Shown one piece after another: positions 1-64,000 of a stretch of 64,000 nucleotides of DNA; position 1 is the stretch's first letter, and every line of letters begins with the position of its first letter. The notes beneath the pieces were generated by a model, which was not told the origin of the DNA, searched no databases, and saw nothing but the letters and a program-made list of their open reading frames with translations. Source of the stretch: Gymnogyps californianus (Eukaryota > Chordata > Aves > Accipitriformes > Cathartidae); contig NW_026114301.1 of the NCBI RefSeq assembly GCF_018139145.2, positions 124,001 to 188,000 on the forward strand, written 5' to 3'. The translations under genes and the position numbers were made by a program.

Positions 1-361
1 GACCCAAACTGGCCAAAGAGCTATTCCATACCATATGACATCATGCCCAATATATAAACTGGGGGGAGTTAACTGGGAGGGGGGATCGTGGCTCGGGAAC
101 TAACTGGGCATCGGTTGGCGAGTGGTGAGCAATTGCATTGTGCACCACTTGCTTTGTATAGTTTAATTCTTTTAGTATTACTATTGTCATATTATTATTA
201 TCATTATCATTGTTTTTCATTCCTTTCTGTCCTATTAAACTGTCTTTATCTCAACTCACGAGGTTTTTTTTTCCTGATTCTCTCCCCCATCCCAGGGGTG
301 GGGGGGCAGTGAGCGAGCGGCTGCGTGGTGCTTAGCTGCCGGCTGGGGTTAAACCACGACA
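1..361 (+). mobile_element. A1 LTR, 3' portion (cut by window start)
   Basis: This matches the downstream two thirds of the A1 LTR seen complete at 34098-34700. It runs from late U3 through the TATA box (tatataaac near 53) and the ATTAAA polyadenylation signal (near 235) to the terminal ACCACGACA at 361. The sequence just after it resumes a B LTR in mid-element, so this A1 copy was probably inserted into that B LTR. The upstream duplication lies outside the window and cannot be checked. Confidence 0.85.
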
Positions 362-1123
362 CGTGGTGAAGACTATGGTGAAGCAGGTTGTTCCCCTGCA
401 GCCCATGGAGGTCCACGCTGGAGCAGATATCCACCTGCAGTCCATGGAGGACCCCCACGCCGGAGCAGGTGGATGCACCGAAAGGAGGCTGTGACCCCAT
501 GGACAGCCCACGCTGGAGCAGGTTTGCTGGCAGAACTTGTGACCCCATGGGGGACCCACGCTGGAGCAGTCCGTTCCTGAAGGACTGCACCCCGTGGAAA
601 GGACCCATGCTGGAGCAGTTTGTGAAGAACTGTAGCCCGTGGGAAGGACCCACATTGGAGAAGTTCATGGAGGACTGTCTCCTGTGGGAGGGACCCCACG
701 CTGGAGCAGGGGAAGAGTGTGAGGAGTCCTTCCCCTGAGGAGGAAGGAGCGGCAGAAATAACATGTGATGAACTGACCGCAACCCCCATTCCCCGTCCCC
801 CTGTGCCACTGGGAGGGGAGGAGGTAGAGAAAATTGGGAGTGAAGCTGAGCCCGGGAAGAAGGGAGGGGTGGGGGGAAGATGTTTTTAAGATTTGTTTTT
901 ATTTCTCATTACTCTACTGTGACTCTTGATTGCCAATAAATTATATTAATTTCCCTGAGTCGAATCTGTTTTGCCCATGACGGTAATTGCTGAGTGATCT
1001 CCCTGTCCTTATCTCGATCCACGAGCCTTTCATCATATTTTTCTCCCCCTGTCCAGTTGAGGAGGGGAAGTGATAGAGCAGCTGGGTGGGCACCTGGCGT
1101 CCAGCCAAGGTCAACCCACCACA
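362..1123 (+). mobile_element. B LTR, 3' portion
   Basis: Matches the second part of the complete B LTR at 32679-33822. It has the tandem block with repeated CTGGAGCAG cores (about 410-710), the AATAAA signal near 937 and the terminal AACCCACCACA ending at 1123. Its 5' part is missing because an A1 LTR abuts it. The open frames here on both strands are produced by the tandem repeats and occur in every B copy, so they are not genes. Confidence 0.85.
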
Positions 1124-1967
1124 TGCACTAACAACCAACTGCTGTGTTATAAACTGCTAATGCACTAAGAAACAGCTGCTGCACTAAACCAACTGCTGCA
1201 CTAACAACTAGCTGCCACACTAACAACTGCTGCTTCATTAAGAACAGCTACTGCACTAAAAAACAGCTTCTCTATTAACAACTGCTGCTGCACTTATGAC
1301 TGCTGCACTAACAACCAACTGCTGCATTATCAACTGCTGCTGCAATAACAACCAGCTGCTGCATGAAGAACAAACAGCTGGTCTAAGAACCGCTGCTAGA
1401 GTAACAATGAACTGCTGCTCTAACAACTGCTGCTCTACTAACAACCGCTGCTGCACTAAGAAACAGCTGCTGCACTAAAATCTGCCATTGCACTAAGAAC
1501 CAGCTGCTTAACTAACAACCGCTGGTGAACTAAAAACAACCTGTTGCACTAAAAACTGCTGCACTTAGAACAACTGCTGCAGTAACAACCAGCTGCTGCA
1601 CTAATTATTGCCCCTTCACTAACAAGCACTGCTGCACAAACAACTGCTTCTGCACTAACTGCTGCTACACTAGAACCAGCTGCTACACTAAGAACTGCCA
1701 CAGCACTAACAACCAGCTGCTTCTCTAAGAACCATTGCTACAATAACAACGAACTGCTGCACTAAGAACTGCTGCTGCACTAAAAACCAACTGCTGCACT
1801 AGTAACCGCTACTTCACTAAAACGAACTGCTGCACTAAGAACAGCTGCTGCAGTAAAAAACAGCTGCTGTACTAATAACCAACTGCTGCATTATAAACCG
1901 CTGCTGCACTAAACCAGCTGCTGCACTAACAACCAGCTGCTACACTAGAAAACAACTGCTGTACTAA
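1124..1967. repeat. 18-19 bp minisatellite (CTGCTGCACTAACAACCAG-like)
   Basis: About 45 diverged units of 15-22 bp follow one another, with consensus close to TGCACTAACAACCAGCTGC. CAGCTG hexamers recur throughout. Unit length varies, so no reading frame persists. The array starts exactly at the 3' terminus of one B LTR and fades into the interior of a second B LTR of opposite orientation. Confidence 0.85.
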
Positions 1968-2435
1968 CAACTGCTGCTTCCTTCAGGGCACATCCACCTA
2001 CTCCAGTGTGGGGTCCTCCACAGGCTACAGGTGGATATCTGCTCCACCGTGGACCTCTATGGGCTGCAGGGGAACAACCTGCTTCACCATGGTCTTCACC
2101 ACAGGCTTCCGGGGAATCTCTGCTCTGGCGCTTGGAGCACCTCCTCCCCCTCCTTCTTCACTGACCTTGGTGTCTGCATACTTGTTCCTCTCACATATTC
2201 TCACTCCTCTCCCAATTAGCTGCTGTTGCGCAGCATTTTTTACCCTTTCTTAAATATGTTATCACAGAGGTGCTACTACTGTCGCTGATTGGCTCAGCTT
2301 TGGCCAGCGATGGGTCCGTCTTGGAGCCGGCTGGCATTGGCTCTATCAGACATGGGGAAGCATCTGGCATCTTCTCACAGAAGCCACCCCTGCAGCCTCC
2401 TCGTTACCAAAACCTTGACACACAAACCCAGTACA
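1968..2435 (-). mobile_element. B LTR, 5' portion, inverted
   Basis: Reverse complement of the first ~470 bp of a B LTR, ending at the LTR start (TGTACTGGG on the minus strand, 2435). It includes the CCAAT-type motif and the TTTAAG core-promoter region on the minus strand. The remaining 3' part of this LTR is absent; the minisatellite occupies the junction. Confidence 0.8.
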
Positions 2436-5400
2436 GTGGCTCAGAGAACTGGTAGTAGACTATAGAGCATTTCACTTCAAATGTCTCTAGTTCACATCCG
2501 TATCAGGACAATAGTGGCAGAAAGTCATTATATGTCTGGCTAGCATCTGCTTGGTGGCCAAATCAGTCCAAATAATCTCAGTCCAATTCCATGTGGGGAG
2601 GTGCTTTCTGTTCTCCCCAAAGCAATGGCCTGCAGCAGACCTCTGGCAGTCTGTCACTACCTTGTCCCGAGGAAGTATTCTGATTCCTTTTTTGGAGGGA
2701 TCCCTTCATCCCCCAGAAAACCCAGAGCAGGCCCGGCCAGGGCCCAGCACTTCCCAGGGTCTGCATCACATTAACCCCCACAGAGAGAGGGCAACAGCGA
2801 TGGACCGGCTGCCCCCACACTGGGGGCAACCCCAAGCTGTAGACATTGCCCCCCTTTTCATCCATAGTCCTCCCTGGCCAGCTCTAGGAGGGGGAAGGCA
2901 AGGTGAGAGAGGCCAATGGAGTGAGACTGGCCACACTGAGGTCAGGGGCAGGGACTCTCCCTGAGCGGGAAACAACTCAGGGCAGCGGGCTGTCCCTCAG
3001 CCTGGGGAGAGGTGGACACCTCGGGGAAGGGGGGGCGGAGTGGGCGGAAAGGGGGCAATGTGGAACCCCCTGCCCTGAACTGCTTCTCTTCAGCCCCTTG
3101 GATGGTCATTCCCACACTGAAAAGCCCTGCAGGAACCGTTAGGGGCCCGGCAGAGGCTGCACCGTGAGCGATCTCTGGCTCCACGGTGCCTCTGGCCATG
3201 ATCAGCCCAACACAGTCCTTTCGGCTCCACAGCCCTTGCCTGACCCTGGGGATGTGCTTTCAATGAGGGGTGGGTGTGGGGAAAACTGCTTTTTTTTTGG
3301 TCAGGTTTACCCACTCTTGTTGTACTTTGATTGCTTTCTAATTTAGGATTTCACTGTGGAATGAGAAGGGGGAGGGAAGTGCCTGGCTTCAGTTCAGGAA
3401 ACGCTTGGGAGGCGGGAGTGCTGCCAGGCCGGTCCCTCATCCACCTCCACCTGGGGAGGCCCCGGGGGCGTGCCGGGTCCGGGGGCAGCACTCAGGCTGC
3501 CCGGTCATGTGGGTTGATTGACCTGCCCCAAATGGGTTCTTACTGGGAATACCATGTTTTAACTATGTATGTAGAAAATAGGCCTATGCGTTGTTTAGAG
3601 TCTTCATCCCTTCTCCTCCCTCTCTTCCCATCTTCAAGGGAAACTAAATCCAAACGATGAGATGTAGAAGAGCATGAATCTCTGTGAATTCCATCTGAAT
3701 AAATGTCTATATTAATGAATTCTGAACTCATCCGCTCATAACCTTAAAACTGGAACGAGGAGAGCAAGGAAGCAAGCTGCTGGATCCTTTATCAGACTCC
3801 TGTTAGAGATAACCAACAATCTGTCTTCCCCAGATCAGGAGAATTAATTAATATGAAAGGCAAACTTTTTAATGTTTTCAAACGAAATCACATAGGTTGT
3901 CCCTGATGCAATCCTTTTCCAAAAGGGATTTAGCTCCCTTTTCTACCTGCAACCCCAATAAACCCTTCAAGTTCCCAAAGAGACAGACATCCTTCCTAAG
4001 GATTATTAAAAAAAAAAAAAAATCCCAGGGAAAATGATGAATTTTGGGTAGTTAATTTATCGTTCTTGGCTCCTCTTCCCACTTGTTTTATTTTATAGGT
4101 CATTAATCAATGAAGAAAAACACCACCATGTTCCTCCTTTGCATTTAATACACTTACCCTCCTTATTTATTTCTTTTGAACAAATTCCTAGCAAATATTC
4201 CCCAATCGATTTGTAGGTGATGTTTTTTTGTAGAGGTTTGATCGCTTTCTAAACAGTCAATGTGATTTGTTTCAGTGCTCATCCTCTATATAATGAAAAA
4301 GCCAGAGAGAAGGGGAAGGAGGAGTCAGTAGTTCAAAACTTTTTTTTCTGCATCTTTATAGACAGAAGTCACATCCAGGAGGGTGGGAAGGGGAGCAAGA
4401 AATAGTAACAAATAGACCGGAGGAGACAAAAGGGACGCACACAAACCAGTTTGCTTGGGGAAGTGAGACCAGAGGTCAGGGTTGGCTAAAGCCAGTCTGG
4501 GGAGTAGCGGGTTCACGGATCTGCTTGCTCTTCTCTTTCAGAGGGGGTGGAAGGGGCAGGAGTGGTGTTATTTTGATGAGACTTGGACCAGAGCTCAGTT
4601 TTCTGTCCTGATGAGACATGTCTCATCCTTCACCACCAGCCCAGGCAGCAGCGGTCTCCCCACTGCAACTGAGCACCAGGGCTGGCCCTTTACTCATTTA
4701 GCTTCCCCGTAATTGCCCTTCTCTTTTTCCAGCATGAATAGAGTGAATCCGACCGACCGACCAGTAGTTCTTGTCATGAAGGAAAAAAGCTATGCTCATT
4801 GGGTCCGTCGGCCCCTGCTGCCTCTAACTGAGCGACAGGGATAGCCGGCTGGTACTGCCTGGATGCAGCGCTAAGGACCTGGGGCAGAGTGTGTGGGTGC
4901 TGGGCAGGGCTGGCTGCGGGGACCAGCTCCTTCCCGACAGCTGCCCAGGCCGCTGGCTCCTGCTGCTGGTGCTGTCCACCCAGCCTCAAGGGGCTGCCTT
5001 TGAGCTGGTTCCTTCTTCTTTCTTCCTCCTTCCTCTGGGTAGGCTTGATTGGAAGGTAGACATGTCTGGTCAGAGGGTCTATAAATTTTATTCTGCCACC
5101 TTGATCACTCCAAGTGATACTTTCCTAGCTGTAAAAGCCCCAAGTGATTTTTGCAGTAACAGATCCAAGTCCTCCTAATATGAACCCCCATGGAATATTT
5201 TTGTTAACAACTCTAGGCAAATGCAGATATTGACAATGCACTTAAGCCCATTAGCTAGGAGCTTTTCCCCACTTCATCATGTTTTCCTAGCATGAAACAA
5301 ATTTTTAGAGACAAAAAGCAATTTAGTATTTTTTAAAGATATCTGATAATGAAAATGATAATTATTCAGAGGTGCAAATTAAAGAAAAAAAAACCAAACC

Positions 5401-8400
5401 CCAAAAACAAACAAAAAACCAACCCCCCCAAACCAAACAAACAAAAAGGGTAGAATAAAAATGTTAACAGGAAAGAGCTGGTGAAGGATGAGATATTTAT
5501 TAATGCAGTGAAAATAGAGAAAACTAAGTTCTCCCATATGCAGGTCTGTAAATCAGCGTCTTATACACACACTAATGAGTGTGCTAAAAAGGCTCCCACC
5601 CCGCACCTCTGTCCCACAGCTAAATTGCAATATTTCAAAACTTTTAAAAGTGGATTAGTAGAGTGAGAGGACTAAAAATTCATTATATCTGACACAAAAG
5701 AATTAATCAAAGACATTAAGAAAGTTTTAATAGCCAGCTTTATAACCCATAAAAATCAGGGAGCTTTCCTACTTGTGTTTAACTTAGGTGTTATCAAGCT
5801 GTACAACAGGTGATGGATGACTGTGTCAAAATGATGCCAGTCAAAACATTTTTTTGCCCCACTTCTGTTCAATTTTGTGTTAAAATATCCTGCTTTACAG
5901 ACAAAATCTAAACAGCAGCAGCTTTCCCAGTCTCTGTGAGAATGGAGGGTGGGAAAGAAAGTAGAAACAGTGTGGGGGGAATGGCAATAATAGTTTAAAC
6001 GCGTACATGTTATGTTTGTAAGCAAATGTGCATTTAGAGGCAACATGGCACCTAACAACGTGGGCTTTTTTCATACTTGAGAGATGTTTTGATGATATAA
6101 ATATTTTGTGTAAATATTTTGTCTTAAACGTATAGGATACTATATACATGTGATATATGTAAGACAAATGACAGTTCTCATTTAGGTTTTCATATGATCT
6201 AGGAAAGAAACTGAAGAAGCTGTTAAATGCTTATTGATATGTGAGCTCAGCTGCTGAGTAGAGGGAAGGAAAATGCCAATTTTTAAGCAAAGTGGAGAGA
6301 AAAAGTAGTTAGAGATGAAAAGTTTATCGCCATAGGTTGCATCTCTATCTGCATACCTCTTGTTTTGTGCTGTAACTGAGTATAGAGAGAAGGAGAAAGA
6401 CTTGCTGGTGCTCAAGAAGACACGGTTTCAGGAGAGGGAAATTCTAGAGCAACGAGTTTCCTCATGAAACAGGTCTTAGGTAACCGAGGGGAGCGGGAGA
6501 TAGGTGATCACAACAGACATAAGTACGTAGGACAGTATCAGAACAAGAAGGGCTCCAAAATCTTCCTTAGCCCCTGAAGGGCAGAAGGCAAGTAAAGCAA
6601 AGCTATCTCTCCCGGGAGCCTGACGTGCAGCTGGGTGTGAGGCGCTCGCCAGCTTGGGGCCAGTGAGAGGCCAGGAGCTCCTGACGCACATTCGCAGCCC
6701 AGCTCTAGGGACTGAACAGCGGTGCAGTGCGACTCCTCGAGACTCTGCTGGGCCATTGTTGTCCCTCTGTTGATGATAAAAGTCCAGCTCTTCCCGGAGT
6801 GCTGTGCTCCTGGGGCTGGGGAAAGGAGGGAAAGAAAGGGATGCCTTTAAAAATTCAGCAAGGAACAAAGTGGGGGAGGTTACAAAAAAAAAAGGGATCT
6901 GTGTTTAGGCTCACTGGTATCTTCCCACTCCCTCCCGTACACACCACACATGCTTGTATTTTGTGGTGTTGTAAAAGCCACGTGTCTGCCAGAGAACTGA
7001 GAAAAGAGCCCGGGTGCGCCTGCGATGCACAGTCATGGCAGAGGCAACCCAGTGGCTCGGACCTAGCCAGGCTCCCCACCACCTGGAAGGGGATAACCCC
7101 GCTTTCCTGTGAACAAAAACATGAAAAGACCCTTCTTTCAACACTCCTCTGACTTGAAGCCTCCCGGGGCCACGCACAGCCCCGTGCAGCAGCCCGCCCG
7201 CGCACCCTGCTCAGGTAAGGGAGCTTCAGGCCAGGGTGCCCGGCAAGGGGCAGCCGCAGCCCCTCTGCCTCACCTGGCACAGCCAGTCACAGCTGGGGCT
7301 GCAACAGGGCAAGCCCAGCCGGGCTCTTGGAGTATCTTTTTCCTTTCAGACCTTGTTAACACCTTATAGTTTTATTTTTCACCCCTACTGAAAAGCGTGA
7401 CATGGTCATTTAATACAAAAAGCTGTTTTTTGAGAGGAAAAAGGTCCTCTGCCTGAGTGTCAGAATTCATTTTTGCACATGATGGTTAGGAGGCATTTAA
7501 TCCTGTTGTTGCCAAGTATTGAGGTTTTTTTTTGGCCGGGGGGGGTGGTGGGGGAATCGACGCCCCAATTATCAAACATCTATCAGTTAGATGCTTTTGA
7601 TTTTAGAAAATGGTGCCACCTGTCTTTTATTCCTGTCTCTGTAGATACTACAGAGCAGAGGAAATTCTTGGGGTCAAAATAACTAGATGAACTATATTAG
7701 TTCATCAAATTTATTACTAACATTATGAGCACACGGATCTATCTCTGTTAAAACACTGGAACATGCCTTCAGTTTGTACTGTTTTTTCCGTTGCTTCTTT
7801 ATTCTATGTTCTCCCCCCCATCTATTTAAAGAAGGCTGTTGAACAGACAAATGACACCCAAATCCAGTAATCCATATGCACATGCCCAAGCAAAACGTGG
7901 ATTTGTTGAATTTCAATTCAGAGATGGAGTTTGTTTTGAAAGAACGCTGTTGTGCATTAATTAAACTGCATAGATACTAGCGTAGTCTTAATCATTGTGC
8001 ATACATCTTAAAGAGCAAGAGGAAAATTGATGCAGAGTTTGGTGGGGGTTTTTTCCCCTTCTTAATATTGCAGATCTTTCTATATGGGATACCAACTTTG
8101 TTTTGAGTGACTTCTTTATGCTTAGTTTTACCCTGTAGTAAAAAGTATTAGTGTATTCTTGAGTGCAGAAAGCGTGATCTCATAAATTGCATGCACTTAA
8201 TGTAAATCGAAATGCACTTTTAATCGCCAAACAAACTGTTCAGACAATACATGTTTTCCTTCATGGAGCAGCTCTGTAACTCTGCAAGATATAGAATTTA
8301 AAAAGAGAAAGGAAGATAAAAAAAGCAATTGAGGGGGAGCATTTTTAAGGAGTAAGTGGAAGCATTTTTAAGCAGTGCATGCTGCAGAGTCGCTGGTGAA

Positions 8401-9082
8401 GTCTGCATAACTTCTTCCCAATCGCAATATTAAAGGTGGATTCGATAAAGAAAATGCATCGATTGCATAAAGGACACTTGTAAATCTTTCTGGGACAGAG
8501 CAGCACTCACCATCTGAAAGACTGAGCAGAGTGCTGCGAGGACTGTGTCTCTTTTTTTCTGCAGTGAGATCTAAGAACTCTTGTAATTGAATTTATTTAC
8601 TAGGCAACTTTCGCTAGTTTCTGGGGCTTGACTGAATCTGTTACAGTCAGTAGAAATATTAATTTCAGTGGTCCTTGGATGAGGCCTGTACTCACATAGC
8701 TGCTCTTTGAGGTCAAAAAAGGAGGGTGGAGACAGTGTGACTCTCCTTGTTGCCTTGTATGGCAGCCCTCTGGAAAGCTCAGATTTGCCTCACCATATCC
8801 TTTTAACATGAACGTCCCACATCCCTGTGAATCTTAACGGATACCATCTAGTTTGGAGACTTCAGTAGTGCCACTGGAGCCTGGTGCTTTACGGTGTCAG
8901 CTGATCACATCATTCTCTCTCAAAAAACCCCCCACCCCTTCCTTTTCATGTATGATTAAAAAAGTTGGTGCACTGTGCCACATCCTACTTTGTAGTATCC
9001 ATGAAGATGATATGATACTGTTGATCCTTTTTGTGAAGCAAGATAATGGGCAAGATGGAGTATGCTTTTATAAGTAAGTTCT
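2436..9082. other. Single-copy-looking DNA, no gene recognised
   Basis: I see no conserved protein family, RNA gene or transposon here. There are two GC-richer patches, about 2890-3520 and 6560-7340. A short A/C-rich low-complexity tract lies at about 5380-5450 and an A-run near 4008-4022. The open frames present are short, overlap one another on both strands and lack recognisable domains. Confidence 0.5.
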
Positions 9083-9553
9083 TGCACTGATTTTGGCTGG
9101 GATAGAGTTAATTTTCTTCAGAGTAGCTTGTATGGTTCTATGGTTTGGATTTGTGATGAAAATAGTGTTGATAATACAGAGATGTTTTAGTTACTGCTGA
9201 ACAGTGCTTACACGACATCAGGGCCTTTTCTGCTTCTCATACTGCCCTGCCAACGAGTAGGCTGGGGGTGCACAAGAATTTGGGAGGAGACACAGCTGGG
9301 ACAGCTGACCCCAACTGACCAAAGGGATATTCCGTACCATGTGACATCACGCTCAGCAATAAAAGCTGGGGAAAGAAGGAGGAAGGGGGGATGTTTGGAG
9401 TTATGGCATTTGTCTTCCCAAGTAACTGTTACACATGATAGAGCCCTGCTTTCCTGGAAGTGGCTAAACATCTGCCTGCCAATGGGAAGTAGTGAATGAA
9501 TTGCTTATTTTGCTTTACTTGCGTGCGCAGCTTGTGCTTTATCTATTAAACTT
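9083..9553 (+). mobile_element. A2 LTR, truncated at its 3' end
   Basis: Begins like other A2 copies (TG-start followed by TTTTGGCTGGGATAGAG) and runs through U3 and the AATAAA/ATTAAA region. It stops right after the ATTAAACT motif, where the complete A2 copy at 14777-15372 continues with GTCTTTATCTC. Here CR1 sequence follows instead. The last ~70 bp of the LTR are missing. Confidence 0.85.
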
Positions 9554-9721
9554 CCCAGGTGCCCTTGTACAATAGGTATGAGGCTCTGCAAGTGGAACCA
9601 AACAACGATGAGGATGATAGTCCATCTAGGTTGGAGGTGTTGCCAAGGTTAAGTCGGCCCACACCCTGCGTCAAAACCACTTCTATTAAGAAAAAAAGAC
9701 GGGTTATTGTCATAGGAGCCG
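9554..9721 (+). mobile_element. CR1 ORF1 internal fragment joined to the LTR
   Basis: Closely matches the CR1 ORF1 interior at about 17640-17810, the stretch leading into the esterase domain up to the VIVIG strand. It ends just before the catalytic GDS motif. Both the CR1 5' and 3' ends are missing, which a normal 5'-truncated CR1 insertion cannot explain. The next bases after the fragment read GTAAGT. Confidence 0.85.
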
Positions 9722-10195
9722 TAAGTCTAGACGCTATTCTACCTTGGCTCAAGTCTAGTTATAAAGAAAAAAATCTTTTACATTACTACCATTGGCTTTA
9801 CTTTTGCTTCCTTTTTCTTTTAGTTTGCATCAGAAAGAAAATATAAATGAGCATTCTACATTTTTTCCCTCTGATCATTTGTCACTTTGATAGATTCTGA
9901 TTCCTTTGTAAAAAGCAGCCATGTTTTTTCAAACTGTGACCAAAAGTAAGTGTCCGTTAGAAAATAACCATTCATTGCATTTACTCTTTGAAGAAGGTGA
10001 ACAACAACAGTTGTTTTGATCAGAAGTGGAGTTAGTGTCTCCTGGAGAAAGGAATGCCTGTGTTAACATCTTCCAATAAAATAGAAAATTGTACATTTGT
10101 GGGTTTTTAATGAAATAAATAGTTGTTTCTGAAACATAATAATCAAAGAATGTTTTTTTCCTTATCATACTGTCATTTGTGTTTATAAAATACTG
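9722..10195. other. No gene or repeat recognised
   Basis: AT-rich sequence between the CR1 fragment and the next B LTR. Nothing supportable was seen in it. Confidence 0.4.
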
Positions 10196-11618
10196 TTCCA
10201 GCCGGCTCCAAAATGAACCTGCTGCTGGCCAAAGCTGAACCAATCAGCGAAGTTGGTGACACCTCTGTAAATACATACTTAAGAAAGGGTAAAAAACGCT
10301 GCGTGGCAGTTGCGAGAGAGGAGTGAGAAAAAAAATGCTAGAGGAAACAACCCTGCAGACACCAAGGTCAGTGAAGAAGGAGGGGGAGGAGGTGCACCAG
10401 GCACCAGAGCAGAGATTCCCCTGCACCCCGTTGTAGTGGTTTAACCCCAGCCGGCAACTAAGCACCACGCAGCCGCTCGCTCACTTCCCCCCCACCCCTG
10501 GGATGGGGGAGAGAATCAGAAAAAAAACCTTGTGAGTTGAGATAAAGACAGTTTAATAGGACAAAAAGGAATGAAAACCAATGATAATGATAATAATAAT
10601 ATGACAATAGTAATACTAAAAGAATTAGACTATACAAAGCAAGTGGTGCACAATGCAATTGCTCACCACTCGCCAACTGAAGCCCAGTCAGTTCCCGAGC
10701 CGCGATCTGCCCCTCCCAGCCAACTCCCCCCAGTTTATATATTGGGCATGATGTCATATGGTATGGAATAGCTCTTTGGCCAGTTTGGGTCAGCTGTCCT
10801 GGCGGTGTCCCCTCCCAGCTTCTTGTGCCCCTCCAGCCTTCTTGCTGGCTGGCCATGAGAAGCTGAAAAATCCTTAACTTAGTATAAACACTACTTAGCA
10901 ACAACTAAAAACATCAGTGTGTTATCATCAACATTATTTTCCTACTAAATCCAAAATACTGCACTATACCAGCTACTAAGAAGAAAATTAACTCTGTCCT
11001 AGCCGAAACCAGGACACCCGTGTAGAAAAGCATGGTGAAGCAGATGTCCCCATGCAGCCCATGGAGAGGACCACAGCAAAGAAATTATTCCCTGTAGCCT
11101 GTGGAGAAGACCATATCCACACGGCAGCCCGTGGAGGACCCCACACTGGGGCAGGTGGATATGCCCTGAAGAAAGCTGCAGCCCATGGAGAGCCCATGCT
11201 GACACATGCTCCTGGCAGGAACTGCAGCCCGTGGGGGACCCATGCTGGAGCAGTCTGTTCCTGAAGGACTGTAGCCTGTGGAGAGGACCCAGGCTGGAGC
11301 AGTTTATGAAGGATTGTAGCCCATGGGAGGGACCCCACGCTGGAGCAGGATAAAAGTGGGAGGAGGAAGGAGCAGCAGAGAGGCACTGTTATGAACTGAC
11401 CACAGTGCCCCATTCCCCATCCCCCCTGCACTGCTCGGGGTGGGGGGAGCAAGTAGAAGAGTTGGGAGTGAAGGAGTGAAGTTGAGCTTGGGGAGAAGGA
11501 GTGGGGGGAAGGTGTTTTTAGTCTTTGTTTCTCACCATCCTACTCTATTTTTAATTGGCAATAAATTAAATTAATTTTCCCCAAGTTGAGTCTGTTTTGC
11601 CCTTGACTGTAATTGGTA
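10196..11618 (+). mobile_element. B LTR (both ends incomplete) split by an A1 LTR
   Basis: B sequence at 10196-10431 resumes at 11022 and runs to about 11618. It includes the CCAAT/TTTAAG promoter region, part of the tandem CTGGAGCAG block and the AATAAA signal near 11561. About 130 bp of the 5' end and roughly 160 bp of the 3' end are missing. Confidence 0.85.
10432..11016 (-). mobile_element. A1 solo LTR in B LTR, TSD CCCGT
   Basis: Complete A1 LTR of 585 bp, minus orientation, with slightly decayed termini. The 5-bp duplication CCCGT at 10427-10431 and 11017-11021 flanks it exactly, and B sequence continues on both sides. This is direct evidence that A1 inserted into B. Confidence 0.95.
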
Positions 11619-11868
11619 AGTCTTGGTAATTGTCTTCTGAGTACTCCCCTTACACTCCACTCCTCATGGCTCAAGTTGGTGATCAGTTCCACCATCGCAA
11701 GCGTAACATCTGTGCTTTTACAGGGGTCGCTAGTTTGGTTGCTAAGCACATGAAATAATACAATGCATGCAAAGTTTGTATACATTGTATTATTATAAAA
11801 AGTTTGTATAATTGTATTATGTGCTAGTTCGGTTCTAGCACATGAAATAATACAATTTATACAAACAA
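11619..11868. repeat. Palindromic AT-rich segment with long hairpin
   Basis: The left arm at 11802-11827 pairs over all 26 of its bases with the right arm at 11835-11866, around a TTCGGTT loop. A 5-base and a 1-base bulge lie in the right arm. A second palindrome (AATAATACAAT / ATTGTATTATT) lies at about 11752-11790. The motif GCACATGAAATAATACAAT occurs twice (about 11745 and 11838). The segment interrupts the ERV D envelope frame at its membrane anchor. The first ~120 bp (11619-11740) are of uncertain origin, possibly the ERV D 3' noncoding region. Confidence 0.7.
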
Positions 11869-12352
11869 CCCAATTAGTATCAATATTAATGCATTAAAGA
11901 TCCGTTTTCCCCATAGACCAAGATTTGAGAACCAGGAAAGGAGCCATTGCCAAGGACTATCCCACACAGATTCTTTGGATGCCACTTGGTGTAATACTGC
12001 TAAGTGTGCCGAGAGGTGGGATATATCAGTCTCTATACGGGCATCCTAGTTTACATAGGCACAACAGCTTGAGTTGAGCAGAGCACATACTCCTCCATGG
12101 GCAGCCAATAGATAGTCCAAGGCAAACTGATTCTGTAAAAGAACTTGAGATAAAGAGTGAACTTCCTGCAGGGCTCGGAGACTATCTACAGTAGTATTCA
12201 TCATTACTTCAATTTTGGCAGATATATTTACTACAGCTCATTCTAATTCTGCCACCCAGAGCCACAGGAGAAAAGCAGTGAAACCCGGAGGGGCGCTCTA
12301 TTAAAGGATTAGCATAATGATGATTATGATATAACAAATAATTATGGGCAGT
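11869..12352 (-). pseudogene. env: ERV D envelope, transmembrane subunit remnant
   Basis: The minus strand encodes the ectodomain of a retroviral transmembrane subunit, which would drive membrane fusion. The diagnostic CX6CC disulphide motif is at 12061-12087, preceded by the heptad-rich LQNQFALDYLL region and followed by a membrane-proximal SWFSNLG segment. An NTT glycosylation sequon lies upstream. A stop codon follows CCAYVN almost immediately, another lies further upstream, and the membrane anchor runs into the palindromic segment, so the gene is dead. The family is shared with the envelope fragment at 63334-64000. CX6CC envelopes are typical of gamma- and D-type retroviruses; attribution to ERV D rests on strand, order and spacing. 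Confidence 0.85.
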
Positions 12353-12934
12353 TATCGTGGTTTAACCCCAGCCAGCAACTAAGCACCACACAGCTGCTCG
12401 CTCACTTCCCCCCAGTGGGATGGGGGAGAGAATCGGAAGAGTAAAAGTGAGAAAACTCGTGGGTTGAAATAAAGGCAGTTTAGTAAGTAAAGCAAAAGCC
12501 ATGCGCGCAAGCAAAGCAAAACAAGGAATTCATTCACTACTTCCCATTGGCAGGCAGGTGTTCAGCCAGGAAAGCAGAGCTCCATCGTGCGTAATGGTTA
12601 CTTGGGAAGACAAATGCCATCACTCCGAACGTCCCCCCCTTCCTTCTTCTTCCCCCAGCTTTATATGCTGAGCATGATGTCATATGGTATGGAATATCCC
12701 TTTGGTCAGTTGGGGTCAGCTGTCCCAGCTGTGTCTCCTCCCAATTTCTTGTGAAGAAGTTGGTGGGGTGGTGTGAGAAGCAGAAAAGGCCTTGACTCTG
12801 TGTAAGCACTGCTCAGCAGTAACTAAAACATCCCTGTATTATCAATCAACACTGTTTTCATCACAAATCCAAAACATAGCCCCATACTAGCTACTATGAA
12901 GAAAATTAACTCTATCCCAGCCAAAACCAGCACA
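12353..12934 (-). mobile_element. A2 solo LTR in ERV D env, TSD GCAGT
   Basis: A complete 582-bp A2 LTR on the minus strand, whose first plus-strand bases have decayed from TG to TA. The duplication GCAGT at 12348-12352 and 12935-12939 flanks it exactly. It separates the surface and transmembrane portions of the ERV D envelope. Confidence 0.95.
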
Positions 12935-13960
12935 GCAGTAATGGCTGATGCTATGGTAGAAGTGGCTTGAATGGGGAGTAAAAGGTAGCCTAGCGTACAT
13001 TGGCCATGCCATCTTTCAGGTAAAAATTTAAAAGCATTAGTGCTGCATAACCAATAATTGCCTAGTTGGTGGGCAAATGGGTACACTAAGTATGTGGAAT
13101 TTATATATCAATTCATTAAAAAAGGTGAACTAGATTTTGATATAGGATAAGAGTTATTTAAACAAGTATAATTCAGTATAACATCAGCAATGGTCAATGG
13201 GCAGGCATTGGATCCTACCATATAATTTGTGGCATTGGTGTATCATCACATTTGTCCATTGGCTAATACCCATGTAATAGATGTATTGGATCAGATTGTC
13301 CATTCTGGCACAAAATGATAGTTTGAGGTAGCATTATAGTATGAGAATGAACTCAGACTATAGGGTTGTTCTACCCAACATTTGGCATAATTTGTCATTC
13401 GGTTTGAATTTAAGGCAATAAAATTCCAGAAGGAGCCTAGTATTGTTAATTGAAAGGGTCCATACAGGACCTAATGTTTAGTTGTAATGTTTAATTTAAA
13501 AGTATAAGAGCAGTTCCACTTGTCACCTGCTACATATGTTGCATTTTCTTCCCATGTGGACTGAAAGCATATATATCTCTGCAAGTAATTAATGCATAGT
13601 CCCTGATGTCAATGGGGTGGTAAGCCTGCTGCAGACCCATGCCAGTATGAGGATGCATTAAATGAGGTCCAGACAGTATGGTTCTCCAAGGCAGCCCAAG
13701 TAAATCCTTCTGTGTTATGAGTAGGTCCTTGGGCGCATAATCAACAATAAGTTTTATTTGCCTGGTTTGGAACATTTGGACAGCTAGATTAAGATATGGT
13801 TTTGGAGACTTACTATAGCAAGTCACCACATATAGCATTAAAAACAAGCTTCCGCAGACACTTTGTCCAGTCCGAATTGTATGCATTTTGAACATAAGCA
13901 CCGAGTGCTGCAGTTATAAAGATGGGTTCTTTTCTTCTGAGGTAGTATTAGAGATTGGAT
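12935..13960 (-). pseudogene. env: ERV D envelope, surface subunit remnant
   Basis: Minus-strand remnants follow the dUTPase and precede the transmembrane part. An open stretch ending at 13901 starts with a charged segment followed by a hydrophobic, signal-peptide-like run (CGSLFLMLYVVTC). Near 12960-13086 the frame reads GNYWLCSTNAFKFLP, then a W-G-C-T-L-G-Y arrangement. This resembles the C-terminal part of gammaretrovirus-type surface subunits just before the cleavage site. Stops and frameshifts interrupt it. Receptor-binding residues cannot be assigned. Confidence 0.7.
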
Positions 13961-14395
13961 ATTCAACTCACTGCACTGTTGAAGCTACAGTTTCTGAGAC
14001 CATGGGACCATGTGTCCATACTGTTCACCCAATAGAGCCAAATCCCGCTTTGTTCTCAGTCAGGGTATCTAAAGTAGCTACTTCAGTCACTGCTAAAAAG
14101 CCTATTCGTTCACAGATCAATTGGGGTACACACTCATCATAAGAAAGAAGGATAATTTCTGTACTGTTATGTAGTTACAATATTTTAACTTCCCCTTGAC
14201 AATCTGCATCAATAACACCTGCACCTACATCAGTTCCCCAGACTGCAAGGCTGCTTTGTGGAGCAATCTGACCTTAATAGCCAGAAGGGGTAGCTGTACC
14301 TAATCCTGTACTGATGAGGTTGACAGATTTTGGTATTAAGGTTATACTTTCCTGAGGCAGTTGTATGTCTAGTTCAGCACTCCCGGTAGTAGCCC
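13961..14395 (-). pseudogene. ERV D dUTPase domain at the end of pol
   Basis: dUTPase hydrolyses dUTP to dUMP and keeps uracil out of viral DNA. The minus strand shows the family's motifs in order: AELDI (motif 1), APQSSLAVW (motif 2, normally PRSGLA-like), GVIDADCQGEV (motif 3, normally GVIDxDYRGEV), QLICERI (motif 4) and a degraded glycine-rich tail AGFGSIG (motif 5). The frame continues from the integrase. Stop codons follow SGY and follow KIL. A dUTPase downstream of integrase is the arrangement known for mammalian ERV-L, which supports placing ERV D in the ERVL-like group. The domain assignment is firm; activity is lost. Confidence 0.88.
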
Positions 14396-14776
14396 ACCCC
14401 GGCAGGTATGCTTGAGGGTGTAACAGCTGGATGTGGAGATGAGGCACTGCTTCGATCACATTTCCCTTAAATTGGCTTAGTGGGCTAGTGCTGTAGAGTG
14501 GCCAATTATTCAAGATGGCTGTTACTTCCTGTATACACACTGCCCATCCTGATAATGTACCATTGGGCATACTCTTCTGTAACTGCTCTTTCAGCAAGCC
14601 GTTGGTACACTCAATCAGCCCAGCCCCTTGTGGATTATAGGGGATATGCAATAACCATTTAATATTTATGCTATCGGCCCACCAGTAAAAATGGGTAAAA
14701 TGGATACCTTAATCACTTTGTGCTTCTTTGGGAATTCCATACAGTTGACTAAGCTCAGTGAGGGCTTTTATAGTGG
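14396..14776 (-). pseudogene. pol: ERV D integrase, second half of catalytic core and C-terminus
   Basis: The minus strand reads a core segment with IPKEAQSD (second catalytic aspartate), interrupted at the next codon by a stop, then HIPYNPQGAGLIE (catalytic glutamate), then a basic C-terminal region that runs in frame into the dUTPase. Integrase inserts the viral DNA into host chromosomes. The first catalytic segment lies beyond the A2 LTR at 14777-15372, at 15378-15467 and 16617-16889. The TSD of that LTR (AGTGG, 14772-14776) ends this piece. Confidence 0.88.
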
Positions 14777-15372
14777 TGTGCTGGTTTTGGCTGGGATAGA
14801 GTTAATTTTCTTCACAGTAGCTAGTATGGGGCTGTGTTTTGGATTTGTGCTGAAAACAGTGTTGATAATACAGAGATGTTTTCGTTATTGCTGAGCAGTG
14901 CTTACACAGAGTCAAGGCCTTTTCTGCTTCTCACACCACCCCACCAGCAAGGAGGCTGGGGGTGCACAAGAAGCTGGGAAGGGACACAGCTGGGACAGCT
15001 GACCCCAACTGACCAAAGGGATATTCCATACCATATGATGTCATGCTCAGCAATATAAAGCTGGGGGAAGAAGAAGGAAGGGGGGGATGTTCGGAGTGAT
15101 GGCGTTTGTCTTCCCAAGTAACCGTTACGCATGATGGAGCCCTGCTTTCCTGGAGATGGCTGAACACCTGCCTGCCAATGGGAAGTAGTGAATGAATTCC
15201 TTGTTTTGCTTTGCTTGCATGTGCGGCTTTTGCTTTCCCTATTAAACTGTCTTTATCTCAACCCACGAGTTTTCTCACTTTTACCCTTCCAAGTCTCTCC
15301 CCTATCCCACCAGGGGGGAGTGAGCGAGTGGCTGTGTGGTGCTTAGTTGCCAGCTGAGGTTAAACCACAACA
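14777..15372 (+). mobile_element. A2 solo LTR in ERV D integrase
   Basis: A complete 596-bp A2 LTR running from TGTGCTGG to ACCACAACA. The flanks are AGTGG (14772-14776) and AATGG (15373-15377), a 5-bp duplication with one mismatch. The ERV D integrase frame continues on both sides. Confidence 0.93.
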
Positions 15373-15377
15373 AATGG

Positions 15378-15467
15378 TCTCCTGATTTACCTTGCAGGCC
15401 ATATAAACAAACTACAGGCCAGCGAAAGTATCAACAGCGGTAAGAGCATATCGCTTTCATTGGCTCT
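15378..15467 (-). pseudogene. pol: ERV D integrase, core segment
   Basis: Ninety bases between two inserted LTRs. The minus strand reads KRYALTAVDTFAGL then FVYMACKVNQET, the strand-and-turn region between the first and second catalytic aspartates. Two in-frame stops are present. It joins directly to the pieces at 16617-16889 and 14396-14776 once the inserted LTRs are ignored. Confidence 0.8.
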
Positions 15468-16616
15468 TGTGGTGGGTTGACCCTGGCTAGACACCAGGTG
15501 CCCACCAAAGCCACTCTGTCACTCCCCCTCCTCAGCTGGACAGGGGAGAGAAAATATAATGCAAGGCTCATGGGTCGGGATAAGGACAGGGAGAGATCAT
15601 TCACCAATTACTGTCACGGGCAAAACAGACTCGACTTGGGGAAATTAGTATAATTTATTGCCAATCAAATCAGAGTAGGATAACAAGAAATAAACCCAAA
15701 TCTTAAAACACCTTCCCCCCACCCCTCCCTTCTTCCCAGGCTTAACTTTACTCCTGAATTCTCTACCTCCTCCCCCCCGAGCGGCACAGGGGGACGGGGA
15801 ATGGGGGTTGCTGTCAGTTCATCACACGTTGTTTCTGCCGCTCCTTCCTCCTCAGGGGGAGACCTCCTCACACTCTTCCCCTGCTCCAGCATGGGGTCCC
15901 TCCCATGGGAGACAGTCCTCCATGAACTTCTCCAATGTGGGTCCTTCTCATGGGCTACAGTTCTTCATGAACTGCTCCAGCATGGGTCCTTTCCACGGGG
16001 TGCAGTCCTTCAGGAACAGACTGCTCCAGCATGGGTCCCCATGGGGTCACAAGTCCTGCCAGCAAACCTGCTCCAGCATGGGCTCCTCTCTCCACGGGGT
16101 CACAGGTCCTGCCAGGAGCCTGCTCCAACGCAGGCTCTCCACGGGGTCACAGCCTCCTTCGGGCATCCACCTGCTCCAGCATGGGGTCCTCCATGAGCTG
16201 CAGGTGGATATCTGCTCCACCGTGGACCTCCATGGGCTGCAGGGGGACAGCCTGCCTCACCATGGTCTTCACCACGGGCTGCAGGGGAATCTCTGCTCCG
16301 GCGCCTGGAGCACCTCCTCCCTTTCCTTCTTCCCTGACCTTGGTGTCTGCATAGTTGTTCCTCTCACATCTTCTCACTCCTCTCTCCGGCTGCAATTGCT
16401 GCTGCACAGCAACTTTTCCCCCCCCTTCTTAAATATGTTATCACAGAGGCACTACCACCGTCGCTGATTGGCTCAGCTTTGGCCAGTGGCGGGTCTGTCT
16501 TGGAGCCGGCTGGCATTGGCTCTATCGGACATGGGGGAAGCTTCTAGCAGCTTCTCGCAGAAGCCACCCCTGTAGCCCACCCTGCTACCAAAACCTTGCC
16601 ACGCAAACCGAATACA
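15468..16616 (-). mobile_element. B solo LTR, complete, in ERV D integrase
   Basis: A complete B LTR of about 1149 bp on the minus strand, running from GCAAACCGAATACA (its start, at 16616) to TGTGGTGGGTTG (its end, at 15468). The flanking bases share only AGAG with imperfect register, so the duplication has decayed. The integrase frame resumes on both sides. The long open frames on both strands inside it (up to 219 codons) come from the tandem repeat block. Confidence 0.92.
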
Positions 16617-16889
16617 TTCTCTGGTAAAGAACCTATATAATCTACTTGTCATATTTCTGCAGTCTTGGTGCCTGGGCAAAGCTGCCCGCTAGGTCCTTCC
16701 AAAGGTTGCGGGGCCAGCTTAGTACGTATAGTGCATATTTGTCAAGTGTCTTTCTGTGCAGCAATTGTGATATGTAAGCCTCTTTCCATGGCCCATCGTT
16801 TAGCACCTTCCCCACCCAAATGTCTGTTCTTTTGGTGTATCCAGTCAGCTAAACTTCTAGTGACAATAGCATTTACATGCAAAACCTCA
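16617..16889 (-). pseudogene. pol: ERV D integrase, N-terminal zinc-binding region
   Basis: The minus strand reads a segment containing LADWIHQKNRH (the HxnH part of the HHCC zinc finger), then RWAMERGLHI, a CTIR remnant, and QVDYIG, the start of the catalytic core with the first aspartate. Two stop codons interrupt it. It follows RNase H sequence that lies on the far side of the CR1 at 16890-21908. Confidence 0.85.
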
Positions 16890-17189
16890 GTTGCCGAGGC
16901 GAGCAGCTCTGGTGCTGGCACGATCCGAAGCAGAGTGCTCTAGCGCGGTGTTCAGGGGGGTTTCCTGAACCAGGGAAACCTGAGGGGAGCGGAGATACCT
17001 GCCAGGAGCCCACAGCTCTCTCAGAGTGGCTGATGAGACCTGGGTGGGGCCAGGAGCAACTGTGGCCAAGCCCCCACATCTATAAAAGAAACCCCTGGGG
17101 AGTGTTAGCGACCAGGGCGTGGCGTGTCAGTTTGCACAGAAGGGCGCACAGGAAGGGCGCTGTAACCCTGCCAGCTTGACCAGGGAGTA

Positions 17190-18297
17190 ATGGTATCTAC
17201 CCGGCAGAAGGTTATGTCCTCTCTAAACTCTGCACCTGCCACAACTGATGCAGCTTCTCAGACAGAGCTCTGGTGGGAACATGCTGCTACCCAGGTGTCA
17301 GGCTGCAGGGTGTGCCCTACTCTTATGCCAGTACCAGACAGCAGTAGTGAGTACATCTGTGGGAGATGCGCCCAGGTAGAGGAACTCTTCAGCTTAGTGG
17401 CAGAGCTCTGGGAGGAGGTGAGTAGGTTGAGGAGTATCAGGGAGTCTGATAAGGAGATAGACTACTGGAACTGCACCATACCATCCCTGGGACAGACCTG
17501 TCAGGCAGACAGGACACGTTACGGAGGATTCCCTATCCTCTCTCCACCTGGCAGAATGCAGTGACATAAGGGATAGGGGGGAATGGGAACAAGTTCCTGC
17601 CTGGCGCAGCAGGTGCATCTCCTCTATGACTACCTCACCTTCCCAGGTGCCCTTCTACAATAGGTATGAGGCTCTGCAAGTGGAACCAAACAATGATGAG
17701 GAGGATAGTCCATCTAGGTTGGAGGTGTTGCCAAGGTTAAGTCAGCCTACACCCTGCATCAAATCCACTTCCATAAAGAAAAAAATACGGGTTATTATCG
17801 TAGGAGACTGTCTTCTGAGGGGAACAGAAGTCCCAATATGCAGACCGGACCCACTTCTTAGGGAAGTCTGCTGCCTCCCTGGGGCCCAGGTTAAAGATGT
17901 TACAAGAAAACTTCCTACCCCTAGTATGGCCCTCGGATTATTATCCATTATTGCTTTGTCATGTAGGCAGCGACAAAGTTGCAATAAGAAGGCCAAGGGT
18001 GATCAAAAGAGACTTCAGGGCCTTGGGACGACTGGTTAAAGGATCAGGAGCACAAGTAATGTTCTCCTCTATCCTTCCAGTTGCAGGGAATGATGAGGGA
18101 AGAAACAGGAAGAGCCAGCAGATCAATACCTGGCTCCGTGACTGGTGTCACCAGCAGAATTTTGGGTTTTTTGATCATGGGTTGATTTACATGACACCAG
18201 GCCTGCTGGTGACAGATGGGGTACACCTGTCTCAAAGGGGGAAAAGGATCTTTGCACAGGAGTTAGCAGGGCTCATTGAAAGAGCTTTAAACTAGAT
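17190..18297 (+). pseudogene. CR1 no. 1 ORF1: cysteine-finger plus SGNH esterase-like protein
   Basis: Starts MVSTRQK. An N-terminal cysteine cluster (CRVCPTLMP ... CGRCAQVEEL) precedes a coiled-coil-like run (LFSLVAELWEEVSRLRSIRESDKEID). Then comes an esterase-type domain. Its block I reads VGDCLLRGT, so the catalytic serine position is C here, while DGVHLSQRGKRIF gives the C-terminal DxxH. CR1 ORF1 proteins are thought to bind RNA and membranes or lipids during retrotransposition. At least two frameshifts and one stop break the frame. The domain assignment is firm; the copy is dead. Confidence 0.88.
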
Positions 18298-18429
18298 TTG
18301 AAGGGGGAAAGGAATAAAACCAGGCTCGCTAGTGATAAGCCACGGGATGGCATGCCAGTGTTTGAGAGACAGTGAGCTAGTGAGGTCCTTCAGTCTGCTC
18401 CATGATGTGCTGAGTACACTGGAGCACAT

Positions 18430-21400
18430 TTGAAATGTCTCTATACTAATGCGCACAGCATGAGGAATAAACAAGAGGAGCTAGAAGCTTTGGCCCAGTC
18501 CCGGAGCTACGACATCATTGGCATAAGCAAAACCTGGTGGGATGAGTCCTGTGACTGGTGTGCCATGATGGACGGTTATAGGCTCTTCAGGAGGGATAGG
18601 CAGGGCAGGCGAGGCGGGGGAGTGGTGCTGTATGTAAGGGAGGGGTTGGATTGTATGGCGCTTACAGTTGGTGACGACACAGTTGAAAGCCTCTGGATAA
18701 GGATGAAGGGGAAAGCAAATAAAGTGGATGTTGTTGTGGGAGTCTACTATCGACCACCCAGCCAGGATGAATTATTCTACAGGGAATTAAGGAATATCTC
18801 TAGATCAACTGCCCTTGTCCTTAAGGGTGATTTTAACTTCCCAGACATCAACTGGGAATATCATATAGTGGACACAAACAGGTCCAGGAAATTCCTGAAG
18901 CACGTTGAAGATGATAACTTCTTGGTGCAGGTACTAAGGGAGCCGACTAGGAAAGGTGCCCTCCTAGATTTGTTGTTTGTAAACAGAGAGGGACTTGTGG
19001 GTGTGTCCTGGTTTCGGCTGGGACAGAGTTAATTTTCTTCTTAGTAGCTGCTACAGTGCTGTGTTTTGGATTTAGTGTGAGAATGATGTTGATAACACTC
19101 CGATGTTTTAGTTGTTGCTAAGTAGTGCTTATCTTCAGCCAAGGACTTTCCAGTTTCCCGTGCTCTGCCAGCAAGCAGGTGTGCAAGAAGCTGGGAGGGA
19201 GCATAGCCGGGGCAGCTGACTTGAACTAGCCAAAGGGGTATTCCATACCATGGAATGTCATGCCCAGTATATAAACAGGGGGAGTTGGCCGGGCGGCGCG
19301 GATCGTGGCTTGGGAACTAACTGGGCATCGGTCAGCGGGTGGTGAGCAATTGCATTGTGCATCACTGGTGGTTTTTCTTGTTTGTTTGGTTGGGTTTTTT
19401 TTTCCCTTCCTCCCCCTCCTTTTTGTTATATTCCTTTTCATTACTATTATTATTATTATATATTTCATTATTACTATTGTTAGTATTATATTTTACTTTA
19501 GTTATTAAACTGTTCTTATCTCAACCCACGAGTTTTACTTTTTTTTTCCCCCCCTCTTTCCTCCTCCTCACCCCACTGGGAGGGGGAAGGGGGAAGCAGC
19601 TGCGTGGTGCTTAGCTGCTGGCTGGGGTTAAACCACGACAGGGTGAAGTGGTGATTGGTGGCTGTCTTGGTCACAGTGACCACGAAGTAGTTGAGTTTCA
19701 AATTGTTGGTGATGATAGGAGAAAAACTGCCAGCAAAACTTCGACCCTGGATATGGGGAGAGCAGACTTTAGGCTGCTGAAGGAGCTAGTTAGTAAGGTC
19801 CCCTGGGAATCTGCTTTTGAAGGTATTGGGGTCCATGAATGCTGGTCACTTTTTAAGAGCCATCTCTTAAGAGCGCAGGAGCAGGCAATTCCAATGTGTC
19901 AGAAGTCAAGCAAGCGGGGCAGAAAGCTGGCTGAACAGGGAACTTAGGCGGAAAAGGAAAGTGTATGGACATTGGAAGCAAGGACAGGCAACACGGGAGG
20001 ACTACAGAGATGCTGTTCGCCACTGTAGGGAGAAAATTTGTGCGGCCAAAGCTCGATTAGAGTTCAAGCTGGCCAGCACTGTGAAGGACAACAAAAAGGG
20101 CTTTTTAAAATATGTTAATAGCAAAAGGAGAATCAGAGATAACATTGATCTGTTACTTGATGAGGTCGGTCACCTCACAAATAGGGACATAGACAAAGCG
20201 GAGATGTTTAATGCCTTCTTCGCCTCTATCTTTAACACCGATGATGGGCCCTGGGACCCCCGGAGCCCTGTGTTGGAACACCATGACTGAGGGGATGATA
20301 AACTCCCAGCCGACTCTGAACTTGTTCTAGACTTGCTGCTCCACCTGAATGCACATAAGTCTATGGGGCCTGATGGGATTCATCCCAGGGTACTAAAAGA
20401 GCTGGCTGATGTTATCGCGGGACCCCTCTCCATTATTTTTCAGTGGTCTAGGGAATCTGGAGAGGTCCCAGTTGACTGGAAGCTGGCAAATGTTGTCCCA
20501 ATTTTCAAGAAGGGTAAGAAGGAAGACCCTGGTAATTTCAGGCCTGTCAGTCTCACTTCAGTGCCTGGTAAAATTACGGAGAAGGTTATTCTGGGAGTTA
20601 TTGAAAAACACTTGAGAGACAATGCAGTCATTGGTCATAGCCAGCATGGGTTCACGAGGGGAAAGTCCTGCTTAACCAACTTAATTTCCTTTTATGACAA
20701 GGTCACCCATCTAGTCGACCAAGGGAAGCCAGTAGATGTGGGTTATTTGGATTTTAGCAAAGCTTTTGATATTGTCTCTCACAGTATCCTTCTGGACAAA
20801 ATGTCCAGCATACAGCTAGACAAGTCCATAATACATTGGGTGAACAATTGGATGACGGGTCGGGCTCAAAGAGTTGTAGTAAATGGGGTTACATCAGGCT
20901 GGTGGCCAGTCACCAGCGGGGTTCCCCAGGGCTCAATTTTGGGGCCAGTGCTCTTTAATGTTTTTATAAATGATCTGGATGCAGGAATCAAATGTACATA
21001 AAGTAAGTTTGCTGACGATACTAAACTAGGAGGAGCTGTGGACTCCCTCGAGGGTAGAGAGGCCTTACAGAGAGATCTGGATAGACTAGAGAGCTGGGCA
21101 ATCACCAACCGTATGAAATTTAACAAGAGCAAGTGCCGGATTCTGCACCTGGGATGGGGTAATCCTGGTTATATGTACAAATTGGGGGATGAGAGGCTGG
21201 AGAGCAGCTCTGCGGAAAGAGATCTGGGGGTTTGGGTTGATGGCAAGTTGAATATGAGTCAACAGTGTGCCCTGGCAGCCAAAAGGACCAACCGTGTCCT
21301 GGGGTGCATCAAGCACAGCATAGCTAGCCGGTCGAGGGAGGTGATTGTCCCACTCTACACTGCACTGGTGCGGCCCCACCTCGAGTACTGTGTGCAGTTT

Positions 21401-21811
21401 TGGGCGCCTCAATATAAGAAGGCCATCAAACTATTAGAGTGTGTCCAGAGGAGGGCGACCAAGATGGTGAAAGGTCTCGAGGGCAAGACTTAGGAGGAGC
21501 GGCTGAGGTCACTTGGCTTGTTCAGCTTGGAGAAGAGAAGGCTGAGGGGTGACCTCATCGCAGTCTACAACTTCCTCAAGAGGGGCAGTGGAGGGGGAGG
21601 TGCTGATCTCCTCTCTCTGGTGACCAGCGATAGGACACGAGGAAATGGCATGAAGCTGCGTTCAGGGAAGTTCAGATTGGACATTAGGAAAAGGTTCTTC
21701 ACTGAGAGGGTGGTCGGTCACTGGAACAGGCTCCCCAGGGAAGTGGTCACGGCACCAAGCCTGTCAGAGTTCAAGGAGCGTCTGGACGATGCTCTTAGTC
21801 ATATGATTTAG
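18430..21811 (+). pseudogene. CR1 no. 1 ORF2: endonuclease and reverse transcriptase
   Basis: This encodes an APE-type endonuclease (LKCLYTNAHSM; GVYYRPPSQDE; GDFNFPDINW) followed by reverse transcriptase. RT shows [41 protein letters not shown] and FADDTKLGG (catalytic pair near 21009-21017), then the C-terminal region [13 protein letters not shown]. In a live element it nicks target DNA and primes cDNA synthesis on it. An A1 LTR splits it at 19004-19640. Further breaks are a frameshift near 19950, a TAA at 20999-21001 just before the catalytic motif, and a TAG near 21491. Confidence 0.93.
19004..19640 (+). mobile_element. A1 solo LTR in CR1 ORF2, TSD GGGTG
   Basis: A complete 637-bp A1 LTR from TGTCCTGG to ACCACGACA. 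GGGTG at 18999-19003 and 19641-19645 is a perfect 5-bp duplication, and the CR1 endonuclease frame continues across it. TATATAAAC near 19270 and ATTAAA near 19503 mark promoter and polyadenylation signal. Confidence 0.97.
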
Positions 21812-21908
21812 TTTTAGGTAGTGCTGCGAGGAGCAGGGAGTTGGACTCGATAATCCTTATGGGTCCCTTCCAATTTGAGATATTCTACGATTCTATTCTA
21901 TGATTCTA

Positions 21909-22700
21909 CCTGTTCAACCGCAGTATTGTGCTCAGCTTCTTCTGTAATAGTGGGCTTGTGAGCATCAACATGCTGCACTACAACATTTCACTTAAAACAT
22001 TGTTCCCACAATAGCGGCCACATCTCCCCCCCACAGGGGCTTGCTGTGGATTTTCCACCCCTTGGCCTGCCTTACTGCCATTCAGGTAGTCATCCCTTTA
22101 TGCATCACCCAAGAGTCAGTATATGTGAATATATAGACACAGTGCTTCCACTAATGGCTATATATACTGCTTGTAGCTCTGCCCATTGACTACATTGCCC
22201 CAGCCCTTTCTCAAAGATTCTCTCTTTCATGCATGGTTTGAAGGCAGCGGCTCACCACCACCGATTGCCACCAGTATATGACAAGGCCCATTGGTGAATC
22301 ATGCACATTCCTTCTCCTGATCTGACAGGGCTGTCCATGGCAGGGCTTCTGTGCATGGGGGTGGTAGGGCCAACTGATCAAGCATTCCTTCAGTTGGCAC
22401 CAATGGCAAGTCAGCCCATGTCACCGTTCCCATTAGTCATGTATGGGCAGTTGTGATACCCGGTCTAAATGGCTGCACACACAGCTGTAAGTAATGCTTC
22501 CTTTTCCAGAAGCTCTGTTTCTGCACTGTTCCAGTGCGAGTTAACGGACCTTCATCACATACCCATCCTGCTATGTGTAGCGGTATTCTTACAGTCACTG
22601 GGTCAGGGCCAGTAATTGCCTCCATATGTTGTAATGTCCAGACTACTGGCAGGATCTGCTGCTCCAATGGCGTATAGTTAGCAGCTGACCCTTGAAATCC
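21909..22700 (-). pseudogene. pol: ERV D RNase H and connection domain
   Basis: The minus strand reads the RT connection, then RNase H with YTDSWVM (the family's catalytic aspartate in a TDS motif) near 22100. It ends in VDAHKPTITEEAEHN, the linker to integrase, where the CR1 was inserted. RNase H degrades the RNA strand of the RNA:DNA hybrid during reverse transcription. Several stop codons interrupt the frame. Confidence 0.82.
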
Positions 22701-23740
22701 CTGTGACCAATAGCCTATAGGCTCTTTACGGTCACTAACCTGCTGTCACAAACCCCAAGATGCAGTTCTTTGTATTATATTACCAGAACTTCTAACTCAA
22801 AAGGAACTCCTCATCGTCCAGGACTCAGAACTGCATGCTGACAGATTGCCTCTTTAGCTTGGTAAAACACAACTCCCCTCAATCAAAAGGCATATTCTTT
22901 TTTACTACAGCCTGAATAGACTGCAATACATACTCTAAATGAAGTATAAAAGCACACCAATACCCCATCAATCCCAGAAACAATTATACTTGCTCCACTG
23001 TTGTGGGCTCTGGAAAATGAGTAATCGTCTCTATGGCTTTGAGGGGAATATGTCGTTGAGGTCCTGACCATAATACCCCTAGAAATATTACTTCTTTACT
23101 AGGGCCTTGGACCTTATTAGAATTGGTTGACCACCCTCATGTTCGCAAACTGTCTAATATAGTGGTTTTTACTGATTCAGCAGCTTGCTCAGTAGGCCCA
23201 CTCAATAAAATGTCATTGATGTAATATTCCAGGACTATTTTGTTGGGCAGGCAGGCTTTTTCCAGGTCCCGGCTCACCATTTGGTGGCATATTGTAGGGC
23301 TATGCTTATAGCCCTGAGGGAGAACAGTAAATGTATAATGTCTACCTTCTCATGTAAACGCAAACTGGTCCTGACTCTGTGGAGCAATATTAATTGAGAA
23401 GAAAGCATTGGCAAGATCAACAACTACATGCCAATTGCAGATTCAAGTCACTAGTTGCTCCATAATAGTGACTATATCTGGCACAGTGGCAGTTAACAAT
23501 GGGGTGACCTTATTAAGGTTCCTATAGTCCACCGTCATTTGCCATGTACCAGCCAGATGGGATTGTTGAATGCACTTGCTGCAGGCCAGATGATACTGGC
23601 TGCCAGCAAACCTTGGATAGTTTCTGATTTCGTCTTGACCTCCAGGGATGTGATACTGTCGGGTATTAACTACCACTGTAGGAACTGGCAACTCGACTGG
23701 GTTGCACTGGGGATGGCCCCGCAATATTGTCACGGCCTTA
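22701..23740 (-). pseudogene. pol: ERV D reverse transcriptase
   Basis: The minus strand gives WQMTVDYRNLNKVTPL (fingers), VVVDLANAFFSI (first catalytic aspartate), LPQGYKHSPTICH, and YINDILL near 23210-23222 where the family has YxDD, so one catalytic aspartate has become asparagine. A stop follows QFAFT. The spacing and wording closely parallel the pol of the A1 proviruses (DIANAFFSI, LPQGW-HSPTICH, YIDD), which shows that the two families are related and ERVL-like. Confidence 0.9.
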
Positions 23741-24147
23741 ATATATAAGGGCCAGCCGAATGAGAAGGGGCCTCACTGAGTATTGATAATTTGCCCACAA
23801 AGGATATCAACACCCAGTAAATATTCATGTATAGGTGCTATTAAAGTCGTTACCTGAATGGGAGGGGCTTTCCTCTCTGGTCGTACTCTGGTAGGGGCTG
23901 CTTGCACATTAGCACCACTGAGGCCATTAACTATGATAGCTTGTCCCATCTGACTGGGGGTGCCATGCATGCTGGTAACTTCAGCCCTAGTATCTACAAG
24001 TGCCATAACACATTGTCGTCTCCCTTGCAGCCAATAAATTTCTACTGGGACAAATGGGCATTGGTCCCCCACCATGTAACATCTGTGACAAATACAGGGG
24101 ATGAGGGGGACCAACCACCCCTTCATTTTTGATTGGGCAACTTCCAC
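23741..24147 (-). pseudogene. pro: ERV D aspartic protease
   Basis: The minus strand encodes a retropepsin-like domain that would process Gag and Pol. The active-site strand reads ALVDTRAEVT, where the family has DTG/DTS-A, so the glycine is replaced by arginine. The flap and C-terminal strand (IVNGLSGANVQ ... HEYLLGVDIL) follow in the expected order. A cysteine-rich CICHRCYMVGDQC stretch precedes it. Confidence 0.85.
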
Positions 24148-24462
24148 TCCTTGTATCCTTGCAAGGTGGGTGGTGCACTAGGCTGTACTTCATTGTATTG
24201 ATTCTTTAACGAACTTTTCTGGTCTCGAGAAGTGAGTTGGCTAGGTTTTAACTGCAGCCAGCAACAGAGCAGTTCTGCATTAGATTTTCCATCTACCTCT
24301 TCCCTAGGCGTGCCTAGGGAACATAGTATTTTGGCTGTATTTCTTTGAACATGTATTTTGGCTGACTCACTCCCTTCGGCGTACTTCCACCTGCCACGTG
24401 CCTGCCTGAGCGGATCAGCTATGCTATTTGGGTCCCAGACTAGCCTCCACCAGCTGTGACAG
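24148..24462 (-). pseudogene. gag: ERV D gag, C-terminal part
   Basis: One minus-strand frame is open over most of this piece (W-D-P-N-S-I-A-D-P-L ..., then a stretch rich in K, Q and S) and ends just before the protease region. It resembles the capsid C-terminus and spacer of a retroviral Gag in position and composition. I do not recognise a major homology region with certainty. It ends at the TSD of the A2 LTR. Confidence 0.6.
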
Positions 24463-25041
24463 TGTCATGGTTTAACACTGGCCAGCAACTAAGCACCACA
24501 CAGCCATTCACTCACTCCCCCGCAGTGGGATGGAGGGGAGAAACGGAAGGGTAAAAGTGAGAAAACTCATGCATTGAGATAAAGACAGTTTAATAATTTA
24601 AAAAAAAAAAAAAGTAAGGAAAAAAAACAACAAAGAGAGAGAAAAATAAAACCCAAGAAAAACAAGTGATGCAAAAGAAAGCAATTGCTCACCACCAATC
24701 GACTGATGCCCAGCCAGTCCCCAAGCAACGGCAGCCCCTGCCAACCTCCACCACCCCAGTTTTATTACTGAGCATGACATCATATAGTATGGAATATCCC
24801 TTTGGTCAGTTGGGGTCAGCTGTCCCAGCTGTGTCCCCTCCCAACTTCTTGTGCACCCCCAGCCTACTCACTGGCGGGGCGGTGTGAGGAGCAGAAAAGG
24901 CCTTGGCGCTGTGTAAGCACTGCTCAGCAATAGATAAAACATCAGTGTGTTATCAACACTGTTTTCATCACAAATCCAAAACATAGCCCCATACAAGCTA
25001 CTCTGAAGAAAATTAACTCTATCCCAGCCAAAACCAGTACA
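24463..25041 (-). mobile_element. A2 solo LTR in ERV D gag, TSD GACAG
   Basis: A complete 579-bp A2 LTR on the minus strand. GACAG at 24458-24462 and 25042-25046 is a perfect duplication. Confidence 0.96.
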
Positions 25042-26303
25042 GACAGCAACATAGTTATATCTCCTACTGTACCTGTTCCCCCTGCATCATGGATAGCTGA
25101 TGTGAGCAGCCATAAAGGTGATCTGGTTAGAAGGGGAAAATTACTGAACATAAGAAAACATCTGCTGAAATACTGACAGAGAAAATACCTGCCAGCCTGG
25201 GAGCTGTGAGCCTGGGAACTAGGCCTGGGTACAAGAAGCATCCTTGAAAAGTGCAGCTGGCATCTCTGAAGTGCAGCTGGGTACCTAGAAACCAGATACA
25301 CCCTGAGATACCATCATTAAGTGCCAAAACACCAAACTGTAATGGCAACTTATGGCCTTAAAAGGTGAAAAATAGTCTGGAAAAAGGGGAAAATGTCCTG
25401 AGAAAGCGCCGTGGTTTAACCCCAGCCAGCAACTAAGCACCACACAGCTGCTTCCCCCTCCCCCCTCCCAGTGGGGTAGGGAGGAGGAAAGGAAAAAAAA
25501 GTAAAACTCCTGGGTTGAGTTAAGAACAGTTTAATAAGTAAAGTAAAAATAAAAATACACTACTAACTAAGAATAATAATAATTGTAATGAAAAAGAATA
25601 CAACAAAAAAAAAAGAAATAAGAAAAGAAACCAGTGATGCACAATGCAATTGCTCACCACCCGCTGACCGATGCCCCAGCAGCGATCTGCCCCTCCTGGC
25701 CAACTCCCCCCTGTTTATATACTGAGCATGACATTCCATGGTATGGAATACCCCTTTGGCTAGTTCAGGTCAGCTGCCCCGGCTATGCTCCCTCCCAGCT
25801 TCTTGCACACCTGCTTGCTGGCAGAGCATGGGAAACTGAAAAGTCCTTGGCTTAAGATAAGCGCTACTTAGCAACAACTAAAACCTCAGAGTGTTATCAA
25901 CATCATTCTCACACTAAATCCAAAACACAGCACTGTACCAGCTACTAAGAAGAGAGTTAACTCTGTCCCAGCCGAAACCAGGACAGAAAGTAAGAAGTGG
26001 TAACTGCCATCCATAGGCTGTTCTAACTGCAAGAACAGGAAAACAGTCTGGGAAAATAAAAATTGGTCTGAAAGAACAGAAAACATCATCATCTATTGGC
26101 TGCTCAAAGTGGCGGTGTCCTACACCCTCTTATGTCTCTATGATATAAAAAGGACTTAATTTTTACCCAAAATGGAGCTTCTCTCTCTGAGAACTTCCCA
26201 TGCTACACATAGTTTTCCTTTTCCTAAACAAGTTGAACTCTCCGCTCAAACTTTCTACAAGATCTTGGACCCTCACCAGGGATGATGAGAGGTGAGAGGC
26301 GAT
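25042..26303 (-). pseudogene. gag: ERV D gag 5' half and leader, split by an A1 LTR
   Basis: Two minus-strand pieces (25047-25401 and 25991-26303) lie upstream of the gag C-terminus. A start codon at 26199-26201 opens MGSSQRE, a typical N-myristoylation signal for Gag, but the frame stops after about 12 codons. Just upstream, CTGGTGAGG (about 26271-26279) could be the viral splice donor. The 5' leader is cut at 26303 by the CR1 insertion, so the 5' LTR and primer-binding site are not adjacent here. Assignment is by position and these signals. Confidence 0.6.
25407..25985 (-). mobile_element. A1 solo LTR in ERV D gag, TSD GAAAG
   Basis: A complete 579-bp A1 LTR on the minus strand; its plus-strand start has decayed from TGTCG to CGCCG. 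GAAAG at 25402-25406 and 25986-25990 is a perfect duplication. Confidence 0.94.
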
Positions 26304-26697
26304 GTTGCCGAGGCGAGCTGCTCCGGAGCCAGCCCAATCCGCAGCAGAGCACCAGATCTTGGTGCACAGGGGGGTTTCCTGAGGCAGGGAAACGCCAGGG
26401 CAGCAAAGAGACCTGCCAGGAGCTGGCAGCTGTCCTAAGAGATGCTGACGAGGCCTGGACATTGCCAGAGCAACCGCGGCCACCCCCACACCTGTAAGAA
26501 GCAGCCTAGTGAGCGCTACCGACCAGGAGCACTGCGAACAGAGCAGGCAAACAGAGCATGGCGCGTCAGCCAGGGCGTGGCACGGCAGTTTGCACGGCAG
26601 TTCATGCGGAAGGGCACGCAGGAAGGGCGTAGTCACCCTACCAGCTCAAGAGGTGAGTTCAGTTGGTGGTCATCTCCCCCTCAGAAGGAGCTTAGCT

Positions 26698-27800
26698 ATG
26701 GTATCCACCCGGCAGAAAGCTATGATGTCCTCTGCACTCACCAGAATGGATGTGGCAACCCAGACAGAGCTCCCATGAAAACATGCAGCTGTCCAGGTCT
26801 CAGGCTGCAGGGAGTGCCAGAGCCTTTCACTGGTAATGGATGGCAGTAGTGAGAACAGCTGTGTGAGGTGTGACCAGGTGGATGATCTGCTCAGCCTGGT
26901 GGCAGAGCTACAAGAGGAAGTAGAAAGGTTAAGGAGCATCAGGGAGTCTGAGAAAGAGATAGACTGGTGGAACCAAGCTCTGTCCTCCCTGAGACAGAAA
27001 CAGGAACAGCCACCAGAAAAAACCCAAGATCAAGGGGATCCTGTATCCTCTCCCCGCCAGGCTGAAGGCAGTAGCTTAAAGGAAAGGAGTGAATGGAGGC
27101 AAGTCCACGCTCGGGGCGGCAGACGAACCCCCTCCTTGCCTACCTCGCCTTCCCAGGTGCCTCTGTACAACAGGTATGAGGCTCTGGATGTGGAAGGCCA
27201 GTCAATGGATGATGTGAATGATGGTCCATCTCAACCAGAGGTGTTGCCAAGGTCAGAAAGACCTACCCCTCTGTATCACGACCACCTCCACGAGGAAGAA
27301 AAGATGGGTTATAGTTGTGGGTGACTCCCTTCTGAGGGGAACAGAGGGTCCAATATGCTGGACAGACCCTCCTCTTAGGGAAGTCTGCTGCCTCCCTGGG
27401 GCCCGGGTTAAGGACATCACTAGGAAACTTCCTAGCGTGGTACATCCCTCGGACTATTACCCATTATTGCTCTTCCATGTGGGTGGCGATGAAGCCGCAA
27501 CGTGTAGTCCCAAGGGCAATCAAAAGAGACTTCAGGGCCTTGGGACAGTTGGTAAGGGAATCCGGAGCACAGGTAATTTTTTCCTCTATCCTTCCAGTTG
27601 CGGGCAGCGATATTGGAAGAAACAGACAGACCCAGTCTATTAATACATGGCTCCGTGGCTGGTGTCACCGCCACAATTTTGGGTTTTTCGATAATGGGAT
27701 GACCTACACGGCACCAGGCCTGCTGGCATTGGATGGGATTCACCTTTCTCAAAGGGGGAAGAGGGTCTTTGCTCACAAGCTAGCAGGGCTGATTGATTGA
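26698..27800 (+). pseudogene. CR1 no. 2 ORF1: cysteine-finger plus SGNH esterase-like protein
   Basis: Starts MVSTRQK, like the copy at 17190, and has the same layout. A cysteine cluster (CVRCDQVDDL) and a coiled coil (LVAELQEEVERLRS) come first. Then comes an SGNH esterase domain with VVGDSLLRG (nucleophile serine present), HVGGDE where the family has HVGTND, and DGIHLSQRGKRVF (Asp-His). A TGA near 26776 and two frameshifts (near 27290 and 27500) break it. CR1 ORF1 acts in the retrotransposition particle; the esterase role is inferred from the family. Confidence 0.88.
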
Positions 27801-27822
27801 TTGACAGAGCTTTAAACTAGAC

Positions 27823-30818
27823 TTGAAGGGGGAGGGGGATAATATCAGGCTCACCTGTGACAAGCTGTGGGATGACACACCAAGGTTAGAGGGATGGGAT
27901 GCTAGCGAGGGCCCTCAGACTGTTGCTGTGAGACATGCTGGGTACACTGCAGCACACCTGAAGTCTTACAGAGAGGAGCCAGGGGCTCCTGAGGGAATAG
28001 GAGCCAGCAGGGGAACACCAGTGAAATACCTCAAAGGAATTAAGGGGTGTTCCTCTAAGAAGGTGACACAGCCAACAGCCCAGCTGAAGTGCCTCTACAC
28101 CAATGCACACAGCATGGGCAACAAACAGGAGGAGCTGGAAGCCACCGTGCTGCTGTAAAGCTACGACCTAGTTGCCATTATTGAAACTTGGTGGGACAAA
28201 TCCCATGACTGGAGTGGGGCTATCGATGGCTACAGGCTGTTCAGAAGGGACAGGCGAGGAAGGAGGGGTGGAGGGGTTGCCCTCTATGTCAAGAAATGGA
28301 TAGATTGTGAAGAGCTGTCTCTGAAGAATAGTCACGAGCAGGTTGAAAGCTTATGGGTAAGAATTAGAGACCGAGGCAACAAAGGGAACCTTGTGGTTGG
28401 TGTTTACTACAGGCCGCCCGATCAAGGGGAGCCTATTGACGAAGCCTTCTTACTCCAGCTCCAGGAGGCATTGCACTCGCAGGCTCTCATCCTGCTGGGG
28501 GACTTCAACCACCCCAACATCTGCTGGAAAAGTAGCACAGCGAGCTGTAGGCAGTCCAGGAGACTCCTGGAGTGCATTGAGGATAACTTCTTAAGCCAGG
28601 TAATAGACAGTCCTACCAGAGGGGATGCAATACTGGACCTGATGGTCACCAATGCAAGTGAGCTAATCAGTGACATCAAGACTGGAGGCAGCCTGGGCTG
28701 ATCATGCATTGGTGGAGTTCACAGTCCTGAGGGATATGGGTCAGGCGAAGAGTAAAGTCAGGACCCTGAATTTTAGGAAAGCAAACTTCCAGCTGTTCAA
28801 GGAGTTAGTCAATGGGACCCCCTGGAAAACTGCCCTCAGGGAGCAGAACAGAGCTGGCAGATCTTTAAGGACACTTTCCATAGAGCGCAAGAGCTCTCGA
28901 TCCCTAGGTGTAAGAAATCAGGAAAGGATGGCAAGAGGCCGGCATGGATGAGTCGAGACCTGCTGGTCAAACTAAAGGGCAAGAAGGAAATGCACAGGCA
29001 GTGGAAGCAGGGACAGGTATCCTGGGACGAGTATAGGGATGCTGCCTGGTTGTGTAGGGATGGGGTCAGGAAGGCCAAGGCGTGGCTGGAGCTGAACTTG
29101 GCAAGGGACGCAAAGAATAATAAGAAGGGCTTCTATAGGTATGTCAGCCAGAAAAGGAAGGTCAAAGAAAGTGTATACCCCCCGATGAACAAGACTGGCA
29201 AACTGGTAACAACGGATGAGGAGAAGGCTGAGGTACTCAACAACATTTTACCTCAGTCTTCACTGGCAACCTCTCTTCCCACACCTCTCGAGTGGATGTG
29301 TTGCCAAAAATTGTAACCAGGAAAGCGCTCCAAACCAAATGATAGTTTAGAAAGCCGACATTGATTTATTGCAGTGCTGGGTGCATGGGGGATTTTTCCT
29401 CCTAGCATGCACACCGAAGAACAAAAGCACACTCATTATATACTTGAAAGAAATGAATATTCATATAATCTCTGAGAAGTGTCTACCTACTTAATGCATA
29501 TGCTAATACATTACAAAACTACCTTTATACAAGCATCTCTGGTGGTCCTTTTGGAAATCATAACTCAGTCTGTTTTGTAACTCAGTCACCAGAATCAGGG
29601 TGCACAACAACACAACAGTACTGATAGTGAGGAACATCTTGCCCTTTTGGCACATATTATTCTTTGGTATGCAGACTGCTTGTCCTTGGTACACAGGTTT
29701 GGTCATCTTTGGTATGCAGGCCTGCTTGTTCTATCTGTACAAAGTTTACACAAAGGGGCTTTTTTTCATCAAATTGTCTAAGTCTTTTGGTAACAGATGG
29801 ACCACAAGGCAGGGACTGGGGGAGCAAAGTCCCTCCCACTGTAAGAGAAGATCAGGTTCGTGACCACCTGAGGAACCTGAACATACATAAGTCTATGGGA
29901 CCTGACGAGATGCATCCCAGAGTCCTGAGGGAATTGGCTGATGTAGCTGCCAAGCCACTCTCCATGATATCTGAAAAGTCATGGCAGTCAGGTGAAGTCC
30001 CTGGAGACTGGAAAAAGGGAAACATTGCAGCCATTTTTAAAAAGGGTAGAAAGGAGGACCCTGGGAACTACTGACCTGTCAGCCTCACCTCTGTGCCTGG
30101 GAAGATCATGGAACAGATCCTCCTAGAAGCTATGCTAAGGCACATGGAGGACAGGGAGGGGATTTGAGACAGCCAGCATGGCTTCACCAAGGGCAAGTCT
30201 TGCCTGACCAACCTAGTGGCCTTCTATGATGGAGTGACTACATCAGTGGACAAGGGAAGAGCTATGGATGTCATCTATCTATATCTGGATGACTTCTGTA
30301 AGGCCTTTGACATGGTCCCCCACAACATCCTTCTCTCTTAATTGGAGAGATATGGATTTGATGGATGGACTGTTTGGTGGATGAGGAATTGGTTGGATGG
30401 TTGCATCCAGAGGGTAGTGGTCAATGGCTCAATGTCCAGATGGAGATCAATGACGAGTGGTGTCCCTCAGGGGTCCGTACTGGGACCAGTCCTGTTTAAT
30501 ATCTTCATCAAAGACATAGACAGTGGGGTCGAGTGCACCCTCAGCAAGTTTGCAGATGACACCAAGCTGAGTGGAGCTGTTGACACACCTGAGAGAAGGG
30601 ATGCCATCCAGAGGGACCTGGACAGGCTTGAGAAGTGGGCCCATGTGAACTTCATGAGGTTCAACAAGGCCAAGTGCAAGGTCTTGCACCTGGGTTGGGG
30701 CAACCCCCAGTATCAATACAGGCTGGGGGATGAAGGGATTGAGAGCAGCCCTGCAGAGAAGGACTTGGGGGTACTGGTGGATGAAAAACTGGACATGAGC
30801 CAACAACTGCGCCTTTAG
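27823..30818 (+). pseudogene. CR1 no. 2 ORF2: endonuclease and partial reverse transcriptase
   Basis: The endonuclease motifs are LKCLYTNAHSM, ETWWD, VGVYYRPPDQGE and GDFNHPNICW. The RT part has [41 protein letters not shown] and FADDTKLSG (catalytic aspartates intact, near 30550-30570). Stops follow TVLL, NY and DREGI. The frame ends in the CR1 3' truncation, so the RT C-terminus is missing. Confidence 0.92.
29299..29795 (-). mobile_element. C-family solo LTR in CR1 ORF2, TSD GATG
   Basis: A 497-bp LTR on the minus strand, TGTTACC to GGCAACA, with AATAAA (minus strand, about 29362-29367). Its R region GCAGTGCTGG plus the following CCTCCT stretch matches the LTR at 62781-63333. GATG at 29295-29298 and 29796-29799 flanks it. 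A 4-bp duplication is typical of class I (gamma-like) retroviruses. Confidence 0.9.
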
Positions 30819-32250
30819 ATCTGCAGTTGATATTTACTCATTTAGACCAAATCATAATCTTCAGAAAATAAGGGGACATGCTTGTTGACTGAAACCTGAC
30901 CAGAATTCCATGAAGATGACAAAAGCATTCTTCTTGTCTTCAGTGGGTATATATTAACAGTGAATAGATTTTTAAAAGATATTTGATGTTTTGGAGCCAA
31001 CATGTTGTGAATAGCTGTTGTTCACAGAAAACCTGTGAATTTTCAGATTATCAGCTCTTTGGGACTGATAATCATCTCTTTTCATAATTTTGTTCTGTTT
31101 TTGCATAGTACCTGATATGGGTGCCCTGTTTCCATTAGTAGGAGCTCCTATGCATTTCCTATATGTAAACAAATAATAATAATACATATATAAAAGAGTA
31201 AAAGATTAGTCCCAGAACACACCTAAATGTACTCAGTAAAATATTGGATAACTTGAAATCATTGGGAGTTTTGTTGCTGCCTTCAGTGGGGATGGAATTT
31301 CTCTTGTACAGCAGTTATTAATAAACTGGACTTAAATATGTTTTTACCAAAGCCCACTGATTATAATGAGAGCATTTTGGGTTATGTTTTTAATCAAATA
31401 TTATTTATGAAACACTCAATAAAGATGTTGGAGGCTTTATTATGATTTTGAAGAGTGATTTAGACTACGTTAATTAAAAGAATATGAAATAATAAAATAA
31501 GCAAGCTAGATCAACAACTTGCATAAATCATTGAAATTTAGCTAAAGTCAGTGGAGTTAGAGTATTTTACATTAGCCTTAAATATTTACATTAGCAATTT
31601 AAAAAATTGATTCGATATAGATCAGTTTTATGCAAGTTAAGTTACAAATATTGATAACACATTTTTTTAAATACGAAAGAATTTTTAGCCTAATTTTGGT
31701 TTACCTTAAAAATTGTTTTAAAACAATGGGAGAAGGATGGTGTTGGTGGTGGGGGAAAGAGCTGAGAGCAAAGAAGAAAAAGATGTTAAGGAAGAATAAG
31801 ACAGTACTGATGTATATGGCAAATTCTCTGGGTGTCAGCTGAGCTTTTGTGTGGGTTTGCTCTTCTGTTCTTAAAACACAACACAGATTTCCTGCTGGCT
31901 AACAAAAATGTGTATGTATATATTTTAAGTGTATTATCTTCAAAATAAGAATTAAATTTAGGGTTTGTTTGGAGGGGAGGTATTGTGGGCAGCTCATGGT
32001 CTCAGATTATTTTTGTTAATGCAAAAAATTCTTTGCAAGAGTCACATACACTAAGCTTTAGCTAAACATGAATTTTTGGGCATTTCTTATTTATTTTGAC
32101 TTTCAGTTTAGTATATTTTGTCTGTCAGAGAACTAATGTTTAATAAAGACCAAACATAGTAAAAGAAAGTCATCAGAATGTGTATGGGTTAACAAAGCTG
32201 ATCTATGAAAATAAATAAAAACAACAGAAAGTATGTCTATTGCCGGTCAG
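30813..32250. other. AT-rich DNA between two CR1 copies, no gene
   Basis: No repeat family or coding signal was recognised. It separates the broken end of CR1 no. 2 from the 5'-truncated start of CR1 no. 3. About 115 bp of CR1 sequence (30697-30812 and 32251-32366) is represented on both sides at roughly 90 percent identity by eye. Confidence 0.5.
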
Positions 32251-32678
32251 GGCAACCCCTGGTATCAATACAGGCTGGGGGATGAAGGGATTGAGAGCAG
32301 CCCTGTGGAGAAGGACTTGGGGGTACTGCTGGATGAAAAGCTGGACATGAGCTGGCAATGTACACTCGCAACCCAGAAAGCCAACTGCATCCTGGGCTGC
32401 ATCAAAAGAAGTGTGACCAGCAGGTCGAGGGAGGTCATTCTGCCCCTCTACTCTGCTCTCATGATACCCCACCTGGAGTACTGCATCCAGCTCTGGAGTC
32501 CTCAGTACAAGAAAGACATGGACCTGTTGGAGTGGGTCCAGAGGAGGGCCACGAAGATGATCAGAGGGCTGGAACAGCTCTCCTATGAGGACAGGCTGAG
32601 AGAGTTGGGGTTGTTCAGCCTGGAGAAGAGAAGGCTCCGGGGAGACCTTACTGCGGCCTTTCAATACTTAAAGGGGGC

Positions 32679-33822
32679 TGTATTGGGTTTGCGTGGCAAG
32701 GTTTTGGTAGCAGAGGGGCTACAGGGGTGGCTCCTGTGAGAAGCTGCTAGAAGATTCCCCCATGTCTGATAAAGCCAATGCCAGCCAGCTCCAAGACGGA
32801 CCCATCACTGGCCAAGGCCAAGCCAATCAGCGACAGTGGTAGCACCTCTGTGATAACATATTTAAGAAGGGGAAAAGTTACTGCACAGCAGCAATTGCAG
32901 CAAGAGAGAGGAGTGAGAAGATGTGAGAGGAACAACTCTGCAGACACCAAGGTCAGTGAAGAAGGAGGGGGAGGAGGTGCTCCAGGCGCCAGAGCAGAGA
33001 TTCCCCTGCAGCCCGTGGTGAAGACCGTGGTGAGGCAGGCTGTCCCCCTGCAGCCCATGGAGGTTAACGGTGGAGCAGATATCCACCTGCAGCCCATGGA
33101 GGACCCCACGCCGGAGCAGGTAGATGCCCGAAGGACGCTGTGACCCCATGGGAAGTCCGCACTGGAGCAGGCTCCTGGCAGGACCTGTGGACCCGTGGAG
33201 AGAGAGGAGCCCATGCTGGAGCAGGTTTGCTGGCAGGACTTGTGACCCCATGGGGGACCCACACTGGAGCAGTCTGTTCCTGAAGGACTGCACCCCGTGG
33301 AAGGGACCCATGCTGGAGCAGTTTGTGAAGAACTGCAGCCTGTGGGAAGGACCCACATTGGAGAAGTTCATGGAGGACTGTCTCCTGTGGGAGGGACCCC
33401 ATGCTGGAGCAGGGGAAGAGTGTGAGGAGTCCTCCCCCTGAGGAGGAAGGAGCGGCAGAAACAACAAGTGATGAACTGACCACAACCCCCATTCCCTGTC
33501 CCCCTGCACCACTCAGGGGTAGGAGGTAGATAAAATTGGGAGTAAAGTTAAGCCTGGGAAGAAGGGAGGGGTGGGGGGAAGGTGTTTTTAAGATTTGGGT
33601 TTATTTCTCATTATCCTACTCTGATTTGACTGGTAATAAATTAATTTTTTTCCCCAAGTTGAGTCTGTTTTGCCCATGATGGTAACTGCTGAGTGATCTC
33701 CCTGTCCTTATCTCGACCCATGAGCCTTTCATTATATTTTCTCTCCCCTGTCCAGCTGAGGAGGGGAGTGGTAGAGCAGCTTTGGTGGGCATCTGGCATT
33801 CAGCCAGGGTCAACCCACCACA
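32679..33822 (+). mobile_element. B solo LTR, complete reference copy, TSD GGGGC
   Basis: 1144 bp from TGTATTGGG to AACCCACCACA. GGGGC at 32674-32678 and 33823-33827 is a perfect duplication inside a CR1. It contains a CCAAT box (GCCAATCAG, about 32822-32830), a TATA-like TATTTAAG (32859-32866) and AATAAA (33635-33640). If these are the working signals, the R region is over 700 bp long and contains the tandem block at 33065-33425. Confidence 0.96.
33065..33425 (+). repeat. Tandem CTGGAGCAG repeat block of the B LTR
   Basis: Eight units of 44-54 bp, each carrying a GGAGCAG-type core preceded by a CATGG or CGTGG motif and followed by a variable spacer. The same block, in varying completeness, is in every B copy of the window. 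It keeps open frames on both strands, which explains the many serine-, proline- and tryptophan-rich pseudo-ORFs. Confidence 0.85.
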
Positions 33823-34097
33823 GGGGCTTATAAGAAAGATGGGGACAGACTTTTTAGTAGGGCCTGTAGCAATAGGACAAGGGGTGAAGGTTTTAAACTG
33901 AAAGAGGGTAGATTTAGATTGGATATAAGGAAGCAATTTTTTACAATGAGGGTGGTGAAACACTGGAACAGGTTGCTCAGAGAGGTGGTAGACATCCCAT
34001 CCCTGTAAACATTCAAGGTCAGGTTGGACGGGGCTCTGAGCAATCTGGTCTACTGAAAGATGTCCCTGCTCACTGCAGGGGGGTTGGACTAAATGAC

Positions 34098-34700
34098 TGT
34101 CCTGGTTTTCAGCTGGGATAGAGTTAACTTTCTTCTTAGTAGCTGGTACAGTGCTGTGTTTTGGATTTAGTGTGAGAATGATGTTGATAACATACTGATG
34201 TTTTAGCTGTTGCTAAGTAGCGCTTATCTTAAGCCAAGGATATTTTCAGTTTCCCATGCTCTGCCAGCAAGCAGGTGTACAAGAAGCTGGGAGGGAGCAT
34301 AGCCGGGGCAGCTGACCCGAACTAGCCAAAGGGATATTCCATACCAAGGAACATCATGCCCAGTATATAAACAGGGGGGGAGTTGGCCGGGAGGGGCGGT
34401 TCGCTGCTTGGGCATCAGTCACCGGGTGGCGAGCAATTGCGTTGTGCATCACTGTTTTTTTTTCTTTTTTTCCCCTCTTCTTTTTTTTGTTATATTCCTT
34501 TTCATTACTATTATTATTATTATATTTCATTATTATTATTGTTAGTATTATATTTTACTTTAGTTATTAAACTGTTCTTATCTCAACCAACGAGTTCTGC
34601 CTTCTTTCCCGATTCTCCTCCCCATCCCACTGGGAGTGGGAGTGGGAGTGAGGGGTCAGCTGCATGGTGCTTAGTTGCTGGCTGGGGTTAAACCACGACA
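34098..34700 (+). mobile_element. 5' LTR of provirus 1 (A1)
   Basis: 603 bp, TGTCCTGG to ACCACGACA. The TATA box TATATAA is at 34364-34370, the ATTAAA polyadenylation signal at 34566-34571, and an AT-trinucleotide-rich tract lies between them. The site that holds a tRNA-like insert in provirus 2 (CCCAGT/ATATAA) is empty here. Confidence 0.96.
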
Positions 34701-34708
34701 GACCTTTT

Positions 34709-34726
34709 TGGCACCCAACGTGTGGC
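34709..34726 (+). promoter_or_regulatory. Primer-binding site of provirus 1
   Basis: TGGCACCCAACGTGTGGC begins 8 bases after the LTR. From memory it differs at two positions from the site complementary to tRNA-Lys1,2 (TGGCGCCCAACG-type), so lysine tRNA is the likely primer. Confidence 0.75.
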
Positions 34727-34821
34727 ACAAAGGGTTGAGATAATGACAGATCTGACCAGAGCGTGTTAAAACGAACTTGTTATAAGCATTTATTGTATTA
34801 GTTTAATAGTCGCTGGTCACA

Positions 34822-36867
34822 ATGTTGATTTATTGGCTCTTAGAGTTGTGGCGTTCGTTCTTAGAGTTGTGTTATGTATCACCTCACTTGCCGTATATAG
34901 TCCCTGTGCTGCTGCTTATCACCCATAAGGTGAGGTGGATTAAGGTTTTCGCTTTCCTTTACTATGTAACACTGGTTTATGGTACGATAAAATTATTGGT
35001 GGTGGGACTAATCCAGTATTTGTACTCAGCATTGCCATTATCTCCATACTTCGGGAGCTATCTAGCAGAAACTATTAATAATTACACCCTTTACCTTTTC
35101 TCCTTGGAGAGCCAATCTATGGGGGAGACACCTTCCTTCACCTTCCCCTCCTCCTCCAGGCTAATTCCAGTAGTGTTTGAGAATTTTGAAAATTTTGAGT
35201 ATCCTTGGAATGTTGAAACTAACATGGTCCTATTGCTAGGAACCAGCTTGTTCCTGAATGTGGTTCAAGTCTTGTTTAGAGTTAAACAACTATTTAAGAG
35301 GATCACCCAGAGATCTGCCCCAAGGCTGCAGAGTTATGAGTGGCAGGGTGTGTGGGGTAGCATGGGCAAATGCCTAGGATGGTGGGCACCTCCAGTGTTT
35401 TGGAACTTCACCCTTGAACAAGTGCAGAATCCTGAAAAACGAGTAGAACATTTGGAAAAAGTATGCTGTCACCCCGACAATTCCGGGGAGACACAAATCA
35501 CTGCAATGTGCTGGGGCCTGGCTCATGCCTACCGAGCCCTGTTCAACACTATTCAGTACCCTCAAGGGGAAGCAAAGGTCTCTGGATCTGACAACAAAAT
35601 GACAGGCACTGCAGCCCCTCCGACCCCAGCAACAGGCACTACAGCCATTCCAGCCCCGGTGACAGACACTGCAGCCACTCCGACCCCAGCAACAGGCACC
35701 GCAGCCACTCCAACCCCCATGACAGGCACTGCAGCTGAACCAGAGAACCAACCCATGCCTGTATCAGTTGCCCCTATACAGAATAAGAAATACTCAAAAA
35801 AGACAGCTCGCTTAGTGAACGATGAAGGTGAACCAGGGTCATCATGAGAACAGGAGGAAGAGGCAGAACCGGAGATAATCACCTGATCCCTATCCCCGAG
35901 TGAGCTGTGAGATATGTGAAAAGACTTCAGCCGTTGTCCATGTGAGCACATTATCACCTGGCTGCTCCGATGCTGGGATAATGAGGCCAGTAGCTTGGAA
36001 TTAGAGGGTAGGGAAGCCAAGCAGTTGGGATCCCTTTCTAGGGAAGGGGGCATTGACAAGGCGATTGGAAAAAAGATACAAGCCCTCAGCCTCTGGAGGC
36101 GACTTCTGTCATGGGTGAGGGCAAGGTACCCCTTCAAGGAAGATGTTGTATGTCACCCAGGCAAGTGGACTACCATGGAGAAAGGTATCCAGTACCTGAG
36201 GGAATTAGCCGTGCAGGAGACGGTTTATTATGACCCAGACAATGCACAGTTACCCACAGATCCAGATGAAGTCCAATGCGCACGACCCATGTGGCAGAAG
36301 TTTACACAGAGCGCACCATCATCCTATGCCAACTCATTAGCAGTAATGGACTGGAAAGACAAAGAGGGACCAACAGTGGATGAATTGGCTCGCCGACTTC
36401 GGCAATACAAAGAAAGTCTCTCTTCCTCCCTCGTCACGGCTGTGGAGAAACTGCCAGACATACTAGCCGAGAAATGGTCCCGAGGGTTCCAGCGATTTGA
36501 GGATAAGTTCTGCCTCCCACCTGCATGGACCAATACCTCAGCTATTAGGAATAAGCATCCCTCTGCTCAAGAGAGAGGAGATAGAAGGTATATGCCATGG
36601 GGTACCCTGTGGTTTTACCTGCTTGACCACGGAGAGGACATGAAGAAGTGGGATGGAAAACCTACCTCGGTCCTAGATGCACAGGTCCGTGAATTGCAAG
36701 GAAAAACAATCACACATAAGGGTTCTTCCGGGAAAATTGCTGCTTCAGCCTCTGGTGAGCGGTGTGGCCGACAGAGTGGAAGGGCTGATCTTACTCCTGA
36801 TCCTATGAGAAGGAATTCTAATCCATTGTTACAACAAGTGAGTGGAGAATCCTATGATCGGGACTAG
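34822..36867 (+). pseudogene. gag: Provirus 1 gag with hydrophobic N-terminal region
   Basis: Gag is the structural polyprotein of the particle. Residues 1-71 are strongly hydrophobic (about 24-34, 40-53, 56-71), an NYT glycosylation sequon follows at residue 87, and another hydrophobic segment lies at about 134-154. A basic stretch comes next, then a 10-residue repeat (35602-35740; TGTAA-P-T-P-A type), an acidic linker, and a Gag-like helical domain (36000-36600). No zinc knuckle is seen. Four TGA stops (35845, 35884, 35908, 35917) break the frame before a TAG at 36865-36867, which also ends gag in provirus 2. Hydrophobic N-terminal segments are unusual for Gag. The name rests on position before pro-pol. 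Confidence 0.85.
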
Positions 36868-39343
36868 AGGGGCCCTGCCTCCAGCCAGGCGGAGGAGAGG
36901 GACAACCGGGTTTATTGGACTGTGTGGATTCGATGGCCTGGCACATCAGACCCACAGGAGTATAAGGCTCTAGTGGACACCAGTGCACAGTGTACTCTAA
37001 TGCCATCAAGCTATAAAGGGGTAGAACCTATTTGTATTTCTGGGGTGACAGGGGGATCCCAACAGCTAACTGTATTGGAGGCTGAAATAAGCCTAACTGG
37101 GAATGAGTGGCAGAAACACCCCGTTGTGACTGGCCCAGAGGCCCCATGCATCCTTGGCATAGATTATCTCAGGAGAGGGTATTTCAAGGACCCAAAGGGG
37201 TATCGGTGGGCCTTTGGTATAGCTGCCTTGGAGACAGAGGGAATTGAACAGTTGTCCACCTTGCCCGGACTCTCTGAGGACCCTTCAGTTGTGGGGTTGC
37301 TGAGGGTCGAAGAACAACAGGTGCCAATCGCTACCACAAGGGTGCACCGGCGGCAATATCACACCAACCAAGACTCCCTGATTCCCATCCATAAGCTGAT
37401 TCGTCGACTGGAGAGCCAAGGAGTGATCAGCAGGACTCGCTCACCCTTTAACAGCCCCATTTGGCCAGTGCGAAAGTCTAATGGGGAGTGGAGACTAACA
37501 GTAGACTATCGTGGCCTGAATGAAGTCACACCACCGCTGAGTGCTGCTGTGCCAGACATGCTAGAACTTCAATATGAACTGGAGTCAAAAGCAGCCAAGT
37601 GGTATGCCACAATTGATATTGCTAATGCATTTTTCTCAATCCCTTTGGCAGCAGAGTGCCGGCCACAGTTTGCTTTCACTTGGAGGGGCGTCCAGCACAC
37701 CTGGAATCGACTGCCCCAGGGGTGGAAACAGCCCCACCATTTGCCATGGACTGATCCAGAATGCACTGGAAAAAGGTGGAGCTCCAGAACACCTGCAATA
37801 CATTGATGACATCATTGTATGGGGCAACACAGCAGAAGAAGTTTTTGAGAAAGGGGAGAAAATAATGGAAAACCTTCTGAAAGCCAGTTTTGCCATAAAA
37901 CAGAGTAAGGTGAAGGGACCTGCACCGGAGATTCAGTTTTTAGGAATAAAATGGCAAGATGGACGTCGTCACATCCCAATGGATGTGATCAACAAAATAG
38001 CAGCTATGTCTCCACCAACTAGTAAACAGGAAACACAAGCTTTCTTAGGCATTGTGGGTTTTTGGAGAATGCATATTCCAAAATATAGTATGATTGTAAG
38101 CCCTCTCTATCAAGTGACCCAGAAGAAGAACGATTTTAAATGGGGCCCTGAGCAACAACAAGCCTTTGAACAGATTAAACGGGAGATAGTTCATGCAGTA
38201 GCCCTTGGGCCAGTCCGGGCAGGACCAGATGTTAAAAATGTGCTCTACACCGCAGCCGGGGAGAATGGCCCTACCTGGAGTCTCTGGCAGAAAGCACCAG
38301 GGGAGACCCGAGGTCGACCTCTAGGGTTTTGGAGTCGGGGATATCGAGGATCTGAGGCCCGCTATACTCCACATGAAAAGGAGATATTAGCAGCGTATGA
38401 AGGAGTTTGAGCTGCTTCAGAAGTGGTTGGTACTGAAACACAGCTCCTATTAGCACCCCGACTGCCGGTGCTAGGCTGGATGTTCAAAGGGAAGGTCCCT
38501 TCTACACATCATGCAACTGATGCTACATGGAGTAAGTGGGTTGCACTGATCACACAATGAAGTCGAATAGGAAACCCCAGTCACCCAGGAATTTTGGAGG
38601 TGATCACGGACTGGCCAGAAGGCAAAGATGTTGGAATATCACCAGAGGAGGAGGTAACGCGTGCTGAAGAGGCCCCACTGTATAATAAACTGCCAGAAAA
38701 TGAGAGGCAATATGCCCTGTTTACTGATGGGTCCTGTCGCATTGTAGGAAAGCATCGGAGGTGGAAGGCTGCTGTATGGAGTCCTATGCGACAAGTTGCA
38801 GAAACTGCAGAAGGAGAGGGTGAATTGATTCAATTTGCAGAGGTGATAGCCATCCAGCTGGCTTTAGACATTGCTGAACGAGAAAAATGGCCAATACTTT
38901 ATCTCTATACTGACTCATGGATGGTGGCAAATGCTCTGTGGGGGTGGTTGCAGCAATGGAAGCAGAGTAACTGGCAACACAGAGGTAAACCCATCTGGGC
39001 TGCTGCATTGTGGCAAGATATTGCTGCCCGGCTAGAGAACCTGGTTGTGAAAGTACGTCATGTAGATAGATGCTCATGTACCTAAGAGTCGGGCCACTGA
39101 AGAACATCAAAACAATCAACAGGTAGACAAGGCTGCTAGGATTGAAGTAGCTCAGGTAGATCTGGATTGGCAGCATAAGGGTGAATTATTTCTGGCTCGG
39201 TGGGCCCACGACACCTCAGGTCATCAGGGAAGAGATGCAACATATAGATGGGCTCGTGATCGAGGGGTGGACCTGACCGTGGACACTATCGCACAGGTTA
39301 TCCATGAATGTGAAACATGCGTTGCAATCAAGCAAGCCAAGCG
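36868..39343 (+). pseudogene. pol: Provirus 1 pro-pol (protease, RT, RNase H, partial integrase)
   Basis: Pol is in the same frame as gag, after a single TAG. Protease has LVDTSAQ where provirus 2 has LVDTGAQ. RT carries DYRGLNEVTPPLS, TIDIANAFFSI, the LPQGW turn and YIDD (37799-37810). RNase H has LFTDGS and YTDSW. Integrase stops after the zinc finger (HDTSGH ... CETC). Breaks: a 2-bp deletion near 37728, TGA at 38408-38410 (shared with provirus 2), TGA at 38558-38560, a 4-bp duplication near 39065, and loss of the integrase core by the 3' deletion. The motif style is ERVL-like (class III). Confidence 0.93.
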
Positions 39344-39412
39344 GTTAAACCACGACAATGACCTTTAATGGTCCCTTCCAACCCAAACTATTCTATGATT
39401 CTATGATTCTGT

Positions 39413-40000
39413 GATGCTTGGCTGACTCCCATCTCCGTGGCACGGTTCATTGAAGTGAGACTCTGTCTCTTACTTTATTGGTCCCCCTCTGGGCCCACTT
39501 TTGAGGTCGGTTTGAGATGGTTGGGACCCCCTCTGGGATCAGTTTGTCCTCCCCTCTGGGATGGTTTGGCCCCTTCTGAAATCTAATTCACTTGATACCA
39601 GTATTACATATCCATATAAGTGTTCTATCATAAGTATATATGCTGTTATATTGTTGATAATTTTGCTTCACTAATGATAAGTTTGTAGTAACCTGTAATA
39701 GTATATGCCTACTTGATTGTTGCTATTATTGATTGTTACTATTATTGATTGCTGCCAAACTATTGATTGCTACTATACTTTTGATTGATGATAATAATTT
39801 GTAATAGTCTAATATATATATTAGCTTTATTAGTCATAGATATACTTGCTAGTGGCGTTTTTTTTGTAGTTTACTTTCTAGTGGTGATTTTTGTGGTATT
39901 TGTGGTAATCTGTAATAAATGAGAAATTTAGAGGATAAAAGCCTCTGTGTCCTTCTGTATTACAGAATTCTATGAACCCAAGGTCATGATCTCTACACAC
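39413..40000. other. Non-genic sequence with degenerate TTGATTG tandem stretch
   Basis: No gene was recognised. At about 39713-39790 a degenerate ~18-bp repeat (TATTGATTGTTACTAT-like) is seen. Two GGGACCCCCTCTGGGATC-like units occur near 39480-39560. The sequence could be an unrecognised internal part of the LTR element that follows. Confidence 0.4.
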
Positions 40001-40650
40001 TGTTATGAAAATTCCCTTCCCTAACTATTGTATCAATCAGTCTTTATAGTATGAAAGTGTATTGACTTTGTTAATATATATATATGTATTAGTTCACACT
40101 ATACACTGTAATGTAATGAGGTAGTGGAATTTTACTGGAGACTTTGGTATTGTTCATGCTTAAGTAAAACAAACTAAAAGACAGCCCGGCCCTGGAAATA
40201 AGGACTTTGCTTCTTGGAAGCTTAGAGCTGTCCATGAAGGATAAAGGATACCCCTGGACAACCATGATAACGCCAGCATCCTAGCCCCTCTAACATGTCT
40301 TTGAAACCCTCCCAGCATCGTCTGGCATCACAGATAAGTAACTATAGCAAGACTGACTCCAGGGACTTTTGGATCAACAGACAAGCAGCAAGAATGCTGC
40401 AGAAATATAGTTGCTTTGCAAAGTTTTACTATGATTAGTAACCGGTAGTGTGGGTGTTAGTGATTAGTCAAATTGTGTTGTACCTGAACCCTTGAAGGGT
40501 ATAAGAACCCTGTGTAAAACCACATTCGGGGTGCCCCAATTTGGCTGGAACACCTCATGTGCATGAATAAAAGAATTACTCTTGTAATTCTATATTTTGC
40601 ATTCTAGCCTCTCTCTCCTCGGCATGAGCCAGTTGCGAATTTTTGTAACA
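40001..40650 (+). mobile_element. E-family LTR (class I-like), 650 bp
   Basis: It starts TGTTATGAAAATTC and ends GAATTTTTGTAACA, giving imperfect terminal inverted repeats of about 16 bp (14 of 16 match). TATAAGAACC near 40500 and AATAAAAGAA near 40566 are spaced like promoter and polyadenylation signals, and CTCTCTCTCC follows as in many gamma-like U5 regions. No flanking duplication and no neighbouring primer-binding site were found. Confidence 0.75.
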
Positions 40651-41143
40651 TATGAGTGCATTGAACAAAGGAGGATTTTGCAAATAATGTAATGTAATGT
40701 GACATACATTTTAAGGAATTAAAAATTATTAAATGAATGTTTAAAAAGTTAAATTAAGTTAAATTTGTTATTAAATGAATATTAAATTAAAAATATTTAT
40801 TGATTTAAAAATAAATTAAGGTAGAAGTTAATTACACTATAATTAAGGGTCAAATTATCTTTTGACTTGACTTCATTGGCTTCAGTGGAAAAGGGCCAGC
40901 ACATAATCCAGCCTTTTAATATGCATAGTAGAAACTGAAGGAAAAGAGAAAATAACTTGGAAATAACAAAAGAACAGCCACACTGTATTAGTTAGTCTGT
41001 CTAGACACATTTCCTGTATCTGGTAGTGGCCCAAAGTTGATGTCTAGAGAAAAATATTCTCAACTTTGTATTTCTTTAAGTCATTCAAAAAATACTCTTA
41101 AATCAGAAAGGAATGCAGTCATTATTGGTTTAATTTACCTGTA
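40651..41143. other. AT-rich DNA, no gene
   Basis: Short runs built from AAATTAAGTTAAA-like words between 40720 and 40850. Nothing else was recognised. Confidence 0.4.
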
Positions 41144-42250
41144 TGTATTGGGTTTACATGGCAAGCTTCTGGTAGCGGGGAGGGCTGCAGGGGTTGCTTC
41201 TGTGAGAAGAGACAAGGGGCTGCCCCCATGTTGGACAGTTTCAGCCAGCTCCGTAATGGACCCACTGCTGCCCAAAGCTGAACCAATGAACAGTGCTGGT
41301 GGCACCTCTGTGATAACATATTTAAGCTGCGCAGCAGCTCTGAGACAGAGGAGTGAGAAAAATGTGAGAGAAACAAGCTTGCAGACCCCAAGGTCAGTGA
41401 AGAAGGAGGGGGAGGAGGTGCTCCAGGTGCCAGAGCAGAGATTCCCCTGCAGCCTGTGGTGAAGACCATGGTGACACAGGTTGTCCCCCTGCAGCCCATG
41501 GAGGACCACAGTGGAGCAGATATCCGCACTGCAGCCCATGGAGGACCCCATGCTGCAGCAGGTGGATGTGCCCTGAAGGAAGCTGCAGCCCATGGAGAGC
41601 CCACGCAAGAGCAAGTTTTCTGGCAGGAACTATGACCCCATGGGGGACCCATGCTGGAGCAGTCTGTTTCTGAAGGACTGTACCCCATGGAAAAGGATCT
41701 ATGCTGGAGCAGTTCTTGAAGAACTGCAGCCCATAGGAAGGATCCACATTGGAGAAGTTCATGGAGGACTGTCTCCCATGGGAGGGACCCCATGCTGGAG
41801 GAGGGGAACAGTGGGAGGAGGAAGGAGTTTTTAGTTTTGCTTTTATTTCTCATTATCCTCCTCAGTTATTAATTGCCAATAAATTAAATTAATCTTCCCC
41901 GAGTCTAGCCTGTTTTTGCCTGTGACGGTGTCGTGGTTTAACCCCAGCCGGCAGCTAAGCACCACGCAGCCGCTCGCTCACTGCCCCCCCACCCCTGGGA
42001 TGAGGGAGAGAATCAGGAAAAATCTTTTCCTACTAAATCCAAAACACAGCACTATACCAGCTACTAGGAAGAAAATTAACTCTGTCCTAGCCGAAACCAG
42101 GACAGACGGTAATTGGTAAGTGATCTCCCTGTCCTTATCTCAACCCATGAGCTTTGTCATCATATTTTCTCCCCTTGTCCTGTTGAGGAGGGGGAGTGAG
42201 AGTAGCAGCTTGATGGGCACCTTGCAGCCAGTCAAAGTTAACCCACCACA
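41144..42250 (+). mobile_element. B LTR (diverged subtype) holding a miniature A1 LTR
   Basis: Begins TGTATTGGG and ends AACCCACCACA. It has CCAAT and TTTAAG promoter motifs, a shortened tandem block (about 41470-41815) and AATAAA near 41879. The flanks do not show a convincing duplication. An A1 LTR remnant interrupts it at 41929-42104. Confidence 0.88.
41929..42104 (-). mobile_element. Internally deleted A1 LTR, 176 bp, TSD GACGG
   Basis: Both LTR ends are present and GACGG at 41924-41928 and 42105-42109 is a perfect duplication. About 410 bp of the middle, including the TATA box and ATTAAA, are missing. The junction lies within a short T/A-rich run. Confidence 0.95.
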
Positions 42251-45091
42251 ATTTAACAACCCATATCACCACAGATTTTTAACTTCTGACTAAAAACTTT
42301 AAGAAATGCATATTTTGCAAACTCTATAAACTTTAAATAGTTGAGCAGAAAAGGAACCAGGAGGTCCAGTCTCTAAATCACTGCTTATCATTTGTGATAT
42401 AATGTTCCCAAAAATAGCCTTTGTTCAAGTTAATATATGACATTGCCTTGTAAACATGACTACTACCTGCTATGTTCTGCATTCAGAAACTTACAGATAC
42501 ATTTTCAAAGAAATGAGCACTCACAACTAGTTTATTAATAATGTAGATTTCTGCTGCATCTGAATTCTAAGATCATAGTAATGAATTTCAAACACGGGTC
42601 CCCAGAGTGTTAAATAGGCTAATTTAAGGAAAAGAACTAAAACACCTACCAGCCTCTAGCAAGTAATTTGGAAAGTGACTCCCAAAATACATTTTTCAAA
42701 CTCACTGATTTCAGCTGAACTAAGAGCATAAGTGCCATATTTTCTTTAAAAGTTGTAAAGGTTGTTTATCCATTACTGTCACACTTTAATGAACTACTGC
42801 ATGGTACAAAAAAAAAAAATACACAAAAAACCCACAAGGGAAAGCCGGCTGTTTACATCACCAGAAATGGCTTTTTAATTGAAAGGGTGCAATTATTATT
42901 ATGAAACACAAATCACTGAAATCCCTTTTTTTCTGCCTTCTCAGTTTCATAAAATCATGTTCCTTAGGAATGTCATGGATTAGTTGCACACGTTCTTTCA
43001 GTGACATCCGAAATGATTAATTTTTTATCATCTTTTCTCCTTCAGCAAGTAAAATAAAGTCACAAAACTGCAAAGGGACTTGTTCTGCCTTAACCTTAGC
43101 TAGATGCCATCATGCAGTGGAAACAGTGCTAAAATATCACAGGATAATGCTCTCCAAGAAGGGAGACATATAAACAGCATAATGATTTCCCACATTTTTT
43201 TCTTTTTAGAAAATTTTCACTAAAGCCAGGGTAAATGGTGACATATCTTCACAGAGGACACTGTGAATTTGAACACTAGCATTCTAGTTAGGTCTAAACC
43301 TACTCATCAGCCAATTATAACAGTAACTTAACATCTTGCTTAAAACTTGAACAAGACCACTTTGTTAACCTTAGGAGATCATGCCACATGAATGCATTGT
43401 TTTTACAGATTTTTATTATTATTGTTTTTAATAAAACATTTAAAACTCATTTCTTACAATTATCTATCATACTTTCTCAGTGTTGCTGGAACACCCATTA
43501 GTGAAGGAGAAATGAGAATAGAGAGCTAAGTTATAAGGCTTTTAAGAGTCCTTACAGCCTTTTTGATTCAATCTGGTTTAGTTTGAAATGCCGTATTGTT
43601 AGGGTGAAAAAGTTCATTACAGTTTTTCCTCTCTTCACAGGGAAATTTGCTTCACAATACCTAATTCAGTGGTGTAGCTAAAAATGGGGGAGAAGAAAAT
43701 CAATACATTCCAGCTACAGTAAGTAGGCTGGAGTGTTAGTCTCCACTGGGACCGAAATCCACATCTTGTAGAATACTTTAGAGTCTATATTCTTCTTTTA
43801 ACCTGCTTTCCTCCTGCTACTTTACACGGTCCTATGAAATGATAAAAAAGGTTAACAAAAGAATGTATTAACTAAAATCCAAGTAGATGAAGAAACCAGA
43901 CTTCTAACGGGAAGCTTTCCTTTTTTTCCTAAATAAGTAATAGATACAATATAATGCTTTATATTATCCATTGTGAAGAACAATGAAGAAACTCACTCTC
44001 TTCTTCAGTGAGAATCCAGTTGTACATTATTAACAAGAAATATTTCTAAATATATTACTTAAATCATCATACTAAGGACTCTACACTTTCCACGACCACC
44101 AGAAATGTTCATCAACATGTACTTTTGTAAGAACAAAAGGAGGTATCAACCATGCTTAAAACTCTGTATAAGGATCCAAGAAGCATGGAAACACACATAC
44201 AGCAAAACAAAAGTGATGTTATATAAAAAGTACCAGCTAGCTAATGCTCCTAGATCAAATACCTAAGGAAAGTCAACAGTGTGTGGGGGGTATCATCTAT
44301 ACAGGGGAGCTTGAAAGGGAACTGATGTTGACTAGGTATTATATGCCAAAATACTTTCAACAAAGTTCCATAAGATATTATCTGAAAGTTAATGACAGCA
44401 ATAGCAATAATAGGTTGGAGTTTGTGTAAAGTCACAAAAGTATAAAAAAAAAGAAATGCAGAGGGGAGCTGCACCCCCAAACCTGGAGAATAGCAGAAAA
44501 AAATTCCTGCACCAACCATCAGATCAATTTATTACACTTTTGGGGAACTTGAACTCATCTGACATCTCCCGAGTGACAAATATATCTATCATAACATTCT
44601 CAAGCTACACAGAACTTGAGAACAATGAACTACAATGAACTAGATAGAAGAGAAGCCCAATAGGTAAAACAACTACTGGATCATCATTGAAGGTATGCAG
44701 AAAGCTTGATGACAGCGCTATAAGCTATTCACATTTTCACTTAAGCCTTTTAAAGCACTTTATTCACCTTCAATTAAAAAAACTACCAAATAAGTTTTGA
44801 GATAGTAAGCACTTTATTTAGTTAGAGGGTTAGTTTATTTACATTTACATTTCCAATTTATGTTTAACTACTAAGTGCCTACTGGTCTGAGGCCAAATGT
44901 ACAAGTATAATCCATTTGATGTGAAAAACATATTATAAAAAATTTTGGAAAACTGAACATAATGTGGTGGAAGCAAACAGTGAATCTCTCTTCATAGAAA
45001 AATGGGAGACTAACCCTTGAAAGATTAGAAACAAAGTGGAAAAGACTACATTTCCTTTGAAAAAGAAGAATGAAAGGAAGAACCAGTCGAA
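42251..45091. other. AT-rich single-copy-looking DNA, no gene
   Basis: No transposon, protein family or RNA gene was recognised. The stretch at about 42840-42950 (TTTAATTG, AATTATTATTA and similar words in a low-repeat context) has the look of non-coding sequence under constraint, but this cannot be tested here. Confidence 0.4.
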
Positions 45092-45725
45092 TTCAGGTGG
45101 CCAAGAAGGCCAATAGCATCCTGGCTTGTATCAGAAATAGTGTGGCCAGCAGGACTAGGGAAGTGATTGTCCCCCTGTACTCAGCACTGGTGAGGCCACA
45201 CCTCGAATACTGTGTTCAGTTTTGGGCCCCTCACTACAAGAAAGACATTGAGGTGCTGGAGCATGTCCAAAGAAGGGCAATGAAGCTGGTGAAGGGTCTA
45301 GAGAACAAGTCCTATGAGGAGCGGCTGAGGGAACTGGGGTTGTTTAGCCTGGAGAAAAGGAGGCTCAGGGGAGACCTTCTCGCTCTCTACAACTACCTGA
45401 AAGGAGGTTGTAGCAAGGTGGGTGTCGGTCTCTTCTCCCAAGTAACAAGTGATAGGACAAGAGGAAACAGCCTCAAGTTGTGCCAGGGGAGGTTTAGATT
45501 GGATATTAGGAAAAATGTCTTCACCGAAAGGGTTGTCAAGCATTGGAACAGGCTGCCCAGGGAAGAGGTTGAGTCACCATCCCTGGAGGTATTTAAAAGA
45601 CATGTAGATGTGGTGCTTAGGGACATGGTTTAGTGGTGGACTTGGCAGTGTTAGGTTAATGGTTGGACTCAATGATCTTAAGGGTCTTTTCCAACCTAAA
45701 TGATTCTATGATTCTATGATTCTGC
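45092..45725 (+). mobile_element. 5'-truncated CR1 (CR1 no. 4)
   Basis: It covers the RT C-terminus to the 3' end, with an uninterrupted frame up to the stop at 45631-45633 ([50 protein letters not shown]). The 3' UTR follows and then terminal ATTCTATG repeats at about 45704-45723. The open frame is a LINE remnant and not a host gene. Confidence 0.95.
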
Positions 45726-46534
45726 CCCTTAAGGGTGTTTTACTTTATAAGTAGACTTTTCCATGTGAGGCTAAACTTAAATTGCTATTTTTAATTACAT
45801 TTCTTGGTGTCTCAATGAACAGAGAGAACAGTACTAGAATACCATTGTATATAGAGCTTAATCAGACTCTGGACTCAAAGATAAACAAATAAAAGAGGAA
45901 TATGCCATCAGTGCAAATATGTGTAGAAGTCATGCCCAGAAATCAAAGTGGGATGTGGTTAAAGTATAGGGATTCAGAAGGGAGTTATAAGTCTACAGAA
46001 AACTTGCATTCTCTCTTGATTGGACACAGATGTGACCTTTAAAACATAATCATCAGTAGATAACACTATGATTGATATTTATATTGAAAGAACCATTCAA
46101 GAGAAGAAAATGAAATTTCAGAAAAAAATCAGTAAAGGTGGGAAGATGGGTAGTGACATATGAAGATAAAGGAATCTGCCACAGATACAAAAATGATAAA
46201 ACGCTTGTGTAGGAAATTTGCAAATATACTACAGGCAAAATAATTTGGATGTCTCCATCCACACATTAACAAGCCTAAGCTTCTCCACGGGTCCAGTATC
46301 TCAGCATCAACCAGTGGTCCCATACTGGACTTCCCTCTAGTTTCCTTGGTGAATTTCACTGCTTTGTAAAATCAGGCAAAAATAATTGTGCAAACCAGAT
46401 GCAATTGGGATGCTTTTTTTCTTGGTCAGATGCACTTTTAATTTTTTTTAATTTTTTTTTTTTAAATGGTAAACCTGGTTGCTAGATCTCTTCACTGAAA
46501 TGTGTTTCATACTTTTACATCAGTAATGCTGTTC
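45726..46534. other. AT-rich DNA, no gene
   Basis: Nothing recognised apart from a T-rich run near 46437-46463. Confidence 0.4.
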
Positions 46535-47945
46535 ACAGAATTACAGAATGGTTGAGGTTGGAAGGGACCTCTGGAGGTCATCTGGTCCAACCTCCCCGCT
46601 AAAACAGGGCCACCTAGAGTCGGTTGCCCAGGATCATGTACAGATGACTTTTGAATATCTCCAAGGAGGGAGACTCCACAACCTCCCTGGGAAACCTGTT
46701 CCAGGGCTCAGTCACCCTCACTGTAAAAAAGAGTTTCCTGATATTCATATGGAACCTCCTGTGTTTCAGTTTGTGCCCATTGCCTCTTGTCCTGTCACTG
46801 GGCACCACTGAAAAGAGCCTGGGTCCATCCTCTATGTACCCTCCCTTCAGGTGTTTATATACATTGATAAGATCTCCCTAGAGCCTTCTCTTCTCTAGGC
46901 TGAACAGTCCCAGCTCTCTCAGGCTTTCCTCATAGGAGAGATACTCCAGCCCCTTCATCATCTTTTGTGGCCTTTCACTGGACTCTCTCCAGTATGTCCA
47001 TGTCTCTCCTGTACTGGGGAGCCCAGAACTGGATAACAGGACTCCAGGTGTAGCCTCACCAGTGCTGAGCAGAGGTGAAAGGATCACCTCCCTTGACCTG
47101 CTGGCAACACTCCTAAGGCAGCCCAGGACACCATTAGCCTTCTTTGGCACAAGGGCACATTGCTGGCTCATGTTCAACTTGGTGTCCACCAGGACCCTCA
47201 GGACCTTTTCTGCAAAGCTGCTTCCCAGCTGGGCAGCCCCCAGCATGTACTGGTGCCTGGGGTTGTTCCTCCCCAAGTGCAGGACTTTGCACTTCCCCTT
47301 GTTGAACTGCATGAAGTTCCTGTCAGCCCATTTCTCCAGCCTGTCGAGGACCCTCTGGATGGCAGCATGACCCTCTGATGTATCAACCACTCCTCCCAGT
47401 TTTGTGTTATCTGAAAACTTGCTAAGGGTACACTGTGCCCCATCATCCAGATCATTAATGAAAATGTTGAACAGTGTCGACCTCTGGGGTACACCGCTAG
47501 TTACTAGCCTCCAACTAGACTTCGTGCCACTGATCACCAACCTCTGGGCCCAGCTGTTCAGCCATTTTTCAGTCCACCTCACTGTCTGCTCCTCCAGCCC
47601 ATACATCAACAGCTTCTCTATGAAGATCTTATGGGAGACAGTGTCAAAAGCTTTACTGAAGTCCAGGTGGACAATATCCACCACTCTCCCCTCATCTACC
47701 AGACCAGTCATTTCATCATAGAAGTTTATCAAGTTGGTCAAGCATGACTTCCCCTTGGTGAATCCATGCTGACTACTCCTGATCACCTTCTTGTCCTTCA
47801 TGTGCCTGGAAATGGTTTCCAGGATTAGCTGCTCCATCACCTTCCCAGGAATCGAGGTGATGCTGACTGGCCTGTAGTTCCCTGGGTCCTCCTTCTTGCT
47901 CTTCTTGAAGATAGGAGTGACATTTGCTTTCCTGAATACCAGCAT
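46535..47945 (-). mobile_element. 5'-truncated CR1 (CR1 no. 5), minus strand
   Basis: The minus-strand reading frame from 47945 is open for 355 codons. It covers RT ([42 protein letters not shown]) with the catalytic FADD changed to FSDN and a short deletion in SGVPQ. It ends in the CR1 3' UTR (GGTTGGAAGGGACC complement; start of the element's tail at about 46535). The tail is of the AATCACAGAATGG type, a different subfamily from the ATTCTATG-ended copies. Confidence 0.95.
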
Positions 47946-50900
47946 TTACCAGGAACATTTTGTTCCTGAATATCAGCGTTAGACCACAGTTATCGACAAC
48001 CTCCTGCATCTTTAGAGCACAAATTCATCATAAAAGCAGTTAATCTTTATTTCCACTACTAAAAAACCCCAACTGTGCTACAGTAACCTACTCTTGCAGT
48101 AAATGGCCTCATCATTCCAGCATCTGAAGTTGGATAACTAATTAAGATTGTATAATTAAACTTGGGATTTGATTGCAAATTGTGATTATTAGCATGTATC
48201 ACTGCGTGACCTTGACTTAGATTAAAAAAACACAGAGAAACATCTGAAGGTATAATTTAGAGACAGTTACCAAAATGCTGGTGGCTACAAGAGTGTTGAT
48301 TGAGTCTTGTGAATTCATGGTCTTTGTTTCCTCTATAGCTTTACTGTCATCTTTTATTGTTCTGTAAGTGTTTTTGAAATGTTGCATTAGAAGTCTCCCC
48401 CACTGAACGAGGTGCAAGAGCTGGCTCCCGTGTTGAAAAGCCCACTTGGAAATCTGGATGTGCTGACATCTGGAGAAACTGGGAGATATTTCCTTCTTCT
48501 AACAACTTTCTCATGATTTCTTGGAGGCATTCTAAAAATTACCCAGAAGCCAATGTTATAGGAAGCTGCTCAGAAAACCACATTTACTCAAAATACGACT
48601 GTGATCTCCTAGTGACTTGCCAGCAAGGACATAAAGAAAAATACTGTAACTGACCTGTGTTCAAAGTGTCATGTCTATTATCACTAGTATATGAACTGAT
48701 ACGACACCACAGTATCACAGTTATGAATACTGTATTTCCCTACTGATGATGATATTTGGGAAATAAGAAATAAGACACTCAAAAAATGGAGGATGAACTC
48801 CCTCAATCAGATAAATGTAACTGGAATGAAATTTTCTCAAAATGCCTATTGGGAAAGTAATCATTGACATTTTCATTTTCTTAGAATAGATATATCCAAT
48901 GGGTTGCAACAGCATAAGAAATAAGAGTTTTATCCAAATGTTTTAAAATTGTAATTCTACAAAAGTAGACTCTAGCCACATAGCTGCTTTAAAGGCCATG
49001 GGTTTGTGCTGTCTGTTTAGGTGAGTCATGCCAATACATAGAGTAGCAGTACAACAGATCTAGCTAAGATAGTTCTATAAAAACTTAGAAATGACAATAT
49101 GTCAGATGACAGACAGGCTTTCTTCTCAGCAGCTGCAAGACCTTCATGCTGATGCATTTATTCTCAAAAAGCTAAAGGCTGTCACTTTGGGGAAAATTCA
49201 GGCAGTTTTCCTACAGTTTATCGTTAAGGGAAATATACAGAGAATCCATGTGCAGAGTGATTCTTACAGCATGTGGATCAATACCATCTGGGATGCACAG
49301 ACAGCTGGGAGAAAAGAACACCTGTCAAAATTGTCTAGGTACATATCATTAAGGAGACCCACCTGTATTAAAGAAGAATCAAAATCTAATGCGCTAGGCT
49401 GAAGTCCCTACCAAACACAGGGGTTACTGGTTATTAACGTAACCCATAAACAAACCACACTTAGAGATTACCATGTTTATTGCACAGTAACAAACTCAAA
49501 TGTTACAGTATACACAGGGATTTCTTTAGTTTTAGATACAATTGGAATAAATCTTGTGACAATCTCTGACTTGTGGGATCTGTGATTTTCCCATGTCTGT
49601 TATTTCCTGCAGTATGTTGAAAGAGAAATGTATGTAGCAAAGTTGTCAAATACAATTTGACATTCCCAGAACAGAGGCCTTGAAAAGGAATGGCTTTTAG
49701 TGCTTTTGCTGCAAAAATAAACAAGACTAATTTTTGTATCACAGAAATATTTCTTTTTGTTTAGGGGCTAATCTCAAGCCTTTTTTGTTGCTTCAGTATT
49801 TCTTATTGCTTTATGTAAAATTTGCATTCATTGATAATGTTGGTTTACTCTGACTTTTATACTAAGCTCTGAACTAATTGCTCTCAATTAATCGGTTCCA
49901 CTCTTTGATAGCTTATTTATCAGATTGGGAAAGACGGATTTAATGGTGCTTGCTGGAAACAAGTTCTTTAATTGGAAACACAGGAGTGTTTAGCTCGCTT
50001 CATGCTCTAGCAGTTAAGGTCAAATTGGAAAAGCATTTTTCCCCCAACTGTTGTGTCCTTATTAGATTTACAAAGCAAGAAAAAACAAATGACAATGCCA
50101 ACTAGCACTATTGGTTCACACTATGAGAACTGTGAACTATCCCCATCAGTTCCAGTGCTGTTACATTCCTTTTGCTGTATCTTTGCTTCCCAAGTAGGTA
50201 AATGGCAAAATTTCTCTCAAAATGCATAGCTCTATGCCTGCCTTTATAGAATTATCCATTTCCACAAATAAGCCATATCAACAGAGAAGACATTATTTTT
50301 CTTGATTAAGCTCCCACATTTCTCTTTGGATGAAATAAAAGCAAATAAACTTTCCCTATTTGTTCTCAGAAGAACCTGCATCCCTTAAACATATGATAAC
50401 CAGGGTACCTGTGGCAGGCAGTCAGCAGCAATTAGGCTTGTTCTGAAAATGAATGGACTAGCATCAGAATGTCTATTCTGCTTAGAATTTCTACAGGCGG
50501 GCAACCTTACACAAGGAAAATTCCCTTGCTGTGGAAATACTTTTTAAAATTACCACTTGACATACAGCATAATTAACAAGGTTTGGGAATTTATATCAAC
50601 TAAGTAATTGAAAAGAATTAGCAGGAGATGTATACATTAATCTTCACCTGTTTAAATGTGCTTGATGAAATTAAAGGTTCTATTTCTACTTCATGCTTTG
50701 TTTCTGCAAACTTTTTCACCTATAGAATAAGAAAAACTATATTAAATACAACAATAGTTATGAGAAATGAAAAAGAAACTGCATCACAAAACCCAATTTT
50801 TACATCAATACATACTGAAGATTTTGTTATATATAAAACATCATAGTATTTATCAGAACAAGAAACTTTGAAAGTTTCTGATTTTAATGTCCATGAAACA

Positions 50901-51708
50901 GCAACAGGAAAAATCCATATCACAACTATAAATTCAGGCATCATTTAGCAATGCATATTTATTTGTAAATATGCATGCACTTAAATTCAAGTCTGCCTCA
51001 GTCAAGACATGCTACAATCAACAACTTCAATAAAATTACCTTTTTTTACTCTGAATTAAATCCAGATTATTTTTGGATTAAAGAGACAATGAGTAAGTGA
51101 AAAGAGAAATAGAAAGGTGAGCAGTGCTGATGTGTGTGGAGAAAGACAGTGTTACCAAAAGATAACAAGCATTTGCGATTTTGCTGTGGTACCCATGAGC
51201 ACAAGACCTTCTCCCCTTAATTCACCATGAAATCCTTCAACATACTCTTCAGAAAGAACATATGCAAGATTGCATTAAAGCCAAGAAAAGACAACACACA
51301 CACACACAAATGAATTATAATTAAGGCAGGGGACTAAAGTTTATTGCAGGAACAAAGCAGAAAGCTCACTGACCACCTTGCCACAACCTGCTTGAGGAAG
51401 ACCAGATGTCTCCTCCTCTGTTCACTTTTCTTAACTACTGCCAGACCAGCTCTTACAGCTTGCTTAGGCAGCCTTTATTGCAAGCATTCATTTGCTCCTG
51501 TGTACTTACCATGCAACACCCTTAAAGCAGAAACTCAAGAATTACTGCTCATTTAATTCAGTATCTTTCATGATTAAACCCCTGTAATTCATTTCACAGA
51601 GATTTCTTTTTCCATTCAAAATGTCCAGCAGTATACATACTATACTAAATGATACACACAAAGCCAAAAAAAACCCATTAAAGTTATTATGGTACACTTC
51701 AAAGTCAG
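47946..51708. other. AT-rich single-copy-looking DNA, no gene
   Basis: A short CA repeat lies at about 51294-51308. TTCCTGAATA-CAGC occurs twice near 47932 and 47972, at the 5' boundary of the CR1. The interval 49850-50040 has homeobox-like AATTA words in a low-repeat context. The open frames (for example 49091-49402) show no recognisable domain. Confidence 0.45.
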
Positions 51709-53379
51709 TGTACTGGGTCTGGCTAGGATGGAGTTAATTTTCTTCATAGCAGGTAGCATGGTTGTGGTGGGTTGACCCTGGCTGGACCCCAGGTGCCCTC
51801 CAAAGCTGCTCTATCACACCCCTCCTCAGCTGGACAGGGGAGAGAAAATATAATGAAAGGCTCATGAGTTGAGATAAGGACAGGGAGAGATCATTCACCA
51901 ATTACTGTCACGGGCAAAACAGACTCGACTTGGGGAAAAAATTTAATTTAATTTATTACCAGTCAAATCAGAGTAGGATAATGAGAAATAAAACCAAATC
52001 TTAAAAACACCTTCCCCCCACCCCTCCTTCTTCCCAGGCTTAACTTTACTCCCAATTTTCTACCTCCTCCCCCCGAGTGGCACAGGGGGATGGGGAATGG
52101 GGGTTGCAGTCAGTTCATCACATGTTCCTGCCACTCCTTCCTCCTCGGGAAGGACTCCTCACACTCTTCCCCTGCTCCAGCATGGGGTCCCTCCCACAGG
52201 AGACAGTCCCCCACGAACTTCTCCAACGTGAGTCCTTCCCATGGGCTACAGTTCTTCACAAACTGCTCCAGCATGGGTCCCTTCCACAGGGTGCAGTCCT
52301 TCAGGAACAGACTGCTCCAGCGTGGGTCCCCCATGGGGTCACAAGTTCTGCCAGCAAACCTGCTCCAGCATGGACTCCTCTCTCCACGGGTCCACAGGTC
52401 CTGCCAGGAGCCTGCTCCAGCACAGGCTTCCCATGGGGTCACAGCCTCCTTCAGGCATCCACCTGGTCTGGCATGGGTTCCTCCATGGGCTGCTGGGGAA
52501 TCTCTGCTCCAGCACCTGGAGCACCTCCTCCCCCTCTTTCTTCACTGACCTTGGTGTCTGCAGAGTTATTTCTCTCACATTTTCTCACTCCTCTCTCCAG
52601 CTGCAATTGCTGTTGCGCAGTAACTTTTTCCCCCTTCTTAAATATGTTATCACAGAGGCGCTACCACCATCGCTAATTGGCTCGGCCTTGGTCAGCAGCA
52701 GGTCTGTCTTGGAGCTGGCTGGCATTGGCTCTATTGGACATAGGGGAAGCTTCTAGCAGCTTCTCACAGAAGCCACCCTGTAGCCCCCTGCTACCAAAAC
52801 CTCGCCACACAAACCCAATACAATGGTACTGTGTTTTGGATTTATAACTAAAACAGTATTGACCATAACAAAAAAGTGTTTTGGCTATTGCTAAGCAGTA
52901 CTTGCACAGCATCCAGGTTTTCTTTTTTTTCTTTTTCCCACCCTGCCCCACCAGCAAGTAGGCTGGGGGTGTGCAAGAAGTTGGGAGGGGAAACAGCCGG
53001 GACAGCTGACTCCAACTGACCAAAGGGATATTCCATACCATATGATGTCATGTTCAGCAATAAAAGCTGGGGGAAGAAGAAGGAAAGGGAGATGTTTGGA
53101 GTTATGGCGTTTGTCTTCCCAAGTAACCATTACGTGTGATGGAGCCCTGCTTTCCTGGAAATGGCTAAACATCTGCCTGCCGATGGGAAGCAGTGAATGA
53201 ATTCCTTATTTTCCTTTGCTTGGGTGTGCCCCTTTGCTCCACTTGTTAAACTGTCTTTAGCTCAACCCAAGGGTTTTTCTCACTTTTACCCTTCTAATTC
53301 TCTTCCTCATCCCATTGCAAGGGGACTGAGCAAGCGACTGGGTGGAGGCTTAGCTGCTGGCTGAGGTCAACCCACCACA
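51709..53379 (+). mobile_element. A2 LTR split by a B LTR
   Basis: A2 pieces at 51709-51762 and 52828-53379 join into one LTR of about 606 bp. The start is TGTACTGGGTCTGGCTAGG. The end reads GGTCAACCCACCACA, closer to the B terminus than to the usual A2 terminus. No duplication was found around the A2 itself. Confidence 0.88.
51763..52822 (-). mobile_element. B solo LTR in A2 LTR, TSD ATGGT
   Basis: A 1060-bp B LTR on the minus strand. ATGGT at 51758-51762 and 52823-52827 is a perfect duplication within the A2 LTR, which orders B after this A2. The tandem block is shortened relative to the reference copy. Confidence 0.97.
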
Positions 53380-54446
53380 GTGAAGAAATGTCAGTTTAAG
53401 TTTATCAGTCAATCTTTAATTCAGTTTCCTTGTGTGTAAGGATTTATTTACTGCTGCTTACACGATCTCACACTTTTTCCCACAGAACCAGTTCTTCATC
53501 CAAAGCACAGAACAGATGGTATTCAGTTATACAGCACTTATTCAGTATTTTGTTTTCTCTCACCTCTGAATGTGGCCTGTGTCTTACATGCAAATTCAAA
53601 TCCTGCTATAAAGACAGAATTATTCATTTCCTCATGACCTTTCCCTCAGTCTGTCAGAGTCCAATACTATCTGACCAGGTTCTTTTACATATTCAACACA
53701 AGGAGAGTTTAATGTTTAATACCAAATTTACATATCTGAAGATATATGTTACACAGGATTTTGATTTAGCAGAGTGATACAGCAATGTACTGAAATCATA
53801 ATACAATCACAATATAGCAATTGCAATATACAGTTAGATCACAATAAAAACACAATTCCCATTACTTGTCTCTATACACTCACAACACTGGGCATCCCCA
53901 ATATGTGGGTTGGTCAGCTAATGCCCATTGCTGTTCATTTTGTTGGTTACTCAGTTTTTATACTCTATTGGGCTGAGCCACATATACACTTCCCCCATGC
54001 TTGTCTGGTTGGCTCAGGAAGACATTCACACTTTTTTGATTAACTCAGGGAAGATGATTTACACAACCAGTTGATCCAATCAACTGATATAGCCAGCTGG
54101 TCCACTCAACTAATGCAGCTGTTTATCTAAAATGAAGGCCACCCACTGGTCCACTTTGTGTTGAGATAAGTTCAGCTTTCTTTGCAACAGTTGTGGACAT
54201 TCTCTCCATTCTTCCCTGAGCTTCATGAGTGCATCCCCTGTGCCCATCTTCTCTGAGGCTTCTTCCACTGTAGGAGTTTGTTGATTGGTCACACAGCCCT
54301 TGTGTGGTTTATAAATGCTTTGATATTAACGAATCATCTTCACTCACTCAAATACTGCAGGCAAGAGAATATTATCAGATTGCATTCAAGCAATCATTTG
54401 GCACACCTAGGTCTAAACTACCTTCTAATTTCATGCTGTACATTAC
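53380..54446. other. No gene or repeat recognised
   Basis: AT-rich sequence; open frames such as 53430-53777 have no recognisable domain. Confidence 0.4.
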
Positions 54447-55419
54447 TGCACTGGGTTTTCTTGACAAGGTTTTGGTAGTGGGGGGGCTGCAGGGGTGGCT
54501 TATGTGAGAAGACATCAGGAGCTGCCCCCACGTTGGACAGAGCCAGTTTTAGCTGGCTCCAAAATGGACCCACCACTGGCTAAAGCTGAGCCAATCAGTA
54601 ATGCTGGTGGCACCTCTGTGATTACATATTTAAGAAAGGGGAAAAAAATGCTGTGCAGCAGCTGTGAGAGAAAGGAATGAGAAAAATGTGTGAGAAAACC
54701 CTGCAGACGCCAAGGTCAGTGAAGAAGGAGGGGGAGGAGGTGCTCCAGGCACTGGAGCAGAGATTCCCCTGCAGACAATGGAGAAGATCATGGTGAAGCA
54801 GTATGTCCCCCTGCAGCCCATGGAGGACCACGGTGGAGCAGATATCCACCCTGCAACCCGTGGAGGACCCCATACTGGAGCAGGTGGATGTGCTCTGAAG
54901 GAAGCTGCAGCCCATGGAGAGCCCACACAGGAGCAGGTTTTCTGGCAGGAACTGCAGCCCGTGGGGGATCCACGCTGGAGCAGTCTGTTCCTGAAGAACT
55001 GCAGCCCATGGGAAGGATCCACATTGGAGCAGTTCTTGAAGGACTGTATCCTGTGGGAGGGACCCCACAGTGGAGCAGGGGAAAAGCATGAGGAGGAAGG
55101 AGTGGCAGAGATGAAGTGTTATGAACTGACCGCAACCCCCATTCCCCATTCTGGGCTCGGGGGAGAAGGTAGAAGAGTTGGGAGTGAAGGAGTGAAGTTG
55201 AGCCTGGGAAGAAGTACGGGGGGTGGAAAGGTGGTTTTCGTGGTTGGTTTTTTTCTTTCTCACTGTCCTACTCTATTTTTATTTGTCAATAAATTAAATT
55301 AATTTCCCCAAGTCAAGTTTGGTTTTGCTTGTGATGGTAATTGGTGAGCAATTTCCCTCTCCTTATCATGACCCATGAGCATTTTCATCTTATTTTCTCC
55401 CCCTGTCCTGCTGAGGAGG

Positions 55420-56083
55420 TGTCGTGGTTTAACCCCAGTCAGCAACTCAGCACCACGCAGCCCTTTCCCCCTCCCCCTCCCAGTGGGGTGAGGAGGAGGA
55501 AAGCAAAGGAAAAAAAAGTAAAACTCATGGGTTGAGATAAGAACAGTTTAATAACTAAAGTAAAATATAATACTAACAATAGTAATAATGAAATCTAATA
55601 ATCATAGTAATGAAAAGGAATGCAACAAAAAAAAAAAAGGAAGGGGGGGGAGGAAAAAACCAGTGATGCACAATGCAATTGCTCACCACCCGCTGACCGA
55701 TGCCAGAGCTGTGATCCGCCTCCCGGCCAACTCCCCCAGTTTATATACTGGAAATTTGGGGATCGAACCCACAACCTTTTTGTGTTATTAGCACCACGCT
55801 CTAACCAACTGAGCTAACCACTGGGCATGACATTCCATGGTATGGAATACCCCTTTGGCTAGTTCAGGTCAGCTGCCCCGGCTGTGCTCCCTCCAGCTTC
55901 TTGCACACCTGCTTTCTGGCAGAGCATGGGAAACTGAAAAGTCCTTGGCTTAAGATAAGCGCTACTTAGCAACAACTAAAACATCAGAGTGTTATCAACA
56001 TCATTCTCACACTAAATCCAAAACACAGCACTGTACCAGCTACTAAAAAGAAAGTTAACTCTGTCCCAGCCGAAACCAGGACA
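55420..56083 (-). mobile_element. 3' LTR of provirus 2 (A1 with tRNA insert)
   Basis: 664 bp, starts TGTCCTGG at 56083 and ends ACCACGACA at 55420 on the minus strand. It is nearly identical to the 5' LTR, including the whole tRNA-like insert. Confidence 0.97.
55752..55819 (-). tRNA. tRNA-Ile(AAT)-like sequence in 3' LTR U3
   Basis: Identical over all 68 bp to the copy at 62087-62154, with ACTGG on both sides (55747-55751 and 55820-55824). In the genomic RNA of the virus this U3 copy would lie near the 3' end, ahead of the polyadenylation signal. Confidence 0.92.
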
Positions 56084-56584
56084 ATATCCACCCCTTATTC
56101 TATACCATTTACGTTATGCCCAGATCCCACACTTTCTGATACATTTCCAATTAATCACCATCACCTTTCCTGTCTTTTAATATATACACACAGATATCAT
56201 TCCCGCGGTCTATGGGCCATCTCTATCAAATGTCTGTTGAGTTCATTCAGTCCATGACTTTGAGCTCCATCTATCGTAACAGTCTGTCTGGGCAGGAGGG
56301 ATGATGCGAAGTCTGCTCAGTCGGCAGAACAGGATTGGGCTTCGGTGTGATGTGGCAGGCAGGTGACATTGGGCGCAGCAGGAGGATGGTGTGTGGTGTC
56401 GGATTGTTGCATGCTGCAGTCAGTCCTGGTTCCATCACTACTGCACTTCCCTCAGTTTTGTCAAAGTTCATTCTTCATTAATCTAAGTAATTCTTACTGT
56501 AATACCATTAATATAGCACATAATTATAATAATGATGACATACAGTGGCAGGATTATATAGCAATTAATAGCATACATTTTAAT
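56084..56584 (-). other. Provirus 2 3' noncoding region with polypurine tract
   Basis: About 500 bp between the pol stop and the 3' LTR without an open frame of note, and no envelope gene. AGAATAAGGGGTGGA (minus strand, about 56089-56103), immediately before the LTR, is the likely polypurine tract that primes plus-strand DNA synthesis. Confidence 0.75.
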
Positions 56585-59500
56585 CTATTGGCTGTTCTCA
56601 CCTAAAATCAAATCCCCTTGAGGCACACATCGGACTTCCCCATCCTTCCGCATCACCCACCAAGTGCACCCAGGCCCTTGAGCAAAAGCAATCCCAGGAA
56701 TGGGTTTGCCTTTGCCTGAGGCAGGAGTAACCCAGACTGTCTTTCCTAGCATAATCTTTATGTGCACTACAGGGACTTTATCCCCTTCTACAGTACGTAA
56801 AAGTTCTGATTGGGCAGGGCCAGCTCGATGGACAGATCCTCTAGTGTTGACTAACCAGGTGGCCTTTGCTAGATGTGTATCCCAATGTTTGAAAGTCCCA
56901 CCACCCATTGCTCTCAATGTAGTCTTTAACAATCCATTGTATCGCTCGATTTTCCTGGAGGCTGGTGCATGATAGGGGATGTGATACACCCACTCAATGC
57001 CGTGCTCTTTGGCCCAGGTGTCTATGAGATTGTTCCGGAAATGAGTCCCATTGTCTGACTCCATTCTTTCTGGGGTACCGTGTCGCCATAAGATTTGCTT
57101 CTCAAGGCCCAGGATAGTGTTCCGGGCAGTGGTATGGGGCATGGGATATGTTTCCAGCCAGCCGGTGGTTGCTTCCACCATTGTAAGCACATGGCGCTTA
57201 CCTTGACGGGTTTGTGGGAGTGTGATATAGTCAATCTGCCAGGCCTCCCCATATTTGTATTTCAGCCATCGTCCTCCATACCAAAGAGGCTTTAACCGCT
57301 TGGCTTGCTTGATTGCAGCGCATGTTTCATATTCATGGATAACCTGTGCGATAGTGTCCATGGTCAGGTCCACCCCTCGATCACGAGCCCATCTATATGT
57401 TGCATCTCTTCCCTGATGGCCTGAGGTGTCATGGGCCCACCGAGCTAAAAATAATTCACCCTTATGCTGCCAATCCAGATCCACCTGAGCTACTTCAATC
57501 CTAGCAGCCTTGTCTACCTGTTGATTGTTTTGATGTTCTTCAGTGGCCCGACTCTTAGGTACGTGGGCATCTACATGACGTACTTTCACAACCAGGTTCT
57601 CTAGCCGGGCAGCAATATCTTGCCACAATGCGGCAGCCCAGATGGGTTTACCTCTGTGTTGCCAGTTACTCCGCTTCCATTGCTGCACCCACCCCCACAG
57701 AGCATTTGCCACCATCCATGAGTCAGTATAGAGATAAAGTATTGGCCATTTTTCTCGTTCAGCAATGTCTAAAGCCAGCTGGATGGCTTTCACCTCTGCA
57801 AACTGACTCGATTCACCTTCTCCTTCAGCAGTTTCTGCAACTTGTCATATAGGACTCCATACAGCCGCCTTCCACCTCCGATGCTTTCCAACAATGCGAC
57901 AGGACCCATCAGTGAACAGGGCATATTGCCTCTCATTTTCTGGCAGTTTATTATACAGTGGGGCCTCTTCAGCACGCGTTACCTCCTCCTCTGGCGATAT
58001 TCCAACATCTTTGCCTTCTGGCCAGTCCGTGATCACTTCCAGAATTCCTGGGCGACTGGGATTTCCTATTCGACTTCGTTGTGTGATCAGTGCAACCCAC
58101 CTACTCCATGTAGCATCAGTTGCATGATGTGTAGAAGGGACCTTCCCTTTGAACATCCAGCCCAGCACCGGCAGTCGGGGTGCTAATAGGAGCTGTGTTT
58201 CAGTACCAACCACTTCTGAAGCAGCTCAAACTCCTTCATATGCTGCTAATATCTCCTTTTCATGTGGAGTATAGCGGGCCTCAGATCCTCGATATCCCCG
58301 ACTCCAAAACCCTAGAGGTCGACCTCGGGTCTCCCCAGGTGCTTTCTGCCAGAGACTCCAGGTAGGGCCATTCTCCCCGGCTGCGGTGTAGAGCACATTT
58401 TTAACATCTGGTCCTGCCCGGACTGGCCCAAGGGCTACTGCATGAACTATCTCCCGTTTAATCTGTTCAAAGGCTTGTTGTTGCTCAGGGCCCCATTTAA
58501 AATCGTTCTTCTTCTGGGTCACTTGATAGAGAGGGCTTACAATCATACTATAATTTGGAATATGCATTCTCCAAAAACCTACAACACCTAAGAAAGCTTG
58601 TGTTTCCTGTTTACTAGTTGGTGGAGACATAGCTGCTATTGTGTTGATCACATCCATTGGGATGTGACGACGTCCATCTTGCCATTTTATTCCTAAAAAC
58701 TGAATCTCCTGTGCAGGTCCCTTCACCTTACTCTGTTTTATGGCAAAACCAGCTTTCAGAAGGTTTTCCATTATTTTCTCCCCTTTCTCAAAAACTTCTT
58801 CTGCTGTGTTGCCCCATACAATGATGTCATCAATGTATTGCAGGTGTTCTGGAGCTCCACCTTTTTCCAGTGCATTTTGGATTAGTCCATGGCAAATGGT
58901 GGGGCTGTGTTTCCACCCCTGGGGCAGTCTATTCCAAGTGTACTGGACGCCCCTCCAAGTGAAAGCAAACTGTGGCCGGCACTCTGCTGCCAAAGGGATT
59001 GAGAAAAATGCATTAGCAATATCAATTGTGGTGTACCACTTGGCTGCCGTTGACTCCAGTTCATATTGAAGTTCTAGCATGTCTGGCACGGCAGCACTCA
59101 GCGGCGGTGTGACTTCATTCAGGCCACGATAGTCCACTGTTAGTCTCCATTCTCCATCAGACTTTCGCACTGGCCAAATGGGGCTGTTAAAGGGTGAGCG
59201 AGTCCTGCTGATCACTCCTTGGCTCTCCAGTCGACGAATCAGCTTATGGATGGGAATCAGGGAGTCTTGGTTGGTGCGATATTGCTGCCGGTGCACCCTT
59301 GTGGTAGCGATTGGCACCTGTTGTTCTTCGACCCTCAGCAACCCCACAACCGAAGGGTCCTCAGAGAGTCCGGGCAAGGTGGACAACTGTTCAATTCCCT
59401 CTGTCTCCAAGGCAGCTATACCAAAGGCCCACCGGTACCCCTTTGGGTCCTTGAAATACCCTCTCCTGAGATAATCTATGCCAAGAATGCATGGGGCCTC

Positions 59501-59770
59501 TGGGCCAGTCACAATGGGGTGTTTCTGCCACTCATTCCCAGTTAGGCTTATTTCAGCCTCCAATACAGTTAACTGTTGAGATCCCCCTGTCACCCCAGAA
59601 ATACAAATGGGTTCTACCCCTTTATAGCTTGATGGCATTAGAGTACACTGTGCACCGGTGTCCACTAGAGCCTTATACTCCTGTGGGTCTGATGTGCCAG
59701 GCCATCGGATCCACACAGTCCAGTAAACCCGGTTGTCCCTCTCCTCCGCCTGGCTGGAGTCAGGGCCCCT
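56585..59770 (-). pseudogene. pol: Provirus 2 pro-pol (protease, RT, RNase H, integrase), two stops
   Basis: In frame with gag across the TAG. Protease has LVDTGAQ. RT has DIANAFFSI, LPQGWKHSPTICH and YIDD (58826-58837). RNase H has LFTDGS and YTDSW. Integrase has HDTSGH with one zinc-ligand cysteine changed (HEYETC), then aspartates in QIDYI and ESDNGTHF and a glutamate in KIERYNG, with exactly 35 residues between the last two (DD35E). The C-terminal domain ends GENSQ at 56585. Breaks are TGA at 58226-58228 (also in provirus 1) and TGA near 57845. No dUTPase follows. The family is ERVL-like (class III). Confidence 0.95.
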
Positions 59771-61633
59771 CTAGTCCTGGTCATAGGATTCTCCACTCAC
59801 TTGTAAAAATGGATTAGAATTCCTTTTCATAGAATCAGGAGTAAGATCAGCCCTTCCACTCTGTCGGCCACACCGCTCGCAGTGCTCACTGGAGGCTGAA
59901 GCAACCATTTTCCTGGAAGAACCCTCATTTGTGGTTGTTTTTCCTTTCAATTCATGTACCCGTGCATCTAGGACCGAGGTAGGTTTTCCATCCCACTTCC
60001 TCATATCCTCTCCGTGGTCAAGCAGGTAAAACCACAGGGTACCCCATGGCATATACCTTCTCTCTCCTCTCTCTTGCCCAGATGAATACCTTCTCCTAAT
60101 AGCTGAGGTATTGGTCCATGCAGGTGGGAGGCAGAACTTATCCTCAAATCGCTGGAACCCTCGGGACCATTTCTCGGCTAGTATGTCTGGCAGTCTCTCC
60201 ACAGCCGTGACGAGGGAGGAAGTGAGACTTTCTTCGTATTGCCAAAGTTGGCAAGCCAATTCATCTACTGTTGGTCCCTCCTCGTCTTTCCAGTCCATTA
60301 CTTCCAATGCATTGGCATATGACGATGATGGTGCACTTCGTACAAACTTCCGCCACATGGGTCATGCACATTGGACTTCATCTGGATCTGTGGGTAACTG
60401 CCCATCGTCTGGGTCATAATAAACCATCTCCCGCACGGCTAATTCCCTCAGGTACTGGATACCTTTCTCCATGGTGGTCCACTTGCCTGGGTGACATACA
60501 ACATCTTCCTTGAAGGGGTACCTTTCCCTCACGCCCGATAGAAGTCGCCTCCAGAGGCTGAGGGCTTGTGGCTTTTTCCCAATCGCCTTGTCAATGCCCC
60601 CTTCCCTAGAAAGGGATCCCAATTGCTTGGCTTCCTTACCCTCTAATTCCAAGCTACTTGCCCCATTATCCCAGCATCGGAGCAGCCAGGTGATAATGTG
60701 CTCGCCTGGATGACGGCTGAAGTCTTTTCGCATATCTCGCAGCTCACTCGGGGATAGGGATTGAGTGATTATCTCCGGTTCTGCCTCTTCCTCCTGTTCT
60801 CGTGATGACCCTGCTTCACCTTCATCCTTCGCTAAGCGAACTGATTTTTTTGTATATTTCTTCTTCTGTATAGGGGCGATTGATATTGGCACCGGTTGAT
60901 TCTCTAGTTCAGCTGCATCATCCATTGCCAAGGTTTGAGTAGCCACAGTGCCTGTTGCTGGGGTTTGAGTAGCTGCAGTGCCTGTCACCAGAGTTTGAGT
61001 AGCCGCAGTGCCTGTTGCCAGGGTTGGAGTAGCTGCAGTCGTGGGAGCTGATCTCTGGGTGGTATTTTTAAATAGTTGTTTAACCCTAGACAAGATCTGA
61101 ATCACATTCAGGAACAGGCTGGTTCCTAGCAATAGGACCATACTAAGTTCAACATCCCAAGGATATTCAAAATTTACAAACTCCTTCAATGCTATTGCAA
61201 TTAACCTGGCAGAGAAGGGGAAGATGTGGGAAGATGTCTCCACAATAGGTTGGCTCCCCGAGGAGAAAAGGTAGAAAGAGCAATTATTAATATTCTCTAG
61301 GAGATAGCACCCGAAGTACGGAGATCTCTCCTCCATAGATTGGCTCCCAGAGGAGAAAAGGTAAAAGGTACAATTATTAATAGTCTCCCATAGGCGGCTC
61401 CCGAAGTACAGAGGTGACAACAATGCCGAGTACAAACACCCGATTAGTTTCACGGCTTGCACTTCTATCATATCATAAACCAGTGTTACAAACAACAACA
61501 ACGTGATAACTCTAGCCCGGTTCCCACAGAAGATAAACAGCACAACAGGGAGCATATACTGCAAGTAGGGCATTACATAACGCAACTTCAAGAACCACCA
61601 CCACACCAACCTTGAGAGCAAACGAACCCACAT
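59771..61633 (-). pseudogene. gag: Provirus 2 gag, one premature stop
   Basis: Open from 61633 (start codon about 120 bases inside the LTR, as in provirus 1) for 423 codons to a TGA at 60362-60364, then open again to the TAG at 59771-59773. The N-terminus is hydrophobic as in provirus 1, with NCT and NCS glycosylation sequons. A 90-bp tandem duplication (61232-61411) has doubled the sequon-bearing loop. The hydrophobic segment near the middle (LSMVLLLGTSLFLNV) is conserved. About 100 residues present in provirus 1 are missing just before the 10-residue repeats (60912-61040), without loss of frame. The single private stop lies where provirus 1 has CGA. Confidence 0.88.
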
Positions 61634-61728
61634 TGTAACCAGTAACTATCAAACCAATACAATGAATACTTATAACAAGTTTGTTTTAACACACTCTGAT
61701 CAGATCCGTCGTTATCTCAACCCTTCGA

Positions 61729-61746
61729 GCCCCATGTTGGGTGCCA
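61729..61746 (-). promoter_or_regulatory. Primer-binding site of provirus 2
   Basis: The minus strand reads TGGCACCCAACATGGGGC just inside the 5' LTR. It differs at two positions from the tRNA-Lys1,2-type site (from memory), and at different positions from provirus 1 except for the shared A at position 5. The ancestral site therefore probably had a single mismatch. Confidence 0.75.
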
Positions 61747-61753
61747 AAAAGGC

Positions 61754-62419
61754 TCTCGTGGTTTAACCCCAGTCAGCAACTCAGCACCACGCAGCCGTTT
61801 CCCCCTCCCCCTCCCAGTGGGGTGAGGAGGAGGAAAGCAAAGGAAAAAAAAGTAAAACTCGTGGGTTGAGATAAGAACAGTTTAATAGCTAAAGTAAAAT
61901 ATAATACTAACAATAGTAATAATGAAATCTAATAATCATAGTAATGAAAAGGAATGCAACAAAAAAAAAAAAGGAGGGGGGGAAGGAAAAAAACCAGTGA
62001 TGCACAATGCAATTGCTCACCACCCGCTGACCGATGCCAGAGCTGTGATCCGCCTCCCGGCCAACTCCCCCCAGTTTATATACTGGAAATTTGGGGATCG
62101 AACCCACAACCTTTTTGTGTTATTAGCACCACGCTCTAACCAACTGAGCTAACCACTGGGCATGACATTCCATGGTATGGAATACCCCTTTGGCTAGTTC
62201 AGGTCAGCTGCCCCGGCTGTGCTCCCTCCCAGCTTCTTGCACACCTGCTTTCTGGCAGAACATGGGAAACTGAAAAGTCCTTGGCTTAAGATAAGCGCTA
62301 GTTAGCAACAACTAAAACCTCAGAGTGTTATCAACATCATTCTCACACTAAATCCAAAACACAGCACTGTACCAGCTACTAAAAAGAAAGTTAACTCTGT
62401 CCCAGCCGAAACCAGGACA
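61754..62419 (-). mobile_element. 5' LTR of provirus 2 (A1 with tRNA insert)
   Basis: 666 bp on the minus strand. The TATA box (TATATAAAC) lies at 62074-62082, ATTAAA at 61881-61886, and a T12 run (minus strand) at 61961-61972. A 73-bp gain relative to other A1 copies lies directly upstream of the TATA box. Confidence 0.96.
62087..62154 (-). tRNA. tRNA-Ile(AAT)-like sequence in 5' LTR U3
   Basis: On the minus strand this holds a complete D arm (TAGCTCAGTTGGTTAGAGC, with the A box), an anticodon arm with loop CTAATAA (anticodon AAT, four of five stem pairs) and a T arm with GGTTCGATCCC (the B box). It follows nuclear tRNA-Ile(AAT) almost base for base (from memory) through the anticodon loop. 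The first bases of the 5' acceptor strand are absent, the acceptor stem does not pair, and the region between anticodon and T arms has two extra bases. ACTGG at 62082-62086 and 62155-62159 flanks the 68-bp insert. It is unlikely to yield a functional tRNA, but its Pol III promoter boxes are intact. Confidence 0.92.
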
Positions 62420-62482
62420 GGAGGGGGAGTGACAGAGTGGCTTGGTGGGCACCTGGCAGCCAGCCAAGGTTAACCCACCACA

Positions 62483-62780
62483 ACTACTGAACAATTGCAA
62501 CAGAATATAGTGTATTGCATAATATATAGGAATAGAATACTCTTTCACTAGAAAATATTTTTTCCGTTCATTGGCAATTCATTAAGTATCTTTACAGAAT
62601 AATTTCGAAGAAAAAGACTTAAGTTGCCTTGAAAGGCCTATTTGAAAAAACAATCATCATTTGTATTCTAAAAAATAAGAATTAGCTTATGTAAATCAAC
62701 ACAGAGTAGGAAATGAAAATGTCTTTAAAATGGGATAATAAAGAGCATTTGCAAGAATTGTAGCTACCTACTTACTTTAC
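62483..62780. other. AT-rich DNA, no gene
   Basis: Short interval between the B LTR terminus and the C-class LTR; nothing recognised. Confidence 0.45.
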
Positions 62781-63333
62781 TGTCGCCGTGAAAGGCTGAA
62801 ATCAAAGACTCAATAGTCTAGGGACTATTAAGCAGGTATTCTTTATTGCAGTGCTGGACACACAGGGGATATCTCCTCCTATTGCGTGTGTCCGGTCAGG
62901 TTAATTGCATAGCTTATACACAAGCTTATACATACATATTCATCAAATTTCCAGGAACTCATTATCATATGCAAATGTCTCTTGCGCATGTCTGTTTATG
63001 TCTCCGGATGGTCGTCAGGGGTCTCTGGATGAAGGATATACTCTTCCTCACTGTGTCCGCTGGCTGACCTCTGTTTTTGCGCATACTCAGTTCTGAGACC
63101 ATGTATATCATGTCCTTCAAGGGTAGTCTGTTTTGGTTGAGGTGCTTGTTTTGAAATTTCTTTATCTTTATGGTTCTGCGCAACTGTTTTCCCTAAGGTC
63201 GAACTGTCCTAGTGACATTCTTTAGGAGACTCTTGTCTTAGAGCCTTCCTGACTTCCCCAAAACAGTAAAAATCCAATTTGGTCCAGCCACAACAATTCT
63301 AGTAAGTGGAAAATTCCACATTTACAGGCATCA
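62781..63333 (-). mobile_element. 3' LTR of a C-family provirus
   Basis: On the minus strand it starts TGATGCC immediately after a polypurine tract (AAAAGAAAAGGAGGGA, about 63337-63354) and ends GGCGACA at 62781. AATAAAG (minus, 62841-62847) is followed by a U5 related to the solo LTR at 29299-29795. An alternative start, TGTTGTGG at 63295, is possible; I prefer the one next to the polypurine tract. Confidence 0.8.
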
Positions 63334-64000
63334 ATCCCTCCTTTTCTTTTGAGGATTCGTAGCTAGGAAGCTATGAATCCTCACTACAATATCTTGCTGT
63401 TATGTCTTAAGCAAAGTATTAATGATGATCATTACACTTATATACAAAACCACGGTAAAATGCCTGTAAAGTGGTATATATTGTATCATGCAACAGGTTA
63501 CAATAATTAGTTAGTTATAGTATTGAATTGTCATGTATTACTCTCAAATTTCTTCAGACCTAGAGAAGGTATCCTTAATTATTTCATGTTTACTAAATTT
63601 ATAACAGCTCATCCTTTTCAAGGGTCCGAGTGAAATATTTTCCTGTTTCCACTTGATGTCTAACCTTGTTTCTTTTCCAATCACTGTATGTCTCAGCTGA
63701 ATTCCAGCAACACCAAAGAAAACATTTGAGAAATATACAAACAAATATTCCTAAAACCATCAGAGCAATCAATCCAACGAATAATTGTTTCAACCATCCT
63801 AAATTGGGAAGCCAAGAGGTTAATTTATCCCAAAAATCTCAAAACCCCAAAGAAGTATCATCCAAAGATATCTCATGGAATACTTGTGTTTTCTCCCAGA
63901 GTGTATTCAAATCTGCTTCTATCTGATTATTTTTATTGATATATGCACAGCAACTGGTATTAATGATCATACATACCCCTCCTTCTTTGGCGGTCAATAA
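63334..64000 (-). pseudogene. env: C-family envelope transmembrane subunit (3' end, continues beyond window)
   Basis: The minus strand from the window edge reads the fusion-subunit ectodomain with CX6CC at 63947-63973, a heptad-like linker and a membrane-proximal SWLPNLG segment. One hydrophobic anchor (about 63700-63790) and a short cytoplasmic tail follow, ending at the stop at 63599. A TGA at 63839-63841 interrupts the ectodomain. The protein is homologous to the ERV D envelope at 11869-12352. Gamma- or D-type envelope architecture is clear. The rest of the provirus lies outside the window. Confidence 0.88.

Follow-up and report, generated by a model that had tools for sequence, protein, structure and literature searches.

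A tRNA-Ile-derived fragment beside the TATA box in a mobilised LTR subfamily of a condor endogenous retrovirus

An intriguing question raised by this locus is whether a tRNA-like sequence next to the TATA box of a retroviral long terminal repeat (LTR) is peculiar to one provirus or is an established part of a mobile family and, in the latter case, how it was acquired and whether it contributes to transcription. The window, the whole stretch of 64,000 nucleotides of Gymnogyps californianus DNA analysed here, contains an endogenous retrovirus (ERV) of gag-pro-pol type on the minus strand (55420-62419), recognised by its LTRs, its reverse transcriptase and integrase ORFs and its outer repeats. 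BLAST and LTR alignment place the 5′ LTR at 61754-62419 and the 3′ LTR at 55420-56083 (both minus strand). Domain matches identify an ORF for reverse transcriptase (RVT_1 and RT_RNaseH_2; 58229-59716, minus strand) and an ORF for RNase H and integrase (RNase_H and rve; 56588-57793, minus strand); the internal region that carries them spans 5.7 kb and the whole element 7 kb. No env is visible in the ORF layout of this provirus, in which ~500 bp separate the integrase ORF from the 3′ LTR and leave too little room for one. GGAGG bounds the LTR pair on both outer sides (55415-55419 and 62420-62424), as expected for one integration. The ERV features sought (LTRs of the form TG...CA, target duplications, reverse transcriptase and integrase) were all found in the window provirus and the copies fetched from the genome; the terminal CA is lost from the 5′ LTR of the window provirus. 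A putative primer-binding site, read by eye at 61729-61746 (minus strand), resembles what we take by its letters to be tRNA-Lys and not tRNA-Ile, so the captured tRNA-Ile sequence does not look like the primer.

Both LTRs contain the identical 68-bp insert reported by the first-pass annotation, at 62087-62154 in the 5′ LTR and at 55752-55819 in the 3′ LTR (minus strand). The annotation had also placed a 5-bp duplicated target between the insert and the TATA box, and ACTGG indeed flanks each copy, as direct repeats at 62082-62086 (TATA side) and 62155-62159 in the 5′ LTR, and at 55747-55751 (TATA side) and 55820-55824 in the 3′ LTR. The TATATAAA box (62075-62082, minus strand) lies directly downstream of the insert and overlaps the ACTGG repeat by one base. 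Window LTRs without the insert have the ACTGG site once, reading CCAGT, TCAGT or CCAAT in the sense orientation. Aligned to vertebrate tRNA-Ile(AAT), which we take as the reference for its anatomy, the insert comprises tRNA nucleotides 5 to 64 with an altered variable loop, followed by AAATTT; LTR sequence and AAATTT stand in place of tRNA nucleotides 1-4 and of the 3′ acceptor strand. Both window copies are called as tRNA-Ile(aat) by ARAGORN, which makes no call in 40 dinucleotide shuffles of the window, in agreement with the tRNA-Ile origin first proposed and against a resemblance no better than chance. Because the acceptor strands are missing and LTR sequence flanks the insert, the acceptor stem drawn by ARAGORN is partly LTR.

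A mobilised subfamily of tRNA-bearing LTRs

The filled 5′ junction, searched as a 27-nt pattern with at most 3 mismatches, occurs in 147 places in the 1.24-Gb genome assembly, compared with 0 for the reversed-pattern control; the two window LTRs are part of this count, as are any segments present in duplicate, and copies in which the 5′ end of the insert is more decayed are missed. Among 100 matches listed of the 147, 81 are exact and 19 have one mismatch. We fetched 80 loci: 60 of these 81 exact matches, every one of the 19 with a single mismatch and, in addition, L069. Near-full-length LTRs were recovered at 76 of them; the four partial copies (L016, L041, L057 and L067) were left out of the LTR statistics. 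The search pattern largely imposes the 5′ direct repeat, present in 80/80 loci, but not the exact ATTTCCAGT 3′ junction, present in 67/80. Exact target duplications of 5-6 bp bound 49 of the 76 near-full-length copies; 11 more have a duplication with a single mismatch and 16 have none that close, and the number of exact duplications expected from shuffled partners is far lower (mean 0.54, maximum 3; 200 shuffles). In aligned copies the duplications read as 5 bp.

A second provirus (C112, comprising L062 and L069) carries the insert in both LTRs. Three of its internal pieces match the window provirus at 88.9, 96.0 and 94.5% identity, and a stretch similar to the primer-binding site of the latter comes after the LTR in L062. 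Among the fetched loci, matching internal sequence is correctly placed only at L062 and L069; we read the filled copies as mostly solo LTRs, which is a reading and not a count, as differently flanked internal regions would escape detection. The tRNA-bearing LTRs are a real, mobilised subfamily, in which the insert has fixed junctions, has moved together with the LTR that contains it, giving fresh target duplications, and occurs in several LTR backgrounds. The 147 junctions, the target duplications and the two filled LTRs of C112 bear out the earlier view that the insert was acquired before integration and carried through reverse transcription. Restriction to one locus, which would have undone that view, is contradicted by the junction search, and an assembly artefact is ruled out by the 147 places together with the separate target duplications.

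The empty junction (19-nt pattern, at most 2 mismatches) occurs in 20,080 places in the assembly, with 5 for the control, such that filled junctions make up ~0.7% of the total counted; this ratio is rough, as the patterns differ in length and in mismatches. These numbers reveal a very large LTR family, the compared copies of which look like recombined mosaics. Within the window we found 6 empty junctions at up to 3 mismatches (0.02 expected), and BLAST found 8 further LTR loci that lack the insert and align to both flanks of the site, as well as shorter pieces; 3 of the 8 loci have an unaligned stretch between the two sides. The figure of nine or more insert-free LTR copies given at first pass was therefore roughly right. 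Exact-pattern scans of viral contigs and GTDB genome contigs gave 0 matches, as expected for a bird element.

In contig C523 of the assembly (G000), L067 and L070 lie 6.4 kb apart with the same insert, and the insert of L067 adjoins other LTR sequence. We considered and rejected this pair as a third provirus, L070 being a solo LTR that lies within the internal region of another ERV.

Origin of the insert and its spread between LTR backgrounds

We consider it probable that a tRNA-Ile fragment was captured beside the TATA box during reverse transcription and amplified with the ERV family, mainly as a passenger. Under this explanation, a gag-pro-pol ERV family without visible env would have acquired nucleotides 5-64 of tRNA-Ile(AAT), together with AAATTT, in its U3 region when reverse transcriptase switched template onto tRNA-Ile. 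The promoter presumably tolerated the gain of 73 bp, the TATA box and the sequence downstream being untouched. A second, rearranged tRNA-Ile capture (L116; G000:C190, ~33740-33799) also starts at about tRNA nucleotide 5, and consists of the first 49 bp of U3, the tRNA-Ile sequence and an inverted internal ERV stretch matching window positions 59609-60987. Its second junction shows short homology, and joints of this kind are a typical product of template switching by reverse transcriptase. The start of both captures lies close to the 5′ end of the tRNA, the point at which a polymerase that runs off its tRNA template would jump, which suggests template switching as the route; the chief alternative is that a LINE-type mechanism inserted a tRNA fragment. 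The AAATTT end of the insert is without an explained source, and this counts against the explanation that we favour.

The most developed form of the LINE alternative is that the insert is a truncated tRNA-Ile SINE, or retropseudogene, placed in the LTR by LINE machinery and then amplified. The 5-bp duplication fits such an origin, and the passerine TguSINE1, also tRNA-Ile derived and from a bird genome, has a tRNA-Ile head like that seen here (PMC5729268); insertion of a SINE into an LTR has moreover been proposed by Kojima as the origin of Helenus elements (PMC10886601). TguSINE1 is described as a SINE with a CR1 tail, mobilised by CR1 and not itself part of an LTR (PMC5729268), whereas the condor insert has neither a CR1-derived tail nor the 8-bp microsatellite (ATTCTRTG) and ends in AAATTT, followed directly by LTR. 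A whole-tRNA search of the assembly also weighs against free-standing SINE copies: of 28 tRNA-Ile matches inspected among the 40 scored of 158 candidates, 27 are the LTR insert and the other is L116. The copy with an unmodified variable loop is, in addition, 95% identical to the reference tRNA over nucleotides 5-64. On balance we regard a SINE origin as unlikely. Matches among the scored candidates reach nucleotides 5-64 at most, and a search of the whole assembly with the 5′ 26 nt of the vertebrate tRNA-Ile(AAT) reference (at most 2 mismatches) matched only the L116 site; the source tRNA-Ile gene may differ from the reference sequence or be unassembled.

Among the 76 near-full-length copies, the insert occurs in LTR backgrounds A (57), B (17) and C (2), and these three backgrounds look recombined. 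Over U3, filled LTRs resemble three of the four empty window LTRs compared (medians of.962,.938 and.935) about as closely as they resemble each other (.942); the fourth, the C-type E10, is distant from most filled LTRs and 95% identical to the filled L035. Four-gamete conflicts across the insert were found for 515 of 850 site pairs in 72 copies, and within the flanks for 68/136 pairs on the left and 621/1225 on the right. When the possibly misaligned pyrimidine-tract sites are left out, conflicts number 312/561 across the insert, 68/136 on the left and 110/528 on the right, the right side showing the drop, and left sites conflict with the nearest right sites in 37/85 pairs; recurrent mutation or misalignment can also yield such conflicts. 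The mosaic appearance of the flanks makes recombination the probable means by which the insert spread. We suggest that it took place between related viral RNAs and brought the insert to other LTR backgrounds; for single pairs, recurrent mutation is possible.

Two copies point to how the common form may have arisen. L099 retains the unmodified variable loop (GCCAAGG) in a C-type U3, with its own GTGGC duplication; its U3 shares 94-96% identity with the empty LTR found at 10.4-11.0 kb of the window, and the copy is a mosaic, with a right side closest to the empty LTR at 19.0-19.6 kb. L108 has an intermediate form that reads GCCAAAAGG, an A-like U3 and its own GCCAG duplication. Each is a single copy, found among the 40 scored of 158 candidates. 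Together they point to a founder that probably differed little from intact tRNA-Ile over nucleotides 5-64 and was captured in what may have been a C-type U3. The simplest order would be that two changes in the variable loop followed, from the L099 form to the L108 form to the common form; this order rests on little, since both early forms are single copies and L099 is itself a mosaic.

Comparison with known elements

LTRs that bear tRNA sequences are known from Helenus TRIMs, or TRIMp3 (Kojima 2024, PMC10886601). As described there, Helenus elements have in common with the condor subfamily two LTRs that each contain a tRNA-derived sequence with A and B boxes, as seen in the window provirus, copying by LTR-retrotransposon machinery, and little likelihood of encoding a working tRNA. 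They differ in being non-autonomous and only 311-1263 bp long, whereas the window element is 7 kb, with reverse transcriptase and integrase ORFs in a 5.7-kb internal region, pieces of which are matched at C112. Animal Helenus have 4-bp duplications compared with the exact 5-6 bp of 49/76 condor copies. The Helenus primer-binding site has similarity to Gypsy. The window LTR has a TATA box. According to the same account, any autonomous partner would have to use a Pol II promoter, and extensive LTR sequence in common between such a partner and TRIMp3 is unlikely. Cassandra, as described in PMC10886601, is a TRIM that likewise has a fragment of a Pol III gene in its LTR, and transcripts from its Pol III promoter are known; it differs in that the fragment is 5S rRNA and the element is non-autonomous and from plants. 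Sequences like tRNAs embedded in avian transposable elements were reported by Ottenburghs et al. 2021, as summarised in a Highlight (PMC8044554) that itself names neither the elements nor the tRNAs, so that the condor LTR subfamily may or may not be among them.

Our literature search, mainly outside subscription papers, turned up no description that we recognised of a tRNA-bearing LTR in a coding ERV. Tentatively, then, what looks new is the host element, an apparently coding ERV that has kept its TATA box, and not tRNA-bearing LTRs as such. The condor subfamily may show the step at which such LTRs are born, in a coding ERV that retains its Pol II promoter, with apparent intermediates present. 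It also carries a caution for tRNA annotation, as a young ERV subfamily can mimic tRNA-Ile genes in appearance.

Pol III boxes, selection and age

Two readings would give the insert a function of its own. That a functional tRNA gene or tRNA mimic travels with the ERV, as suggested in part at first pass, draws on the ARAGORN calls for both window copies; we consider it highly improbable and reject it on the fold, the score and the missing acceptor stem. Neither a full acceptor stem nor a score above the Rfam gathering threshold was found, as RF00005 reaches 25.2 bits on the window insert (E 0.0015) and, reported for 7 of the 20 loci scored, at best 26.2 bits, compared with a gathering score of 29; a whole-window Rfam scan at the gathering score found nothing. 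The CCAAGG of the tRNA variable loop is kept in 0/80 fetched loci, being replaced by CAAAAAGG in 71 and by another form in 9, and ARAGORN calls a tRNA in 3/80 only. The window insert is tRNA-derived, but by its sequence would not pass as a tRNA gene there. ARAGORN calls the window copies but not 77 of the 80 other loci, perhaps as CpG decay restores a T-arm pair.

The other reading is of a hybrid promoter, in which the insert recruits TFIIIC or Pol III, as a barrier, an insulator or the start of a short transcript, and so aids escape from silencing and spread. The A and B boxes have tRNA-like spacing, and both are intact in 40 of the 80 fetched loci; taken singly, the B box is intact in 43 and the A box in 75, a figure that the search pattern biases. 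Four or more consecutive T occur within 85-149 nt downstream of the insert in 80/80 loci. The T12 run that the first-pass annotation had proposed as a terminator (61961-61972, minus strand) is, as stated, 115 nt past the insert, but a T7 run (61987-61993, minus strand) precedes it at 94 nt and is the first possible Pol III terminator. Where both boxes survive, TFIIIC might bind the insert, or short Pol III transcripts might start from it and end at the T runs, ~94-115 nt downstream in the window copy; activity of this kind is possible. The presence of the insert in three LTR backgrounds, and of 0 shared non-CpG variants at 58 insert sites, would also fit. Set against these points are the 147 filled versus 20,080 empty junctions, the free decay of CpG sites within the insert, also in its B box, and private mutations that accumulate in the insert at the rate of the flanks. 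The insulator or Pol III role first proposed thus draws its support from the box sequences, and we consider the hybrid-promoter reading doubtful; its more specific version, a two-polymerase LTR promoter on an ERV of autonomous type in which the tRNA-Ile A/B-box module beside the TATA box recruits TFIIIC or Pol III, protects the LTR from silencing and was spread between LTR lineages by recombination, appears marginally more doubtful still. As filled and empty LTRs occur in one genome, the effect of Pol III boxes on an LTR is directly testable with natural copies.

The private mutations fit an insert that is mainly a passenger. In 55 of the 57 group-A copies (L069 and L070 left out), their non-CpG rate, per site and per copy, is.0079-.0087 in the insert and.0071-.0111 in the flanks, with no sign of selection on the insert after integration, and its CpG sites decay strongly. 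Shared variants with a minor count of at least 4 occur at 0/58 non-CpG insert sites compared with 18/244 U3 sites (p = 0.019) and 60/540 sites of all flanks (p = 0.0016); the first 22 insert positions were themselves subject to selection by the search pattern. This deficit counts against the passenger explanation, as it could mean that the insert was constrained while the element replicated; it could equally mean that the insert is young and its recombining flanks are older. Purifying selection inferred from low diversity was not accepted, as recombination explains low diversity too.

The two LTRs of the window provirus have 12 differences in 664 positions, and those of C112 have 27 in 680. 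Avian substitution rates are near 2e-9 per site per year, which gives insertion ages of roughly 4-5 million years for the window provirus and roughly 10 million years for C112.
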